DNA of 64,000 bases from Pseudomonadota bacterium (GTDB lineage: Bacteria > Bdellovibrionota_C > UBA2361 > SZUA-149 > DAOLCO01): contig JAIYCX010000013.1 in the NCBI GenBank assembly GCA_027487795.1, forward strand, positions 113,730 through 177,729. Direction: 5' to 3'. A model generated the notes under the pieces. The model ran no database searches, was not told where the DNA came from, and worked only from the letters and a program-made list of their open reading frames with translations. Both the position numbers and the translations under genes were made by a program. This document shows positions 1-64,000 of this stretch, piece by piece; position 1 is the stretch's first letter; the number at the start of each line of letters is the position of its first letter.

Positions 1-540
1 ATGAAATGCATCTATCATTGCATCTTTTGGATAACTCTCACTAAAGTTCACTAAGCTCGCTTTAACTTTCATCCAATTCTCTAATGAAAACTCCGGAAGT
101 GGAACAAAATTTTTGTAAACTGATTGAAATATACTTTGGTATATTTCAACTTTTATATTACCACTAATTTTTTTTTCAAAAGACGGCTCGTACAAAGAAT
201 GTACTTTGGGCAGCTTAAATTTTAAATAAATCGCACCTGGCTTTGGAATATAATCTCCAAGTTCAGAGCTACTGACAATCGCCCGTACGGGAATATTTCC
301 AACTTGTACTGATGTAAATCCTCCCATGGATTCGCATCTTGTTAAAGTAAGCCTATTTTTATCTTGGTATGTTCTGGATAAAAGATTTCCATCAAACATT
401 TCAAAAATACGATTCGCGTATTCATTCTCGCAATCAAACGGAAGCGCGACACCAACAGTAATAAAATTTTCATCCCAAAACTTAGATTCTTCAATATCAA
501 GTTTTTGACGTTCTAACTTTGACAGGATTCTCATCATCAT
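1..540 (-). CDS. partial CDS, unrecognised protein, N-terminal 180 codons
   Basis: An uninterrupted minus-strand frame runs from ATG codons at 540, 537 and 534 off the left edge of the window. An AAGGAG ribosome site lies just upstream, and its spacing favours the third ATG (534). The protein begins MRILSKLERQKLDIEESKFW and is soluble-looking, with no signal peptide or membrane segment. I do not recognise the family. The C-terminus is outside the window. Codon choice and the strong ribosome site make it a real gene. Confidence 0.75.
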   Translation of the reverse strand, partial: MMMRILSKLERQKLDIEESKFWDENFITVGVALPFDCENEYANRIFEMFDGNLLSRTYQDKNRLTLTRCESMGGFTSVQVGNIPVRAIVSSSELGDYIPKPGAIYLKFKLPKVHSLYEPSFEKKISGNIKVEIYQSIFQSVYKNFVPLPEFSLENWMKVKASLVNFSESYPKDAMIDAFH

Positions 541-810
541 ACTCCTTAAAAAACCAAAAAAAACGAATTGAGTCACCAAATAAAAGTTTATTTGGTGAGC
601 TAAAACTTCTACCTAGATAAGATTTTAAAAGAACGGAAATACTTGCATTAAATAGCACTAATAAAAACATTGTCAAACTCTAAGAACTTCTCCTAATAAT
701 ATTTCTGAATTTCATATAGTTACGATTTAAACCATAAAGTTTTGAAGCAAAACTGCCGTAACTTTTTTTATAGTTGTGTGTGTTCTTGTGTTTCAAAAAA
801 GGGGTTTTTT
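541..810. other. intergenic, divergent promoter region
   Basis: A/T-rich spacer between the partial minus-strand gene and the dockerin-Hint gene. It must hold promoters for both. I see no repeat, RNA gene or convincing operator. Confidence 0.4.
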
Positions 811-2574
811 ATGAAGTCTAAGTTTTCGCTTGTTTTACTTTCTCTATTCTTAATTTCTAATATTTCTAAAGCTAGTAACGAAATTAAAGATGGGGTCATT
901 GATGATTTTAAAAAAATTGGCTCTGTTGTTAGTTTAGAAGGAGACTCTAACAAAAGAGGTCCTAGTGGTTTAGGAATTCAGTCTGGTCGTGCTAGTAGTT
1001 TATCATTTGAATATACTGGAGAGGAGTATGGAAGTAGTAAAGCAATTTATGTAAAAGATGGAGCTAGTCAAGAGTCTCCAAGTACAAACAGACTTGATGT
1101 AGATAAAGATAATCGCATTAGTCCGCTTGATGTATTAATGTTAATAAATGCTCTGAATAGAGGAGATCAATATAATATAGACTTAGATGCTAATTCTGAT
1201 GGTTATGTAAGTCCTATAGATGTATTACTGATTATTAATTACTTAAATCGCGATCCTGCGACTAATCAGGGAGGTACATATACTGGAAATAATAGAGTAT
1301 CGGACACTACCGATTCTTCATTTTCACTAGCAAACTATGGTAGAGGACAATCCAAAGCCAGCGTTAGTTATAATACACAGGCAAAAAAAGAACTATTAAC
1401 TGGCTATACAGGTTTTAGTCTTAAAATTAAATTTAATGGTCTTGAAGCTTATAGTACGAATGATCCAGAAATTAAAATCGGTTTAACTACAAGAGATGAA
1501 AGAGGATATATCGCAGGATCCTCAGTCTGCTCTACTAAAATAGAAACAGTTATGGCCGAAAGCGGAAGAGCAAGAATAAATAAAAATGCTAAAGTCGAGA
1601 TACCATTTGCGAATTGTGTAAAAGGAGCAAATGCCAGCTCAGCAGCTGATTTAAAAAATATTTCTGAAATTGGATTAAGTTTAATAAATAAAGATTTTCT
1701 TTCAGAGTTTTCTGTACAGGAATTTTCTCTTACTGGAAAAATTGAAGTAATGGGGCCAGAAGATATTTATACACCTAACGCAACCAATATTCCTCTCCTA
1801 CCGACAAGAAGAATACAATGTGACGTTATTGACTTAGCAGAGATGGAAAGAAAGACAAATGAGGAATTAGAGAATTACATGAGAGTACACGGGGGAAAAG
1901 TAGATTTCGAGGGAGAAACGTCCTGTTTTAGAAATCCATATTTCGATGCTTCACTAGGAAATGGAACAAATGTATATGTCCCACCAGCTCAATTCGGTGA
2001 ATTATTAAATATGTATACAGGAGATAACGCTAATTATAATAACAGCATTGAACAAAGCAAATCATACTGGATAAATTCTAATGCAAATAATGCTGCTGTA
2101 AAGAGCGCATGTTTTATATGCTTGTTAAGAAGAGATAGTGGATGTTATCCACGCGGAGTACAAGTATCTCTAGCTAACGGAGATAGTAAAAAAGTCGAAG
2201 ATATCGCAGTCGGAGATCTAATAAGTAACCCAGTTACAGGAGAAGCTCGTAAGGTTTTAAAAATTGTAGAAGGACCAGAAAAGTTAGGAATAGTAGAATA
2301 TGGTTTTGGAGATACTTTAGCTAAGGTAACCCAAAAGCATCCAATACTTACTAAAAATGGACTTAAGACAGCTATTGAACTTAGTCTATCAGACGAAGTG
2401 AAAGATAAAGAAGGTAAACTTCATCAATTAAGACACCTAAAAGTACTAGAAGTTCAAGAAGGTGAGACTGTTATCAACTTCGTCCTCGAAGGCGAAAATA
2501 AAGATGATCACTACATGCTAGCAGATGGCATAGTTGTAGGAGATTTATATCTACAGAAAGAGCTAGGGAAGTAA
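811..2574 (+). CDS. secreted dockerin and Hint-domain protein
   Basis: I chose the ATG at 811 rather than 742 because a Sec signal peptide (MKSKFSLVLLSLFLISN) starts there, giving 587 residues. Residues 92-148 form a type I dockerin pair: two Ca-binding repeats, DVDKDNRISPLDVLMLINAL and DLDANSDGYVSPIDVLLIIN. Dockerins bind cohesins on cell-surface scaffolds. Residues 445-587 form a C-terminal Hint (hedgehog/intein) domain starting at Cys445 (CYPRGVQVSLANGDSKKVED) with the TQKHPIL block near its middle. The chain ends about 20 residues after an HYML stretch where an intein would have His-Asn and an extein nucleophile, so autocleavage or ester formation is likelier than splicing. The middle part is unrecognised. 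Only 4 bases separate it from the next secreted gene. Confidence 0.8.
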   Translation: MKSKFSLVLLSLFLISNISKASNEIKDGVIDDFKKIGSVVSLEGDSNKRGPSGLGIQSGRASSLSFEYTGEEYGSSKAIYVKDGASQESPSTNRLDVDKDNRISPLDVLMLINALNRGDQYNIDLDANSDGYVSPIDVLLIINYLNRDPATNQGGTYTGNNRVSDTTDSSFSLANYGRGQSKASVSYNTQAKKELLTGYTGFSLKIKFNGLEAYSTNDPEIKIGLTTRDERGYIAGSSVCSTKIETVMAESGRARINKNAKVEIPFANCVKGANASSAADLKNISEIGLSLINKDFLSEFSVQEFSLTGKIEVMGPEDIYTPNATNIPLLPTRRIQCDVIDLAEMERKTNEELENYMRVHGGKVDFEGETSCFRNPYFDASLGNGTNVYVPPAQFGELLNMYTGDNANYNNSIEQSKSYWINSNANNAAVKSACFICLLRRDSGCYPRGVQVSLANGDSKKVEDIAVGDLISNPVTGEARKVLKIVEGPEKLGIVEYGFGDTLAKVTQKHPILTKNGLKTAIELSLSDEVKDKEGKLHQLRHLKVLEVQEGETVINFVLEGENKDDHYMLADGIVVGDLYLQKELGK

Positions 2575-2578
2575 ACTT

Positions 2579-3370
2579 ATGAAACTGAATATATTAAAAT
2601 TAGTTATAAGTTTAACAAGTACGCTAATGCTGAGTATCTCAGCATTAGCAGAATCCATAGATAGAGAGATAGAAAGGAATTTAGGTTTAGAATATGCAAA
2701 TGTATCAAAAGGTGTGATAAAAGTAACGATTAAGCCTGAAGGACGATGTTTCTTTGGCGACCTTGATGCAATGATTTTAGAGCTAGGGACTAGTGCAAAA
2801 GACACTAAATATTACTTAAGTTTAGAGTCTATGGATAATACAAGTAGCCAAAGTACTAATTTCACAGAACTTCCAAGTCTAATGAAATTAGCTTCAGAAC
2901 CTAATACTTTTGAATTAGCAATTCCTAATAAAGATTCAAAACTTCTTGGTTTATATCTGTGCAAATCTTCGTCAAGTAACTTCACGACTTGCAAAGATAA
3001 GAAGGTAGTGAGTTATAATGAAATTCTAAAACGATATCAGGTTAATTATAACAAGAAAGATAAAACTGTTCAGAATGTATCAAACTCTCCAGAGTATCTA
3101 ACGAACTCTGCTGATAAAATTTATTTTTATAAACCAATAATTGTTCAAGACTATAAAGTAGCAGTTCCTACTAAGGCCATGAGCAATAGTCGTTATGAAT
3201 CAATGAATAGTATGCTTAGTAAATTAGATGTAAATAATAAGTCATTAGAAAGCGATATGAAGACTATGCTTCAGTTATCATCAACCTTAGAATCTATTCC
3301 GTTGCAAGTAAAAAAAGGCGAAGTGGTGATTACACTGCCAGGTTTTAGTGCAAAAAAATGTGGGCTCTAG
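2579..3370 (+). CDS. secreted protein, partner of the dockerin-Hint gene
   Basis: 263 residues with an N-terminal Sec signal (MKLNILKLVISLTSTLMLSI, cleavage near ALAES). The family is not recognised. It begins 4 bases after the dockerin-Hint stop, so the two are probably cotranscribed and may act together at the surface. It is rich in Ser, Lys and Thr and has four Cys in the mature part, including CKSSSSNFTTC and a final CGL. The stop overlaps the stop of the convergent pyrophosphatase gene in the palindrome CTAG. Confidence 0.7.
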   Translation: MKLNILKLVISLTSTLMLSISALAESIDREIERNLGLEYANVSKGVIKVTIKPEGRCFFGDLDAMILELGTSAKDTKYYLSLESMDNTSSQSTNFTELPSLMKLASEPNTFELAIPNKDSKLLGLYLCKSSSSNFTTCKDKKVVSYNEILKRYQVNYNKKDKTVQNVSNSPEYLTNSADKIYFYKPIIVQDYKVAVPTKAMSNSRYESMNSMLSKLDVNNKSLESDMKTMLQLSSTLESIPLQVKKGEVVITLPGFSAKKCGL

Positions 3371-4017
3371 GAGCTGATTAATTTCTGGTAGTCTAACTGA
3401 CTACTAGAAATTACTTCTTTTGCAATATTTGCAGAATAAATATCTGTAATTTCTACTACCGAAGTATTTTGATCAGGCGACCTTTTATAATTTAAAAAAT
3501 AGTGTCGAAGCCTATCAATTAACTCCTCAGGAATACTCGAAATATCTTTGATATTTCCATAAACTGAGTCATCCTTTAAAACAGCAATGATCTTATCGTC
3601 AGCCTCATTATCATCAATTAGCCTAAGCCCACCGACAGGAATAGCTTCAACTATAATATCGCCATGAGTAATAGTTTTTTCCGTAAGAACACAAATATCA
3701 AGAGGATCCCCATCCCCAACTATATTACTTCTTGAAACTTTGTTCCCACAATAGTTCCCCACCTCAGTTCCACAATAAGTTTGAGGCACAAAACCATACA
3801 GCATAGGACATTGATTAGAATATTTTTGTGGGCGATCTATTTTAAGATAACCAGACTCTTTATCAATTTCATACTTCACAGAGTCAGTAGGAACGATTTC
3901 AATAAAAACTGTTATAATATCAGGAGCTGCTATGCCGATAGAAATGCCGTGCCAGGGATGAGATTTGTAGGGCTGGGATTTATAGAGCTGTGATTTGTAT
4001 TTATTATTTTCTTGCAT
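3367..4017 (-). CDS. ppa: inorganic pyrophosphatase, family I
   Basis: Hydrolyses PPi to two phosphates in the cytoplasm and pulls biosynthetic reactions forward. The 216 residues carry the family I pattern: IEIVPTDSVKYEIDKESG near residues 37-54, YGFVPQTYCG, and the metal-binding GDGDPLDICVLTE with its three Asp near residues 105-117, followed by DDKIIAVLKDD. Length is normal for a bacterial hexameric enzyme plus about 20 N-terminal residues with a repeated YKSQ/YKSH pattern. It converges on the secreted gene at 2579 with a shared CTAG stop. The region upstream of its start contains a composite palindromic element. Confidence 0.93.
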   Translation of the reverse strand: MQENNKYKSQLYKSQPYKSHPWHGISIGIAAPDIITVFIEIVPTDSVKYEIDKESGYLKIDRPQKYSNQCPMLYGFVPQTYCGTEVGNYCGNKVSRSNIVGDGDPLDICVLTEKTITHGDIIVEAIPVGGLRLIDDNEADDKIIAVLKDDSVYGNIKDISSIPEELIDRLRHYFLNYKRSPDQNTSVVEITDIYSANIAKEVISSSQLDYQKLISS

Positions 4018-4104
4018 GTTTTAATTTATTTTTTAATTCTTTGCCTACATACTTTTGCAACTTCTATCTAAATTATGCAAAGACAAAAAGTAGCCGCTCA
4101 CTCG

Positions 4105-4260
4105 ATAAGTTCTGACCCCTTAAGTCTTAATCTGCTCATTCTCGCACATTCCACCTGGAATGTAGCTCCGAGGTGCCACAAATTTTTTCCAGCTAAATTT
4201 AGCTAAGGAAAAAAATTTGCTCGAAGTCCGCCGATTAAGACTTAAAGGGTCAGAACTTAT
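4105..4260 (+). repeat. paired palindromic element, unit 1, copy 1
   Basis: Outer inverted arms of about 28 bases (ATAAGTTCTGACCC... and ...GGGTCAGAACTTAT). Inside are a small hairpin ACATTCC/GGAATGT, the conserved CGAGGTGCC, an AT hairpin around CCAGCTAAATTTAGCT and a conserved GAAGTCCG before the right arm. It faces unit 2 at 4394. The arms differ from those of the other copies yet remain self-complementary. Confidence 0.85.
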
Positions 4261-4393
4261 TTCATCACTTAATTTTTATAAATAAGACTTTATAAGGTCT
4301 TTCTTAATTTAGTTAATACTAAGTATTGTAACTCTACAAACCTTATCTTCTATTGCAGTGTATTTAATATAACAAAACATAGACGGGGCAATA

Positions 4394-4546
4394 GAGTTTC
4401 AAATCCTTGAGTCTTATTGGCCGGACTTCGAGTAAATTTTTTTCCTCAGCTAAATTTAGCTGGAAAAAATTTAGGGCACCTCGGAGCTGCATTCCCAGCG
4501 GGAATGCGCGAGAATGAGGCCAAAAAGACTCAAGGATTTGAAACTC
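4394..4546 (-). repeat. paired palindromic element, unit 2, copy 1
   Basis: Reverse-orientation partner of the unit at 4105, separated by 133 bases. Perfect 22-base arms (GAGTTTCAAATCCTTGAGTC and its complement), core CGGACTTCG, TAGCTGGAAAAAA and GGCACCTCG, and small hairpin GCATTCCC/GGGAATGC. It is followed by GGGTGGGGTA, as in the other copies. Together they make a composite of about 442 bases between ppa and selB. Confidence 0.85.
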
Positions 4547-4608
4547 GGGTGGGGTAGTAAACGTTAAACTCGAGAATTATTTGCTCATGCTCACTGATAG
4601 TGTCTATC

Positions 4609-6531
4609 CTAAAGAACCTTTCTCAGATCCCCAACTCTTATTGTTAATTTATTACTATCAAAATTTTCCAAAACTGGAACTGCCAGGTTTCTACTTAGTG
4701 CTGTCTTACCTCTAAAATCTATTAACGAAAAGCCCTCGGGATGGCTTTGTTTTAACTCTAACAAAACAGATTTGTAAAAATTTAACTTCGTAGTGGAAAA
4801 AACATATGTTTGGATATTTGTTATCAAGCCTTCAGACTCTAGCAGTTTTTGAATTGGTTTAAATTCTTGTTCTGTAAACTTTATTTCTTCCAATAAATTA
4901 ACTTTTGATATACCAGATACCACTTCTAATATGCGAAGTACTTTTTCGTAAGCTTCTAAGTCTTTTTTTGAAATTTCGGGCTTGAATGTTTTTAATGAAA
5001 AGTATGTTTTGTTGTAGGTTAATCTTTCATCTTTTAAAATAAAACTTCTAAATTTTTCCTCATCTAGACTTTCTACATTAAAACTTTCTGCGCTAAAGTA
5101 CTTACATATCTCGTACAAACTCAGTCCAAGCTTTAATGGATTTTTTAAGTGATACTTACTTATTATTGAAAATATTTTATTCTTAAGTGCTTCTTCTTTA
5201 TAAGCATTAATCCAAGAAGTTTTCCCAATTCTTATTAGTAAAGATTGTGCCTCAAATTGAGCTAACTTCTCCTCATAATAGCCTTCATTTAATCCAAGTA
5301 ATGCGACAAGATCTTTTTTATAAATAAAAATCCTCTCCCCTGCTAAGAGTTCAGATGAAGTAAAATTTCCGCTTAAATTAAAGCTACTAGAAGTATTAAA
5401 ATCCTCTATTCTCTTTTCACTATAACGCTTTCTAATCGGCCTTGAGGAGATAGATAAAACAGAGCCTCCTGCTACTGTATATGAATCTCTTAGAATGAAC
5501 TTATCCCCTGCACTTACTACGACTTCCTTACTAAATAATATCCTGCCTGCTGCTTCCATTCCTGGTTCTATTGTATTTCCACCAACTGGATAAACTCTAC
5601 ATGCTGCAGACAATGTTCCAAGGCAAAAAGTAAACTGCCTTCCTCTAACAATATGCTCGTTCTCAGAAGAATTTTTTAGCCAGACATTTATACTTTTTGT
5701 TTGATTAAAAACATTTGGCGTAGCCAAACAGACTCCTCGTTCAAAATCTTCTACCTCGGCACTTCTTAAATTTATAGCCGAGCTAATTCCCTGACTTGTA
5801 GCTAAAACCTCAGTCCTATAATTTTGAATGCTTCTTATATCTAATTTATTTCTCGTATGTGATGTAATAAGCTCTAATTCTTGATCTTTTAAAACCATAC
5901 CCTGACAAGGTATGCCAGTAACGACTACTCCTGCACCTTTCATAATGAATGCAGACCTAACATACATTCTAAAAGGAATGTTATTAGTTGTTTTTTCTAT
6001 TTTTATACTTGTGAGTACTGCTTCCTCTATTAGAAGTCGCAGTTCAGAAATTCCATAATTTGTTATAGAAGAAACTATGCTAATTCTAGAATCGTCAGAA
6101 ATTAAAAATTCAACTAAAAGCTCTTCAATTTCTTGCTCAACTTCTTTAATTCTAAATTCAGAAACTAAATCTTTTTTTGTTATCACCGGTAAGATTTTCT
6201 TAGCACCTAAGTGAGATAAAATTTGTAGATGCTCTCTAGTCTGTGGCATGACACCATCATCTGCTGCGACTATTAAAAGAGCGATTTCGATAGAAGAAGC
6301 GCCGGCTGTCATATTTTTTATAAAATCTTGATGCCCAGGAACATCTACTAAGCCAATGACATCTCCATTAGATAAAACAAAAGGTGCCACTGCAAAGTCA
6401 ATACTAACCCCCCTGAGCTTCTCTTCTGGGTGCCTATCGGTTTCAAACCCAGTTAAGGCTTTTACTAAAGAAGTTTTCCCATGGTCAACATGGCCGGCAG
6501 TGCCAATAATTATAGGTAAGGCTCGTGACAA
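4609..6531 (-). CDS. selB: selenocysteine-specific elongation factor SelB
   Basis: Delivers Sec-tRNA to UGA codons that are followed by a SECIS hairpin. 640 residues, normal for bacterial SelB. The N-terminal EF-Tu-like GTPase has P-loop [14 protein letters not shown] (residues 13-26), DVPGHQDF and TKKD. EF-Tu-like beta barrels follow, and the last 250 or so residues are the winged-helix repeats that bind SECIS RNA. It starts 7 bases after the selA stop and belongs to the selC-selA-selB unit. It implies UGA recoding in this genome, and a UGA-containing gene sits just beyond selC. Confidence 0.95.
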
Positions 6532-6538
6532 AATATGA

Positions 6539-7894
6539 CTATTGAAAATTATTTATACTGTTAATTATTTCAGTATCTTCAATATCAGAGACACCGCGAA
6601 GATCAAAATAAATCGCGCCATCATGAGTCCTAGTAAAAATACTTGGAGTTTGATTTCTTAAATAATTAGCAAATTTTTCAACTTGTTTATGCTTTATTCG
6701 AAACCCATAAGACTGAATTGCTCTATCTGGAGTTGAGCCTCCACCTAGATAACTATCCATCATAACGACTTCGGCATTATCAACAGATATTTCTGATAAA
6801 ATCTTATTAGCTCTATTTTTTAATTCTTTATTAGAGACACTTAAAAATTTATAAATAGGAATTTCCTCACTAACTTTATTATTTAGAAAACTAAGAAGGG
6901 TACCCTCTAATGCTCTTAAAGTAAGCTTGCAGGATCTGAACATTCTAGAAAATTCATTCTTTCTAATTCTATTAATTAAAGTTTCTTCACCGCTTAAAAT
7001 CCCAGCTTGAGGTCCTCCAATTAATTTATCCCCACTATAACAACAAACAGAAACTCCGAATTTTACACAATCTTCGACTGTTAACTCTCTCTCCAGTCCC
7101 CACTTAGATAAATCAACCAAAGCCCCACTACCAAGATCTGCAAAAACAGGAATTTTATGTTTTTTCCCTAGCTCACACAATTCTTCTAAGCTCGGAATAG
7201 ACGCAAAACCAGATATTCTAAAATTTGATTGATGCACAAACAATAATGCTGAAGTATTGGAAGTTATCGCTTTTTCATAATCTAATAAATGTGTTTTATT
7301 AGTAGTCCCAACTTCTACCATCTTACAACCACTAGCAGCCATAATATCTGGCATACGGTAACAGCCTCCGATTTCAACTAAATGTCCTCGGCTAATAATA
7401 ACTTCACGACCATCGCAAAGCTCTTTTAACATTATAAAAGTAGCTGCAGCGTTATTGTTAATTACAGTTGTAGCCTCAGCACCTGTTAATTCTTTTATAA
7501 TTTCTTCAATGAAATCTTCTCGTTTCGATCTTTCTCCGCTTGATCTATCAGCCTGAACTAAATTATAGCCAGCTCCTACTTCTAAAAATTCAGTTGCTAA
7601 GTCAGATAGTGGTGCCCTACCAAGACCAGTGTGCAGTAAAATTCCCGTACAATTGATTGCCCGTTTTCCTCCAAGGAAAACATGAGAGACTTCTTCTTTA
7701 ATTTTTTTAATTATTTTTTCAAAACTAGGAACTGTCTTTTTCTTCAGTTTAATTTCTGAACGAATCTGATCTAGTACTCGATTAGCAATTAACTTAACTA
7801 ATCCGATTCCTGTTTTTTGTATTAAATCACTTAGCTCCGTACAAGATAAAACTTTAGTGACCGCCGGTATATTCCGGTATGTATTTTCTTCCAT
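6539..7894 (-). CDS. selA: L-seryl-tRNA(Sec) selenium transferase SelA
   Basis: PLP enzyme that converts Ser-tRNA(Sec) to Sec-tRNA(Sec) using selenophosphate. 451 residues, typical length. The PLP lysine lies in YSGDKLIGGPQAGILSG (about residue 300), and VFADLGSGALVDL and EVGTTNKTHLLDYE are also family-typical. It lies between selC (upstream) and selB (7 bases downstream) on the same strand. selD, which makes selenophosphate, is not in the window and must be elsewhere if the pathway works. Confidence 0.95.
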   Translation of the reverse strand: MEENTYRNIPAVTKVLSCTELSDLIQKTGIGLVKLIANRVLDQIRSEIKLKKKTVPSFEKIIKKIKEEVSHVFLGGKRAINCTGILLHTGLGRAPLSDLATEFLEVGAGYNLVQADRSSGERSKREDFIEEIIKELTGAEATTVINNNAAATFIMLKELCDGREVIISRGHLVEIGGCYRMPDIMAASGCKMVEVGTTNKTHLLDYEKAITSNTSALLFVHQSNFRISGFASIPSLEELCELGKKHKIPVFADLGSGALVDLSKWGLERELTVEDCVKFGVSVCCYSGDKLIGGPQAGILSGEETLINRIRKNEFSRMFRSCKLTLRALEGTLLSFLNNKVSEEIPIYKFLSVSNKELKNRANKILSEISVDNAEVVMMDSYLGGGSTPDRAIQSYGFRIKHKQVEKFANYLRNQTPSIFTRTHDGAIYFDLRGVSDIEDTEIINSINNFQ

Positions 7895-7911
7895 TTACCC
7901 CTCTATGATTT

Positions 7912-8006
7912 TGGCGGAAGTATATGGGGATCGAACCCACCCAGAGCTTTTTAGGCCCTGCAACGGTTTTGAAGACCGCAAGCATCACCAGACACTTCAT
8001 ACTTCC
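7912..8006 (-). tRNA. selC: tRNA-Sec (anticodon UCA), selC
   Basis: About 95 nt on the minus strand. An 8-bp acceptor stem (GGAAGTAT/ATACTTCC), long D arm, anticodon loop CTTCAAA with anticodon TCA, long variable arm (GCAGGGCCTAAAAAGCTCTG) and T arm GGGTTCGATCC. A GCCA 3' end is encoded. The 8-bp acceptor, long variable arm and UCA anticodon are diagnostic of tRNA-Sec. It is the first element of the selC-selA-selB unit and diverges from the UGA-containing gene at 8157. Confidence 0.96.
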
Positions 8007-8156
8007 AGAGGATTAATAAGTTAAGATTTCAATAACTTAGATTACCATACACAAGTTTTGGTTTCTATAAAAATGATAATTAATTAAAGAACTTAAAAAA
8101 AGTCGCTAATGTACCGATTTACATCATAATATTCTATATTTAGACTAGTTTAATTA

Positions 8157-11100
8157 ATGCTTATTTCAAAAACAAATTCTTTCGGCTACATGCTCAAAGT
8201 ATACTTGTTTTTGTTCGCGTTTATTTCTTACTTTTATAGCACGGATACTCAAAGCCAAAACAGTCAAAACGACAACTACGTCCCATACGAACCTAAAACT
8301 GGCGGAAATCCAAACTCAACGACTCGTCCTGAAAAAATGGTCGAACAGAATATTGATAGGGCTTATCAAAACTTAGATAAATTCGTAAACAAAAACGGCA
8401 AAAGAATTTCAAATATTCCTCCTCAACAAAAAAACAAAGTAAGTAGATATGGTGAAAGAGGACCAGATAAAAATCCGCTAGAAAAAAACAACATAAACGG
8501 CACACTTGACAGGGCAAAGTCTTGGAATGAATATGTAATGGATAGTAGGGTCATTCTTAATGATTTAACATTTCCGCAATGTATGGAGCCTAGACTACTA
8601 GCTGAAAGAAGAAACGGAAGTGTTATATTACATGATCCTGCAAACGCTTTATACGCAGCTGCCTGTGCATTTAATTGCCCAAGAAGATTACTTCTAATCC
8701 CTATGAATAGAAATTGGCAAGTAACTTCCTATTATTGGCCTGAGTATCAAATTAGTGTTAACAGAGCTGGTGCTCAAATGATAGATACAGAAATCGTTAA
8801 CGAGAACAGAGGTCCTAGTGAACTTTATAGAAACCCAACATCTATTAAAGAGGAAAGTGACGGAGAGCGCGGAAGAGCAGCTCAGCTTGCAATTCTTGAT
8901 AGAATGGGAATCCCTGCAACTAATCAAGATAATTTCAAAAGTCCTAATTATCACAGAGCAACTAGTGAGTTTCACCTAAGACAGGATGGAGAATTAAGAT
9001 ATCCAAGTGCCATGAGACCAAATGCATTTTGGCGAGCTGCTAATGCAAGAAGAAGACAAAATATTGGCTACAGAAGAAACGATAGTTGCTTATTTAATGC
9101 ATTAGATCCAACAACTGCAAATAGAAAAGTAGTCGCAAATAGATTTGATCAAGGAGTATACTCTCTACTTGCTAGATATCCTGAATTAAGAAAAAGAACA
9201 GATAGAGAAAGATACAGATACACCACGCCTGCCGCAAGCAATCTTCAAGACTACAGAAATTTCACACCTCAACAATTCAAACAAAGTTTATGTGCATCAT
9301 GGAGAATGAGTTCTAATCCAGAAGTATACCAAGAACTAGAAAGAGCAGGATTTAGCTCACAAAATGATCCCAAATTCAGAGATTACTGCCTACCAGGTGG
9401 TCTAGACCTTAGCGGATCAATGCTTGCAGAGGAAAATACGCCAATATTACAGGCAGACGCAGCAAGAGCTGTAATGGGCGCGATTTGGTTTGGATCAGAT
9501 CAATCTCAATTTCAACGAATGAACAAAAATGGTAGAAGAACAGCTAAATACTCTCTATATAAAAATAGAAGGAGCTCATCAGTTAATAGATATGTAAACT
9601 TCGAAAGCAACCCTAGTGAAAATGAATCAAAAATTGTTTTCCTAGATAAATTTCAAAGAATATACCCCACCCAATCTTTAACTGGAGGAGATGGAGAAGC
9701 AGGAGCAAGTAGTAAAAATTTTAGAACTGATATCAATCAACGAGGTTCGCACTGCTTCAGACCAGAAGATATTCCAAATTGGTCTAGTGAAGGTAGAACT
9801 ACAAAATCTGAGTGGCCGCTTGGTTTAATGCTGGACTCCTCAGAACACTTCGGAGAAACTAGATGGGCAGTATGGAATAGAAGAATAGTTTGTAGCTGCG
9901 AAGATTTAGGTATTTTCTCAGGTTGTTTAAATTTAAATGACGGAGATCACGATGAAGAAGTTTTCGCTGGAACACTTGGATTCACCGGAAGAAAAATGCC
10001 TCCTGCATTTGAGAAGGCTATACCTATAGTTAGAGGATTAGCTAATCAAACGAGTGCACCAAGCGCTCGTAGTGGCGGGTCAAAAGGATTTGATTTGAGT
10101 AGTGTCACTGTTGATTCAAGAATAGCAGGTAGCACATTACCAATAATGCCAGGGGGTGGACAATCTACTCCTCAAGTATCGGAAGCAAACCAACAACCTC
10201 AAGATATGTTCATCTGTATGGCTGCGGAAGAACAACAAGATCAGAACAATCAAAACGGTCAAAATAACCAAAACAATAACCAGTCTCAAAATGGACAAAA
10301 TAGCAATTCAAATACTGGTAGCAATACTACGACCGGAGGTAACACAACTACAGGTAGCACCGGTGGAACAGCGGGACCAGCAACTGGCTCTACTGGGGGT
10401 GGTACAATTAGTGGTGGTAGTGGAGGAGCCGCTGGTGGTGGAATAACTGGTGGCGGTAGCGCGCCTACAACCGGAGGTGGTGGAGGTAGTTTTGGTTCCG
10501 GCAGTTCTTCTGGTGGCTTCGGTGGCGGATTTGGGGGAGGGTTTGGCGGAGGGTTTGGAGGAGGATTCGGCGGTGGACCACCCACCTGAGTAGGTAATTC
10601 ATGCAATAGAGCTTTCGCCGGGCGCGAGGGACCACAAAGAACAGTAAGATTAAAAAGGGTAAGAACAGAAGCCAACGGTTCTATCAGCGCCGTACAAATT
10701 GGTAGTGGCTTTAATTGTCGAGGTGAAGATTGTATTTTTGGGGCCAGAAAACTAATCTCTTCTAATGTTGGTGAAAAACCTTTCACTAAAACTACCTGCA
10801 CCGAAACTCAAAATTTAGATGGATTGTCATCAATTTATTGTGGTGACGCAGTGCAGCGAAAAATGCAAGAAAGGGAAAAAAGCTGAGGCGGCGGATCTTG
10901 CGACACCGGTGGTGGCGCGTATGATAGTGGGTACTCAGACGGAGGAGGATATTCTTCCGGAGGTGGCCAAGGATTCTACCAACAAGGTCAGAATGGTCTA
11001 GAATATTGTCAGCCAGTATCTTCAGAAGATTATAATAACTCTGGAGGAAATTCGGGCGGTGGTGGCGGAGGTAGTGGATGTGCCGGTGGTAACTGCGGTG

Positions 11101-11687
11101 GTGGTGGCGGTGGTGGATCTGGTGGCGGTTGCGCAGGTGGCAACTGTGGTGGTGGCGGAGGAAGTGGAGGTTCAGGTGCAGGCTCTGACGGCGGCTTAGG
11201 TGGTATTGGAGGTATTGGCGGAATCGGAGGTATCGGTAATGGACTCGGCGGAGTTGGGGGCATTATTGGTATCGGTGGAATTGGCGGTATATTAAATGGA
11301 TCTCAAGGAAATTCTGGCTCTGATACAAGTAATGGAAGCAATCCTTCAAGCAGCCCCTTACCTATAGTTCCGATAGAACAACCAGCTTCACAAACTGGAG
11401 CTCAACAACAAAATGGACAGCAGGCCGTGACTCAACCTCAATTCAATCCAAGTCCACAGTCTATAGTACCAAATATCGCACCAGTTACGATAACAGATCC
11501 ACAGATAGTAACTCCGCAGCAAGTTAGTCCTGCTCAAAATAATACCATTCAGGATAATACCCCTCAAATTGAGCAACCAAACATACCTAGCTCTAATCCT
11601 TCTCCTTTACCGATAGTGCCACAGCGCACCATTAATAATTCTAATTCCGGCGAAAAGAAAAAGTCATTTGGAAATTTATTCGATTAG
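8157..11687 (+). CDS. secreted Gly-rich selenoprotein with two in-frame UGA (Sec) codons; possible TraU-like body
   Basis: Read through UGA at 10587 and 10884, this is one frame of 1177 codons. A conventional caller gives an 810-residue gene ending at the first UGA and a fragment from 11427. A Sec signal follows the in-frame ATG at 8190 (MLKVYLFLFAFISYFYS), which may be the true start. Residues 90-620 are a Cys-, Arg- and aromatic-rich domain (AACAFNCPRRLLL, YYWPEYQISVNRAG, DAARAVMGAIWFG, WNRRIVCSCEDLG) that weakly recalls TraU-type conjugation proteins. Then come an Asn/Gln tract and a Gly-rich tract. Sec811 opens UVGNSC, CRGEDC follows, and Sec910 opens UGGGSC, with CAGGNC twice after. A Gly/Ile then Pro/Gln tail ends at TAG 11685. 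Continued coding after each UGA, conserved Cys and the adjacent sel genes support Sec. Without selenium it would give an 810-residue short form. Confidence 0.85.
10590..10630 (+). promoter_or_regulatory. candidate bacterial SECIS for the first UGA
   Basis: Downstream of UGA 10587-10589, CTTTCGC (10612-10618) pairs with GCGAGGG (10624-10630): 7 pairs including two G-U, loop CGGGC. The loop begins 30 nt after the UGA and has G in its first two positions, matching the known loose bacterial SECIS rule (loop about 16-37 nt downstream). The fold was paired by hand. Confidence 0.55.
10887..10919 (+). promoter_or_regulatory. candidate bacterial SECIS for the second UGA
   Basis: Downstream of UGA 10884-10886, TGCG (10899-10902) and CACC (10904-10907) pair with GGTG (10911-10914) and CGCG (10916-10919) around one A-G mismatch. 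The loop is GGU. It begins 22 nt after the UGA, within the bacterial SECIS range, and a GGU loop recalls the loop of E. coli fdhF. The Gly-rich coding context makes chance hairpins likelier, so this is supportive only. Confidence 0.5.
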
Positions 11688-11703
11688 GTATTATAATTTA
11701 AGA

Positions 11704-12660
11704 ATGAAAAAAATTTTATCGTTCTTATTTATTCTAATATTATCAAGTAGCCCTGTACTTGCTGATAATGATCCCTTCTCAAGTCCGACCGTAGTTTATG
11801 TTATCGCAAGCGGAAGTAATTTAAATCATGTAAGAGAAGTGGTAGATAATACAGTTCGCCTCTCAGCTAAAGTTCCTATTAGAAGTTTTACTCTAGTACA
11901 AAAACTGAGTGAGATATCAGCAACTGCAACAGACGACAAAGAAAGCTCAATTAAATCTTACGACTCTGCAATTTCTCCGATAAAGCAACTAGGACTTGAA
12001 GAAACTAGTACAGACTCAAGTTTAACTACAGTTAAAGAACTAAGACTATCATACTCTCCTACTTGGATAGTAAAAGCTAATGGCAGAGAATATGTATACG
12101 AGGGCTACCAAGATATTTCTAAATTTTTTACTAGAGATGGAATATTTTTAAATAAAATAGAAGGTACTTCAGAAACTGAAAATCTCGGTAATATTGCACT
12201 TCATGAAAAAAGATCTACAAGTATAAATTTCCCCCTAACATCAGAAAAACAAACTACTGAAAATTTAAATATCGGTATAATATTTAAACCTGGAGCAAAC
12301 GACCCCTATCCAGATCTTGATGATAAAGTAGAAAACTTTATAGCCTTACCAAAATGCATCACAGCAAAAACAGAGCTTGATGAAGTCTTTCATGACACTC
12401 CCGGCAGTGAAAGTTTAGACACTATCATATACGATCCTAGAATTATGAAAGAACAGAAATTAGCGTCAAGTCAAAAAGTTGCGACAATCCCTTGGGATCC
12501 CAACTACGACACAAGCGCCGGACATGAATCTGCCGATGCAAAACTTCAAGATCTTGCCAGAGTATTAAATCCAAGATGTTTACCTGCAAGATTTAGCTTT
12601 ACCTATTCTGGCAGCAAACGTTATCAAAAAATACAGTACGGCGACAAAGCGTGGGAGTAG
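11704..12660 (+). CDS. exported TrbC/thioredoxin-fold-like protein
   Basis: I chose the ATG at 11704, where a Sec signal starts (MKKILSFLFILILSSSPVLA), giving 318 residues. Residues 25-150 have the look of the thioredoxin-like TrbC proteins of conjugation systems: VVYVIASGSNLNHVREVV, then a C-terminal strand with SYSPTWIVKANGREYVYEGY, where TrbC has its substrate-like Pro-containing strand. No CxxC redox motif is present. The C-terminal half is not recognised and has two Cys. It begins 16 bases after the selenoprotein stop, so the two probably form one operon. The family call is weak. Confidence 0.55.
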   Translation: MKKILSFLFILILSSSPVLADNDPFSSPTVVYVIASGSNLNHVREVVDNTVRLSAKVPIRSFTLVQKLSEISATATDDKESSIKSYDSAISPIKQLGLEETSTDSSLTTVKELRLSYSPTWIVKANGREYVYEGYQDISKFFTRDGIFLNKIEGTSETENLGNIALHEKRSTSINFPLTSEKQTTENLNIGIIFKPGANDPYPDLDDKVENFIALPKCITAKTELDEVFHDTPGSESLDTIIYDPRIMKEQKLASSQKVATIPWDPNYDTSAGHESADAKLQDLARVLNPRCLPARFSFTYSGSKRYQKIQYGDKAWE

Positions 12661-13121
12661 CATTAAAAAAGCGCGCAATTATTAAGTCATGGATACTACG
12701 CTATGCTCCTTCTGAAATATTTGGCACCATCACCGCGATCCTAGGTGTTCTACTAGCTGGATTTTTATTTGGAGAAGATAATAAAATCTTAACTGCCTAC
12801 TTCGGAACAATGGGTGAGAATGTTGGTTTTTATTCATTAATTATTTTAAAAGAATACAAAGAAGTAAGACTTAGAAATCCAAACGCGCCTATCTTTTCAA
12901 ATATCTGGAAAACAATCATCGGAATCATCTTCGAATTCGGCCCCGCCGAAGCCCTTGATAGCCTAGCACTCCGACCCTTTTTTATGTTTCTAGGATTATC
13001 TTATTTTGGAAACGTGAGCGTTGGTACGATCGTAGGAAAGATCTGTGCAGATGTGACTTTTTACATTCCAACTATATTTTTGTTTGAGGTAAAGAAGAGG
13101 ATCGTTAAAAAAATCTCCTAA
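12651..13121 (+). CDS. small polytopic membrane protein
   Basis: 156 residues starting at GTG 12651 and overlapping the previous gene by 10 bases, which suggests translational coupling. About four hydrophobic segments (IFGTITAILGVLLAGFLFG, VGFYSLIILKEY, FFMFLGLSYFG, FYIPTIFLFEV). I do not recognise a named family. The coupling suggests it belongs with the exported proteins of the selenoprotein operon, but GC-poor intergenic features and a terminator follow directly. Confidence 0.65.
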   Translation: MGVALKKRAIIKSWILRYAPSEIFGTITAILGVLLAGFLFGEDNKILTAYFGTMGENVGFYSLIILKEYKEVRLRNPNAPIFSNIWKTIIGIIFEFGPAEALDSLALRPFFMFLGLSYFGNVSVGTIVGKICADVTFYIPTIFLFEVKKRIVKKIS

Positions 13122-13180
13122 CCTCCTATCCTTCCTGTTTTTTATTAAAAGAAATGACAGGAAGCGTAGGAAGATAGGAG
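13115..13180. terminator. bidirectional palindrome/terminator, CTCCTATCCTTCCTGT family
   Basis: CTCCTAACCTCCTATCCTTC arm pairs imperfectly with GACAGGAAGCGTAGGAAGAT, with a T run in the loop. The left arm overlaps the stop of the membrane protein gene. Related palindromes occur at 14075 and 50325. Confidence 0.65.
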
Positions 13181-13186
13181 AGTTTT

Positions 13187-13231
13187 AAAACGGAGGTGTG
13201 TTTGGGACAACCAAAAACAACCTCCAGTTTT
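13187..13231 (-). terminator. terminator of the 13260 gene, duplicated at 14155
   Basis: AAAACGGAGGTG pairs with ACCTCCAGTTTT around a GTTTGGGACAACCAAAAACA loop. On the minus strand it ends in CCTCCGTTTT. Nearly the same 45 bases recur after the paralogue at 14220. Confidence 0.65.
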
Positions 13232-13259
13232 AAATTTTCATTATTTGAAATAAACTCTG

Positions 13260-13907
13260 TTAAAATTCTTCATCTTCTTCATCTGGCAAGGCTACAAGTA
13301 CAGCACCTGTTCCACAGTTAATAAAGGTCTCAACATGTTCTGCATTCAAATCAGCAGCAACCGACTCGAGATCTAGAAACATTCCAAAATATGACCGATG
13401 ATAGACTATTTCTCGTAGTCTAAAAAAGATTTCATACTGTCGAGGACTTAGATCAACGAACGGGGCAACCATTTTCTCTAGCTCCTTGTTTAGTTCCCCA
13501 AGCAGCTCTAAATCTTTTGAGAATACAAGCGGCGAGATAGCTTTTTGAATCGCCAAAAAATATTCTGTAGAATCTTCTGCCAAATCTTCTGACGAATCTC
13601 TAGATTCAAGCTTACTCAAGTAAAAATCTTGTACTAAGGTACCAATCGATATATCAAGAAGAGCTAATGCTCTAGTTACTCGGTCAAAATCTTCGGTCAC
13701 CTCTTTATTATTCCGTACCACGTTCAAATAGAAGCTTTTCGTATAAATCCAGCTCCTATCTTCCCCATCTTCGTAAAGCTCGCCTGCGTAGCCTGGTATT
13801 ACTTCTTTCAAATCATCTAAAAAGCCATCCAAGGAATCACCCAATTCACTTAGATCATCATCACCGTTTACTTTAATAGAAAAAAGATAATCAAACTTTG
13901 TCATCAT
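13260..13907 (-). CDS. unrecognised acidic protein, paralogue A
   Basis: 215 residues from ATG 13907, chosen because AAAGGA precedes it at normal spacing. An upstream extension to 13946 has no ribosome site. Soluble, acidic and helical-looking, family not recognised. It aligns by eye with the next gene: SLDGFLDDLKEVIP against SLDNFYDDLITAVP, IYTKSFYLNVVRNN against KFIKSFFLIVVQSK, and DFDRVTRALALL against DFSQAARALALT. Leader and terminator are duplicated too, so a whole transcription unit was copied in tandem and the proteins have since diverged strongly. Confidence 0.75.
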   Translation of the reverse strand: MMTKFDYLFSIKVNGDDDLSELGDSLDGFLDDLKEVIPGYAGELYEDGEDRSWIYTKSFYLNVVRNNKEVTEDFDRVTRALALLDISIGTLVQDFYLSKLESRDSSEDLAEDSTEYFLAIQKAISPLVFSKDLELLGELNKELEKMVAPFVDLSPRQYEIFFRLREIVYHRSYFGMFLDLESVAADLNAEHVETFINCGTGAVLVALPDEEDEEF

Positions 13908-13930
13908 CAAAATCCTTTCAGAAAAACCAG

Positions 13931-14000
13931 AAACAAAACACACCACCGATTTCAGAACCTAAAAAAGACTAAGCAAAAAATATAGCTCTAAAATCGGTAG
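13931..14000 (-). promoter_or_regulatory. duplicated leader with inverted repeat ACCGAT/ATCGGT, copy 1
   Basis: The 5' region of paralogue A contains AACAAAACACACCACCGATT and CTCTAAAATCGGTAG, matching the leader of paralogue B. The inverted ACCGAT/ATCGGT could be an operator or a leader-RNA stem. Its conservation between units whose proteins have diverged suggests shared control. Confidence 0.5.
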
Positions 14001-14074
14001 TTTAAAAAACTTCTACACAGATTGGAATGTGATTGAATAGTATTAACAAAGGTATCTTTAGTCAATAAATACTC

Positions 14075-14139
14075 CTCCTAACCTCCTATCCTTCCTGTCG
14101 TTATATTTTAAAAAACAGGAAGGATTAGGAGGTTAGGAG
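14075..14139. terminator. palindrome/terminator, CTCCTATCCTTCCTGT family
   Basis: CTCCTAACCTCCTATCCTTC pairs with AACAGGAAGGATTAGGAGGT around a TCGTTATATTTTAAAA loop. It is a near-perfect stem of about 24 bp, between the two paralogous units. Confidence 0.7.
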
Positions 14140-14154
14140 AGATAGAGAAATAAA

Positions 14155-14198
14155 AAACGGAGGTGTGTTTGGGACAACCAAAAACAACCTCCAGTTTT
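14155..14198 (-). terminator. terminator of the 14220 gene, duplicated from 13187
   Basis: AAAACGGAGGTG/ACCTCCAGTTTT hairpin almost identical to the one at 13187. It marks the 3' end of the second tandem unit. Confidence 0.65.
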
Positions 14199-14219
14199 AA
14201 AATCAAATCTTGCTAGTAG

Positions 14220-14852
14220 CTATGAATTCATTTTTTTCCAAATTGTTAACTCGAGAGAATCCCGTACCTCAGCGTCCAATACCCTCGGAGCAGCTTGAGC
14301 TAATGCCTGATCGTAACACCGACGAAATTCAAAAACGCACTGTTCATTCAAGTCGAGTCGATCAATTGTTGCAAAGATTATCGATGCGCTAGCTTCTTGC
14401 TGATACTTACATAGCATAACTACCAATGCATGGTAAAAATACATTTGAGTACTTGTAAGTTCCACAAGAGGAGCGAGCATCGAAGCCACGCCAAGCGTAT
14501 CTTCCTTGATTTCAGCCTCCAAATTATCTTTCAAACTTTTCGGACCAGAAACAACTCGATCTAAAAAAGCTACTTTCTCTTCTTCTTCTAACGCCGGAAC
14601 AGTAAGAGCTAGCGCTCTAGCTGCTTGGCTAAAGTCGTAGTAACTTCCGTTTTTACTTTGGACAACAATCAAAAAGAAAGATTTGATAAACTTCCAAGTG
14701 TCTTCATCTTTCGGAAGTCTCGGTACTGCTGTTATCAGATCATCATAAAAATTGTCCAATGAACTACTAAGCGTTTCCAAGCTCTTGTGCTTAACCGTAA
14801 AAAAATACGCAAAACTTCTACGCTGATGAGCCGCGGATGTTCGGATTGTCAT
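14220..14852 (-). CDS. unrecognised protein, paralogue B
   Basis: 210 residues from ATG 14852, chosen because GGGAG precedes it. Residues 20-90 align with paralogue A (SSSLDNFYDDLITAVP, FIKSFFLIVVQ, ARALALTVP), and the middle parts share APLVELT against APFVDLS and a following FYHA/FRLR helix. More basic at the N-terminus (AAHQRRSFAYFF). No known domain is seen. Same strand, leader and terminator as paralogue A. Confidence 0.75.
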   Translation of the reverse strand: MTIRTSAAHQRRSFAYFFTVKHKSLETLSSSLDNFYDDLITAVPRLPKDEDTWKFIKSFFLIVVQSKNGSYYDFSQAARALALTVPALEEEEKVAFLDRVVSGPKSLKDNLEAEIKEDTLGVASMLAPLVELTSTQMYFYHALVVMLCKYQQEASASIIFATIDRLDLNEQCVFEFRRCYDQALAQAAPRVLDAEVRDSLELTIWKKMNS

Positions 14853-14883
14853 AACAAAACTCCCTTCAAAAACCCCATAAAAA

Positions 14884-14940
14884 AAACAAAACACACCACC
14901 GATATCAGAACGCTAGAAAGCAAAGCTCTAAAATCGGTAG
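14884..14940 (-). promoter_or_regulatory. duplicated leader with inverted repeat ACCGAT/ATCGGT, copy 2
   Basis: Same AACAAAACACACCACCGATA and CTCTAAAATCGGTAG blocks as the copy at 13931, with a shorter spacer between the inverted halves. Confidence 0.5.
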
Positions 14941-15352
14941 CTAAATACTCTTCTGCCCAGATGAAGAATTAAGTAATGTGTGATGTAAATTTAGATTGAG
15001 TTTTTTTAGATCAATTTATACTTAGAATCATATGCAAAACAAAAATACAGAAAATGTATTTAGTTACAGAAAATATGACTTAAACTAAGAATAAAAAAGC
15101 TAAGGTTGTATAAAGATCAATTATATAGATGTAGTGAAAAAGATGTTTGGTGAATAAACTACCAAATAAAAACAAGAAAAAACGATTTTTAAATTATGAT
15201 TTAAATAAAAGATAAGCTATCTGCCATCGAATTCACCATATATAAACTTGTTATACATAGAAAACTCAATAAAGACTTACTATCACAGCATCTACTCAGA
15301 TTCGAATGTTTTTAAATTATAGTCAGTCTTATATTTTTAGTCAAGCGGCTAA
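14941..15352. other. long A+T-rich spacer
   Basis: About 410 bases without a supported gene. It should contain the promoter for paralogue B and the 3' region of the kinase gene. No repeat, tRNA or conserved RNA structure is seen. Confidence 0.4.
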
Positions 15353-16528
15353 TTAATTAAGTGGCAAAGTTACCACAACTAAAAGCCCCACTCCATCATC
15401 CGGCCTTTCAAATTTAATACTGCCCGAATGATATTTTATATAGTGGTTTGCAATACTTACCCCGAGTCCGCATCCTTGCTGCTCATGTAAATCCCTTTTA
15501 ATTTGAAAAAATCTCTGGTCATCCTCCATTAAAGATAAAGCCTCACCTTCAAGCCCTCGGCCATAATCTCTAATATAAATTTTTAGATCATTCTCCTCTC
15601 TTATAAAAGAAACACTTATTTCTTTTCTTTCCTCTGTAGAAAATTTTAGAGCATTATCAATTAACCTCACTAAGGCATCTACTAGTTGCTGCATGAAAGG
15701 ATTAAAACTTTGCTTTTTAAGTTCCTCTTCGCAGGATAAAGAAATCATAAAGTCAGTATAGATTTCTCCAAATTTTTCTTTTATAACTTCAGAAATAGCT
15801 TCGACTATTTCTCCGACCTTTGTAGGAGATCGAAATTTTTCAAATCCAATTTTTGCCTCTCCTATATCTATCTGCTGAAGTACTATAAAATCTTCAACTA
15901 ACCTTTCAAGCCGTTGACCGCCTCGAAGTATAGAAACTAAAAGATTTTTTACTTGTGAATCTTGAAGCGAATCAAACTCTTCTAATAAAAGCTCAGATCC
16001 TGTAGTTATCGCTACAAGTGGTGTTCTAAACTCATGAGAAAGTGTATGAACAACGCGCTTTTTAAAAGCTCCAATTACTTGATCTTTATTATTTTCTACG
16101 GATTTTAATTTAATAATCTGTCCTTTTACAGCAGATACTAATTCTTGAATATCAAATGGTTTTTGAATAAAATATGCACCACCAGCAGAAAGAGATGACT
16201 GAAGAGTATCAGCACTATTATCACCTGATATAAAAATAAATGGAATTTGCGACCAAACTGGATTAGTTCTAAACTCAGAAAATAAATCTAATCCAGATTT
16301 TCCTGGTAGCCAAACATCTGCGAGTATTAAATCTGGTGTGCGTTCTGATAATTTAAGAATTGCTGATTTAGCATTTGTTGCACATATAACATTAAAACCT
16401 GCAAGACTTAATTGAGCCGAAATAGATTCAGAAACTGCAATATCATCTTCTATTAATAGAATCTCTGGCAAAGCTTCATTGCTGCTCAGATCATCTTCAG
16501 TATGTACATCTTTAGAGTTTAACATCAA
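15353..16528 (-). CDS. response-regulator/histidine-kinase fusion
   Basis: 391 residues. Residues 22-140 are a receiver domain (LLIEDDIAVSESI, phospho-acceptor Asp in LILADVWLPGKSG, conserved Lys in FIQKPF). Residues about 150-220 are the HisKA dimerisation domain with phospho-His in HTLSHEFRTPLVA. Residues 240-391 are the ATPase (LIDNALKFS N-box, RDYGRGLEG, QQGCGLGVSIANHYI). No membrane segment, so it is cytosolic and its receiver probably takes input from another kinase. It has no partner regulator beside it. Confidence 0.9.
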   Translation of the reverse strand: MMLNSKDVHTEDDLSSNEALPEILLIEDDIAVSESISAQLSLAGFNVICATNAKSAILKLSERTPDLILADVWLPGKSGLDLFSEFRTNPVWSQIPFIFISGDNSADTLQSSLSAGGAYFIQKPFDIQELVSAVKGQIIKLKSVENNKDQVIGAFKKRVVHTLSHEFRTPLVAITTGSELLLEEFDSLQDSQVKNLLVSILRGGQRLERLVEDFIVLQQIDIGEAKIGFEKFRSPTKVGEIVEAISEVIKEKFGEIYTDFMISLSCEEELKKQSFNPFMQQLVDALVRLIDNALKFSTEERKEISVSFIREENDLKIYIRDYGRGLEGEALSLMEDDQRFFQIKRDLHEQQGCGLGVSIANHYIKYHSGSIKFERPDDGVGLLVVVTLPLN

Positions 16529-16789
16529 ACTACTTCCTTACTGCTAAAACTTCCTTGGCTAAATAATCGACGATTAATGCCTATTAAGTAACCTTAAGTA
16601 ATGTAATCGGAGATAAAGCTAAAATTCTAAAGTACAAAATTACTCGGATATAAGCTAAGAAACTATCATTAACAAAAACAGTAAATTCAGCATGTTAGCC
16701 TATATCTTTAAACATTGTATTAAGTTTACCACTCAATAATTTTCCGCTATACCCCGCGCTATATAATTTAAATTTTCAAGTTAAATAAC

Positions 16790-17713
16790 ATGGCAAAAAT
16801 AGCAGCACTTTTTCCAGGACAAGGATCTCAATCAGTAGGCATGGGCCAAGACTGGTTTAACAAAAGTAATGAGGCAAAAAAAATCTTTGCTCTCGCAGAT
16901 GAAGTATTAAATTTCCCTCTATCAAAGCTTTGTTTTGAAGGACCGATAGAAGAACTTACTCTCACTGCTAATACTCAGCCAGCTCTTCTTACAGTATCTT
17001 ATATTTCTTTTATGCTAAGCGATATCTCAGTTGATGTTGCAGCAGGTCATAGTTTAGGTGAATTCTCTGCTCTTGTTGCAGCAGGTGTTCTTAGCTTTGA
17101 AGATGCACTTGTGTTAGTGAGAAAGAGAGGTCAGTACATGCAAAGCGCGGTGCCTGCTGGTACTGGCTCCATGATAGCAGTAATGGGAAGCAGCGAAGAT
17201 GATATTAGATCCTTAATATCTGAAATAAATACAGGTGTAGTCGAAATAGCTAACCTAAATTGCCCAGGTCAAACAGTTCTTGCAGGGGAAAAAGAAGCTG
17301 TTCAAAAATTCTCAGAAGCGCTTTCTGCTAAAGGTGGTAAGTCAATTTTATTAAATGTTAGCGCTCCGTTTCATTGCAGCATGATGAAGCCAGTTGAAGA
17401 CTTACTTAGCCCTGATCTAGATAAGACTACATTCAACGACCCTAAATTCCCAGTGTATGCAAATTATACTGCTTCAAAAATCAGCACAGGACTGGCAGCA
17501 AGAGAATTACTAAAAAAACAAATTTGCGGCACTGTTAGATGGACGGAACAAGTAGAAAACTTAGTTAAAGAAAATGACATTACTAAAGTGTTAGAATTTG
17601 GGCCTGGTGGCGTCTTAAGCAAGTTAGTAAAAAGAATTAACTCTGGCTTAGAGAGGCTAGAAGTTTTTGATTGTACAAGTCTAGAAACAACAAAGAACAA
17701 ATTAGAAAAATAA
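16790..17713 (+). CDS. fabD: malonyl-CoA:ACP transacylase
   Basis: Loads malonyl groups onto acyl carrier protein for fatty-acid synthesis in the cytoplasm. 307 residues, normal. FPGQGSQSVGMG at residues 8-19, nucleophile Ser in AAGHSLGEFSALV (about residue 90), APFHCSMMKPV with the catalytic His near residue 197, and the closing GPGGVLSKLVKRI. No other fab genes are adjacent. An aminotransferase gene follows after 8 bases. Confidence 0.95.
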   Translation: MAKIAALFPGQGSQSVGMGQDWFNKSNEAKKIFALADEVLNFPLSKLCFEGPIEELTLTANTQPALLTVSYISFMLSDISVDVAAGHSLGEFSALVAAGVLSFEDALVLVRKRGQYMQSAVPAGTGSMIAVMGSSEDDIRSLISEINTGVVEIANLNCPGQTVLAGEKEAVQKFSEALSAKGGKSILLNVSAPFHCSMMKPVEDLLSPDLDKTTFNDPKFPVYANYTASKISTGLAARELLKKQICGTVRWTEQVENLVKENDITKVLEFGPGGVLSKLVKRINSGLERLEVFDCTSLETTKNKLEK

Positions 17714-17721
17714 AAATTAGA

Positions 17722-19014
17722 ATGAATACCAACCTAAATAAAGAAGAATTAAAAAAACTAAACTCACATTACGCTAGTGAACTTGAGGTTATAAAATCAA
17801 AAAAACTAAATCTAGACATCACTAGAGGTAAACCTAGCGAAGAACAACTCACACTTGCAAACTCTATAGATGGTATCCTAGATGGAAACTATTTCACCGA
17901 CAGCAAAGTAGACACAAGAAACTACGGTGGCCTAGACGGTCTTATTGAAGCAAAAAAGTTATTTGCTCCTTTGCTAGACGTATCAGAAGAAGAAATTCTA
18001 ATTGGAGGAAATAGCAGTCTTACACTGATGTATCAGTACTTAGATTACTTTGTTAACCACTCTCTAAAAAATGAAAAAGGGGCGGAAGAAAGAAAAACTT
18101 TAAGTTTCATCTGTCCAGTACCTGGCTACGATAGACACTTTTCAATATGTGAATATCTAGGCATTAAAATGATTAATGTTCCTTTCTTAAACAACGCTGC
18201 TCCTGAAACTAGCGGCCCCGATATGGACCAAGTAGAAAAGCTCGTTAAAGAAGACCCTAGCATCTGCGGAATGTGGAATGTGCCAAAACATACAAACCCA
18301 GGCGGAGTAACTTACGGAGTAGAAACAGTTAAAAGATTAGCAAATCTTTCTAATCTAACTCAAAATAAAAACTTCAGAGTTATCTGGGATAATGCATATG
18401 CAGTTCATGACTTAGTGGAGAATGTAGAGCTAGAAAGTATTTATAATGAAGCAAAAAAATTAGGTACTACTGATTCTATTATTCAGTTTGCTTCAACTTC
18501 AAAAATAACTCATGCTGGTTCAGGTGTAGCTTTTGCCGGGATGAGTAAAGCAAACTTAAAGAATTTTTCACATTACCTATCTTTCCAAACCATAGGCCCA
18601 GATAAAGTAAATCAGTTAAGACATGTAAAATTTTTCAAGTCTTTAGACGGACTAAAAGCTCACATGCTAAAGCATCGTGAAATTCTAAAACCTAAGTTTG
18701 ATGTAGTAGAATCTGCCTTAAGTAAGAATTTTTCAGATAACAAACTACTAAGTTGGACGACCCCTAAAGGTGGATATTTTGTTTCCGTTGATACCCTAGA
18801 AGGACTTGCATCCAGTGTAGTTTCCATGTGTAATTCTCTAGGGGTAAAGTTAACTCCAGCAGGATCTACCTATCCCTACGGTAAGGATCCTCAGGATACA
18901 AATATAAGAATAGCACCAAGCTTTCCAAAACTTGAAGATGTAGAGGCAGCAATTAATGTTTTCTGCTCTGTAGTAGGATTTTTATCTACTGAGAAATTAC
19001 TGAAAAATCTTTAA
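17722..19014 (+). CDS. PLP-dependent aminotransferase, class I/II
   Basis: 430 residues from ATG 17722, 8 bases after fabD. The upstream frame extension overlaps fabD and lacks a ribosome site. Fold-type I features: LDITRGKPSEEQL near residue 30, ILIGGNSSLTLMYQY, CPVPGYDRHFSICE, NVPKHTNPGGVTY, RVIWDNAYAVHDL and PLP lysine in FASTSKITHAGSGVAFAG. This pattern matches the large aspartate-aminotransferase-like group. The exact amino acid substrate cannot be told. Confidence 0.88.
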   Translation: MNTNLNKEELKKLNSHYASELEVIKSKKLNLDITRGKPSEEQLTLANSIDGILDGNYFTDSKVDTRNYGGLDGLIEAKKLFAPLLDVSEEEILIGGNSSLTLMYQYLDYFVNHSLKNEKGAEERKTLSFICPVPGYDRHFSICEYLGIKMINVPFLNNAAPETSGPDMDQVEKLVKEDPSICGMWNVPKHTNPGGVTYGVETVKRLANLSNLTQNKNFRVIWDNAYAVHDLVENVELESIYNEAKKLGTTDSIIQFASTSKITHAGSGVAFAGMSKANLKNFSHYLSFQTIGPDKVNQLRHVKFFKSLDGLKAHMLKHREILKPKFDVVESALSKNFSDNKLLSWTTPKGGYFVSVDTLEGLASSVVSMCNSLGVKLTPAGSTYPYGKDPQDTNIRIAPSFPKLEDVEAAINVFCSVVGFLSTEKLLKNL

Positions 19015-19500
19015 TAATCTTTTAAGAATTTGAGCTGAGTCATTATTTCTATCAGTAGCTTCACCTATTGGAGCTACTATCCAAGTTTCATTTTCAATCT
19101 TAGTAGACCCCGATGCAGTTCTTGCAGAATTAGCCTTAGGAGTTTCTCCGATAATCTGCGAAGCTGCTGGCTGATGACTTAATCCACCAAGTTTCTTTTC
19201 TGCCTCAGGTGCTTGATGATTTATTAATCTCCAAAAAGCATATCTTCCGCAAGCTGATGAAAAAGTGCAGCTCACAGCAAAAGTCATAGTATGCAAATCT
19301 GAGATCACTTCGATATCATAATCTCTTTCTAGCTCTAGTAGGAAATAATCATGAAGTACCTCTACCCATCTTCTCTTAGATCTCCAAGCAGACATCTCAT
19401 CCTGATGTTTTCCAAATAAACAGACCCCATCGGCATCAAAAATGAGTCCTGGTTTAAATTTACTTAAATCTGCTGCTAATTCTGAATTTTCGCTTTTCAT
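18997..19500 (-). CDS. unrecognised protein
   Basis: 167 residues, convergent with the aminotransferase gene and overlapping it by 18 bases. Soluble, no signal peptide. The N-terminal part contains LIFDADGVCLFG, which superficially recalls an HAD-type DxDG motif, but no other HAD motif follows. The C-terminal part is Ser/Ala-rich (ASQIIGETPKANSARTASGS). No function is proposed. Confidence 0.6.
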   Translation of the reverse strand: MKSENSELAADLSKFKPGLIFDADGVCLFGKHQDEMSAWRSKRRWVEVLHDYFLLELERDYDIEVISDLHTMTFAVSCTFSSACGRYAFWRLINHQAPEAEKKLGGLSHQPAASQIIGETPKANSARTASGSTKIENETWIVAPIGEATDRNNDSAQILKRLLKIFQ

Positions 19501-19698
19501 ATCTTTGTAGTTAGATGCTTAAACTTAGTGCTTATATTCCATTTAAAATCTCTAATAATTTGGCCTATTTTCGCTTTATATATACTTAGGCACTTACTAT
19601 TAGATCCATATAAGGTTATAAATCGGCAGCTTTTAAGAATTTCTAAATATAGATATAAAGGCGATCACTCAGTTTAAGTAAAAAGGTGCAAAATCAAC

Positions 19699-20409
19699 AT
19701 GATAGAAGAGCGAAGAAACGAAGGGGAAGCAGAAACCCCACTAAATGCGACAGAAAGACTTGAAGTCACCTCTGGTTTAATAATATGCATGGATGAGTTC
19801 ATGCTCACCAATTTGGACTTTATTGAAGCCCTACCAAAGGACTTTCAACCAAATGATAGAAACTTCCTACAAGCTGTAGACGATGCAACGGCTGACTTCG
19901 GAGGAGTCTTCTTTCATCTCCCACCAGGAATACTAACAGTATTTAGAGATCCTTACCAAAGATGCTTAGCAGTATTTCCAGAGTTTCATGCGAAGTCTAT
20001 CAGCTCAGATAGCCTAAGAGCAGAAGAAGAAACTTACGAAGACGTAGGTCATGTAATAGTAGACACTAGAAGAATTGGAATAGCAGACATATCGCTTTGT
20101 TATAAAGCAAGATTAATTCAAGAATGCAGAGAAGCTAGAAAGTTAGGAGACAGTAAGTCCTCTAGAGATTTACTTAGAAACGCTGGCGCTTCTGTAAGAT
20201 ACGGATTTGATAAACGTCCAGGCGAAACTCTTGATGTGAAATTTGATAAATCAAAAGACACTCTAGTAATTTTTGGAAGACAAAATAACTTTGATAGATT
20301 CGAAGATGCTCCAGATGGAAATAGAGCAGATGAAAATAATGCCCCGAATGATAACAATTACGATGATGCAGACACTTCAGAAATAAATGAAGAATCTATA
20401 TCTAATTGA
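19699..20409 (+). CDS. unrecognised protein upstream of polA
   Basis: 236 residues. A soluble domain (residues 20-190) ends in a low-complexity Asn/Asp tail (ENNAPNDNNYDDADTSE). Family not recognised. Its last 23 bases overlap polA, so the two are probably translated from one mRNA. AAAAGGTG lies 10 bases before the start as a usable ribosome site. Confidence 0.7.
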   Translation: MIEERRNEGEAETPLNATERLEVTSGLIICMDEFMLTNLDFIEALPKDFQPNDRNFLQAVDDATADFGGVFFHLPPGILTVFRDPYQRCLAVFPEFHAKSISSDSLRAEEETYEDVGHVIVDTRRIGIADISLCYKARLIQECREARKLGDSKSSRDLLRNAGASVRYGFDKRPGETLDVKFDKSKDTLVIFGRQNNFDRFEDAPDGNRADENNAPNDNNYDDADTSEINEESISN

Positions 20410-23167
20410 TGGCTCCGGCTATATATTTAGAGCGTTCTACGCAGTACAACAACAATTAACCACAAAGGGCGGATTACCTACAAACGCTCTTTTTGGTTTT
20501 TCGAGAATGCTCCTAAAACTTCTCTCGCAGCTGACGACAGAAGAAGATAAAATTCCAACATTAGTAATGGTCTTCGATGCAGCTCGAAAAAATTTCAGAC
20601 ATGACATTTACGCAGAATACAAAGGCAACAGAGCCGAGTGCCCAGAAGATCTAGTTCCTCAAATGCCCTATTTTAGAAAAGTAGCCCTAGCACTGGGCTT
20701 TCCTGTTTATGAAATTGAAGGCTACGAAGCAGACGATATAATAGCGACACTAGTAAGCAAGCTTAAAATAGAATACGACTCAACTGTTATAGTAAGTGCA
20801 GACAAAGATTTAGCTCAATTAGTAGAAGGCAATATTACCGCCTGGGATCCGATGAGAGATGTAATCTCTGATAGAGCTAAAGTAAAAGAAAATTTCGGAG
20901 TCTATCCTGAACAAATAGGAGATTATTTGAGCCTAGTTGGAGATGCTTCCGACAATATACCAGGGGCAAAAGGAGTAGGACCAAAAACAGCGGTAGAACT
21001 AATAAATCACTTCGGCACCCTAGATAAGATCTTAGATAATATAGAAGAAATCAAAGATATTAAGGGCTTAAGGGGTGCTAAGTCAGTAGCAGAAAAAATT
21101 GAATCAAGTAGAGAGTTAATACGTCTCAGTCGTAAGCTTGTAGAACTAGAATCAAACGTGAAAGAATTAGACTCATTAACTCCAAATCCGAATAATCTGA
21201 ATCCATGGAATGGATTTAATAATGAGCTATTACCTAATTTAGTTGAAGAACTAGAATTCTCTTCTCTATTTTCAACCCTTCCAAAAAACTTAACTAAATA
21301 TCTCGATCAAACAGGCGGAAATACTTCTACTAAAGTAGAAGCTGAAAAGTCATATGTAACTTTAAAAAACTTAGCCGAACTAAAAAACTTTCTCTCTGGT
21401 TTAAAAAAAGATTCAGATCTTTCCATAGATACAGAAACGGACTCCCTAGATCCTTTAACTACTTCACTGGTCGGAGTATCTCTATCATATGAGCCACTTC
21501 ATGCCTGTTACATTCCCTTTATAGAAAATAGAAAAGTTCAAGAAGATTTCAGACAGGAAATCTTAAGCTACTTAGATCAAGTTATTAAAGAAAAAACTCC
21601 AAGACTATGCGGCTCAAATCTTAAATTTGATATCCGAGTGCTAAGAAGCCACGGACTTGAAATTTCAAATACAGCCTTATTTGATACCATGATTGCATCA
21701 TATGTATTAAAGCCAGATCTAAGAGACTACGGCCTAAAGTCACTAGCTCTAAAGCTCCTAGGCGAGCAAATGAAAACATACGAAGAGCTTGTAAATAGCC
21801 AAAACTCTCTTTTTAAAGGCTCTATTACAGAAGTAGCAGAATCAGAAATTACAAACTACGCTGCCCATGATGCAGACGCAGCTCTTAGAATTTCAAGAAT
21901 CTTAGCAAAACAACTAGAAGACGCAGATACTAACGGTACTCAGACTAAATTCTTTAAAGAAATAGAAATGCCTCTAGTTCCAGTACTCTCTCGAATGGAA
22001 GATGCTGGAATATTCGTAGATGCAAATAAACTTGAAGAACTAGAAATTACCTTTTCAAAAGAGTTAGAAAGTCTAACAGAAGAGATATACAAACAAGCAG
22101 GAAAGTCATTTAATATAAACTCACCTAAACAGCTTGCTGTCATTCTCTTTGAAGAATTAGGGCTACCTACTTTTGGACTAAAGAAAACTCAATCTGGTTT
22201 TTCAACAGATGCAAACTCTCTAGAAAAACTCAGAGGCAAACACGATATCGCAGATTATCTCTTAGAGTATAGAGAAATTCACAAACTTAATACCACCTAC
22301 GTCCAAGGCTTAAGAAAGCTAATTAATAAAAAAACTCAAAGAATACACACTTCTTTTAACCAAGCAGTAGCAGCGACAGGAAGACTAAGTTCAAGTGAGC
22401 CAAATTTACAAAACATTCCTATCAGATCCAAACGTGGAAAAGAGCTAAGAAAAGTTTTTGTAGCGGGTCCTGAGAATGCTTTAATTTCGGCAGATTATTC
22501 TCAGATAGAACTTAGGGTGCTTGCTCACTTAGCAGAAGATGATTCCATGATCGATGCCTTTAGACGGGGAGAAGATATCCATCAAAGAACGGCCAGAGAA
22601 ATATTTGGTGAAGATAAAGCTAATAGCGCAGAAGCCTCAGACTACCGCAGAATCGCTAAGACCATTAACTTCGGCGTAATCTACGGCATGGGTTCTTTCC
22701 GTTTAGCAGGAGATCTTGCAGTCAGTAGACAAGATGCTCAAGGCTTTATTGACTCATACTTTTTACGATACCCTAACATAAAAACTTATTTTGATACCCT
22801 AACCAGCAAAGCTGAAAAACAAGGCTATGTTGAAACTATGTTTGGTAGAAGAAGATATCTAAGCGACTTAGATATGGAAGGAAGAGACAAAGGCTACGCT
22901 ATCAGATCTATGATGAATGCTCCAATACAGGGAACAGCCGCTGAAATAGTTAAAATTGCGATGATTAACATAGACAAGCGTTTTTCTAGTGAAAAAATAG
23001 CAGGGAATATGGTACTTCAAGTACATGATGAATTAATATTTGAAGTGAAAAAAAGTAGCGCTAAAGAAATTTCAGAAATTATTAAATACGAAATGGAATC
23101 TGCTGCAAATTTATTAGTGCCGATAGTGGCTGATATTATGGTAGGCAATTCCTGGGGAGATAAATAA
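20387..23167 (+). CDS. polA: DNA polymerase I
   Basis: Repair and Okazaki-fragment polymerase. 926 residues, full length. 5'-nuclease domain 1-300 (LIDGSGYIFRAFYA, YEIEGYEADDIIATL, GDASDNIPGAKGVGPKTA). The 3'-5' exonuclease is about 340-520 with DxE intact in LSIDTETDSLDPL plus NLKFDIRVL and AAHDADAALRI, so proofreading should work. Polymerase motifs are A (DYSQIELRVLAHL), B (RRIAKTINFGVIYGMG) and C (QVHDELIFE). It starts inside the preceding gene and leads into the sigma-factor gene 2 bases after its stop. Confidence 0.96.
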   Translation: MKNLYLIDGSGYIFRAFYAVQQQLTTKGGLPTNALFGFSRMLLKLLSQLTTEEDKIPTLVMVFDAARKNFRHDIYAEYKGNRAECPEDLVPQMPYFRKVALALGFPVYEIEGYEADDIIATLVSKLKIEYDSTVIVSADKDLAQLVEGNITAWDPMRDVISDRAKVKENFGVYPEQIGDYLSLVGDASDNIPGAKGVGPKTAVELINHFGTLDKILDNIEEIKDIKGLRGAKSVAEKIESSRELIRLSRKLVELESNVKELDSLTPNPNNLNPWNGFNNELLPNLVEELEFSSLFSTLPKNLTKYLDQTGGNTSTKVEAEKSYVTLKNLAELKNFLSGLKKDSDLSIDTETDSLDPLTTSLVGVSLSYEPLHACYIPFIENRKVQEDFRQEILSYLDQVIKEKTPRLCGSNLKFDIRVLRSHGLEISNTALFDTMIASYVLKPDLRDYGLKSLALKLLGEQMKTYEELVNSQNSLFKGSITEVAESEITNYAAHDADAALRISRILAKQLEDADTNGTQTKFFKEIEMPLVPVLSRMEDAGIFVDANKLEELEITFSKELESLTEEIYKQAGKSFNINSPKQLAVILFEELGLPTFGLKKTQSGFSTDANSLEKLRGKHDIADYLLEYREIHKLNTTYVQGLRKLINKKTQRIHTSFNQAVAATGRLSSSEPNLQNIPIRSKRGKELRKVFVAGPENALISADYSQIELRVLAHLAEDDSMIDAFRRGEDIHQRTAREIFGEDKANSAEASDYRRIAKTINFGVIYGMGSFRLAGDLAVSRQDAQGFIDSYFLRYPNIKTYFDTLTSKAEKQGYVETMFGRRRYLSDLDMEGRDKGYAIRSMMNAPIQGTAAEIVKIAMINIDKRFSSEKIAGNMVLQVHDELIFEVKKSSAKEISEIIKYEMESAANLLVPIVADIMVGNSWGDK

Positions 23168-23169
23168 AT

Positions 23170-23775
23170 ATGGAAGAAAGTAAAAACGACGCAACTTTAG
23201 CAGAGCTCGCTAAAAACGGCGACGTAGACGCTTTTAAAAGTTTATTCGACAGATACTATGTTCGATTAAGACTAGTAGCTACTAAAATTCTTGGTAGCGA
23301 AGAAGATGCTTCAGACATCTGCCAAGAAGCTTTCCTAAAGGCATATAAAAACCTTGATAGCTTCAGAGGTGAGTCTTCTTTTTATACTTGGATTTATAGA
23401 ATCATGTATAACTTAAGCATAGACTTAACAAGAAAAGCCTCAAGAAAATATGAGCATACGACAGATACTGGAGAGCTACCAGAATATGGCTCAGCTGCAA
23501 ATGTATCTACAATAAGAACTCCTGAAGAAGAATTTTATAGGGGTGAATTATCTACTGCGATATCGCAAGCTCTAAAGGAACTGTCCCCCTCTCACAGAGC
23601 AGTACTAATGTTAAGAGAGCATGACGGAATGTCCTATGATGAAATTAGCAATACTCTTCAATGTTCAGTTGGAACAGTAATGAGTCGACTTCATCACGCA
23701 AGAAAAAAACTCACAGGAATTCTAGAACTGGCACTTGGCGAAAAGAAACTCATTAAACAAGCAGGAGTGCAGTAA
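23170..23775 (+). CDS. rpoE: ECF-type RNA polymerase sigma factor
   Basis: 201 residues. Region 2 near residues 25-95 (YYVRLRLVATKILGSEEDAS, DICQEAFLKAYKNL, WIYRIMYNLSIDLTRK). Region 4 near 130-185 (LKELSPSHRAVLMLREHDGM, SYDEISNTLQCSVGTVMSRL). Typical of RpoE-like ECF factors. The next gene has one membrane segment and begins 2 bases on, the usual layout for a sigma/anti-sigma pair. Confidence 0.92.
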   Translation: MEESKNDATLAELAKNGDVDAFKSLFDRYYVRLRLVATKILGSEEDASDICQEAFLKAYKNLDSFRGESSFYTWIYRIMYNLSIDLTRKASRKYEHTTDTGELPEYGSAANVSTIRTPEEEFYRGELSTAISQALKELSPSHRAVLMLREHDGMSYDEISNTLQCSVGTVMSRLHHARKKLTGILELALGEKKLIKQAGVQ

Positions 23776-23776
23776 A

Positions 23777-24361
23777 ATGAAATACAATAAAGAACATGAT
23801 GAAGTTTCATTAGATGCTGAATTAAAAGGACTACTGTTCAAAGAACTAGATACCCTAAATACTAGCTCTCACGACCTACTCCAAGAAAAGAAAAGGGTTT
23901 GGAATGAACTTGAAATGTCTATTAAAGAACTAAATATAGATAGACTTAAAACTACTAAAACTACAAAAAAATCTTGGCAAATGCGTTTAATGCCGACCTT
24001 TGCACTATCTGTGTTAGCTATGGTGTCTTTCGTAGTTATTAATAATAAAAAGTCAGAAACAATAGCACCAGATACAGCTCTAGTCATTTCTAAATTAAAT
24101 CATACCCTTGAAACAGAGTACCGTCTTCCACAGGTAAAGATGATTGCAAACAATACAGAAACAAGACTGCCAGAAACTCTCTCATCCAGAATAATAAAAG
24201 ATTTTGAAAAACAGAATCAATTATTCTTTAGAAGAGATCTACAAATTTCAGACTTAAGAAAAAGCATTGAAAGAGAATCTATACAAATAGGTCGTGTAGG
24301 CTTAAATCAAGAAGATAGCTTTGAAGGGGTTAATTTAGTCTTTGTAAATAACGACTATTAG
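23777..24361 (+). CDS. probable anti-sigma factor, one membrane span
   Basis: 194 residues from ATG 23777, just after the sigma stop (the longer frame overlaps rpoE). The N-terminal 75 residues are charged and helical and would be cytoplasmic. One membrane segment follows (LMPTFALSVLAMVSFVVI), then a C-terminal domain outside the membrane. I see no ZAS-type HxxxCxxC motif. The role is inferred from topology and adjacency to the ECF gene. Confidence 0.65.
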   Translation: MKYNKEHDEVSLDAELKGLLFKELDTLNTSSHDLLQEKKRVWNELEMSIKELNIDRLKTTKTTKKSWQMRLMPTFALSVLAMVSFVVINNKKSETIAPDTALVISKLNHTLETEYRLPQVKMIANNTETRLPETLSSRIIKDFEKQNQLFFRRDLQISDLRKSIERESIQIGRVGLNQEDSFEGVNLVFVNNDY

Positions 24362-24370
24362 AGATAAATC

Positions 24371-24889
24371 ATGAATTATTTAGAATTGCTCTCAGAAATT
24401 CCGCTCTCTTTAAATACAGATCTAAAAGAGCTAAATCAATCAATTACCACTAAACTTAAAACAGATGATAAGCTCTTAATAGCAAACTCATTATTTTTCT
24501 TAGGCTTAAAAACAATAAATGAAAATATAACTTCATTACTCTCAAACGAATATTATAAAGATGATAAGTTTTTCTTAGCTAAGAAAGAATTTATAGATAT
24601 TGATTGTACTTTTGAACTTATTAAAAGTGGACTTAGTTCCTTAAATGATGCAAATGCAGATCATAAATTATATTTAGCAGCCTTATCTAAGGTAACTGAA
24701 GATAGTATAAGTCTTGTACAAGCATCCTTAATAAGAACTAAACAAAAATTAGCTAATGAAGACAAAAAGTTACAAACTGAGTTAACTAATTGTGAAATTT
24801 TTTTAATAGCTGTTTGTAATGAAGTAATTACATTAATCTCTAATGTAGATAGCAGATACAAGCCGATAGAAGATAATTTAAATTTATAG
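24371..24889 (+). CDS. unrecognised helical protein
   Basis: 172 residues, Leu/Lys/Asn-rich and predicted helical throughout, no signal or membrane span. Family not recognised. It lies 9 bases after the anti-sigma-like gene and 9 bases before ferritin with the same direction, so it is probably in the same operon. Confidence 0.65.
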   Translation: MNYLELLSEIPLSLNTDLKELNQSITTKLKTDDKLLIANSLFFLGLKTINENITSLLSNEYYKDDKFFLAKKEFIDIDCTFELIKSGLSSLNDANADHKLYLAALSKVTEDSISLVQASLIRTKQKLANEDKKLQTELTNCEIFLIAVCNEVITLISNVDSRYKPIEDNLNL

Positions 24890-24898
24890 GAACCATAT

Positions 24899-25414
24899 AT
24901 GATACCAAATACAGTAGCTGAATCTCTCACCAAACAAATGAATTTAGAATTTCAAGCATTCTATAAATACTTAGCAATTTCCTCTTACTGCGAATCAAAA
25001 AGCCTAACTGGTTTTGCTAAATGGTTTGGGGCTCAATCTGAAGAAGAAAAAGTACACGCCATGAAGATTTATAAATATCTTCTAGACCAAGATCAAGAAA
25101 TTAAATTACTTCCACTAACAGAACCAAAAGCTCATTTCACTTCTATCAAAGACGCAGTAGCAACTGCCCTAGAGAACGAGAAGATAGTAACAAAATCAAT
25201 CTGCGAACTTATGGGAGTTGCCATAAAAGAAAACGATTACGCAACTCATAGCTTTCTAAAATGGTTCATAGATGAACAAGTTGAAGAAGAAGCCAATGTT
25301 AGAAATATGTTAGATCAAGTTACTTTAGTAGGTGACAGTGGTCAGGGGATTTTGATGTTGGATAGGGAGTTTGGCGCGAGACAGGGAGACAAGGAAGAAA
25401 AAGAATCCGAATAA
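24899..25414 (+). CDS. ftnA: bacterial non-haem ferritin
   Basis: Iron storage shell protein. 171 residues. Ferroxidase ligands are visible: Glu17 in MNLEFQAFYKYL, Glu50 and His53 in SEEEKVHAMKI, Glu94 in ENEKIVTKSI, and Gln127/Glu130 in WFIDEQVEEEANVR. Length and pattern match FtnA-type ferritin rather than bacterioferritin, as no haem Met is evident. It ends with a charged tail (GDKEEKESE). A hairpin terminator follows. Confidence 0.93.
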   Translation: MIPNTVAESLTKQMNLEFQAFYKYLAISSYCESKSLTGFAKWFGAQSEEEKVHAMKIYKYLLDQDQEIKLLPLTEPKAHFTSIKDAVATALENEKIVTKSICELMGVAIKENDYATHSFLKWFIDEQVEEEANVRNMLDQVTLVGDSGQGILMLDREFGARQGDKEEKESE

Positions 25415-25424
25415 TTTTAAATAG

Positions 25425-25456
25425 AAGTCCGAAATCATAACTCTCATCGCGGACTT
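25425..25456 (+). terminator. probable terminator after ferritin
   Basis: AAGTCCG and CGGACTT pair around an 18-base loop and are followed by TAGAATAA. Short T tract, so moderate strength. Confidence 0.5.
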
Positions 25457-25519
25457 TAGAATAATATCTAACGTCCGCTTGTAACCTTTTATTATTATCT
25501 ATCAGATTCAGTTACAGAT

Positions 25520-26617
25520 TTACTGAACTCTGACTTTGACGGCAGTTATTCCATGATCTCCGAAGTCAATTCCCAAAGCTTCTTTTGACTTTGGTTTATA
25601 GACTTTACCTCCTTCTAAAAAGTTCATCTTGAACTTTCCAAGGCCTAACCTCTGGAGCGCTGCCATCGTTGGTGCAAGAATATTTCCATTCAAATCTTCA
25701 TTGATCCTTGCTTCCATAATTTTATTTCCACTTTCGCCTTCAAAAGGAGTAAATCCATATTGGCTAAAAAGTTCAGTAACTCGCTCTTTAGTTCGTTGGT
25801 CATTCAAGCCTCCGCCTAACAGCATAAATTGTTTGATTATGCTATCTTCCTTATTGAGCCCTATGTAAAATTCTGTTGTCCTTTTGATTTCACTAATGAT
25901 ATCAGAAAGTACATCAATCAAACTTAGCGCCCCAGTAGGAATATCTCTTTGCCAAAGATTATTACCATTGGTGATAATAATCCTAGTACTTCGAGAATGC
26001 ATGCTGAGCATAACTACAGCATCTTTGTTATCTGGATTCTGAAATTTCGGGTAAAAACTCCAAAGATAATCAGCTAAAAGTAAGCCTTCAAGCTGCATCA
26101 AATCTGGGCTTTTAGTTAGTCCCGCGTTACTGAACTGCTCTAAAAAACGACTTACTGCATCTTTTTTGATGGCAGTAATTACAACTTCATCTTTAGATAA
26201 ACCTTGACCTAAATCTTGATAGCTAGCTCTAAGCCACCGCCATTCAATATCACGGATATCAAATGGTATTTGTTCTTTGACTTCGTACTCAACTATATTT
26301 ACAAGATTCGAGGTTTCGACCGGCGGCGCTCTAAACGACTTAATCAAATTCGTTGTATCGTGATTAACTATAGCTATAGGTAACGACAAATCTACGCAAT
26401 TTTTAAGTTTTTCAATTGCCCCTGAAAGAACTCGTTTATTAGAGACTTCACGCCTTCTATATTCTCGCGCACAAAGTGGAGTCTCGTAAAAAATTCTATG
26501 GACATTCTCAATGGAGAATGCTCCAAGCTCATCAAAAGTAAATACCTCTTGAGAAACGGAGCCATTGAAATCCTTACCCCAACTTGAGAGAAGGTTACCA
26601 AAAATACGATTAACCAT
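25520..26617 (-). CDS. PilM/FtsA-like actin-fold protein with its first strand motif at the C-terminus
   Basis: 365 residues with AAAGGA before ATG 26617. The centre matches PilM-type assembly ATPase-fold proteins: FRAPPVETSNLVNIVEYEVK, QIPFDIRDIEWRW, then AVVMLSMHSRSTRIIITNGN, RDIPTGALSLIDVL and MLLGGG. Canonical PilM begins with a phosphate-1 hairpin of the type GIDIGxxxxKAVxL. Here the N-terminus lacks it, and the protein instead ends in LGIDFGDHGITAVKVRVQ. A second gene at 54961 has the same arrangement. No other pilus genes are adjacent. A role in a type IV pilus or related assembly is inference. Confidence 0.7.
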   Translation of the reverse strand: MVNRIFGNLLSSWGKDFNGSVSQEVFTFDELGAFSIENVHRIFYETPLCAREYRRREVSNKRVLSGAIEKLKNCVDLSLPIAIVNHDTTNLIKSFRAPPVETSNLVNIVEYEVKEQIPFDIRDIEWRWLRASYQDLGQGLSKDEVVITAIKKDAVSRFLEQFSNAGLTKSPDLMQLEGLLLADYLWSFYPKFQNPDNKDAVVMLSMHSRSTRIIITNGNNLWQRDIPTGALSLIDVLSDIISEIKRTTEFYIGLNKEDSIIKQFMLLGGGLNDQRTKERVTELFSQYGFTPFEGESGNKIMEARINEDLNGNILAPTMAALQRLGLGKFKMNFLEGGKVYKPKSKEALGIDFGDHGITAVKVRVQ

Positions 26618-26980
26618 GATTTTGTCCTTTCAAGACAAAGCGGAAGAAAACTAGACACTGAAATAGCATCTCAAAATGTTTGCTTCCAACTCACGCCTAG
26701 AATGATCATTCTTATATGAACATCTAGAAATCAGCTGAAAGCAAACAAGAACCTTTTTATTCGGACTTCTACCCATCTATAAGAGTAGCATAAAAAAATA
26801 GTTAGACTAATACTTTCTTAAGTGTGTTTTAAAAAGATTAGACAGAGAGAAGATAAGTATTAAGTAATAAATTTTTACAATATTTAAATGCCCCCACCGA
26901 GAGGTCTTGGATCATATCTCTTCTTGTGCCGAACTGAAGCCACCGCTTGTTTCGGAAATTTCTCTGCATAGCAAGAAAAT

Positions 26981-27091
26981 TTCCCTCGGCGAAAAGCAAA
27001 AATATTTTGGCTTTCACTTAGGGTTTTGTTACGTTTTCTACATAGACTGTTAATCAAACAGCCTTTCTTTAATCCTACCCTTTAAAACTCT
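26981..27091. repeat. duplicated flanking blocks C1 and D1
   Basis: C1 (26981-27039: CGGCGAAAAGC, a short AT hairpin, TTAGGGTTTTGTTACGTTTT) abuts D1 (27046-27091: CTGTTAATCAAACAGCCTTT, then TTTAAAACTCT). D1 overlaps the 3' end of relE. The same blocks enclose the gene at 27877, so here they look like that unit with its gene deleted. The region from 26640 to C1 also holds the GCATAGCAAGAAAATTTCC block seen in the hairpins at 32891 and 53081. Confidence 0.65.
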
Positions 27092-27365
27092 CATAAACAT
27101 CTTTTCTATGACCTATTTTAATCACAATAACGACTACTTCTTTATTATTAATAAAATATACCAAACGATAATCACCTGACCTAACCCTAAACAAATCTTC
27201 TTGCCCTTTTAGTTTTTTAATTTTCAAAATTTCCGTGTAAGGATTTTTTGCAAGTAGAAGTAAAATTTCTTCAAAGTTTGTCTGAGTTTTTTTAGGAAGT
27301 TTTAAAAACTCTTTTTTAGCACTCTTGGTAAAATTTATTGTGTAGACGACGTTATTAACTTTCAA
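27075..27365 (-). CDS. relE: RelE/ParE-family toxin
   Basis: 96 residues. RelE fold signature: INFTKSAKKEFLKLPKKTQ at the start, LKGQEDLFRVRSGDYRLVYF in the middle and VVIVIKIGHRKDVYESF at the end, including the Arg/Tyr/His set typical of mRNA-cleaving RelE toxins. It follows its antitoxin gene by 6 bases, so they form a type II toxin-antitoxin pair. Its 3' end lies in duplicated block D1. Confidence 0.9.
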   Translation of the reverse strand: MKVNNVVYTINFTKSAKKEFLKLPKKTQTNFEEILLLLAKNPYTEILKIKKLKGQEDLFRVRSGDYRLVYFINNKEVVVIVIKIGHRKDVYESFKG

Positions 27366-27371
27366 AAGAAT

Positions 27372-27599
27372 TTATTTTTTCTTAGCGGCTTTAATTACAT
27401 TATCTAAACTAAATAATTCTTCATTTCTTCGTTCTTTAAAAGATTGTAAATCCATTTCATCTTCAATTTGTTCAATTAAAGCATTCTCAATTAGATAGCG
27501 AAGTTTCATACCTTTCTTTTTGCAATATTCAGTTATTGCATCTTTTATCTCGGTTGATATTACCGTAGATAAAGTAGTAGTTGTTGTTTTTGTAGCCAT
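27372..27599 (-). CDS. relB: RelB-like antitoxin
   Basis: 75 residues, just upstream of relE. The N-terminal part is a short Thr-rich stretch followed by a ribbon-helix-helix-like segment (LSTVISTEIKDAITEYCKKK). The C-terminal part is charged and helical (QIEDEMDLQSFKERRNEELF) and would wrap the toxin. The antitoxin role rests on gene order, size and charge. Confidence 0.8.
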   Translation of the reverse strand: MATKTTTTTLSTVISTEIKDAITEYCKKKGMKLRYLIENALIEQIEDEMDLQSFKERRNEELFSLDNVIKAAKKK

Positions 27600-27796
27600 A
27601 GATTAAATAATAAAAGAAAAAAAAAGATTTTTCAAGATAATAATTTAAATATAATTATTATAACTGGTTAAATGAGCCTCCTATTTCCAAATCTAGCATT
27701 TCACAAAAACTTCCTATATAACCACCATAGCTCTTTCTCATTATATTCTAAATTAGGTAAATAAATTTTCGTCGAGGAAAGTTAATTCAATAAATT

Positions 27797-27854
27797 TTCC
27801 CCGGCGAAAACCAATATAGTTTTGGTTTTCATTTTAGGGTTTTGTTACGTTTTT
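27797..27854 (+). repeat. duplicated block C2, upstream of the 27877 gene
   Basis: CCCGGCGAAAACC, an AT hairpin (CCAATATAGTTTTGG) and TTAGGGTTTTGTTACGTTTT, matching C1 at 26981. It lies 22 bases before the start of the 27877 gene, so it may contain its promoter or leader. Confidence 0.65.
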
Positions 27855-27876
27855 TGTAAAGGTTTGAGGTTTTACC

Positions 27877-28353
27877 ATGAAAATTGGAAATGCGCGCTTT
27901 GTCAATGGTGAATTAGTTCATGAAGAAGGAATTATTGTACCTGCGGGGTGCAGAATTCAAGTAACTGAAGATATTTCAGTTCTAATCCTCGGTGCTCAGG
28001 AAGGCGAAAAAATCACTAATGTTCGAATATATGCGAACCCTGAGTATGATCGCACAGAAGCTGGAGATTTTGATTTCAAACTCGAGAAAGTTGCTCCTTC
28101 AGAAGATGAAAATGATACTGATGAAATCTGCCTACTTGAGTTTGAAAACGTAGACGCGTTGATTAACGGCATATCTGGCGGTCCAATTCCCTTTTTTGAT
28201 CCTGTTCAGACCGATAGCTATGCATCATCAGGAACCAAGGCAGGTTTCTTCCTTTGGCATATTGGAGACGGGTTTATTGTGGACTACAAGTCGAGTACAT
28301 TATCTGGTGATCTCGAAAGCGTCGATGGAAAAATAGTCTTTGAACAGGACTAA
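27877..28353 (+). CDS. unrecognised soluble protein in a duplicated unit
   Basis: 158 residues, acidic, beta-rich by composition (GNARFVNGELVHEEGIIVP, ISVLILGAQEG). No signal peptide. Family not recognised. It has its own leader (C2) and terminator (D2), so it is a self-contained unit beside the RelBE pair. Its flanks also occur without the gene at 26981-27091. Confidence 0.65.
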   Translation: MKIGNARFVNGELVHEEGIIVPAGCRIQVTEDISVLILGAQEGEKITNVRIYANPEYDRTEAGDFDFKLEKVAPSEDENDTDEICLLEFENVDALINGISGGPIPFFDPVQTDSYASSGTKAGFFLWHIGDGFIVDYKSSTLSGDLESVDGKIVFEQD

Positions 28354-28382
28354 ACTAATTGCAAGGTTTTAATCAAACAAAG

Positions 28383-28432
28383 AAAGGCTGTTAATCAAGC
28401 AGCCTTTCTTTAATTCTATCCTTTAAAACTCT
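28383..28432 (+). terminator. duplicated block D2, terminator of the 27877 gene
   Basis: AAAGGCTG/CAGCCTTT hairpin followed by CTTTAATT, then TTTAAAACTCT shared with D1 at 27046. The stem is intact here and has mismatches in D1. Confidence 0.7.
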
Positions 28433-28595
28433 TGTGCTCCTTGTAAGTACCAGCCTCTTTTCAATAATCACAAATTCCAACAATTCCAGCATCTTAAAAT
28501 AAAATAACCACAACCATACATCCTTAGTCCATCTATTCCTACCAACTCTTCATAACTTATGAAGCAGAAGTACTTATAAAACTGACTAGAGTGTA

Positions 28596-29243
28596 ATGAA
28601 TACAGATTTAAAAAAAATAGCAGTCTTAACGACATGTATAAAAGTTGCAGCTTTTGCAACAATTACAAGTTTTTCTAATCCCGTACTTTCTCAAAATGAT
28701 ATATTAGCACAAATTCAAGCAGCTGATTCTACTAGCGACGACATTGCAGTAGAAAGAAAAAGAAAATCTCCTTCAAGTACTGAGACATTTTTTAACGGAA
28801 GCAAAAACCCTGATAATTTCTTCGCAGGTAAGAATGTAACAAATGGACTAATACCTAATAGACAGGGCACTTCAGCTAGAGTTGGCGGTCTTGCACAAGA
28901 TATCTTTACTACTAGGTCATCAGTATCTCAGGCAGTTACTCAAGAAGAAAGTCCCGAAAGTGCTAATTCTGAATTCGACTCAAGAACGCAAGAGACTACT
29001 AACAATCAAGAGGTTGCTAAGCAAACAACTGAATCAAGCGCTAACAATAACGAAGTTAACAACCCTACAAGTGCCAACTCTCAAGATCCAGAAGTTCAAG
29101 CAGCGCTAGAACATTCTAGAAAGATTAGAGAATCTATTTTCGGAGCTTCTAAAGAGATACAAAACGAAGCTAAATTAATAAAAAGTAGCACTAAAACCTC
29201 AGCTACTAAAGATACAAGTAATTCAGATTTGGATAGGTTCTAA
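28596..29243 (+). CDS. secreted low-complexity protein, first gene of the pilin cluster
   Basis: 215 residues. An N-terminal hydrophobic signal (VAAFATITSFSNPVLSQ) is followed by a polar Ser/Asn/Glu/Gln-rich chain (TTNNQEVAKQTTESSANNNE) with no Cys after the signal. Family not recognised. It lies 1 base before the next gene and heads the VirB2-like pilin array, so it is probably an exported accessory protein. Confidence 0.65.
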   Translation: MNTDLKKIAVLTTCIKVAAFATITSFSNPVLSQNDILAQIQAADSTSDDIAVERKRKSPSSTETFFNGSKNPDNFFAGKNVTNGLIPNRQGTSARVGGLAQDIFTTRSSVSQAVTQEESPESANSEFDSRTQETTNNQEVAKQTTESSANNNEVNNPTSANSQDPEVQAALEHSRKIRESIFGASKEIQNEAKLIKSSTKTSATKDTSNSDLDRF

Positions 29244-29244
29244 T

Positions 29245-29628
29245 ATGTTTAAACTAAACGAAGATACACCAACCCAGCACTTAGCACTAATAGCGGTAGC
29301 AGGAGTTTTAGTATTTTTAAGCATGGTTGATGCCGTTAAAAGTCCAGCTACCGACAAAAAAGAACTAAAGCTTAGCTCATTGGGACCACGTTTTCAAAAC
29401 CCAACTCTCACTTGGTATGAAAGAGTGTTTTGCAGAGGCTATCAAAGATCTTTTAAGTCTTGTGGGTTTAGATTCATACACCCTATGCGCGATGAGTTAG
29501 AAGAAGATGGAAAGAGAATAAAAGAGGGTGCAGCTCCAGATGGTGTAATTGTTTATGAAGGACATCTGAGAGGAACTAGAGATATTGCAAGTGGGAAGTT
29601 TGTATTTGATCCCATGAAAAAGAATTAG
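29245..29628 (+). CDS. membrane-anchored small protein in the pilin cluster
   Basis: 127 residues. One N-terminal membrane segment (HLALIAVAGVLVFLSMVDAV), then a domain with two Cys (VFCRGYQRSFKSCGFRF) that could form a disulfide outside the membrane. The last part contains DGVIVYEGHLRGTRDIASGK. Family not recognised. It starts 1 base after the preceding stop and precedes the pilin array by about 145 bases. Confidence 0.65.
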   Translation: MFKLNEDTPTQHLALIAVAGVLVFLSMVDAVKSPATDKKELKLSSLGPRFQNPTLTWYERVFCRGYQRSFKSCGFRFIHPMRDELEEDGKRIKEGAAPDGVIVYEGHLRGTRDIASGKFVFDPMKKN

Positions 29629-29774
29629 AGATAAATAATTAGAACTAAGAAAAATTAGGAACTTAGAGATATTTTAATAATATAGGTAACGCATAAGATT
29701 AATCTAACTATAACATAGACAGATTAATTACTTGTGGTGACGATTTTAAGGATTGTTGGAGGATTAGGAACATT

Positions 29775-30146
29775 ATGAAAACTATAAAAAAAGCTATTAC
29801 AAAATTGAATACATCATTTAACGGCTACTGCGTAAGAGCAGTCTTTAGCCCTAGTAAGGATCAAAGATTTTTAATGTTTCTTCTAGGTGCTGGATTAATT
29901 TTATTAGCTGGCTCCGATTCAGCTCATGCGGGATCAGGAGGTTATAATCAAGCTTGCGGTAAATTACTAGGACTTATAGAAGGTAGCTTTGGAGCACTAG
30001 TTGCAGCTGCTGCTGGAGTATCAGCAATCATAGCTTCTGCACTGGGTGGATTTAAGATGGCCTGGTCACTAGTTGTAGTTTCTATTGGTTCATTCGTTCT
30101 TAGAGCTTATATAACTTTGTTCAATGGAGCATGTACTCAATTCTAA
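29775..30146 (+). CDS. VirB2-like pilin 1
   Basis: 123 residues. A long leader with a hydrophobic segment and cleavage-like site (GSDSAHAGSG) gives a mature protein of about 70 residues with two hydrophobic helices (FGALVAAAAGVSAIIASALG and WSLVVVSIGSFVLRAYITLF) joined by GGFKMAW, a small positive turn as in VirB2/TrbC pilins. One Cys precedes helix 1 (QACGKLLGLIEG) and one ends helix 2 (GACTQF), so a disulfide could staple the hairpin. GGAGG precedes the start. Confidence 0.75.
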   Translation: MKTIKKAITKLNTSFNGYCVRAVFSPSKDQRFLMFLLGAGLILLAGSDSAHAGSGGYNQACGKLLGLIEGSFGALVAAAAGVSAIIASALGGFKMAWSLVVVSIGSFVLRAYITLFNGACTQF

Positions 30147-30174
30147 ATAAAAAATCTACTATAGAGAATAAATT

Positions 30175-30840
30175 ATGGCTAATGAATATCTTAGATTTAA
30201 GCTGTACAAAATTTTCTTCTGTAGTGAAGATGCAAAAGTAGTTTTAATAAAATATAGTCAATCACTACTTTATATAATTGGTTTTGTATTCATTGCTTCC
30301 GGTAGTGTTCAGCTTGCGTTGAGCGACACTGCACCAGAAAAAGCACAAGATCAACCACCAGAAAAAACCGAAGGTCCTCATCAGAATGAGCAACTACTTA
30401 GTGCTGATGATAGGGAAAATGATCCAAGAGGAGATTTTGCTGCAGAAGGTGCAACAACTTTTTCAAACGATATTCTTCTTACCGCACCTGCAATTCCTCT
30501 GGCGTCATTTGCAGCAGAAGGAGCTATTAATTCACCTCCTGAACAAACTTTTCTTCCTGCCGCTGATCCAGACATTCTAGAACCTAACTACGACGATAGC
30601 TTACCAAGATTTGCAACTGGCAATCTTCTCTGGTTCATAGAAGGTCCATTTGGGGCATTAATTATGGTCAGTGCAGGAATTGGTGCAATCATCGCTGGAG
30701 CTTTCGGTGGTTACAAAGCCGCTATAACATTATTATTTGTAGCACTAGGAGCCTTTATACTAAGAGCAGTAGTTTCATTATTCTTTGGTACAAATTATCA
30801 AGCATATTCAGTAGACTTTGCAGGGGAGGGGTTAAGATGA
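30175..30840 (+). CDS. VirB2-like pilin 2, long form without the Cys pair
   Basis: 221 residues. An N-terminal hydrophobic segment (LLYIIGFVFIASGSVQLALS) is followed by an acidic, Pro-rich insert of about 100 residues with a repeat (DFAAEGATT and SFAAEGAIN). The C-terminal 80 residues match the pilin hairpin: LLWFIEGPFGALIMVSAGIG, AIIAGAFGGYKAA, LLFVALGAFILRAVVSLFFG. Both array Cys are absent. It may be a tip or base variant. The stop overlaps the next start (ATGA). Confidence 0.7.
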   Translation: MANEYLRFKLYKIFFCSEDAKVVLIKYSQSLLYIIGFVFIASGSVQLALSDTAPEKAQDQPPEKTEGPHQNEQLLSADDRENDPRGDFAAEGATTFSNDILLTAPAIPLASFAAEGAINSPPEQTFLPAADPDILEPNYDDSLPRFATGNLLWFIEGPFGALIMVSAGIGAIIAGAFGGYKAAITLLFVALGAFILRAVVSLFFGTNYQAYSVDFAGEGLR

Positions 30841-31181
30841 GAGATTTAATAAATAAGTATTCTATTTGGTTTTTCGTAAAAACAACAAATAGTAAAGAAG
30901 GAAGATTAATATCTAGCGTAGGAATAGCTTTATTTTTATTAACTTTATATGCGAGTGATGATGCATACGCCTACAACGATAAAAAGTACGGGCAAGTTTG
31001 TAGAAACTTACTTAAAGAACTTGATGGAGATTTTGGATCTTTACTAACGGCTGCTGCAGGACTAGGCGCCGTAGTAGCTTCAGCGGCAGGTGGATTTAAA
31101 ATTGCTTGGTCTTTAGTAGTAGTTGCAGTTGGATCTTATACATTAAAAACTTATCAAGAAATTTGGTTTGATGCTTGTTGA
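30837..31181 (+). CDS. VirB2-like pilin 3
   Basis: 114 residues, start overlapping the previous stop. The leader ends near DDAYAYND. The mature hairpin has CRNLLKELDGDFGSLLTAAA, GGFKIAWSLVVVAVGSYTLK and the closing FDAC, so the Cys pair is kept. It is closest in sequence to pilin 1. The stop is UGA directly after the last Cys codon, but the frame meets TAA one codon later and no SECIS-like hairpin follows, so it is read as a normal stop. Confidence 0.75.
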   Translation: MRDLINKYSIWFFVKTTNSKEGRLISSVGIALFLLTLYASDDAYAYNDKKYGQVCRNLLKELDGDFGSLLTAAAGLGAVVASAAGGFKIAWSLVVVAVGSYTLKTYQEIWFDAC

Positions 31182-31241
31182 TTTTAACTTTTGTTATTTA
31201 AAGAAATATTCGAATAAAATAGAAAGCGGTGGAGGAAAGAA

Positions 31242-31562
31242 ATGAATGTAGAGATGGTTGATTTTAAAAAATATAGAAATATTTGTATCTTTTTAACGGT
31301 ACTTTTTGCTACTTCTACTGCTTGCTTTGCACAAGATGGAGCTGGAATATTCGAAAAAGCAGCTTGTAATTTACTAGATCAAGTATTAGCTAAAAATTTT
31401 GGATCGATGATAACTGTTGTAGCAGGAGTCATAGCAATTATCAGCTCAGTAGTGGGATCTTTTAGAACAGCTTGGGTACTAGTCTTCGTATCAGTTGGAA
31501 TTTATATATTCCCTAGCATAGTAAAAATATTTTTTCCAAATTTGGCATGCGTTGTTAACTAG
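31242..31562 (+). CDS. VirB2-like pilin 4
   Basis: 106 residues. A signal segment (ICIFLTVLFATSTACFAQ) with an AXA-type end, then the hairpin ACNLLDQVLAKNFGSMITVV, SSVVGSFRTAWVLVFVSVG and the closing FFPNLACVVN. The Cys pair is kept. GGAGG precedes the ATG at normal spacing. It overlaps the longest frame of the next gene. Confidence 0.75.
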   Translation: MNVEMVDFKKYRNICIFLTVLFATSTACFAQDGAGIFEKAACNLLDQVLAKNFGSMITVVAGVIAIISSVVGSFRTAWVLVFVSVGIYIFPSIVKIFFPNLACVVN

Positions 31563-31587
31563 TAATGTATTAAGGATGATGAGATTT

Positions 31588-32115
31588 ATGAAAAATAAAA
31601 AATTTAATAAAATTCATAAGGCTCTTTTCTCAGTTACTATCCTAACTATTTTACCGACTTCAGCATTTGCTCTTCAAAGTGTTGACTTTGCTATAAGTGA
31701 AATCTGCAAGCACATGGAAGGTAGCCTTGGCAGTCTTCTCATGATAGCTGCCGGCGTCGGTGGAATAATTTCTGCCGCAATGGGTAACATAAGAGCAATG
31801 TACTCATGCCTTATTACAGCAATTGGCGCTTTTACTATATCGTCTATGCTATCATTATACTTCCCTGCAGCTGCGGAGAAATGTTCTAACGGTACTTCTG
31901 GTGGAGGAGATACTTCTAGAACCTTAACTAGTACATTTAAGCAAGCTAGAGTCTCTTCATTCGATGCAGAATCTGTAGCAAAATCTTATATCGAAAGAAC
32001 TTCAGGTCTACAAAATACTGAAGTAATAGAATCTGAAGATACTTCCAAAAATACAGATGAGAAAATAGAAAAGAAAGATCCAACCTCTGAAGATGAAGAT
32101 CATGAGCTTTTCTAA
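31588..32115 (+). CDS. VirB2-like pilin 5 with an acidic tail
   Basis: 175 residues from ATG 31588 (MKNKKFNKIHKALFSV signal). ATG codons at 31576 and 31579 are alternatives and the longest frame from 31552 is unlikely. The hairpin is EICKHMEGSLGSLLMIAAGV, GNIRAMYSCLITAIGAFTIS, then AEKC. A Ser/Thr and acidic tail of about 70 residues follows the second Cys (KIEKKDPTSEDEDHELF), not seen in pilins 1, 3 and 4. The tail end overlaps the start of the next gene. Confidence 0.72.
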   Translation: MKNKKFNKIHKALFSVTILTILPTSAFALQSVDFAISEICKHMEGSLGSLLMIAAGVGGIISAAMGNIRAMYSCLITAIGAFTISSMLSLYFPAAAEKCSNGTSGGGDTSRTLTSTFKQARVSSFDAESVAKSYIERTSGLQNTEVIESEDTSKNTDEKIEKKDPTSEDEDHELF

Positions 32116-32551
32116 AATTCTAACATACTTAAGTTTATTTTTAATCTTAACCACCTTCTTAGGAAACCCAGCTCAGGCACAAAATGCCGCAGAACCTTGG
32201 GACGGCGCCTATACCAGCGAACCCTTTGCTGATGGAGCTATCAGAGATGTTTATTGTGACCTAATTAATTTAGTCGAAGGTAATTTTGGTGCCCTACTTT
32301 TTGTAGTAGCTGGAATTTTAGGTATTACTCTAATCGCATTTGGAGATATGAAAAATGCTGCGACGATGTTGATTGTCGCTATCAGTGCAGTTACAATAGG
32401 TACAGGTATAAGTTTATATTTCGGGGACTTAGGTTGTAGTGCAAGTAGTTCAAATACATCTAGATCTAACTCATCTTTAGAAAAAAATATTAGTAATTCA
32501 TCAATCGATGATTTAGTAGATGAAAATAGTGACAATACCTCACTTTTCTAG
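32093..32551 (+). CDS. VirB2-like pilin 6 with a Ser/Asn tail
   Basis: 152 residues (ATG 32102 also possible). The signal ends at NPAQAQNA. The hairpin is VYCDLINLVEGNFGALLFVV, AFGDMKNAATMLIVAISAVT and DLGCSASSS, with the Cys pair kept. The loop carries Asp and Lys (GDMKN), not the GGFK of pilins 1 and 3. The polar tail of about 35 residues ends in DNTSLF, similar to the DEDHELF end of pilin 5. Confidence 0.72.
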   Translation: MKIMSFSKILTYLSLFLILTTFLGNPAQAQNAAEPWDGAYTSEPFADGAIRDVYCDLINLVEGNFGALLFVVAGILGITLIAFGDMKNAATMLIVAISAVTIGTGISLYFGDLGCSASSSNTSRSNSSLEKNISNSSIDDLVDENSDNTSLF

Positions 32552-32563
32552 TATAAATTAGCC

Positions 32564-32878
32564 ATGAGAAATATATTTAATTTTATTATTCTTACTGCTT
32601 CACTAATTTCCACTATCACTCTTTTTCCAACTCAGAGTCAGGCGACAGACAAGCCAAAAGAATTAGAGTTTGTTTATCTTCCTTGCAAGGATAAATGCAA
32701 CAAAGAAGATCCTACAAGAGCTCTAAGAGGACGTGAAAAATTTGTTGTAAATCAAACTATTACTCTAGAAAGAATAGCTAAGAAAAAAGATCCACTTGGT
32801 CAAATTAGATCAAATAAAGCTAGATCAAGAAGTACTTGGATTGGTGGCGGTGGGAATAATCCTGCTTCATTTAGATAA
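32564..32878 (+). CDS. small secreted protein ending the pilin cluster
   Basis: 104 residues. Sec signal (FNFIILTASLISTITLFPTQ), then a basic mature part with two Cys in LPCKDKCNKEDP and a Gly/Asn end (IGGGGNNPASF). Family not recognised. It lies 12 bases after pilin 6 and is probably the last gene of the operon, just before a long hairpin element. Confidence 0.65.
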   Translation: MRNIFNFIILTASLISTITLFPTQSQATDKPKELEFVYLPCKDKCNKEDPTRALRGREKFVVNQTITLERIAKKKDPLGQIRSNKARSRSTWIGGGGNNPASFR

Positions 32879-32890
32879 AGGGGGAGGCAA

Positions 32891-33070
32891 GAGTGAAGGT
32901 TTATGAATTAAAAGTTCACGACCAAGTATTGCGCCCTACTCAGTTTGAAACTTTACTTGCATAGAAAAAAAATTTCCAAACACTCGTCCACTCCACCCTC
33001 GCCCCTCCTTTTTTGTCCTCCATAGCTTTAGTTACGGAGGATACAGCTTTTAATTCATGAACCTTCACTC
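32891..33070. repeat. long hairpin element, GCATAG family, copy 2
   Basis: Arms of about 25 bases (GAGTGAAGGTTTATGAATTA and its complement near 33046-33070, with one G-U type change) enclose about 130 bases with the core TTGCATAGAAAAAAAATTTC and a CTCC-rich right half. It lies just after the pilin operon, so it could end transcription. The same layout occurs at 53081 with different arms. Confidence 0.75.
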
Positions 33071-33297
33071 GTGCTTCTTTTAAAGAAAAATTATTTATAT
33101 TTAGTTAGTCTCTCATTTGACAATAAAATCTTACTATGTTTTCTTATAACGCTTTCGTTCTTTAAAATTAAGTTTGGGTATATGCTTTTTGCTGGTTCTA
33201 CGTACTACTCATAGTACGAAGAACCAGTCCAAGTGAAAAAAGGTTTGGGCATAAGTTTGTCCAGTTTTTTTCTCGAATTAGTTTTAAGGATTAGACA

Positions 33298-33660
33298 ATG
33301 AAACAGCTTTTTCTTGATTCGTATAAATTATCGAATACTTTAAAGTTTCATTCCACAAATGTTAAACCTGGTTGGATAGCTTTCCTCGATTCTTCTGAAA
33401 ATGATTTCAGTCGACTATACACAGGCTACCGGCCTGAAATTGTTCTCGCTAAAGAAGAAAGGCGCATTGCTTTTAGGGCAGAAGGTCCATATTTAACAAG
33501 CATTTCTAATTTTGAGAAATTCATGACTCGACATCAGTTGGGAGTTCGATGGTCAGAATTTTCGGAAATACGCTTTTATCACAGAGATGAAGCTTTAAAA
33601 ATTTGCTTAGCTGCGAAGCAAAAAGGACTGGAAGGATTTGATAAAGTCTCGTTTTATTAA
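33298..33660 (+). CDS. unrecognised small soluble protein
   Basis: 120 residues with AAGGA before the ATG. Basic, aromatic-rich, no signal or membrane span. Family not recognised. It stands alone between the pilin cluster and the convergent icd gene. The 230 bases upstream contain a CGTACTACTCATAGTACG palindrome near 33200 that could be an operator or terminator. Confidence 0.65.
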   Translation: MKQLFLDSYKLSNTLKFHSTNVKPGWIAFLDSSENDFSRLYTGYRPEIVLAKEERRIAFRAEGPYLTSISNFEKFMTRHQLGVRWSEFSEIRFYHRDEALKICLAAKQKGLEGFDKVSFY

Positions 33661-33793
33661 TGATGGAAATCAATGATTACTGTTGATTCCATTATTTCTA
33701 AGAGTCTGTCTCAGGTAGGTTAAAACACTTGGACTAGGCTCTTTAATTTATTCTTTATACATTATATAATTAGCTCTCTAGCTTCGCTCCACC

Positions 33794-35224
33794 CTACTGC
33801 CCCTGCCCCATCGAATATCCATGCACACCGGAGAAATTATATAGGTGTTCTGTCTTTATAAAATCAATTTGCTGATCATTAAAAAATCCTAGCAATTTGA
33901 TAACATCTTCATGCTTTAAAATACCAGTGCTAACTTCGAATCGGCATCTCCAATGATCAGTATAGATTGTATCTGGATTTGTATCAGGCCAAACTTTTAG
34001 GCCTCTGTTTGTGATCATTTTTAAAGATAATTCACCTATCTTAAAATCTTTAATTTTAGCCGCTAGCTGATCTGCATCCTTTGACCAATCTACAAATACA
34101 TCAACTCCTACTAAATCTTTCTTCTCTTTAGCCCGATCTTTTAATTTAATATCAACTTTCTTTTCTGTAGCGAAATTTACTTCTGCTAAAATTTTAGGCT
34201 TTTGCCCTAGGTTTGCTAAAATCTGTTCTGTAAATTCCTTAGTAGAAACTTTCTTTTTTGAAACTCCTTCTTCGAAAATATCTCCAGTGTGATAGCCCTC
34301 TTCTAAAGTTTTCAGTAAGGCATTTTGTACTTGAGTAGCTTCTTTAGCTAAGCCTAAATGAAGTAGCATCATCACTGAGCCCATTAATAATGCACTAGGG
34401 TTTGCGATATTTTTTCCTGCTATGTCAGGTGCCGAGCCATGGATGGCCTCGAACATAGAAAAACTAGTTCCAATATTAGCAGAACCAGCAAGACCTACTG
34501 ATCCTGCGACTTCGGCTGCGATATCAGAAATAATGTCTCCATATAGATTAAGCGTCACGATAACATCAAAACGCTCAGGATCAGTTGCCAGTCTCGCAGC
34601 TCCGATATCGATTATATAATGATCATTTTGAATTGTAGGATATTCCAATGCAACTTCATTAAAAACTTTATGAAAAAGCCCATCTGTGAGCTTCATTATA
34701 TTATCTTTAGTCATGCATGTTACTTTTTTTCTGCCATTTATTAAGGCATACTCAAAAGCATATCTTATAATGCGCTCACACCCAGAGCGGGTGACTAGCT
34801 TAAGACACTGATAAGTTTCATCAGTCTGCCTATGCTCTATTCCCGCATATAGATCTTCTTCATTCTCTCTAATAATAACAAGATCCATCTTAGGGAAGCT
34901 TGTTTTAACAGCAGGAGAATAAGACCTACAAGGTCTAACATTTGCAAAAAGCCCAAGTGTTTTTCTGATAGTAACATTTAAACTTTTATACCCGCCTCCC
35001 TGTGGAGTAGTTATCGGAGCTTTTAGAAGTATCTTTGTTCGCTTTAAGACATCCCAAGTTTCTTTTGCGATACCTGAAGTGTTCCCTGATAAATAAACCT
35101 TCTCACCTATTTCTATTTCTGTAAAACTAAGTGGTGCACCAACTTTTTTTAATATCTCTAAAGTTGAATCCATTATTTCAGGACCAATACCGTCACCTCT
35201 CGCTACTGCTACTTCAATCGTCAT
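33794..35224 (-). CDS. icd: isocitrate dehydrogenase (NADP-type, 476 residues)
   Basis: TCA-cycle oxidation of isocitrate to 2-oxoglutarate. 476 residues, the length of the longer Thermus/Rickettsia-like type with an extra C-terminal domain (residues 340-476). Substrate loop PQGGGYKSLNVTIRKTLGLF with the Ser/Asn/Arg set, RENEEDLYAGIEH, MTKDNIMKLTDG, NLYGDIISDIAAEVAGSVGL with the metal-binding Asp, and EAIHGSAPDIAGKNIANP. No neighbouring TCA genes. Confidence 0.93.
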   Translation of the reverse strand: MTIEVAVARGDGIGPEIMDSTLEILKKVGAPLSFTEIEIGEKVYLSGNTSGIAKETWDVLKRTKILLKAPITTPQGGGYKSLNVTIRKTLGLFANVRPCRSYSPAVKTSFPKMDLVIIRENEEDLYAGIEHRQTDETYQCLKLVTRSGCERIIRYAFEYALINGRKKVTCMTKDNIMKLTDGLFHKVFNEVALEYPTIQNDHYIIDIGAARLATDPERFDVIVTLNLYGDIISDIAAEVAGSVGLAGSANIGTSFSMFEAIHGSAPDIAGKNIANPSALLMGSVMMLLHLGLAKEATQVQNALLKTLEEGYHTGDIFEEGVSKKKVSTKEFTEQILANLGQKPKILAEVNFATEKKVDIKLKDRAKEKKDLVGVDVFVDWSKDADQLAAKIKDFKIGELSLKMITNRGLKVWPDTNPDTIYTDHWRCRFEVSTGILKHEDVIKLLGFFNDQQIDFIKTEHLYNFSGVHGYSMGQGQ

Positions 35225-35365
35225 TTGGGGCCTTTTGATTTAAACTGATGATAAGAATGTTTAAAACATCATATTATTCGAAAGATCAAATTCCATATGG
35301 CTACAATTCAGTCAACTAAATTATATTCATGGCAAATTTCATAACAGCTTGTTATTATTGATCTT

Positions 35366-36148
35366 TTATAGTCCACTACAAAATAGTAACGCCGGATAAC
35401 AGGCTAACCAAGCAAAGATAAAACGATTAAGTCCAAAAAAATAAAAATTTGCTAGATGAAATGCCAGTGCAAACATTATAAAACCAACACAGAGCAAAGG
35501 ATTTAATAATGCTAATACAAAACCTACTTCAAAAATAATTATTGCCCAAGATAGAATAATAGAAATAATTTTATTATCAGAAATCAACTTGCTCACAGCA
35601 TTATATTTATAAATAGTAGAAGACATAAAACCCCTTAAAGCCGCCCCGTTTCTCCAGTTACTTCGTCTTATTTTAACTACCCCAGATATAAAGTAAGAAG
35701 AGCAAATTTGAATAGTGATATACCACATAGCAGCTAAGGATACTTTATCAGATGCCGTAGAGAAAAAGCTATCAAATGTTAAAGCCGAAAGAACTATTAT
35801 TGTCATATAGTCACTCCCGCCATTAAAAGTACCTCTCCATCTAAGTGAAATTAAAAGTGTTGAAATCAGAAGGTATAAAAAAAGAAAAGCGTTTGAATAA
35901 AAGATTAAATAAATAGCAGCTACGAGTCTTAAAGATAACAGAACTAGAAAATTTTCGTACTTTAAAGTAAATGCTAAAATTTTTTGTGTTAGCTTAGAAA
36001 AGATTTCGAACTCAACTTTAAGATTTTCCCAGCGCCAAACTCCTTGATCAGAAAAAGATTTTCTAATTTGAAATAGCTCTATTGTTTGAAGTATTATAGC
36101 ATATGATATTATTTGTTTAGTAAGATACAATGCTGTTGATATTTCCAT
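35366..36148 (-). CDS. HTTM-like multi-span membrane protein
   Basis: 260 residues with about seven membrane spans. The FNGGSDYMTIIVLSALTFDS segment, the conserved WYITIQICSSYFISGVVKIR and a late FHLANFYFFGLNRFIFAWLA resemble the HTTM (vitamin-K-carboxylase-like transmembrane) family. Carboxylase activity is not implied. Its start overlaps the stop of the upstream gene (TAATG), so the two are translationally coupled. Confidence 0.72.
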   Translation of the reverse strand: MEISTALYLTKQIISYAIILQTIELFQIRKSFSDQGVWRWENLKVEFEIFSKLTQKILAFTLKYENFLVLLSLRLVAAIYLIFYSNAFLFLYLLISTLLISLRWRGTFNGGSDYMTIIVLSALTFDSFFSTASDKVSLAAMWYITIQICSSYFISGVVKIRRSNWRNGAALRGFMSSTIYKYNAVSKLISDNKIISIILSWAIIIFEVGFVLALLNPLLCVGFIMFALAFHLANFYFFGLNRFIFAWLACYPALLFCSGL

Positions 36149-36654
36149 TATTGTACCTCATGAACAATAGAAACAAGAATATCAGCATTATCCTGAGGTA
36201 AGCCCTGCATAGTCAAAGTCAATTTAAATTGAAAAAACTTCGCTTGATCTTTGATTCTATCTTCAACTAAGTTTTTTACTAACTTATAAGAAACAGAACT
36301 AACTAAGTCTTTCTCTCTACCCTCTTCAATTTCTTCTTTGTCATTCTCTAATTGCTGAACTAGCGAGCCGTAAGCATGAACTAAATTTGCATTGCTATTT
36401 AGAAATAATTTATTCCAGCTACGATCTAACTTTTCAATACATAGTTGCCATTGTTGAAAGTTTTTACCATCATCAGCTAATCTATAGTATAGAAGCGGTT
36501 GGTAACAAATATCTTCATAAAACTTCCATGAAGGAAATAAGCAGCGAAATAAATAAAGCTTTCTTATTGAAAAGTAGCGTGGTTTTAATAGCGATAAGTA
36601 GCCAATTACCAAAAGATAAACTATTAAAACTAAAATAAGATAATTATTGTTCAA
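36148..36654 (-). CDS. membrane-anchored protein coupled to the HTTM gene
   Basis: 168 residues. One N-terminal membrane segment (YLILVLIVYLLVIGYLSLLK), then a charged helical domain. DCC1-type oxidoreductases often accompany HTTM proteins, but no CxxC motif is present. Family not recognised. It ends in the TAATG overlap with the HTTM gene and starts 2 bases after the deacetylase gene. Confidence 0.65.
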   Translation of the reverse strand: MNNNYLILVLIVYLLVIGYLSLLKPRYFSIRKLYLFRCLFPSWKFYEDICYQPLLYYRLADDGKNFQQWQLCIEKLDRSWNKLFLNSNANLVHAYGSLVQQLENDKEEIEEGREKDLVSSVSYKLVKNLVEDRIKDQAKFFQFKLTLTMQGLPQDNADILVSIVHEVQ

Positions 36655-36656
36655 TG

Positions 36657-37655
36657 TTATGAAATAATCTTAGCGATACTTGTAAACGAAAACTCACTCA
36701 TCATACTTTCTAGCATTTTAGAGAAGCTTCGAATGCCATAATAATGTCTTAGCTGGGTAAGTAGTGGTAACTCTGTAAAATAAGGCTGGGAAAAGTCCAT
36801 CTCCCAAGGATGCAGATAGCAAATAATTGGGGTTGTTGAAGTTCTTAAGTTTTTTTTCAGTGCTTGTTTAATTATCATTTCAGGAAAAAACCTCCAATAA
36901 GCCCCTCCTGCAATCGGTACTCTCACTTCCTTTAATAAAAAATTAAAACTTTTTATAGCCATTGGTAAAATTAAGAGTGGCTCATATTTAGTTTCTCTTA
37001 CTTCATAATTTACACTTCTATGAATATTCCCATAACGATGATGCATTACTGGATTCAAACTTGAATCATAATGATACCCTGCTTTAGATAATTCATCATA
37101 TGCCCAAAGATTTTTATCAGTAATTGAAAAGTTTGGAGCTCTGTAACCTAAAACTTTCTGTCCTGATAAATCTTCTAACAATTTTTTCGATCTATCAACA
37201 TCTTTAAAAAATTGTTTCTGCGTTTGCTCATATGCGACTCTATGTGCGTAGCCATGTGAAGCAACTTCATGACCACGTTTTACAATCTCCCTTACTATCT
37301 CAGGATTATGTTTTGCAGAATAACCTAAAACAAAGAAAGTTCCTTTTCTGTCACACTTATCAAAAATATCTAAAAGACGAAAAGTCATTTCTGACACTCG
37401 ATTTGGAAGCTGATGCCAACTCTTTATAGGACAAACCTTAGATAAACTAGCAGCATGATAATAATCTTCCACATCTACCGTAAGTGAGATTTGATTTGCT
37501 AGGATTTTAAATGCGGGTTTTGTATTCAAGATTACAATGCTGGGACTTACTAATTCAGAATCTTTTACTATGAATTTTACTTTTGGGAAATTTGGTAACA
37601 GCTGTCTAATTAAAATTGTACAATATATGCCATTATAGCATCGTAAATATTGCAA
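36657..37655 (-). CDS. polysaccharide deacetylase, XrtA/PEP-CTERM-associated type
   Basis: 332 residues (the N-terminal 50 are poorly conserved, so the true start may be later). NodB-type metal triad: DVEDYYHAA (Asp-Glu-Asp) and HGYAHR. YRAPNFSITDKNLWAYDELS, the substrate Tyr segment YHYDSSLNP, VPIAGGAYWRFFP and ICYLHPWEMD follow. This pattern is that of the deacetylases linked to exosortase loci, which remove acetyl groups from exported polysaccharide. A PEP-CTERM protein is encoded at 50472, but no exosortase is in the window. Confidence 0.85.
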   Translation of the reverse strand: MQYLRCYNGIYCTILIRQLLPNFPKVKFIVKDSELVSPSIVILNTKPAFKILANQISLTVDVEDYYHAASLSKVCPIKSWHQLPNRVSEMTFRLLDIFDKCDRKGTFFVLGYSAKHNPEIVREIVKRGHEVASHGYAHRVAYEQTQKQFFKDVDRSKKLLEDLSGQKVLGYRAPNFSITDKNLWAYDELSKAGYHYDSSLNPVMHHRYGNIHRSVNYEVRETKYEPLLILPMAIKSFNFLLKEVRVPIAGGAYWRFFPEMIIKQALKKNLRTSTTPIICYLHPWEMDFSQPYFTELPLLTQLRHYYGIRSFSKMLESMMSEFSFTSIAKIIS

Positions 37656-37683
37656 AATTTACCCTGAATATGCTATGTTAATG

Positions 37684-37818
37684 ACATATTGTAAAAGACT
37701 CTCCAAAACAAGCGGCATAACTGAATAAGGAGATGTAAGACTGTCTCCGCTATATGATTTTGCACCGATGTATTTAGACCGAGAAGGTATCGCAAGATTA
37801 AATAATTGGTCACAATAA
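37684..37818 (+). pseudogene. remnant of a hipA-type toxin gene
   Basis: A frame from about 37684 reads through one TAA and then LSPLYDFAPMYLDREGIARL, which matches the C-terminal end of one HipA kinase subtype. It ends at TAA 37816, 3 bases before the XRE gene. The rest of the kinase is missing, replaced by the deacetylase gene. It is broken and too short to work. Confidence 0.65.
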
Positions 37819-37821
37819 TCT

Positions 37822-38103
37822 ATGTCAAATAATAAAGGGTCCGAGGGTAGAATAAAAGATCTTAGAGAAGAGCTTGATAAACTCACTCCAGTATCAGAAC
37901 TTACTATCGGCGAGCAGATTAAACGAATGAGAAAAATCACAAGAAAAACTCAAGTAGAATATGCCAAGTGGCTTGGAATAGCTCCAAGAATTATTATTGA
38001 TCTAGAAAATAACAAAGGAAATCCCACACTTTCAACTTTAAGAAAAATTGGAAAACCTTTCGGGTTTAATCCTTACTTTGGGAAAGTTAATAAAAACGAT
38101 TAG
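37822..38103 (+). CDS. XRE-family regulator, orphan HipB-like
   Basis: 93 residues with a helix-turn-helix at about 35-90 (GEQIKRMRKITRKTQVEYAK, WLGIAPRIIIDLENNKGNPT). It follows the hipA remnant with the spacing of a toxin-antitoxin pair, so it is probably a surviving antitoxin or regulator. A functional hipBA pair follows 190 bases on. Confidence 0.8.
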   Translation: MSNNKGSEGRIKDLREELDKLTPVSELTIGEQIKRMRKITRKTQVEYAKWLGIAPRIIIDLENNKGNPTLSTLRKIGKPFGFNPYFGKVNKND

Positions 38104-38289
38104 ACTCAGATACTACAAATTTTGCACTTGATATTTTTCACTCGAACGAATAAAAACCTTAAGAAAGACCCACTATTTTTAATTTTTAGAGTAAATTTCA
38201 CTCAAACTAATGAAAAATACTTCTTAATTATATAAAAACATGATAAAATATTTCATATTACCTCAATCGAATTAATTATCATACCATAG

Positions 38290-38538
38290 ATGGCTGCTAA
38301 TCCCTATCAAATTCTAGGCTCTGCCGTTAAACAAGAAAGAAAATTACATGGGCTAAGCCAGACAGAGCTTTCACATCTTTCTAACACAGGGATTAACTTC
38401 ATTTCACAACTTGAACGAGGGAAAGAGACTTTAAGACTTTCAAGCCTTCTCTCGGTTCTAAATGTATTAGGCTTAGAATTGAATATTGTAAGAGGAAAAA
38501 ATCTAATTTCTACTTCCGATAAACTAAAATCAGAATGA
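38290..38538 (+). CDS. hipB: HipB antitoxin
   Basis: 82 residues, almost entirely a helix-turn-helix domain (VKQERKLHGLSQTELSHLSN, FISQLERGKETLRLSSLLSV). It precedes hipA by 13 bases, the classical hipBA order. It would bind its own promoter and hold HipA inactive. The A/T-rich upstream region should contain operators, but I could not identify a clear one. Confidence 0.88.
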   Translation: MAANPYQILGSAVKQERKLHGLSQTELSHLSNTGINFISQLERGKETLRLSSLLSVLNVLGLELNIVRGKNLISTSDKLKSE

Positions 38539-38551
38539 CATCATAAATGAC

Positions 38552-39778
38552 ATGAAGATAAGTGAAATTAAAAAAATAGACGAAGCCTTCGTATTCTGTG
38601 ACGACAAAATAGCTGGCAAAATTGTTAGAACAAATGATGGATCTATTTTTGAATACGATAAAAACTATCTTGATAGCGAGTTCGCATCTAGTATTTCATA
38701 TAGCATGCCGACTTCAAAAACTTCTTATACTTCTATTGGAAATAACCTATCACCTTTTTTTGCAAATCTACTACCAGAAGGTCTACGACTACAAGTTTTA
38801 ACTAAAATCAGCAAAACCTCACTTGATGATATGCTTACTTTACTAATAGCAGCTGGCCCTAATTGTGTTGGTGATGTTTTCTTAAATATATCAAATAAAT
38901 TTGAAAATATTGAACCCTCGGCAAATGAAGATTACAATAAAACCTCCTTTTGGAGGCTTTTCGAAGATAGTGTAAACTCTAAAAACTATGAAGATAAATT
39001 AAACGACATCTCCCTAGCAGGTGTTTATCCAAAAATATCTGCCGCTACTATTTCTTTTCCAGTAAATTTTATAAATAAAAAGTCTCAATATATTCTAAAA
39101 CTAGAGCCAAAAGAATTCCCTTGCTTAGTTGCAAATGAATTCTTCTTTATGTCACTAGCTGAAAAATGCGATATCGAAGTTCCAAAAGTTAAAATAATAT
39201 TAGATAAAAATAATGAGCCTGGATTACTCGTAGAACGATTCGATAGAAAATATATTAAATCAGAGAAACGAATAAAAAGAATTCATCAAGAGGATGCCTG
39301 CCAATTATTAAATATATATCCAAGCGAAAAATATCGAAGATCATTTAGAGATATTGCAGATCAAATAGAAAAAACCAGTTCTAGTCCAATAATAGAAATA
39401 ACAAAACTTATTAGAATCTATCTATACAGTTACTTTATTGCAAATGGAGACTTACATGCAAAAAATATTAGCGTACTAGAAGATAGAAAGATTGGAAGAG
39501 TATTTCTATCACCAGCATACGATCTACTATCCACTCTTCCATATGGCGACACGGAAATGGCTCTAGAAATTGAAGGTAAAAAAAATAATATAAGATACAA
39601 AGATATTATTAACTTTGCCAAGAGATACAAAATTGTACCCAAAGCATTAGATCAAATTATAGACGTGCTAAAAAATCAAATTCTATTATCTACAGATAAA
39701 TTAACTGAAATAGGCTTGAGTGATAAGAAAACAGCATTTCTCATAAAAACAATTAAACAAAGAACTGAGAAATTCTAA
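38552..39778 (+). CDS. hipA: HipA serine/threonine kinase toxin
   Basis: Phosphorylates an aminoacyl-tRNA synthetase (GltX in E. coli) and induces dormancy. 408 residues. The N-terminal lobe has NNLSPFFANLLPEGLRLQVL (residues 66-85). Kinase motifs are LVERFDRKY, catalytic ANGDLHAKNISV (about residue 303) and the metal-binding Asp in LSPAYDLLSTLPYG. The NGDLHAKN and YDLL pattern is intact, so it should be active. The next start (speD) overlaps by one codon distance. Confidence 0.92.
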   Translation: MKISEIKKIDEAFVFCDDKIAGKIVRTNDGSIFEYDKNYLDSEFASSISYSMPTSKTSYTSIGNNLSPFFANLLPEGLRLQVLTKISKTSLDDMLTLLIAAGPNCVGDVFLNISNKFENIEPSANEDYNKTSFWRLFEDSVNSKNYEDKLNDISLAGVYPKISAATISFPVNFINKKSQYILKLEPKEFPCLVANEFFFMSLAEKCDIEVPKVKIILDKNNEPGLLVERFDRKYIKSEKRIKRIHQEDACQLLNIYPSEKYRRSFRDIADQIEKTSSSPIIEITKLIRIYLYSYFIANGDLHAKNISVLEDRKIGRVFLSPAYDLLSTLPYGDTEMALEIEGKKNNIRYKDIINFAKRYKIVPKALDQIIDVLKNQILLSTDKLTEIGLSDKKTAFLIKTIKQRTEKF

Positions 39779-39779
39779 T

Positions 39780-40160
39780 TTGAATAATTCAGCCCTCGGC
39801 AAACACCTTATTATTGACTTTTTTGACTGCAATCTTATCTCTATCTGCATAGAAAAGGCAGACCTAGAAAGTATAACAGAGATCATCCTAAAAGAACTTA
39901 ATCTAAAAAATATAACAGTACTAAGCACTAGTAATCACTTTTTCTCAGAAAATGCTATTAGTATTAGCTTTCACCTAGCAGAATCTCATTTAAATATTCA
40001 CACGTGGCCTGAGAATAATTACGTGTCTTTTGACTTCTTTTGCTGTAGCCTAATGCCAGATTTAGAATATATTATGGATGAAATAAGTAACTTCTGTGAT
40101 ATAAGTTTTTTCAAATCAAAACATAAAAATAGAAAATTTTTAGAAAGAGGAATAGCGTAA
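39780..40160 (+). CDS. speD: S-adenosylmethionine decarboxylase, class 1b type
   Basis: Makes decarboxylated AdoMet, the aminopropyl donor for spermidine synthesis. 126 residues from TTG 39780, just after hipA. GKHLIIDFFDCN at the start and the self-cleavage site FHLAESHLNIHTWPE, where the Ser becomes the pyruvoyl group. It starts the polyamine/membrane cluster that includes spermidine synthase at 43686. The stop overlaps the next start (taATGg). Confidence 0.9.
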   Translation: MNNSALGKHLIIDFFDCNLISICIEKADLESITEIILKELNLKNITVLSTSNHFFSENAISISFHLAESHLNIHTWPENNYVSFDFFCCSLMPDLEYIMDEISNFCDISFFKSKHKNRKFLERGIA

Positions 40161-41188
40161 TGGCAATCTGGAATACTATAAAATCTCAACTTAGATCAGT
40201 CATTCAATGGACAGATTGTCAGCCAGGTGAACTTTTTGAACTCTGGTCACAAAATGGAGACGAAATAAAAAATGCCTCCAAGCTTATAATTAATCCTGGC
40301 CAAGGTGCGATTTTTGTATATGAAGGGAAAATTCAGGCAGTGCACTTAGAAGAAGGTTCCTACGATATTAAAAGCGGAAACATTCCTTTCGTAACAACTC
40401 TATCAAAATTTATGCAAGCTTTTGAAAGTGAGCATAAAGTAGGTATTTACTTTTTTTGGAGAACCCAGTTTCTTAATCAAAAATGGGGTACTACTTCTTT
40501 AATTAAATACTTAGATCCAGTTTATAAAATACCTGTAGGACTGAGAGCATTTGGAAATTTTTCTTTTCAAATAACAAAGCCAGAAGAATTCTTTGTTAAT
40601 GTTATTGGATCACGTCCAGTGTATACCTTAGATGATGCAAGAATTGTATTTGCTGAAAGATTTGTTCAACAACTATCTGATTTATTTGCAACAGCTGGTT
40701 TTGGATTCGTAGAAATAGATAAACACAGAGTAGAGCTTGCTGAAGAATTAAAAGTAAAACTTGCCCCAGACTTAGAAAGCTTAGGTTTTGCCTTAACTGA
40801 TTTTAGAATAGAAGGTACTGACTTTGATGAAGGTACAAAAAGTAGAATCGGTAGGATCGCGGATCTTACAGCAGAGGCAGAAGGAGCAAAAGCTGCTGGA
40901 GTTAGCTACGCTGAGCTTCAACAGCTACAAGCCTTAAGAGATGCTGCAAAAAATGAAGGCTCCGGAGCCATTGGTGCAGGAGTAGGCCTTGGTGCAGGTA
41001 TGGGACTTGGTCAAATGTTTGCAGGTTCATTTGCTAATAATATGGGAGGCAGTAATATGGGCGGCCAACAACAGCCTACCATAAGCACTGCTGAAAGACT
41101 AAAAGGATTAAAAGATCTAATGGATCAAGGTTTAATAACTGCTGCTGAATTTGAAGAAAAGAGAGCAGAAATAGTAAAAAAACTGTAG
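40160..41188 (+). CDS. SPFH-domain virion-like protein with SHOCT tail
   Basis: 342 residues. Residues 1-240 are an SPFH (YdjI-type) domain: QWTDCQPGELFELW, GQGAIFVYEGKIQAV, KVGIYFFWRTQFLNQKWGTT, PVGLRAFGNFSFQI. A Gly/Met-rich linker follows (GAGVGLGAGMGLGQMFAGSF). Residues 310-342 are a SHOCT segment (ERLKGLKDLMDQGLITAAEF). SPFH proteins form membrane-associated scaffolds. It overlaps speD by one base in the stop/start. Confidence 0.88.
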   Translation: MAIWNTIKSQLRSVIQWTDCQPGELFELWSQNGDEIKNASKLIINPGQGAIFVYEGKIQAVHLEEGSYDIKSGNIPFVTTLSKFMQAFESEHKVGIYFFWRTQFLNQKWGTTSLIKYLDPVYKIPVGLRAFGNFSFQITKPEEFFVNVIGSRPVYTLDDARIVFAERFVQQLSDLFATAGFGFVEIDKHRVELAEELKVKLAPDLESLGFALTDFRIEGTDFDEGTKSRIGRIADLTAEAEGAKAAGVSYAELQQLQALRDAAKNEGSGAIGAGVGLGAGMGLGQMFAGSFANNMGGSNMGGQQQPTISTAERLKGLKDLMDQGLITAAEFEEKRAEIVKKL

Positions 41189-41231
41189 TTAAGAAACTTT
41201 AGTTAAGACCTAAAAATGTAAGACATAAATA

Positions 41232-41909
41232 ATGACTGCAAGCTTTCAATGCGCCTCCTGCGGAGCGCAAATAGACTTTTCCAGTGGTGCTTCTGTTTAT
41301 GCAGTTTGTAAGTACTGTAATAGTGCGCAAATCAGAACGGGCGCATCACTTAGCGACTTAGGTAAAGTAGCTCAACTAAAAGAAGATTACTCCGCTATTC
41401 AATTAGGAACTCAAGGTGTTCATCCCAGACTAAATAATAATAGCTCTACAAGATTTAGTACTATTGGCAGAATCAGATTAAGCTGGGAGCGCGGATTTTG
41501 GGATGAATGGTATGTCTTACTAGAAAACGGCGAAGGTGCTTGGCTTGCTGAAGCTCAAGGATTTTATTATTTTTCAGTATTAACTAATGACGTAACAGCC
41601 AGTCAATTAGAATTTCCACTTAGTATTGGGAACAAATACAATTTATTAAACAATGAATACAATGTAAAAGATATAAAATCTGCAACATGTAGTTATAGTG
41701 AAGGAGAACTTCCTTTTTCCGGAGCAGTTGGTGAAAAATATGAAAGCTATGAACTTTTTACAGTTGAAGGTGATTTTTTATCTTTATCAATCGTAGATAA
41801 CGTACTGCTTGCTTATAAAGGACAAGTTTTTTCATTAGAAGAGCTCTCTCTTTCCAATCTTAGAGCACTTGAAGGTTGGACATTAGAAAAAAGGGCCTTT
41901 AATGTCTGA
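41232..41909 (+). CDS. DUF4178 protein with zinc ribbon, first copy
   Basis: 225 residues. An N-terminal Zn ribbon (FQCASCGAQIDF and VCKYCNSAQ, two CxxC pairs) is followed by a DUF4178-type beta domain with IGRIRLSWERGFWDEWYVLL and GAWLAEAQGFYYF. Function of DUF4178 is unknown, but it recurs with SpeD, SPFH, DUF350 and spermidine synthase. It overlaps the next gene by 8 bases. Confidence 0.82.
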   Translation: MTASFQCASCGAQIDFSSGASVYAVCKYCNSAQIRTGASLSDLGKVAQLKEDYSAIQLGTQGVHPRLNNNSSTRFSTIGRIRLSWERGFWDEWYVLLENGEGAWLAEAQGFYYFSVLTNDVTASQLEFPLSIGNKYNLLNNEYNVKDIKSATCSYSEGELPFSGAVGEKYESYELFTVEGDFLSLSIVDNVLLAYKGQVFSLEELSLSNLRALEGWTLEKRAFNV

Positions 41910-43287
41910 GATTACTGAAAACAAAACAGACGGAGTCAAACAAGTCTCCTGCCCTAGTTGCTCCTCTCCACTTGATATTAGAAGTCTCGGTAGAGGCAGT
42001 ACGCTAGGATGCGCTTATTGCGGTACTGTAATAGATATTGAAACACCTGAACTAAAAATAATTTCTGAAGCTAAAAAGTTAGTATCAAAACCTAAAATAG
42101 AAATTGGTAAAAAAGGTAAAATTTCTGGAATTACTTTCCAGATAATTGGCTATATTTATAGAACAGATAATAATAGAGAATACTTCTGGTCTGAATATTT
42201 GTTATTCAACCCTTACCATGGTTATCGTTGGCTATCAGAGTACGATAATCATTGGCAGTTCGTTACTCCACTTCCTTATGTCCCAGACATATACACCACA
42301 AATAGTTACAACAATGAAAAATATAAAAAATTCAGTGAAGGCTATTCTGTTATAGTTGAAGTTATTGGTGAATTATATTGGCAGGCTAAAATAGGCGACA
42401 GTGTAAAAACTTTAGACTTTATACTTCCTCCTAAGGCCGTAGGATTAGAAGTTTCTACTGTAGAAATTTCAGCCTCTGAATATAGGTACATGCCAATTGA
42501 GGAACTTGAAGAAGCATTTGGAGAAATAAAGAAAAGCTTCTTTAATTATTCTCGCAGCGTCTCCCCAACACAGGTTAACCTTCATAAAAATGGCCTTTGG
42601 AGTGAAGTAGCTATATTTGGTATTTTACTAACTGTTCTTTTTATATTCCAATTTTATATAGGAATTACAGCTCTAAATAAAAGAGTACTGAATGAAACCT
42701 TTGATCTTGTGAAAACTAATGAAGTAGTTAGTCCAGGAGTAACAGCTACTGATTCAGCAGCAGCTAGAATGATAATAACTTCTCCCTTTCAACTAGTTAA
42801 TAAAGTCTCTAACTTTGAAGTATTAATAGAATCACAATTGGAAAACTCGTGGCTCTATACAGATGTTACACTAGCATCTACTGATGGTAGTTTCATTGAT
42901 GAGCAAAGTGTAGAAGTATCATACTATCATGGCTACGATTCGGATGGGCGCTGGACAGAAGGAAGTACAGTGAGAACACTTTTATTCTCAAGTGTACCAC
43001 CGGGTGAGTATAAGCTAAGAATAGAGCCGGAAATGCCTAAAGAAGAATTTTCAAAGGCTCCAGGTGCTTGGAATGTAAGCGCAAATAATAAAAAAATCAT
43101 AAGCCCAAATAAAATCCACATTATCGCCAAACAAGATGTACCTTACTGGACAAACTTTGCTGTTGCATTTTTTGCTCTACTAATTTTCCCAGCTATTAAG
43201 ATATTTCGATGTGCTAGTTTCGAGAATCAAAGATGGCAAGAGAGTAATTTAGGTAGTGTCTTAGATAATTTTACAACAGGAGATTAG
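41902..43287 (+). CDS. DUF4178 protein with zinc ribbon and two membrane spans
   Basis: 461 residues. Zn ribbon (VSCPSCSSPLDI and GCAYCGTVIDI), then DUF4178 near residues 60-220 (GITFQIIGYIYRTDNNREYF, WSEYLLFNPYHGYRWLSEYD). One membrane segment (SEVAIFGILLTVLFIFQFYI), a domain facing outward, and a last span (NFAVAFFALLIFPAI). A paralogue of the preceding gene with added membrane parts. Confidence 0.82.
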   Translation: MSEITENKTDGVKQVSCPSCSSPLDIRSLGRGSTLGCAYCGTVIDIETPELKIISEAKKLVSKPKIEIGKKGKISGITFQIIGYIYRTDNNREYFWSEYLLFNPYHGYRWLSEYDNHWQFVTPLPYVPDIYTTNSYNNEKYKKFSEGYSVIVEVIGELYWQAKIGDSVKTLDFILPPKAVGLEVSTVEISASEYRYMPIEELEEAFGEIKKSFFNYSRSVSPTQVNLHKNGLWSEVAIFGILLTVLFIFQFYIGITALNKRVLNETFDLVKTNEVVSPGVTATDSAAARMIITSPFQLVNKVSNFEVLIESQLENSWLYTDVTLASTDGSFIDEQSVEVSYYHGYDSDGRWTEGSTVRTLLFSSVPPGEYKLRIEPEMPKEEFSKAPGAWNVSANNKKIISPNKIHIIAKQDVPYWTNFAVAFFALLIFPAIKIFRCASFENQRWQESNLGSVLDNFTTGD

Positions 43288-43297
43288 GATTTGCGCT

Positions 43298-43432
43298 ATG
43301 AAATTATTTAAATACATTTTATGCGCTGGTATTCTCGGATGGTATATAGACGCTGAGAGAAACGGGAAAACTTTTTTAGGTAGTAGTTATAAAACAAAAA
43401 ATAGATCTTATGGTCAAGTTTACCATAAATAA
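43298..43432 (+). CDS. very small membrane-associated protein
   Basis: 44 residues, starting 10 bases after the DUF4178 stop, with GGAT upstream. One short hydrophobic segment (LFKYILCAGILGWYI) and a basic, Tyr-rich tail (SSYKTKNRSYGQVYHK). Similar tiny proteins are common beside DUF350 in such clusters. Short length leaves doubt. Confidence 0.5.
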   Translation: MKLFKYILCAGILGWYIDAERNGKTFLGSSYKTKNRSYGQVYHK

Positions 43433-43457
43433 ATATCAATAAAATAAGGAAACAAAC

Positions 43458-43667
43458 ATGGAAATTCATATAAACTATATTATCGAGGCAGTAATATTTT
43501 CTGGTATTGGACTAGTACTCTATGCAGTAGCTTTCATATTAATGGATATGCTTACACCATATAAGCTCTGGCATGAGATCATAGAAAGTAAAAATATGGC
43601 ACTTGCTATATTAATAGGAGCTGCAATGTTAGGTCTTAGCAATATTATAGCTGCTGCAGTACATTAG
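43458..43667 (+). CDS. DUF350 membrane protein, YjfL-like
   Basis: 69 residues, two membrane spans (AVIFSGIGLVLYAVAFILMD and ALAILIGAAMLGLSNIIAAA) joined by TPYKLWHEI, typical of one half of the DUF350/YjfL repeat. AAGGA precedes the ATG. Function unknown, linked by context to polyamine and envelope genes. Confidence 0.85.
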   Translation: MEIHINYIIEAVIFSGIGLVLYAVAFILMDMLTPYKLWHEIIESKNMALAILIGAAMLGLSNIIAAAVH

Positions 43668-43685
43668 AAAACAAACTTTTAGTTA

Positions 43686-45182
43686 GTGAAGTTATTTCTA
43701 TTATTTTCCGTTTTTGTTGTTAGTGTTTGTGGTTTAGTTTACGAACTCATTGCTGCAACAATTGCTAGTTACCTCCTTGGTGACTCTATAACTCACTTCT
43801 CTACAATTATAGGAAGCTATCTTTTTGCAATGGGTGTGGGGTCATACCTTGCACAATTTATTAAAACAAAGGTTTTAGAAACATTTATTAAAATAGAGCT
43901 ACTAGTAGCCCTGATTGGTGGTAGTTCGGCAGCAATTCTTTATTCACTTTTTCCTCATACTAATAGTCTATATCTGCCTTTATATTTAATGGTATTTCTA
44001 GTAGGTACCGGCGTTGGACTTGAAATTCCTTTACTTATGAGAATCCTTAAAACTGAAATGGATTTCTCTAAATTAGTCTCTACTGTACTAAGTTTTGATT
44101 ATGTCGGAGCTCTGTTTGCGAGCGTTTTATTTCCTTTATTTTTCATTCCTCAACTTGGAATAATTAAAACATCTTTCTTTTTTGGTATCATCAATAGTCT
44201 GATCGGAATAAGTATTTTGGTTGCTTGCAGAGAGAAAGTTTCAAACTATTTTTTCAATCTCAGCTCTGGCGTTTTAGTTCTAGTACTTCTCATACTTGGT
44301 TTTTTTAGTTCTAATACTTTACTAAATTCATTTGAAGAAAATATTTATAATGAATCTATCGTTTACTCTTCAAGTTCTCCTTATCAAAGAGTTGTACTTA
44401 GCCGTAAGGGTGAAGCTCTTAAATTATATCTTAATGGTCAGCTTCAGTTCAGCTCACAGGACGAGTATAGATACCATGAAGCATTAGTTCATCCAGGCTT
44501 ATCAAGTTTAAAAAACAGACAAAAAGTCTTAATACTAGGTGGAGGTGATGGTCTTGCAGTTAGGGAAGTTCTAAAATATCCAGATGTAGAAAGTATAACT
44601 GTAATTGATCTAGATCCAAAAGTAACTGAACTTTTTAAAGGAAATTTTCAGTTACAAAAATTAAATTCAAATTCTCTAAACTCCGATAAAGTAAGAATAC
44701 TGAACGCCGATGCCTTTAGCTGGCTAAAAGAAAATAATGAAGTCTTTGATTTTATCATTATAGATCTACCAGATCCAACAAGTTTTTCACTAGGCAAACT
44801 TTATTCTAATTATTTTTATAGCTTAGTAAAAAAACGAATGACTCCAGACTCTCTACTAGTAATACAATCGACCTCTCCCCTAATAGCTAGAAAATCTTTC
44901 TGGATGATAGATAAGACTCTAAGATCTGTTGGATTAAATACTAAGCCTTATCATACCTACGTGCCATCATTTACTGAGTGGGGTTTTATATTAGCTTCTA
45001 AAAATAGCTTACCTATGAATTCTGAACTACCAAGCAACCTTAAATTTCTTGATAATACAGAAATGGAAAAGATGTTTCAATTCGCAAAAGATATGAGTAA
45101 AGTAGAGACCGACATACAGACTCTCTCAACTCAAGGTTTAGTTGAACTATATTCAAATGAATGGGCTCAAGCTGGTGGATAG
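43686..45182 (+). CDS. speE: membrane-fused spermidine synthase
   Basis: Transfers aminopropyl groups to putrescine-like acceptors. 498 residues from GTG. Residues 1-220 hold about seven membrane spans (LVYELIAATIASYLLGDSIT, VFLVGTGVGLEIPLLMRIL). Residues 230-498 are the synthase domain: SSPYQRVVL, LYLNGQLQFSSQDEYRYHEA, VLILGGGDGLAVREVLKYPD, VTVIDLDPKV-like ITVIDLDPK and IIIDLPDP. Together with speD it makes spermidine or a related polyamine, here tied to the membrane. Confidence 0.9.
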   Translation: MKLFLLFSVFVVSVCGLVYELIAATIASYLLGDSITHFSTIIGSYLFAMGVGSYLAQFIKTKVLETFIKIELLVALIGGSSAAILYSLFPHTNSLYLPLYLMVFLVGTGVGLEIPLLMRILKTEMDFSKLVSTVLSFDYVGALFASVLFPLFFIPQLGIIKTSFFFGIINSLIGISILVACREKVSNYFFNLSSGVLVLVLLILGFFSSNTLLNSFEENIYNESIVYSSSSPYQRVVLSRKGEALKLYLNGQLQFSSQDEYRYHEALVHPGLSSLKNRQKVLILGGGDGLAVREVLKYPDVESITVIDLDPKVTELFKGNFQLQKLNSNSLNSDKVRILNADAFSWLKENNEVFDFIIIDLPDPTSFSLGKLYSNYFYSLVKKRMTPDSLLVIQSTSPLIARKSFWMIDKTLRSVGLNTKPYHTYVPSFTEWGFILASKNSLPMNSELPSNLKFLDNTEMEKMFQFAKDMSKVETDIQTLSTQGLVELYSNEWAQAGG

Positions 45183-46845
45183 ACGTAAGTTTATAGGTTC
45201 TTTAATAGTACTGGCTGGATCATCTGGCTTGATTTTTAAAACTATAAAAATATTTCAAAATTCAAAAAAAGCCAAACTAAAATATCTTGGTCAAGATAGT
45301 GCTTTCTTACACAAGATTAGAGAAAGCTTTGATTACTCAAAAGTTGAAGTTAATACTAACTATTATGATTGTATAGTTTTAGGCGGTGGTATATCTGGAC
45401 TAAGTTCTATTTATCACCTTGAAAAAAATACGCGAGAAAAAAATAAATCTGGTAATTATCTACCAGCTAAATATCTACTACTGGAAGCTCAAAATGACAT
45501 AGGAGGGAATTCTCAGAGCGGCTCTTTTAAAAACGGTGAAAATGAAATCTCAAAATATCCTTACGGGGCACACTACTTACCAATACCATCTACTGAACTT
45601 TCAGAACTAAATAACTTTCTATTAAAAAGTAATATTAGTTATTTTGATCCAGAATTAAATCAAACTTTATATAATCCTGAATATCTAATCCATTCACCTG
45701 AAACTAAATTATTATACCTAGGACGCTGGCATGATGGTTTAATTCCTTTTGAAAGTCTTAATCAAGAAGAGCTTTTAGAAATAGCAAAATTCAATGAAAT
45801 AATACATAAATTCAGAATAAGAGTTGGCTCAGATAATAAAAATGCATTTAGTATTCCAATTTCTAATTCTTCCAGAGATGAAGACCTACTCGAACTTGAT
45901 AAAATTTCATTTAAAGACTTTCTTGAAAGCCAACAACTAAACAGTAAATTTTTACACTGGTTTGTAAATTATGCAACAAAAGATGACTACGGCTGTGAGT
46001 ATAACGAAACTTCTGCCTGGGCAGGAATTCATTATTTTGCCTCTCGTCCTCAAGACGAATCTTCCAGTACTAATAAACATCAACCTGATCTTTTGACCTG
46101 GCCTGAAGGTAATGGTTTCTTAGTAAAAAAATTTAAAGAACAAATTAATTCTGAAGTTAGATGCAATTGTTTAATTTTACAAGTAGCTCCTACAGATGAT
46201 GGTAACTATCTAGTCTATTATCTTGATAGAGGAAAAAATAAGATCATAGCTTTAAAAACTAAAAGCATAATTTCTAGTCTACCTCATTTTATTAATAAAA
46301 GAATTTTTTCTAGTAGTTTATTTTCTAATAACAAAAGCCTTCCAAATTTAGAAACAGACTACACACCTTGGTTAGTAGCAAACTTAAATATTGAAACCCT
46401 TCCTGCAAAATATAAAAATATACCTTGGGATTCTATTTCTTTTTATTCGGATTCTTTGGGATTTGTAAGGGCTGACCATCAAAACTTAACACCTAAGAAT
46501 ACTGGTGCAGTACTAAGTTACTATCTCCCTTATTCTAAAAATAAAAGTAATCAAATCAGACATGATCTCTCTGAAACATCACTTGAGAAATTAGGAGACA
46601 CGGTAATAAAAGAACTATCTAAATTCTATCCAGGTCTAGAGAATGAAGTTAGCCAAATTGACTTTTGGATCTGGGGTCATGCTATGAATAAGCCAAAACC
46701 TGGGAATATGAGACAAGCAGTTTTAAATGATGTAAACTCAGTATCTAATTCTTTGTACTTAGCTCACACCGATTACAGTGGTATTTCTGTTTTTGAAGAA
46801 GCTTTTTATCAAGGTGTTAGAGCGGCAGAGCAAATAGCATTCTAA
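45175..46845 (+). CDS. Tat-exported FAD-dependent oxidase, possibly polyamine oxidase
   Basis: 556 residues from GTG 45175, which overlaps the synthase stop (GTGGATAG); the longer frame from 45142 lacks a better start. A Tat signal MDRRKFIGSLIVLAGSSG, then the FAD-binding DCIVLGGGISGLSSIYHLEK and an amine-oxidase/phytoene-desaturase-like body ending SNSLYLAHTDYSGISVFEEA. The family oxidises amines or related compounds. Position after speD and speE suggests a polyamine substrate outside the inner membrane. Confidence 0.8.
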   Translation: MDRRKFIGSLIVLAGSSGLIFKTIKIFQNSKKAKLKYLGQDSAFLHKIRESFDYSKVEVNTNYYDCIVLGGGISGLSSIYHLEKNTREKNKSGNYLPAKYLLLEAQNDIGGNSQSGSFKNGENEISKYPYGAHYLPIPSTELSELNNFLLKSNISYFDPELNQTLYNPEYLIHSPETKLLYLGRWHDGLIPFESLNQEELLEIAKFNEIIHKFRIRVGSDNKNAFSIPISNSSRDEDLLELDKISFKDFLESQQLNSKFLHWFVNYATKDDYGCEYNETSAWAGIHYFASRPQDESSSTNKHQPDLLTWPEGNGFLVKKFKEQINSEVRCNCLILQVAPTDDGNYLVYYLDRGKNKIIALKTKSIISSLPHFINKRIFSSSLFSNNKSLPNLETDYTPWLVANLNIETLPAKYKNIPWDSISFYSDSLGFVRADHQNLTPKNTGAVLSYYLPYSKNKSNQIRHDLSETSLEKLGDTVIKELSKFYPGLENEVSQIDFWIWGHAMNKPKPGNMRQAVLNDVNSVSNSLYLAHTDYSGISVFEEAFYQGVRAAEQIAF

Positions 46846-46995
46846 GTTTAGATCATTTTAGTCTTAATGTCCTCATTCTCACACATTCCCGCTGGGAATG
46901 TAGTTCCGAGGTGCCACAAATTTTTTCCAGCTAAATTTAGCTGAAGAAAAAAATTTGCTCGAAGTCCGGATATTAAGACTAAAATGATCTAAACT
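46845..46995 (+). repeat. paired palindromic element, unit 1, copy 2
   Basis: Perfect 24-base arms (AGTTTAGATCATTTTAGTCT and its complement), hairpin ACATTCCC/GGGAATGT, core CGAGGTGCC, TTTAGCT hairpin and GAAGTCCG. It begins on the last base of the oxidase stop codon. Confidence 0.88.
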
Positions 46996-47102
46996 TTCAT
47001 TCTCTTTATTATTTTATAATTTCTGTAATCACTCAATTATTCAGAGATAAAGTATTTACTTAAAAAAAATTATCCGATAGTTAATAAAGCGAGGGGATTA
47101 AA

Positions 47103-47255
47103 GAGTTTGGAACGCTAAAGTCTTACTGGCCGGACTTCGAGTAAATTTTTTTCCTTAGCTAAATATAGCTGCAAAAAATTTAGGGCACCTCGGAGCTGAA
47201 TTCCCAGCGGGAATTCGCGAGAATGAGGCCAGAAAGACTTTAGCGTTCCAAACTC
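47103..47255 (-). repeat. paired palindromic element, unit 2, copy 2
   Basis: Perfect 22-base arms (GAGTTTGGAACGCTAAAGTC and its complement), hairpin GAATTCCC/GGGAATTC, cores CGGACTTCG and GGCACCTCG, followed by AGGTGGGGGTA. It is 107 bases from unit 1, making a composite of about 411 bases. Confidence 0.88.
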
Positions 47256-47312
47256 AGGTGGGGGTAATTAACAGTTACTGGGAAACTATCTGCAAAATAT
47301 TTAAATAACTAT

Positions 47313-48008
47313 ATGAACTCAGAAATTGATGTACTAATCATAAATGCTCATCCAGATGATTGCGAAATGGCTATGGGTGGGACTTTATTGAAATTTACTA
47401 AGGCAGGGTTTAAGGTTCTTAATCTTAGTTTAACAGCTGGACAGAGTGGAACATTTGGAAATGTTGAAATAAGAAAAGAAGAGTTTACTGCCGCTGGGAA
47501 ATACTCTGGTGCAGAAACAGAAATGTGGGAGTACCCAGATACTAGACTGGAGAAATCACTTGAAATAGTTGAGCGTGTAGCTAAAATCATCAGAGTTAGA
47601 AAACCTAAAATAGTTTTCGCACCTTATCTTAGAAATGATAGGGCATCCTTTCATGGAATGGCGAACAAAGATCATTCAGTAGCAGGCCAAATAGCATCAG
47701 AAGCTTGTAAACTAGCACGATTTAAAAATGCTTTTTCAGATAGCAGTTCTCATACTGTATCAAAGTTATTCTTTTATATGATTCCATCAACAGTATTTCC
47801 TCAATTACTGGTTGATATTTCAGATACAGTCAGTGAATACAAAGAACTAGTTTCTTGTTACAAAACTCAATTACAGATTCCTAATATTTTTGAAATACTA
47901 CTTGCTTCAAAGATACAGCATGCCAGCGAAGCTAAAATTAGTTATGCAGAAGCATTTGTCACAGAAATGCCATTAATTATAACACCTGAAAATATTTTTA
48001 ATTTATAG
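47313..48008 (+). CDS. PIG-L/BshB-type metal-dependent deacetylase
   Basis: 231 residues. Zn site INAHPDDCEMAMGG (residues 11-24) and the later His pair in NKDHSVAG. RNDRASFHGMANKDH and TAGQSGTFGNVEIRKEEFTA fit the BshB1 group, which removes acetyl from N-acetyl-glucosaminyl compounds. Two more sugar-related genes follow with the same direction, so glycan or glycolipid processing is likelier than bacillithiol synthesis. Substrate unknown. Confidence 0.87.
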   Translation: MNSEIDVLIINAHPDDCEMAMGGTLLKFTKAGFKVLNLSLTAGQSGTFGNVEIRKEEFTAAGKYSGAETEMWEYPDTRLEKSLEIVERVAKIIRVRKPKIVFAPYLRNDRASFHGMANKDHSVAGQIASEACKLARFKNAFSDSSSHTVSKLFFYMIPSTVFPQLLVDISDTVSEYKELVSCYKTQLQIPNIFEILLASKIQHASEAKISYAEAFVTEMPLIITPENIFNL

Positions 48009-48018
48009 ACCAATTACA

Positions 48019-49128
48019 ATGTTAGATAGATATAACTTCAGAGTAATTCCTCCTGCCGGTAATTTTTTACCTTTTTTTTCTGTATTCAAAAAATATTTAA
48101 AATGCTCTGAAAACAAACTTAATCAAGAAATAAAAACTCATTTTCCTAAACATAATGTCTTCACATTAAATTCCGGAAAAGCAGCATTACTTTTAGTTTT
48201 AAAATCTATTAAAGAAATAGATTCTAGAAGTTTTATTCTCATCTCAGCCTACACCTGCCCTGATATAGCAATATGCGCTATACTTGCAGGTTTTAAAATT
48301 CGACTTCTCGATACGCATATTAAATCTTCAAGCATCAGTGTACCTACCGATGATGATCTAAGAGACTGTGTCGCGGTGATTTCAAGTAATTTATATGGGG
48401 AAATTGATGATAGTAATGTAGAAAAAATCTGCAAAGACAATAATCTATTTCATATTGATGATGCCTGTCAGTCGGCTCATAGTTTTAAAAATGGTTCTCT
48501 TGTTGGCAGATCTGAAAATAGTATCGGTATATTTTCTTTTGGAAGAGGAAAAGCATATTCAGCAGTAGGTGGGGGCATGCTTACGATACCTAAAAATGAA
48601 TACTTTATTTCGCTAGCTAAAATAGTAGAAAAAAATTATCATGAATTAGCAAAACCCTCATTTGAAGATTCTCATAAATACTTAATTAAACTCGCTGTAC
48701 TAAATATTCTCAAATATCCCTACTTCTATGGTATAGTCACCAAAATCAGATTTTTTAAATTAGGCGAAACTATAATTAATTTTAATATAGAAGATAAAAA
48801 AGCAAGCAAGGCCGAACTTGCTCTTATTAGTTTTGCTTTAAGCACTGAGAATATTTACAACAGCTTCTCTAGAAAAGCTTTAATAGTAAGCAAAGAAATA
48901 AAACAAAAGTTCTTTGCAGGAAATTCCGCAAAGAAACTTGGACTTAGCCCATCTTATCCTAAGATATTAATAGAATATCATGAACTTAAAGAATTACTAC
49001 ATGAGGAAAATAAAAATAGACACTTCCCGAATGCTAAACTTCTAAGTGAAACAATTTTAACGATCCCTAACCACGATTTAATAAACGAACACGATAGAAT
49101 CGAAATTTATAAACTACTTACGGAATAA
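48019..49128 (+). CDS. DegT/DnrJ/EryC1-type sugar aminotransferase or relative
   Basis: 369 residues. PLP-fold features: FTLNSGKAALLLVLKSI, ISAYTCPDIAICAILAGFKI, DDACQSAHSF with the PLP-pyridine Asp, and internal aldimine Lys in FSFGRGKAYSAVGGGML. The family transaminates nucleotide keto-sugars. It starts 10 bases after the deacetylase gene. Confidence 0.82.
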   Translation: MLDRYNFRVIPPAGNFLPFFSVFKKYLKCSENKLNQEIKTHFPKHNVFTLNSGKAALLLVLKSIKEIDSRSFILISAYTCPDIAICAILAGFKIRLLDTHIKSSSISVPTDDDLRDCVAVISSNLYGEIDDSNVEKICKDNNLFHIDDACQSAHSFKNGSLVGRSENSIGIFSFGRGKAYSAVGGGMLTIPKNEYFISLAKIVEKNYHELAKPSFEDSHKYLIKLAVLNILKYPYFYGIVTKIRFFKLGETIINFNIEDKKASKAELALISFALSTENIYNSFSRKALIVSKEIKQKFFAGNSAKKLGLSPSYPKILIEYHELKELLHEENKNRHFPNAKLLSETILTIPNHDLINEHDRIEIYKLLTE

Positions 49129-49139
49129 CATCCTAAATC

Positions 49140-50309
49140 ATGCTTAACTACATCGCCCTAATTGCTCTGCTCTCAATATTCTACTCTTACTTTGGCTACT
49201 TTCTTTTATTGCAATATTTCAAAAAAAATAAAATTAATGAAATAACAACAGAAGTAGAGGAACCAACATCTATAAGTATAATCATTGCAGCTAAAAACGA
49301 AGAACTGCACATAGAAGAGAAAATCATTAATACTTTATCTCTTAAAGCCTGGGATAAAACTGTTAAAGAGGAGTTATTGTCAGCTAACCCAAGAATAGAA
49401 GTAATAGTAGCTGATGACTCCAGTTCAGACAGAACTCTAGAGATTGTTCAGTTATTTAAAGACAGTGGCGTATTAATAAGTTCATCAAAAGATAATAAAG
49501 GAAAAGAAGTTGCTCAACGTGAGGCTGTGCTACTTTCTAAATCAGATATTATTTTATTCACAGATACTAAAGTAATTTTAAATGAAGATATAATTCATAA
49601 TACACTAAAATATTACAAAAATGCTTCAGTCGGAGTAGTTAGTAGTACAGATTGTGTTATCGATAATGATAACAAAAGCGGCGAAGGAGCATACGTTAAA
49701 TACGAGATGAAACTTCGTGATTTAGAATCAGAGGTTAATTCTCTAGTAGGCTTAAGTGGATCATGCTTTTCTGCAAGAAGAACTATTGCAACTAAAATAG
49801 AAGCAGGCATCCCTAGTGACTTTACCCTACTCATGCAGGCTATTAAATTTGGCTACAAAGGTATAATTGCACCTGATGTTATCGGCAGCTACCAAGCTGT
49901 AAAAGACATCGATAAAGAATTTAAAAGAAAAGTCAGAACCGTTCTTAGAGGAATGACTGCTTTAGCAAGTCATAGTGAAATGCTTGATATTAGTAAGTAT
50001 GGATTCTTCTCAGTTCAATTAATTTCGCACAAACTGTACCGCTGGCTAGTACCTTGGTTCTTAATAATACTTTTTATATCTAGTTTCATACTGTCTTCTT
50101 GTTCTAGTTTTTGGAGCCTAATATTTTTAGGACAACTAGCTCTAGTATTTTTAGCACTATGCGGTAAATATGCCCCTAGTTCCACAAAATACCTAGCAGT
50201 AAAAATTTCGCTTTTTTTCATTGTTTCAAACCTTGCTATCTTAGTAGCTGGTATCAAATTCATCCAAGGCAAACAAATCGCAAGCTGGGAGCCTTCTAAA
50301 AAAGGTTGA
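49140..50309 (+). CDS. family 2 glycosyltransferase, membrane-bound
   Basis: 389 residues. An N-terminal span (IALIALLSIFYSYFGYFLLL), then a GT-A domain with ISIIIAAKNEELHIEEKI, VIVADDSSSDRTLE, DTKVILNE as the DxD-like site, and SGEGAYVKYEMKLRDLESEV. C-terminal spans (LVPWFLIILFISSFILSS, KISLFFIVSNLAILVAG). Adds sugars to a lipid-linked or exported glycan. It follows the aminotransferase by 11 bases and ends this operon. Confidence 0.87.
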   Translation: MLNYIALIALLSIFYSYFGYFLLLQYFKKNKINEITTEVEEPTSISIIIAAKNEELHIEEKIINTLSLKAWDKTVKEELLSANPRIEVIVADDSSSDRTLEIVQLFKDSGVLISSSKDNKGKEVAQREAVLLSKSDIILFTDTKVILNEDIIHNTLKYYKNASVGVVSSTDCVIDNDNKSGEGAYVKYEMKLRDLESEVNSLVGLSGSCFSARRTIATKIEAGIPSDFTLLMQAIKFGYKGIIAPDVIGSYQAVKDIDKEFKRKVRTVLRGMTALASHSEMLDISKYGFFSVQLISHKLYRWLVPWFLIILFISSFILSSCSSFWSLIFLGQLALVFLALCGKYAPSSTKYLAVKISLFFIVSNLAILVAGIKFIQGKQIASWEPSKKG

Positions 50310-50324
50310 TTTTATCCCAAACCC

Positions 50325-50391
50325 TTCCATCCTCCTATCCTTCCTGTCAAATTTACTTAATTAAAAAACAGGAAGGATAGGAGGATAGGAG
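50325..50391. terminator. palindrome/terminator, CTCCTATCCTTCCTGT family
   Basis: CATCCTCCTATCCTTCCTGT pairs with ACAGGAAGGATAGGAGGATA, a 20-bp stem, loop CAAATTTACTTAATTAAAAA. It lies between convergent genes. A single related arm (ACCTTCTTCGCTTCCTGTTT) follows at about 50451-50470, at the 3' end of the PEP-CTERM gene. Confidence 0.7.
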
Positions 50392-50471
50392 AAATTTTTA
50401 GTGCGTATAAAGTTTTTGTAATAAACTTACTTTTTCCCAAACCCTTCCAACCTTCTTCGCTTCCTGTTTTT

Positions 50472-51275
50472 TTAATTCTCAAAACTAACAGCTCTTTTTT
50501 TCATAATTAGACCAACAGCAGCGCAGGTTAAAAGTAATACCGAACCAGGCTCAGGGACTTGTGCGCTGCCTTCTATTGTATCGTTTCCACAAGTCATCGC
50601 CCAATGAAAACCTAGTACAGATCCTTTTAAATAATTATCTGGAAAACTAAAAGAGTATATCAACTTATCATAGTTACTGCCGAGAACATCTTCTATCGAC
50701 CATGTTCCAGTTAAAAATTTCTGTTCTGCTGAATCAACATTATATCTGACCTCTTGTCCTTCTCTGTAAATATAACCAGGCTCAGAATTTGAGAGTACAA
50801 CCTGTTCTTTCTTAACTTGATATATAGATAACTCTCCAGACTTACCGATATAGTTCTGACTTTTGTTTTTATCTATTTGATCACCATGATCCGAAAGCAC
50901 TGCAGCTAACTCCATAAACTCACCATTATTAAAGTCATCTTTTAAATATCCAGCTATACCATTAGGTGACCAACCATCCGTACTAATAAAAAGATCACCA
51001 AGCCTGGTACCGTATGAACCTACTTTTGAAAAATAAGTTGAAAAAATTGATACTGCTAAGGAATTATTTTTAATATCAACTGTCATCTGACTAATATCAA
51101 AAATGTCCGATGACCCAATTACATCTTTACCTGCCCATGAGTTATTACTAGCAGTCCCACCAATGTAGTTATCAAGTATTGTTGTAGTAGCTGAAACAAA
51201 AGATATTGGTAAGAGAATTATTATACTACAAAATAATTCTATAATTTTAACTCTTACGATTCTATTAGTTCTCAT
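50472..51275 (-). CDS. PEP-CTERM surface protein
   Basis: 267 residues. A Sec signal (IIELFCSIIILLPISFVSA) and a C-terminal sorting signal: VPEPGSVLLLTCAAVGLIMK followed by basic residues. PEP-CTERM proteins are processed by an exosortase and usually linked to extracellular polysaccharide. The middle part (residues 35-235) resembles the DUF-type beta domains of such proteins but I do not recognise one. It fits with the XrtA-type deacetylase at 36657. Confidence 0.85.
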   Translation of the reverse strand: MRTNRIVRVKIIELFCSIIILLPISFVSATTTILDNYIGGTASNNSWAGKDVIGSSDIFDISQMTVDIKNNSLAVSIFSTYFSKVGSYGTRLGDLFISTDGWSPNGIAGYLKDDFNNGEFMELAAVLSDHGDQIDKNKSQNYIGKSGELSIYQVKKEQVVLSNSEPGYIYREGQEVRYNVDSAEQKFLTGTWSIEDVLGSNYDKLIYSFSFPDNYLKGSVLGFHWAMTCGNDTIEGSAQVPEPGSVLLLTCAAVGLIMKKRAVSFEN

Positions 51276-51527
51276 AAACTAGCTCCTTTAGTATCTTCGT
51301 CCGATAATTTGATTAATCCACTCTGCTAACAAGGATCAATATCGTAGTATTCTAATGCACATTATCCTATTTACGATGAGAATAGTATCAATTTAGTTTC
51401 TAATTATTTTTTATTAACTACTAACTTGATATCTGCTGGCTATTTGAGTATTAACTTTTTCCTGCCTTTAATTAGTGTAAAAGCACTACTTAAGGGAACG
51501 GTGCGTATCAGGTTAACATTTAAGGTT

Positions 51528-51598
51528 CGGGTCCTCGTATAATGGCATTACACCACCCTCTTAAGGTGGGAATTGTGGTTCGAGTCCACAGGAGCCGA
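51528..51598 (+). tRNA. tRNA-Lys-like (anticodon CUU)
   Basis: Acceptor CGGGTCC/GGAGCCG with one G-G mismatch at the fourth pair, D arm GTA/TAC, anticodon arm CCACC-CTCTTAA-GGTGG (anticodon CTT), short variable loop, T arm TGTGG-TTCGAGT-CCACA, discriminator A. No CCA encoded, unlike selC. The D arm looks Glu-like. Confidence 0.7.
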
Positions 51599-51618
51599 TT
51601 GTTGTTTTTTGGTAAATT

Positions 51619-51692
51619 TTCCTAGTAGCTCAATTGGTAGAGCGCCAGTTTAAGTAAGCTGAAGGTTATAGGTTCAAATCCTATCTAGGAAG
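51619..51692 (+). tRNA. tRNA-like gene with abnormal anticodon loop
   Basis: Perfect 7-bp acceptor TTCCTAG/CTAGGAA, D arm GCTC/GAGC, T arm ATAGG-TTCAAAT-CCTAT. The anticodon arm fits either CAGTT-TAAGTA-AGCTG (6-nt loop) or a 4-5 bp stem with 8-nt loop TTAAGTAA, not 7. There is one base more than usual between position 26 and the T stem. Identity uncertain. No CCA encoded. Confidence 0.6.
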
Positions 51693-51694
51693 TT

Positions 51695-51767
51695 AGGGAT
51701 GTAGCTCAGTTGGGAGAGCGTTTGCATGTATGCAAAAGGTCGTTGGTTCGAGTCCTTCCATCTCTAT
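51695..51767 (+). tRNA. tRNA-Ala-like gene with 6-nt anticodon loop and weak T stem
   Basis: Acceptor AGGGATG/CATCTCT (one G-U), D arm GCTC/GAGC, anticodon arm TTTGC-ATGTAT-GCAAA with one base fewer than the ATGGCAT loop of ordinary tRNA-Ala. The T stem GTTGG/CCTTC has two mismatches. The body is otherwise like tRNA-Ala. Possibly decayed or special-purpose. Confidence 0.5.
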
Positions 51768-51838
51768 TTAGTTTATTTCATTTACTACTAAAGGAAAGAA
51801 CGCACTTTCCTCTTTTTCTGGGCCTCTTTTTTCAGCCT

Positions 51839-52078
51839 CTATAAGAATCTTGGTATTAAATTTTGCTCTACAATAGCTGAAGAAATCATAGCTAAAGCAG
51901 TCCCACAATCCAAACAACAGACTTCAGTACAGCCACTACTATTTGAATACGGATCTAATTCTGCTAAATTTCCACAATCAGGACAAAGACAATTAGAATC
52001 AGATCCCGACGCATAATACTGCACTATAACTCTATTTTGTTTGCGATATATATTCAAATCTAAAAAAGAACTTATCAT
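51839..52078 (-). CDS. small zinc-ribbon protein
   Basis: 79 residues with two Cys pairs (CLCPDCGN and CCLDCGTA), a likely single Zn ribbon. No other domain. Start ATG 52078 has GGGGCC nearby but no strong ribosome site. Family not recognised. Confidence 0.6.
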   Translation of the reverse strand: MISSFLDLNIYRKQNRVIVQYYASGSDSNCLCPDCGNLAELDPYSNSSGCTEVCCLDCGTALAMISSAIVEQNLIPRFL

Positions 52079-52296
52079 TTGAGGCCCCTATTTTTTTGAA
52101 CTTCCTGTTTTTGGAATAAATGATAGATAGCAAACTATTAGAAATAGGCAAAATTAATAGTTTTTATAATTTACATTGATTTTTCCTATAAACAAGAAAA
52201 GCTCTTCTCAAATGACTTTTTAGACGACATATTAGCTGTGTCTTAAAGCACTAGTTTTGCTTTAATGATGAATAACTTAATAAACGAAACTAAACA

Positions 52297-52872
52297 ATGA
52301 AAGTAACAAGAAGAACATTTGTTTCAGGCACCTTACTAAGTACTCTGTTAATTGCCTGTGAGCGTAGTTCTTATTTTAGAGAAAAGGAAGAACTAAATGC
52401 TGAACTAGATCTTGGTGCAGTATCTAGTTTATTATTTTCTCAACTACATATTCCAGAAAAAGCAATTCTCTTATTCAGAGACATAGAAGGCTGGAGTGCT
52501 CTTTCTACTAGATGTACTTATCATGGATGTGACTTAACTTTTCAAGAACCAATTCTACTATGCCCTTGCTGTAAAAGTGCATTTGCGCTAACAGGAGAAG
52601 TTTACTCAGGTGGCAAAGCTAGCAGAGCTCTACCTTGGGTAACAGTTGGTTATAGAGATGGACACCTCTATGCTTATCCAGGAAAAGTTACAGATTCAAA
52701 ACAACGATTCACCACTCCTGAAATAGAAGATGCTGTAAGAAAATTAAAAGTTCAAATTAGAGATACTTCTGTTGCAGCTGGAGTAAAAGTACCTGAAGCA
52801 CTTCTTGGTCAAAGAGGTGAAGACAGCGAAGGACCGATGTTTTTGGAAGAGAAGCCGGTTTTAGCGGAGTAG
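52297..52872 (+). CDS. exported Rieske-like protein with altered cluster ligands
   Basis: 191 residues. Twin-Arg signal VTRRTFVSGTLLSTLLIAC ending in a lipobox-like LIAC, so it is probably a Tat-exported lipoprotein. The cluster region is RCTYHGCDLTFQ and LLCPCCKSAFALTGEVYSGG. Ordinary Rieske sites read CxHxGC and CPCHxxxF. Here the first box has one extra residue before His (or Tyr in its place) and the second His is Cys. GEVYSGGKASRALPWVTV matches the Rieske proline loop. Electron transfer in the envelope is the inferred role. Confidence 0.75.
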   Translation: MKVTRRTFVSGTLLSTLLIACERSSYFREKEELNAELDLGAVSSLLFSQLHIPEKAILLFRDIEGWSALSTRCTYHGCDLTFQEPILLCPCCKSAFALTGEVYSGGKASRALPWVTVGYRDGHLYAYPGKVTDSKQRFTTPEIEDAVRKLKVQIRDTSVAAGVKVPEALLGQRGEDSEGPMFLEEKPVLAE

Positions 52873-53080
52873 TGGTCCTACTTTTAATAACTATTACATT
52901 ATTTCTTGTACCACTTTCTGTACAATCTACATGCTTTTTGGCACCACTTTTCATATCTACTTGTAATCATTGATTTATTATTTTGTGGCTCTCGCCCATG
53001 TATATCTATGTTTCAAGTGAAGAATGGAAAGTTAGTATTAGTTGAAAAGGCTGATAACTATGTTTAGTATATTGAAAAAT

Positions 53081-53246
53081 GTGAGGGTGAGCCAATAATG
53101 CTCGTTTTTGCCCTAGCAAGCTCCCCGCGCATTAGTCTGCAAAGAACTTTTTTTGCATAGCAAAAAAATTTCCAGCCTAATTGCTCCACCTCCATCAACC
53201 CAAACCCCTACGGGTCTGCAAACGAGCATTATTGGCTCACCCTCAC
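53081..53246. repeat. long hairpin element, GCATAG family, copy 3
   Basis: Perfect 27-base inverted arms (GTGAGGGTGAGCCAATAATG plus CTCGTTT, with its exact complement at 53220-53246) enclose about 110 bases with core TTGCATAGCAAAAAAATTTC and a C-rich right half (CTCCACCTCC). No gene in the 517 bases from 52873 to 53389 apart from this and a terminator. Confidence 0.85.
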
Positions 53247-53332
53247 TCTATCTTTAACTTTCATTTTCTATAATGAAATTAAAAAAGTCATAGATGATTT
53301 ATTCATTGTAAATATAAAATTTTAAGCAAAAA

Positions 53333-53357
53333 AAGGATCTCTCACTGAGAGATCCTT
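53333..53357 (-). terminator. rho-independent terminator of the 53390 gene
   Basis: Near-perfect hairpin AAGGATCTCTCA/CTGAGAGATCCTT. On the minus strand it is followed by a T run (TTTTTTGC). Strong intrinsic terminator. Confidence 0.9.
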
Positions 53358-53389
53358 AAAATGAAAAAACCTTAAGTCAAAGAATCCAA

Positions 53390-53935
53390 CTAGGTAAGAA
53401 CAGGCACTTCTTTCCAGACAAAATAGGTGACCTTCTTTTCCTGAACTTTTTCAAGCCTAACCAATTGCCTACTTTTTTCTGGTATGGTGATAGCCAAAGT
53501 GAGAAGAGAATATGAGCACTCCAATCCAGGGTAAGATTTTGAGTATTTTATACTAGATTTTTCATCTCGTGATAGATATTGATATTCAGTCACATATCCG
53601 AGTACTTCTCTAAGAGCTCGAATAATTGCATCACGGACATTTGCATCTTTAGAATTATACTTTGCAGTAATATAATTCCTTTCACGTGTTCGAACACTCC
53701 CATCATTAAAAATCTGTCGGTCTTCGCTAAGTATATGCTCTCCACATAGAATAATGATATTCAGTACATCAACTTTTCTCATAATTTTACTATTAGTAGC
53801 ATTAAAGAAAATTACACTATCTCCATCAATGACTTCATCAAAAAGATCATCAATAGTTTTAGTAGGAACTTCTGTTTGGCCCCACTTGTTTTCAGCAGCG
53901 AGTAATCTCAACTTTTTAGAGAGTGTATCTCCCAT
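53390..53935 (-). CDS. unrecognised soluble protein
   Basis: 181 residues from ATG 53935 (MGDTLSKKLRLLAAENKWGQ), chosen because AAAGGA precedes it. The longer frame to 53950 overlaps that site. No signal or membrane span. Family not recognised. It follows the phosphatase gene by about 20 bases on the same strand and ends at a strong terminator, so the two form an operon. Confidence 0.7.
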   Translation of the reverse strand: MGDTLSKKLRLLAAENKWGQTEVPTKTIDDLFDEVIDGDSVIFFNATNSKIMRKVDVLNIIILCGEHILSEDRQIFNDGSVRTRERNYITAKYNSKDANVRDAIIRALREVLGYVTEYQYLSRDEKSSIKYSKSYPGLECSYSLLTLAITIPEKSRQLVRLEKVQEKKVTYFVWKEVPVLT

Positions 53936-53955
53936 GATATTTCCTTTCAAAGAAA

Positions 53956-54759
53956 CTAAGAATAAAACTTAGACAAGAATCGAGGATACTCCTCGAACGA
54001 TGTTTTCAGATCGCTTTCAGATAAAAGCGGTCGGCTAATATTCTTCCACTTAAGATCTTTGTCTCTCAAGTCCCAAGGACAAAAACTTCTCATCCATGAT
54101 AAATGCCCAGCTTCTTCATTTGTCTTAGGGTTTATCCTGGTATAATGAAGAATCTGACAGTTTCGAATTTGATCACCTGTTCGATTTGAATTAGCGATTT
54201 TTTTAAATTCTTTATCATGCAATCTTTCAAGCTGTGCTCTAAGAGTAAGAATTCTTTCACCGTGACAAACCGCAATTACATTTTTGTTACTAAACTTTCG
54301 ATGAAGCTGATGAAAGAAAATCCAATTAGAAATAAAAAGATCATGCAAACTCTGACCACCACCACCTACTGTTGTGTATAGTGGATTTTGCTTCATGAAT
54401 CGTTTTATTATCTTTTGTTTTTCTTCTGGTGCAAAAGAAAAACCACCCCAAAATCTTTCGACTAGCGCATAGTAGCTTCTATACTTTATGCCTAATTTAA
54501 GATGATAAGTAGTCTCCATCGTTCTGACAAATGGAGAATTAAATCCATACAGTTTTTCATCAAAGTTATTCTTAAACCACTCTCCTGCGAATTCAGCTTG
54601 CTGAACACCTCTAGGAGTAAGTCTCAGTTCATGATCTGGAATCTTAAAGACTTCATGATCTTTACCTATTTTACCCTGATGTAAGAGATCCCTACCAAAG
54701 TTTCCATCGGACTCCCCGTGCCTAACAAAGAACAAATTCTTTGGCATTACCATAGCCAT
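53956..54759 (-). CDS. histidine phosphatase superfamily protein
   Basis: 267 residues (ATG 54753 has better spacing to AGGAGG). The phospho-His motif is LFFVRHGESDGN (residues 10-21), and TPRGVQQAEFAGEW, RTMETTYHL and the second catalytic VCHGERILTLR near residue 166 complete the fold. Phosphoglycerate-mutase-like phosphatase of unknown substrate. It is longer than SixA-type members. Confidence 0.87.
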   Translation of the reverse strand: MAMVMPKNLFFVRHGESDGNFGRDLLHQGKIGKDHEVFKIPDHELRLTPRGVQQAEFAGEWFKNNFDEKLYGFNSPFVRTMETTYHLKLGIKYRSYYALVERFWGGFSFAPEEKQKIIKRFMKQNPLYTTVGGGGQSLHDLFISNWIFFHQLHRKFSNKNVIAVCHGERILTLRAQLERLHDKEFKKIANSNRTGDQIRNCQILHYTRINPKTNEEAGHLSWMRSFCPWDLRDKDLKWKNISRPLLSESDLKTSFEEYPRFLSKFYS

Positions 54760-54960
54760 AACCTCCTGAAAAATGAAACGAAACCTAATAGACCTTCTAA
54801 ATAATGTATAATTTATTCGCAGTCAAGTTGTGGCCATTTTTCAAATCTGCTATTCCTAAATACGGGTAGAGGTCAAGATTAAAGGTTTTTTGCAAAAGAC
54901 GTTCTTTTGCAACAATGTTTTATACTTCTATCTTTATAGGTTCTCTCATGGAGGAAAATC

Positions 54961-56289
54961 ATGAGTAATGCTTTTAGTAAGTTGCTTACATCGCTTGCTT
55001 CTTTTAGTGCACGTTTCAATCCGTTTTCCGAGAAACAAATCAAAGGAATCAGAAAAGAAATTCCATGGCAGTCATTACAGGTTGAAGAAGTAGTTAAAAT
55101 TCCATATCCTGAGCCGCTTTATTTGCTGAATGAAAATCGGAGTGATGTTCGTTGTAATAGTACTTCAGCAATTACTGATGCTATTAGAAAATGGAAGAAT
55201 AACAGTATTTCATGTCCAATTTCCTATTCTGGCCATAATAGCTATTTTCTATTTGGACATTGTCAGACAAGTGCTATCAAAAACAGGGAAATAGAAGAAG
55301 AGTTATCACAACAATACAATGAACTTTTTCCAATTGCTTACAGTAAAGCAGAATGGAACTATATTTGCGTTGCTAATCAAGCGAAAGCTCAAACAGGAGT
55401 TGAGAAGAAATTACAAATGCTTCTCGCTGCAATCAAGCCCGAAACTTTGGAAACGTCACTTCGTCAATTTAATAGAAATGGTCTCAAAGTTGATTTTTAT
55501 CAACCTAGATTATTCTCACTGCTGGATTATCTAGTTAACTTTAAAACCTCTGAACAAGTTACAGAGAAAGTTGAAAGTTATGCTGTTCTTGAAATGGGAG
55601 CGCAATCTAGCACACTCACAATATATTCTCAGAATGGTTTTTATCAAGAGGAAATTCCAATTGGTGGATATCATTTTAGTCTTCAGCTTTGTGGGCTTAT
55701 TCTTTTTGGATGCAAAGAAAATGATGATCAATCAACCGCAGATTGTAAGATTCTAGACGCTGTCGATGAAAAAAGTATCGACGGTTACAGTGCAAAGTTA
55801 TTCACTGAAGCAGAAGAACTAAAACTTAACGCCTTGAAAACGATAGATCAAAAAGTAGATCCCAAATTAGTGTTTCAAAAAATGAGGTCGTCATTCCAAA
55901 ATTTACTAAGTCTTGTACAACAAAGTATAGACAAATGGAGGTCAGGAAATAAGTTACATGAACCACCACGTACTTTAGCAAAGTTAACTCTAGTTGGTTC
56001 CGCAACCGAACTTCCAGGCCTTCTTCAGTTTTTGGAAAAAAACTTAAATGGAATTGAAGTTAGCAACATCGAAACGCCTGATTCAATTCAGTTTGCAAAG
56101 AATGTAGATAAAAATCTTCTGCTTCGTGACGTTGGAGATATGCTTTATCCATTGATGTCGGCAATCAATGGTCTAGCTTATGGGTACCAATGTAACTTTA
56201 TGAAAAAAAGCCTTAGGACACCAAAAGAAGTCTGGGGTGTTCATATTGGGACTCATTGCTTAAGAGCAGTTAGAGTATCGAAGAAATAA
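54961..56289 (+). CDS. second PilM/FtsA-like actin-fold protein with C-terminal motif
   Basis: 442 residues with GGAGG before ATG. The middle shows the actin-fold pattern of PilM: YAVLEMGAQSSTLTIYSQNG, EEIPIGGYHFSLQL and LTLVGSATELPGLLQFLEKN. The canonical first-strand motif is absent at the N-terminus. The protein ends VWGVHIGTHCLRAVRVSKK, equivalent to the N-terminal WGIDIGxxxLKAVR of normal PilM. Same layout as the gene at 25520, though the two are otherwise strongly diverged. Function unknown. Confidence 0.7.
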   Translation: MSNAFSKLLTSLASFSARFNPFSEKQIKGIRKEIPWQSLQVEEVVKIPYPEPLYLLNENRSDVRCNSTSAITDAIRKWKNNSISCPISYSGHNSYFLFGHCQTSAIKNREIEEELSQQYNELFPIAYSKAEWNYICVANQAKAQTGVEKKLQMLLAAIKPETLETSLRQFNRNGLKVDFYQPRLFSLLDYLVNFKTSEQVTEKVESYAVLEMGAQSSTLTIYSQNGFYQEEIPIGGYHFSLQLCGLILFGCKENDDQSTADCKILDAVDEKSIDGYSAKLFTEAEELKLNALKTIDQKVDPKLVFQKMRSSFQNLLSLVQQSIDKWRSGNKLHEPPRTLAKLTLVGSATELPGLLQFLEKNLNGIEVSNIETPDSIQFAKNVDKNLLLRDVGDMLYPLMSAINGLAYGYQCNFMKKSLRTPKEVWGVHIGTHCLRAVRVSKK

Positions 56290-56329
56290 TTTTGTAGAAG
56301 ATAAAATCTTCGGACGAAGTTAAATTTGC

Positions 56330-56359
56330 GTAGGTTGTTATCGAAAGACCTCAACCTAC
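56330..56359 (+). terminator. terminator after the second PilM-like gene
   Basis: GTAGGTTG/CAACCTAC hairpin, 14-base loop, followed by CTTAAACTTTTTTT. Convincing intrinsic terminator. Confidence 0.8.
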
Positions 56360-56384
56360 CTTAAACTTTTTTTAGCAGTCGTAT

Positions 56385-57764
56385 CTAAATACTTAACTTA
56401 TTGTATAGAGTCTTCAAACTAATTCCAAGAGACTTTGCTGCTTTAGTTTTATTATCAGCAAATTGACTTAGTCTATCTTTAATAATTAAACTTTCAATTT
56501 CTTCTAGAGTTCTAGAACTGTGATCTTCGAGAATTAAAGTCTCACTTTTATTTTTACTTATAGTAGAAATATTTATATTATTTGATTCTAAAGTTTTCTC
56601 CAGCTCTTCTAAAGAGATAGTAGACCCTAAAGAATATGCAGTTGCTTGCTCAAGTACATTTTCAAGTTCTCTTACATTACCCGGCCATGAGTAATTCATT
56701 AACACATCTAAACATTCTTTAGACATCTCAGGAGTTAAATTTTTTCTCTCTTCGCAAATTCGCTTTAGTATAATATCACAAAGTAATGGAATATCTTCTC
56801 TTCTCTCACGAAGAGGTCGTAAGTGAACATGAAATGTATTAATCCGGTAGAACAAATCACTTCTAAACCTTTTTTCTGTAATCATAGATTCTAGCGATAA
56901 ATTAGTCGCTGAAATTACTCTTACTGATACACTTTTAGTTTTTGATGCGCCAAGTCTTTTTGTTGTTTTATCTTGTAAAAAAGTTAAAAGTTTAGGTTGC
57001 AATTCTAAAGGTAAGTCGCCAATTTCATCTAAAAATAAAGTTCCACGGTCAGCTAATTCAACTGCTCCTGCTCTGGATTCTACTGATCCAGTAAATGCAC
57101 CGCGCTCACTACCAAAAAGTTCAGATTCCATTAAGTCTCTTGGAAAAGTGGCACAACTATGAGATATAAATGCCCCTGACTTATTTGCACTTATGCTATG
57201 AATATATCTGGCTAAAAGACTTTTTCCCGTGCCGCTTTCACCAGTTATTAGAATACTACCTTGCAAAGGTGCGACTCTTTTTACTAAATCTAAGACTTCT
57301 TTCATGGATGCAGAGGCGACTTTAAAATCATGAACATTAGAAGATGTTCGTAATACCGATCTATATCTAGCATTATCTACAGCAAGCTCATGCATTTCAC
57401 ATGCTTTAGCAATTAAATGTAATATTTCCTCATCTGTGGCATTCTCTGTGAGTGTCCATAAGGATTTAGAATTTGGTATATCAGGAAGTTCTCCGATATA
57501 GAGTACTTGTGTGACAGTAGAGTTTATTGATTTTATAACTTCCTCTTTTCTGTGCCCTTGAAAAGTACTACTTGAAGTTATAATAAGTGGATTGTCACTT
57601 AATTCATTAGATGGGTTACCACTTAGAAAATTATAACAACTTATATTTGTGGAATAACCTGCGTAGTTACATAAAGATAAAATCCTACTTTCAAGACAAG
57701 GCTCGTCTATGCAAACCAAAATTTCATAAATTTCTTTATGATTATTAATAGGACTTTTCAACAT
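56385..57764 (-). CDS. sigma-54-dependent transcription activator
   Basis: 459 residues. The N-terminal 140 form an unusual domain, receiver-like in length but without a clear phospho-Asp. The AAA+ domain is residues 150-380: [29 protein letters not shown] (the GAFTGA loop has Ser for the last Ala), [32 protein letters not shown]-terminal Fis-type HTH ([20 protein letters not shown]). Activates sigma-54 promoters, target unknown. The signalling operon lies directly upstream, so they may work together. Confidence 0.92.
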
Positions 57765-57890
57765 CGGATAAATACTTTAAAGATAATTACTGAATAAGCG
57801 AATGCACTAATTAACTAGTACTATCGTAAAGTATTTAAAATAAGTTTAGCTCGATTATTAAAATACTATAGTCGTTTACTAAAAATCTCT

Positions 57891-58045
57891 AAAAGTTATA
57901 GCCCCTTAAGTCCTAATCGACTCATTCTCACGAGTTCCGCTGGAACTCAAGTTCCGAGGTGCCACAAATTTTTCCAGCTAAATCTAGCTGAGGAAAAAAA
58001 TTTGCTCGAAGTCCGTCGATTAGAACTTAAGGGGCTATAACTTTT
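57891..58045 (+). repeat. paired palindromic element, unit 1, copy 3
   Basis: Arms of 30 bases with one change (AAAAGTTATAGCCCCTTAAG and complement), hairpin GAGTTCC/GGAACTC, core CGAGGTGCC, CTAGCT hairpin and GAAGTCCG. Confidence 0.88.
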
Positions 58046-58232
58046 TTTCAGATTTATTTTTCATAAAGTATAAGAAAAATTTTCTACCTATAATTTCTTC
58101 AACTTTTAGATTTCTAGAATACCTAGAGTGTTATGTACCTACAAATAATTTAACTGAAAGAATATTAAGACCAATAGTAACAGTAAGAAAAATCTTATAA
58201 GAATCTACATAAAATAAAAAAGCGGGGGTGGA

Positions 58233-58384
58233 GAGTTCTGAACTCTTGAATTTTACTGATCGGACTTCGAGTAAATTTTTTTCCTCAGCTAAATTTAACT
58301 GGAAAAAATTTAGGGCACCTCGCAGCTACATTCCAGGTGGAATGTGCGAGAATGAGATCAGGAAAGTTTAAGAGTTCAGAACTC
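58233..58384 (-). repeat. paired palindromic element, unit 2, copy 3
   Basis: Outer arms GAGTTCTGAACTCTT and complement with some inner mismatches, hairpin ACATTCC/GGAATGT, cores CGGACTTCG and GGCACCTCG, followed by GGTTGGGGGAC. Spacer to unit 1 is 187 bases. Composite of about 494 bases between the activator and kinase genes. Confidence 0.85.
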
Positions 58385-58423
58385 GGTTGGGGGACATATC
58401 ATACGATTATATATTTGAGTCAT

Positions 58424-59689
58424 TTACAAATCCTTCACAGCATAAGGCAACTCTATCCTAAAAGTTGTACCCTCTCCTGCTTTTGACTCAAAACTAAGTT
58501 TTCCTTTATGTTTTTGCTCTATACAGGAGTAAGCTAATGATAGCCCCTGACCAGTCCCTTTTCCCTGAGCTTTTGTTGTAAAGAAAGGTTCAAATACTTT
58601 ATCTTGAATTTCTTGCTTAATACCATTTCCAGTATCAACGATTTCGATAATAGCTGATTTTTCCAAAGCTTTAGATCGAACTGTAATGATCCCCTTATAC
58701 CTACATCCTGTTACTCCCATTTTTTCTTCTATTGCTTGAGCAGAGTTTACAAGTAGATTAAGCAAAACTTGATTTATTTCAGCTGGGAAACATGGAACTG
58801 GCTCTAGGTTACTATCTAGGTCCCATACAATATCAGCAACATACTTCCATTCATTCTTACATACTGAAACTGTAGCTTCTATATTTTTATTTAAATCAGT
58901 TTCCACCATCTCCATAGAACCTGGATGAGAAAATTCTTTCATAGACCTTACAATATCAGCGACAGCTTCTATTCCCTGTAAGGTTTCTTTTATAGCATTT
59001 GGTATTTCATCAAATGCATAATCAATATCACTTTTTGAATTAGTAATATCTTCATTATCAAGTCCTTCTATTATTGGATATATAATATCTTTTAATCTAG
59101 AAAACTCATCTCTAAAAAACATTGTATTATCTCTGATATATTGAATAGGAGTGTTAATTTCATGCGCTACTCCCGCAGCTAATTGTCCTACAGCTTCTAA
59201 TTTTTGTGATTGTAGTAACTGTCTTTCTAGTAATTTGCTTGTCGTAATATCTGTAAAAGCACAAACAAGGCCTTCTTGTTCACCATTTGGGTCCACTACG
59301 TGAGAGATACTAAACGTAACATATATAGGTTGCTCCTTGCCGAATAAATCAAGAGAGGTCTCACCATATAAAGTACTATCACTTCCGTTATGAGGAGTCG
59401 CCTCTATTAGTAACTGATCAAAAGGAAGCATTTCTAAAACATTAGCACCTATTAAAGGGGCATAATTTGAAAACATCTGTGAAGCCACACCATTAGCTAG
59501 TGTTATAGTACCAGATGAGTCTGCTACTAATACTGCTGATACAATAGTTTCTAAAAGTCTTTGCTGAAAATGTTGTGCTCGTACTAAGTCCTTTTCTAAC
59601 TTACTAATTTTTTTAGATAGGCTTACTATAGAATCTGTTTGAATTGATTTATTAGGATAACTAACAGTATCTATATTTAAATTTTCCAT
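58424..59689 (-). CDS. PAS-domain histidine kinase
   Basis: 421 residues, no membrane span. Coiled-coil start (VSLSKKISKLEKDLVRAQHF), PAS domain about 45-160 (VSAVLVADSSGTITLANGVA), HisKA with phospho-His in AAGVAHEINTPIQYIRDNTM, and ATPase (NSAQAIEEKM, VDTGNGIKQEIQDKVFEPFF, GKGTGQGLSLAYSCIEQKH). Last gene of a four-gene operon whose other members are receiver proteins, so it is their probable phosphodonor. Confidence 0.93.
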   Translation of the reverse strand: MENLNIDTVSYPNKSIQTDSIVSLSKKISKLEKDLVRAQHFQQRLLETIVSAVLVADSSGTITLANGVASQMFSNYAPLIGANVLEMLPFDQLLIEATPHNGSDSTLYGETSLDLFGKEQPIYVTFSISHVVDPNGEQEGLVCAFTDITTSKLLERQLLQSQKLEAVGQLAAGVAHEINTPIQYIRDNTMFFRDEFSRLKDIIYPIIEGLDNEDITNSKSDIDYAFDEIPNAIKETLQGIEAVADIVRSMKEFSHPGSMEMVETDLNKNIEATVSVCKNEWKYVADIVWDLDSNLEPVPCFPAEINQVLLNLLVNSAQAIEEKMGVTGCRYKGIITVRSKALEKSAIIEIVDTGNGIKQEIQDKVFEPFFTTKAQGKGTGQGLSLAYSCIEQKHKGKLSFESKAGEGTTFRIELPYAVKDL

Positions 59690-59697
59690 GATTACCC

Positions 59698-60066
59698 TTA
59701 ATTTGTATTATCAATAAAATTAATAAGTTCCTTTGCAGAAAATGGTTTAGTGAAAAATCTATGAACTTCACTTTGATTTACTGCTAATAATGCAGTTTCT
59801 AAACTTGGCTGACCAGTTATTAAAATTCTAAGGGCTTTAGGCTGAAGCAACTTAGTCTTTTTTAATAACTCTGTTCCTCTTACATAAGGCATATGCTCAT
59901 CTGAAATTACTGCATCAAATTCCATTTGCTCTAATAAATACACGGCTAACTCAGGGGAAGGAGCTGTCATTAATTTTAGATTGGTTTTGCGAAATATTCG
60001 TTTGCAACTTGCGATAAACAAAGGATCGTCATCCACTAAAAGAATAGTTTTATTACTTGTTTGCAT
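59698..60066 (-). CDS. single-domain response regulator
   Basis: 122 residues, only a receiver domain: ILLVDDDPLFIASCKRIF, phospho-Asp in AVISDEHMPYVRGTEL, Thr in RILITGQPSLETA, and Lys in FFTKPFSAKELI. It starts 1 base before the next receiver gene ends and sits 8 bases before the kinase gene. Confidence 0.93.
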   Translation of the reverse strand: MQTSNKTILLVDDDPLFIASCKRIFRKTNLKLMTAPSPELAVYLLEQMEFDAVISDEHMPYVRGTELLKKTKLLQPKALRILITGQPSLETALLAVNQSEVHRFFTKPFSAKELINFIDNTN

Positions 60067-60067
60067 A

Positions 60068-61234
60068 TTAACTCTCCATCGGAATTTGGCTTACTAAGAC
60101 CTTATCTTGTATGCCCGTTATTTTTGCATGATTAAGAATTCTACGAATTGATAATTCTGTTAATGTTGTCCCTGCTGCAAATAATAATAAACCATTTACA
60201 GTATATAAAGCTTCTTCAAGTCTTTGATTAGGTTCAAATCCAGTGGCTCCAACTCTCTTTAAGTTTCTTTGTGTTTGAGTTTCTAAACCTTGTTTTAGAA
60301 CTATTTCAGCTAAACATTTTAAAATTATTGGGTCATATGTTCCTTTTCTCAGAGTAAGAGTTTTAAAACACTCTACAGTACTTAATCCTGTTTTCTTGAG
60401 GTGCATATAATCTTTACAAGTTCTTATAATTCTAGAACCTACAGGAACTTCTTTAACATCTAAATTTCTGGGCTCCCCACTTCCATCAAAGTTTTTGTAT
60501 TGATAAAAAATAAGCTCCGCGACTCTTTGCAAACGTGGAATCCTACTTAATAGTGATCGCGATAAATCTAGAGAATAATATAGTGCATGAGATTCATCTG
60601 CCGATAAGCTCGCACCTTCTCTAGCCTTGATTAATAACTCAGGAGGCACTACTACTACTGCGATATCAGAAAACAGAGATGCTAACTTAACTTGTAAAAC
60701 TTCTTCAGGAGCTAGCTTTAATGCTATTGATTCTACAAGAGGTTGAATATCGCTAGCTTGAAAGAATAATTCTGGGGCTGTAAGAGAGAGTATATCTGAT
60801 AGAAGACTTACAGAGCCTTGTAAAGTTTCTTCCAAAAGAGTTCTCTCAAAAGTTAATATTCGATAATGCCCTAGAGCTTCTATAATAACTTTTTCAATAC
60901 TTTCAGTTGAACAAGGTTTATTTAAGAATCTAAATACTTGTCCATCGTTTATGGCATCAGTAGCTGTTTGTTGATCACTGTTCCCTGTCATCATTATTCT
61001 AACACTGTTAGGTGAACGTTCCTTAACTACTTTTAAAAATTCAATTCCGTCCATCCCTGGCATTCTCATATCTGAGACTACTACTGCAAAAGGTCCTTCT
61101 TTTTCTAGTAGTGATAAAGCGACATCAGGACTATGAGCAAAGTGTAGATCAAAGCGTCCTCTAAAAGCTCTTCTCACTGCCGCTAGTAAATTATCTTCAT
61201 CATCTAAAAATAATATTTTCTCTTTCATAATCAA
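60068..61234 (-). CDS. receiver protein with degenerate HD-GYP-like domain
   Basis: 388 residues. Receiver 1-125 (ILFLDDEDNLLAAVRRAFRG, SDMRMPGMDGIEFL, FLNKPC). The rest follows an HD-GYP layout: YQYKNFDGSGEPRNLDVKEV, GSRIIRTCKDYMHLKKTGLS, GTYDPIILKCLAEIV. The metal-binding HD pair is not seen and GYP reads GEP, so c-di-GMP hydrolysis is unlikely. It may only sense or bind. Family call is moderate. Confidence 0.78.
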   Translation of the reverse strand: MIMKEKILFLDDEDNLLAAVRRAFRGRFDLHFAHSPDVALSLLEKEGPFAVVVSDMRMPGMDGIEFLKVVKERSPNSVRIMMTGNSDQQTATDAINDGQVFRFLNKPCSTESIEKVIIEALGHYRILTFERTLLEETLQGSVSLLSDILSLTAPELFFQASDIQPLVESIALKLAPEEVLQVKLASLFSDIAVVVVPPELLIKAREGASLSADESHALYYSLDLSRSLLSRIPRLQRVAELIFYQYKNFDGSGEPRNLDVKEVPVGSRIIRTCKDYMHLKKTGLSTVECFKTLTLRKGTYDPIILKCLAEIVLKQGLETQTQRNLKRVGATGFEPNQRLEEALYTVNGLLLFAAGTTLTELSIRRILNHAKITGIQDKVLVSQIPMES

Positions 61235-61240
61235 TCCTGA

Positions 61241-62359
61241 CTATTTATTTCCAAATACTTGTTTTTCTCTCTCTTGAATTAAAGTTTCCAGATCAATTAA
61301 AGATCTGTGATACTTATTTCTAGTATCAAATAATTTAGATATTCCCCACAAGTCAGATAAAGCAGCACTTAAACCAACTGAAGTAATTCCAAAATTCTTC
61401 ATCTCAAAATCACTTATAGTTTCTTTATTTTCTTGTTTTAAATATGATTCATAAGGACTAGGATAGTCTGTACATAAGACAGCTCGCCCTATAAATGAAG
61501 AAAATCCTTTTAGATAATGAATCTCAGGATTTTCTAAGCTTAATGATCTAGACTGCTCTTCTAATGAGATACCAATCATAATTGCTAGTTCGTTAGTTTT
61601 TTCAAGAACGATCTGACTAGTTTTACTTTTAGGGAAATAGAAAATTGGATAATCATTAGCTAGTCTTCTAAGAACATCTATTCCAACAATTTTTATAGCT
61701 TCTTTAATACTATTAGCTGAAGTATTAGCTCTAAGAAAACCGCTTGATATAAGATGTACTATCTTTGTACTTATTCCTAAATCCATTTTTGCTATCTCTG
61801 CTAAATCCTCAACAGTAGGTTTGTCCGAGTTCAGAAGACTTATAAATTCCTTTAACAAGTCTTCTTGACTTGGAACAGCGCTAAGTCTTAATATTGATTG
61901 TCTTATTTTTGCATTAGGCAGTTTACCTGAAACAGAAGAAAGATTTTCAATAATTTCTCTTAAGTTATTAGCATCACATGGCTTAGGTAAATATTGATGT
62001 GCGTGAGGTAATGCTCTTAGAACATGATGCTCTTCAGCTTGTCCAGATAGCACTAATCTTATTGTTGAAGGTGCAATCTCCCTGACTTCGGATAATAGCT
62101 CTGCTCCGTCCTTTTCTGGCATCTTCATATCGGTGCATATGATACTAATGTCTTCCGTGACTATCTTCTCTAAAGCTTCTTCAGCTCCGTTTGCAAATAG
62201 TAATGTATAAGAGCTAGAAAGTGGTCTAAGCATCCTTTTTAGACCTTGTAAGATTTTCTCTTCGTCATCTACAAATAATATTTTAGGAAGCATACTTCTT
62301 ATCCTTATCAGGTGTTGTATACTTGTTAATGCAATGACCTTGCCAAGCTTATTTAACAA
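61241..62359 (-). CDS. receiver protein with HDOD domain
   Basis: 372 residues. The start may be ATG 62293 (MLPKILFVDDEEKILQGLKR). Receiver domain (CTDMKMPEKDGAELL, RLVLSGQAEEHHV, YLPKPCDANNL), then an HDOD region about 170-360 (LLKEFISLLNSDKPTVEDLA, DLGISTKIVHLISSG, ANSIKEAIKIVGIDVLRRL). HDOD domains occur in signalling proteins without known catalysis. It is the first gene of the operon. Confidence 0.85.
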   Translation of the reverse strand: MLNKLGKVIALTSIQHLIRIRSMLPKILFVDDEEKILQGLKRMLRPLSSSYTLLFANGAEEALEKIVTEDISIICTDMKMPEKDGAELLSEVREIAPSTIRLVLSGQAEEHHVLRALPHAHQYLPKPCDANNLREIIENLSSVSGKLPNAKIRQSILRLSAVPSQEDLLKEFISLLNSDKPTVEDLAEIAKMDLGISTKIVHLISSGFLRANTSANSIKEAIKIVGIDVLRRLANDYPIFYFPKSKTSQIVLEKTNELAIMIGISLEEQSRSLSLENPEIHYLKGFSSFIGRAVLCTDYPSPYESYLKQENKETISDFEMKNFGITSVGLSAALSDLWGISKLFDTRNKYHRSLIDLETLIQEREKQVFGNK

Positions 62360-62561
62360 TTAAATGGCAATACGTTTAACTACTTAAGAATTTTTCTTAG
62401 AAATTAAACTAAAACATAGCTAATTTTACATTGTAATTTTTACAAGATTGTAAATTTTATATGTAAAGGTAAGGTTTAAAAAGAAGCGTGCGGCAAAAAA
62501 ACCTATGATTCGCAAGCGCTTCTAATCACAACAATAAGACTCAACTCTTAATTCTAGTAAA

Positions 62562-63314
62562 TTACTTAATATGCCATGGTTTGAAATCTGTATCAGTATC
62601 AAGATAGTCAATGTTTTCGACTTTCTTCAACCATGCAATTAAAGGAACAGTAATTGGAACAAATAAAGCCTCCCAAGCTGTCTTACATAACCAAGAAGCT
62701 ATAATAAGACTTGGAATTTCACTGTCAGGTACTTTTCCACTCGCATAAAATGCAATTGGAAAAAATATTATCGAATCGAAGAATTGTCCAACAAAAGTAG
62801 AAGAAACGATTCTTGATGAAGTAGCAAAGTATGAGTTTTGATTTCTTTTATTCTTACTCATAAGAACTTTTAATTTTGCTAATACATAGCTATTCATGAA
62901 TTCGCCAGTCAGGTAAGCTAGAAATGAAGCCACCAAAACTCTTGGAACTGCTCCAAATACTTCATCATAAGCTTTTTGGTTATCCCAAAACGATGCGCTA
63001 GGCCAAATTCCGACCAGGGCAATCAAAAGAGTACTAATAATGAAGACTACAAATCCCGCCCAAATAACTCGTCTTGTTCTATCGTAACCATAGATTTCAG
63101 TTAAGATATCTCCTCCCAAAAATACAAATGGATACGTCAGTACACTTGCGGACAATGTTACCCATTCTAAACCTGGAATAAAACTCATCGATATGAATTT
63201 TGCACCACTGATCACATTTGACAGCAGCAACATCGACACCAAAAAGGCGGAAATAAGAGCGTAGAACTTTAATTCCTTAGGCTCTTCAGAAACAACAGCA
63301 TTCGCGCTCGACAT
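62562..63314 (-). CDS. yhhQ: queuosine precursor transporter, YhhQ family
   Basis: Imports 7-cyano-7-deazaguanine for queuosine tRNA modification. 250 residues from ATG 63314 (MSSANAVVSEEPKELKFY), with AAGAGG upstream. The longer frame to 63359 lacks a site. About six spans with family-typical LLLSNVISGAKFI, LTYPFVFLGGDILTEIYGYD, SFLAYLTGEFMNSYVLAKLK, TFVGQFFDSIIFFPIAF and KTAWEALFVPITVPLI. No clear preQ1 riboswitch upstream. Confidence 0.9.
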   Translation of the reverse strand: MSSANAVVSEEPKELKFYALISAFLVSMLLLSNVISGAKFISMSFIPGLEWVTLSASVLTYPFVFLGGDILTEIYGYDRTRRVIWAGFVVFIISTLLIALVGIWPSASFWDNQKAYDEVFGAVPRVLVASFLAYLTGEFMNSYVLAKLKVLMSKNKRNQNSYFATSSRIVSSTFVGQFFDSIIFFPIAFYASGKVPDSEIPSLIIASWLCKTAWEALFVPITVPLIAWLKKVENIDYLDTDTDFKPWHIK

Positions 63315-63534
63315 AATAAACCTCTTCAAAAACAGAGAAACAACCTTAAACCGCAACACCCGTTTTAAAATCCAAGATTTAAAACTTAGATCCTAACAAG
63401 GATGCTGAGATTAACTACTACCCGGATTTAGTTTAATAAAATACTTTATTAATGCGCCCTATTTAGATAATCTCTGAGAAAAGCTCAAATTTGAAAAATA
63501 CTTTAAGTATTAAATTTTCCTATTAGTATCCGTT

Positions 63535-63575
63535 CACTACCACCCCACCCGAGTTTCAAACCCTTACCGCCCCTT
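63535..63575 (-). repeat. remnant of paired element unit 2 (inverted copy)
   Basis: On the minus strand: GGGGCGGTAAGGGTTTGAAA, then ACTCGGGTGGGGTGGTAG, i.e. the right arm and flank of a unit 2 without its body. Paired with the remnant at 63799, about 225 bases away, it indicates a decayed composite in the opposite orientation to the other three. Confidence 0.6.
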
Positions 63576-63798
63576 TTTCTTTTATATACTTTACTAAATT
63601 TCTTCAGGAAAAAATCATTACGCCAACTCCCCTTGTGACCACGCTGACCTCCTATCTTACGTTTCCCCGATTGTCTTTGTTCTTCATTAGGTTTTGTTAT
63701 GTCCGAGGATGGTGACTTGGAGGAGTTTGAGGAGTTCTTTCTATTTCAGATATGGATGGTATCTTTGTGGGAGTTGAAGACATGGTGGATAGATAAAA

Positions 63799-63876
63799 TT
63801 TGGGGCACCTTGGAAATACGTTCCAGGTGGAACGTTTCAGAATGAGTCGAGGAAGACTTAAGGGGTCAGAACTTAT
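63799..63876 (-). repeat. truncated paired element unit 1 (inverted copy)
   Basis: GGGGCACCTTGG, hairpin ACGTTCC/GGAACGT, GAATGAGTCGAGGAAGACTT and AAGGGGTCAGAACTTAT. Its outer arm matches the arm of the unit at 4105 (ATAAGTTCTGACCCCTTAAG), yet the left half is lost. The other unsupported sequence from 63315 to the window end contains no convincing gene. Confidence 0.65.
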
Positions 63877-64000
63877 CGATATATAGTGCCCACACATGAG
63901 TTTTCAGTTATATAAAGTTATCATAAGTGCGGCACGGACGAAACAGCGTAAGCTGTGAGTACTAATAAAAATATACTGCTCTAAGGATAGAATATAAGCA

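Follow-up and report, generated by a model that had tools for sequence, protein, structure and literature searches.

Does the reading frame that begins at position 8157 of the stretch of DNA analysed here (64,000 nucleotides, below called the window) end at its first UGA, or does it continue through two UGA codons that are read as selenocysteine (Sec), and what kind of protein would then be made? Ordinary ORF calling results in an ORF of 810 aa (8157-10589) and a separate ORF of 86 aa (11427-11687), as a preliminary description of the locus had pointed out. The same description had claimed that the frame stays open past the first UGA up to a TAG at 11685 and is broken only by a UGA at 10884. 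Re-translation agreed with this: the whole frame of the proposed selenoprotein (8157..11687, forward strand) comprises 1176 residues plus the stop TAG (11685-11687), and in-frame UGAs are present only at codons 811 (10587-10589) and 910 (10884-10886). Over 10587-11687, each of the other five frames contains 14 to 28 stops, with TAA and TAG accounting for 4 to 21, compared with two UGAs, the final TAG and no earlier TAA or TAG in the selenoprotein frame. Given the 14-28 stops in every other frame, it is disfavoured that the frame past UGA-1 is open by chance.

Several parts could be distinguished along the frame, all on the forward strand. A conserved, apparently TraU-like domain (about residues 57-630; 8325..10046) was delineated from 13 homologues with 41-64% identity, hhalign and an AlphaFold2 model. 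The linker at 10224..10586, which in translation is Gln/Asn-rich and then Gly-rich, runs up to UGA-1 (U811; 10587..10589) in the motif U-VGNS-C. A SECIS-like hairpin, CUUUCGC[CGGGC]GCGAGGG (hairpin 1; 10612..10630), has its loop 29 nt after UGA-1. It is followed by an inter-UGA segment (residues 812-909; 10590..10883), which has retained a C-x4-C pair, resembles the homologue P0008 in phmmer and leads to UGA-2 (U910; 10884..10886) in the motif U-GGGS-C, which by eye resembles U-GGGD-C in G001, a genome of the same order. The second SECIS-like hairpin, CACC[GGU]GGUG (hairpin 2; 10904..10914), has its loop 21 nt after UGA-2. The remaining tail (10887..11684) is, in translation, Gly/Cys-rich with C-AGGN-C repeats and then Pro/Gln-rich at its end, and similar Cys tails are found in P0005, P0008 and G013:C9.

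The gene had been described as diverging from selC-selA-selB, which proved correct. All three genes are on the reverse strand: selC, the tRNA-Sec with anticodon UCA (7912..8006; ARAGORN; Rfam RF01852 76.6 bits, gathering 47), selA for Sec synthase (6539..7894; PF03841 389 bits) and selB for the Sec-specific elongation factor (4609..6531; PF00009 121 bits, SelB-wing_3 40.7 bits, TIGR00475 283.7 bits, over its cut-off). The intergenic stretch that separates selC from the divergent gene of the proposed selenoprotein (8007..8156) may be a shared promoter region, and the same arrangement occurs in G001, where selC and selA are also directly divergent from the homologue gene (G001:C215). A check for selD, proposed in the preliminary description, located it on another contig of the genome, encoding a Cys-type protein. 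In a selenoprotein search of limited extent, neither of the two PF04879 matches in the window's genome has a UGA in the matched frame. As SelD is of the Cys type and the PF04879 matches lack UGA, the Sec genes of this genome may serve in good part the selenoprotein proposed here.

Fifteen genomes of the same order were compared, with the window's genome (G000) in family f1 and G001, G010 and G013 in family f2. A profile of the N-terminal domain matched at E <= 0.001 in 13 of them, and the best match was below E 1e-60 only in G000, G001, G010 and G013; these values are partly obtained by construction, since sequences of G000, G010 and G013 (not of G001) had been built into the profile. The same four genomes contain SelB, over the cut-off in three of the 15 (G000, G010 and G013) and below it in G001, where the gene is located at a contig edge and model positions 70-579 are covered. 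A SelB fragment of 50 model positions only was found in G014.

The frames of 20 loci were read through UGA. Full-length homologues without TAA or TAG until the end were obtained at G010:C105, with six in-frame UGAs, and at G001:C215, with three, and both end in CPFC plus one residue. The gene copy of G013 leaves its contig within the N-terminal domain, so that its tail lies beyond the contig. Short paralogues without UGA are found at G010:C300 and G001:C187, and the coding part of a long paralogue, G013:C9, is also free of UGA. UGAs near one end of the frame at, e.g., L042, L045, L051, L057 and L059 were taken by eye as ordinary stops or upstream sequence and were not counted. In addition, a search of 5.8 billion proteins yielded 13 homologues, 41-64% identical, one of them named Oligoflexia bacterium. 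Two of these, P0005 (1048 aa) and P0008 (993 aa), are full length and free of UGA, with Cys at positions 811 and 816; G001 also has a UGA at position 811. This comparison is the decisive point: the full-length homologues either read on past UGA or have Cys in place of residue 811, and the frame 8157-11687 was confirmed as real. It had been suggested that homologues be inspected for Cys or U at residues 811 and 910, and this expectation was borne out for 811 (Cys in P0005 and P0008, UGA in G001). For U910, the counterpart in G001 is a UGA that was matched by eye and through its equal distance to the hairpin, not through an alignment column, and the Cys homologues contain similar C-x4-C motifs without a common alignment column.

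When the inter-UGA segment was compared with P0005, P0008, G001 and G010, significant similarity after UGA-1 was limited to P0008 (phmmer 15.1 bits; 224 reported shuffles <= 6.6). The best domain against P0005 scored 7.1 bits; on whole scores, where shuffles reached up to 4.1, P0005 scored -2.6 and therefore does not beat the shuffles like for like. Shuffles were also not beaten in G001 (4.0 bits, shuffles to 6.3) and G010 (0.3, shuffles to 7.4), and the segment had no match when it was used as the query of a database search. Nine of the 11 UGAs in the window, G010 and G001 genes are located within C-x4-C or C-x2-C motifs. The UGA motifs are UVGNSC and UGGGSC in the window, UGPGGC, CTTU, WUPU, CTGPGU and CGGGGU in G010, and UGPNGC, CPTU and UGGGDC in G001; site 1 of G010 is of the type C-x2-U and differs from U-x4-C. 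C-x4-C units with Cys only are found in P0005, P0008, G013:C9 and the tail of G001:C274.

The hairpins behind the UGAs were compared with the limits given for bSECIS elements in the available text of a 2026 catalogue (a stem of 4-16 bp, a loop of 3-9 nt with G in its first two positions, a distance of 16-37 nt to the UGA and an MFE <= -7.5; PMC13188914). Hairpins within these limits were found behind nine of the 11 UGAs, compared with 17-31% of all codons in the three genes, and both window UGAs pass (-8.5 and -10.0). Locally, the window hairpins are not outstanding: an equal energy is reached by 26.5% and 19% of the codons within 300 nt of the two UGAs, respectively. The bare stem-loop of UGA-2 is weak (-2.2 kcal/mol). 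In plain stem-loop scores, the UGAs ranked above 54 tail Cys codons, with a modest P of 0.007, and above 1914 tail codons (P 9e-5). UGAs 963 and 965 of G010 fail the bSECIS filter, and an interrupted hairpin with the loop GUAAA (-8.6 kcal/mol) was found there by hand.

A more specific signal was the motif CC[GGU]GG, with GGU exactly 21 nt after the UGA, which is present behind five of the 11 UGAs compared with 11 among the total of 3765 codons (P 3e-11, for a motif chosen post hoc). It also occurs at 33 nt behind a sixth UGA, and three more UGAs are followed by a CGGGA or CGGGC loop. Covariation was assessed over a small sample of six 21-nt sites, including one at G010:C75; a single gene contributes three of them, and the same sequences had served to define the structure. 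Changes on both sides of the stem occur in three of seven pairs, which was equalled by 35 of 500 shuffles, and the covariation score of 0.495 was reached neither by any of 500 shuffles nor by slid structures. The loop of the first-UGA hairpin differs, and this hairpin is not reported by the covariance model. Scanned in 11 genomes, with 150 first-look candidates scored in each of nine of these, the covariance model of the six sites yielded nothing further below E 0.01; the next value was 0.0109, in G007.

A pattern search for the hairpin motif in four genomes gave 50 matches, of which five were known UGAs, and 25 of the 30 listed loci were read. The new match at G010:C75 lies in a Tyr/Asp/Pro-rich gene, in which the UGA forms C-H-T-UGA and the repeat EY[IL]DCY[DN]Y[YD]TGEWMEDLCGPQP is present on either side of it. 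The hairpin pattern thereby exposed a candidate for a second, unrelated selenoprotein. Two further matches (L091 and L106) are open for at least 60 codons on each side, yet are non-coding in appearance.

The window protein itself did not match any Pfam, NCBIfam or PHROGs model (NCBIfam 0 families at E <= 1). In hhalign, its profile (A8) aligned to a TraU-like set (A7) with prob 100 and E 3.8e-41. Set A7 consists of nine of the eleven order relatives in L049-L059, without L051 and L056 and with the frames of L057 and L059 cut back at a UGA. One of these nine matches PF06834 (TraU) with E 1.8e-5 and 24.7 bits, just below the gathering threshold of 26.5, and in the other eight no TraU match was detected. 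Kinship to TraU thus runs through the relatives, because the window protein is without a TraU HMM match of its own. The N-terminal domain appears to be distantly TraU-like, so that the term 'conjugation-like' used in the preliminary description was right in kind. The AlphaFold2 model of this domain has a mean pLDDT of 71 and a pTM of 0.75, and no PDB match was found for it.

The adjacent partner gene (11704..12660, forward strand) is a fusion of two genes that are separate in G010 and G001. In blastp within seven chosen sequences, it matched L044 7056 (1e-18) and two L040 genes (9e-13 and 1e-14). Neither Pfam nor NCBIfam, including the TrbC and TraW models, gave a match, and since no HMM matches the partner gene we only infer that it is TrbC-TraW-like. 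TrbC and TraW form one polypeptide in some systems, according to the available text of PMC7555446. Further downstream, at about 30-32.5 kb, pilin-like genes are present in the window. Two forward-strand genes for pilin-like proteins are conserved with the G001 locus: 31552..32115 (47% identity, 1e-32, to L044 9239; TrbC/VirB2 13.8 bits, below cut-off) and 32093..32551 (46% identity, 2e-23, to L044 9866; PF04956 17.3 bits, below cut-off). The contig also encodes, at a distance of about 100 kb, an F-type TraC (PF11130 42.0 bits over 28.1) and a TrbI/TraB-like protein (PF03743 54.2 over 35); the TraC-like gene does not reach the equivalog cut-off of TIGR02746. With the homologue P0005, tblastn gave no plasmid match.

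The UGAs of frame 8157-11687 are very probably read as selenocysteine. Insertion of Sec, which had been inferred from the start and is still an inference, gained support from UGA or Cys at 811 in relatives, from the repeated selC-selA neighbourhood and from the hairpins. SelB with Sec-tRNA would read each UGA by docking on the hairpin downstream of it, and the selenoprotein would presumably be exported. A role of the protein in a pilus or secretion machine is probable: the TraU-like N-domain would join the assembly complex together with the TrbC/TraW-like partner and, like TraU, may take part in assembling the pilus or in stabilising mating pairs. The function of selenium in the tail can only be guessed at, the likely one being selenylsulfide or diselenide bonding outside the cytoplasm. 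The C-x4-C units, with Sec for one Cys, would make such bonds and thereby cross-link or switch the tail there; that Sec and Cys of the tail form Se-S or Se-Se bonds at all is put forward tentatively. Under selenium shortage, translation would stop at UGA-1 and yield a TraU-like domain that lacks the tail. Taken as a whole, the picture of a selenium-bonded appendage is more doubtful: a TraU-like subunit of a pilus or secretion machine, with a Gly-rich tail in which two to six Sec are engaged in structural, non-catalytic links, and with the Sec-decoding genes kept chiefly for this machine in the lineage. If true, and with the same reserve, structural Se-linking in an appendage would be an undescribed use of Sec in bacteria.

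The protein could also be a selenoprotein whose tail makes no cross-links in a secretion machine and instead serves to bind metals or metalloids or to store selenium, which we consider less likely. A flexible chain with repeated Cys/Sec pairs could be a ligand of soft metals, and Sec has been suggested as a possible metal ligand in several other selenoproteins in the available text of the 2026 review (PMC13188914). The pilin-like and T4SS-like gene context, however, argues against such a function, as does the existence of Cys-only homologues and of a paralogue with a Cys-only tail; nor was a metal-resistance gene noted in passing among the neighbours.

It is very improbable that UGA-1 is an ordinary stop, with the 810-residue protein as the product and the rest as remnant coding sequence or small separate genes. 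UGA is still an ordinary stop in G000, G001 and G010; it ends four of the 48 other window ORFs of at least 150 aa as well as selA of G001. Some homologues are also called as ending there, since P0004 and P0011 stop, by eye, just short of the UGA-1 position. The termini of P0002, P0006 and P0010 are, by eye and from protein sequences alone, C-x-x and compatible with C-x-x-U; P0003 and P0014 end otherwise than at UGA-1, and P0007, P0009, P0012 and P0013 end before the Gly-rich part. However, the Cys homologues P0005 and P0008 run through position 811, the homologous tails from two further genomes also contain UGAs, most of them in Cys-like motifs, with a common hairpin, and no in-frame TAA or TAG precedes 11685. 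The outcome named beforehand as contrary to Sec insertion was an end at UGA-1 with no conserved sequence behind it, and neither of the two full-length homologues with UGAs that were read at the DNA level showed this.

Read-through of UGA as another residue (Trp, Cys, Gly or a near-cognate one) is judged extremely improbable. The tail is Gly-rich, and GGA is one step from UGA; the two full-length homologues that lack UGA nevertheless have Cys at position 811, and neither has Gly or Trp there. In addition, RF2 is intact in G000, G001 and G010 (506 to 513 bits compared with a cut-off of 370; 506 in the window's genome), selA, selB, selC and selD are present, with selC adjoining the gene in two families, and bSECIS-like hairpins are found behind the UGAs. 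Although the contigs are draft, sequencing or assembly error as the source of the UGAs has a negligible probability, given that separate genomes show UGAs within motifs of one kind and followed by a conserved hairpin.

With Sec insertion as the preferred reading, the likely product of the frame is a selenium-containing component, not described before, of a predicted pilus-type secretion machine; it would contain two Sec in the window and probably as many as six in one relative (G010:C105). In the literature covered, with most subscription papers and bioRxiv preprints outside its scope, no report of such a pilus/TraU-type selenoprotein was found. The 2026 catalogue comprises 119 prokaryotic selenoprotein families or subfamilies with 1-3 Sec per protein in the available text of its Table 1; no T4SS, TraU or pilus entry is present there, and TraU, conjugation, pili or secretion systems are not mentioned in the main text (PMC13188914). 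A selenoprotein family would thus be added in a class, secretion/pilus machines, that is absent from this table and main text, and the six-UGA relative, if decoded in full, would double the maximum of three Sec per prokaryotic protein listed there. Such families may have been overlooked because ordinary ORF calling cuts the proteins at the first UGA; the compact motif of UGA, 21 nt and CC[GGU]GG has already revealed a second hidden selenoprotein candidate.

Compared with TraU (PF06834) of F-type conjugation, the window protein is similar in bearing Cys and, by eye, an export-like N-terminus, and in the position of its gene beside a putative TrbC/TraW-type partner and pilin-like genes. In the available text of PMC7555446, TraU is described as a periplasmic protein that may contain redox sites and whose structure has not been solved. 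Unlike TraU, the window protein is much larger, contains a Gly/Cys/Sec tail and UGA codons and has no TraU HMM match; also unlike the F-type TraU setting, its genes are located on a 177-kb contig. With known bacterial selenoproteins it shares the in-frame UGA, the downstream hairpin, selA/B/C/D and Cys homologues, but the family differs from these by two, three and six UGAs, most of which are found in a low-complexity tail. The selenobacteriocin TIGR04081 contains SGUG and two Sec, according to the available text of the catalogue (PMC13188914). Sec beside Gly in a non-enzyme protein is thus common to both, whereas the window protein has no TIGR04081 match (0 NCBIfam families at E <= 1).

In animals, selenoprotein P carries many Sec in the tail of a secreted protein, with an insertion machinery and a domain that differ from the bacterial case. 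Likened by description, it resembles the window protein in the many Sec of the tail. Selenoprotein P is called unique in its multiple Sec residues in the available text of PMC6301783. The family proposed here suggests that bacteria, too, use Sec in low-complexity exported chains, beyond the active sites of enzymes.

A paralogue of the candidate TraU-like selenoprotein, 1527 residues long and free of UGA in its coding part, was found in the same-order genome G013 (contig C9, locus L048, 3742-8385). Its Gly/Cys-rich blocks carry the C-x4-C Cys-pair motif, and SelB is present in this genome. A further paralogue in G001 (contig C274, L045 628-3821) consists of a TraU-like part and a Cys-only tail with KCPFCK close to its end. 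The two parts lie in different frames, reflecting either a frameshift or two genes, and were kept as separate, unjoined frames.

Using the hairpin pattern (UGA followed by CC[GGU]GG, with GGU 21 nt downstream), a second candidate selenoprotein gene was located on the minus strand in G010 (L116 10076-10504 and onward; G010:C75:18049-18077). The predicted protein is rich in Tyr/Asp/Glu/Pro and export-like; its UGA stands in the context C-H-T-UGA, and one sequence repeat is present on both sides of it. The genome pattern search also matched a repeat scattered over several contigs of G001, copies of which read like TGACTGCTGCCTTGAGGAACAACCGGTGG; we think that this match is due to chance.

In the window, the protein encoded at 742-2574 looks secreted; it carries dockerin repeats and weakly matches a Hint-type domain. 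By eye, a stretch of L161 (G001:C233) appears related to it. At 51618-51767, directly after tRNA-Lys, ARAGORN reports two tRNA-like genes, each with a two-base anticodon that it leaves undetermined. About 100 kb from the main finding, the same contig holds a cluster of F-type TraC, TrbI/TraB-like and weakly TraK-like genes (L084 10652-19819, G000:C60).
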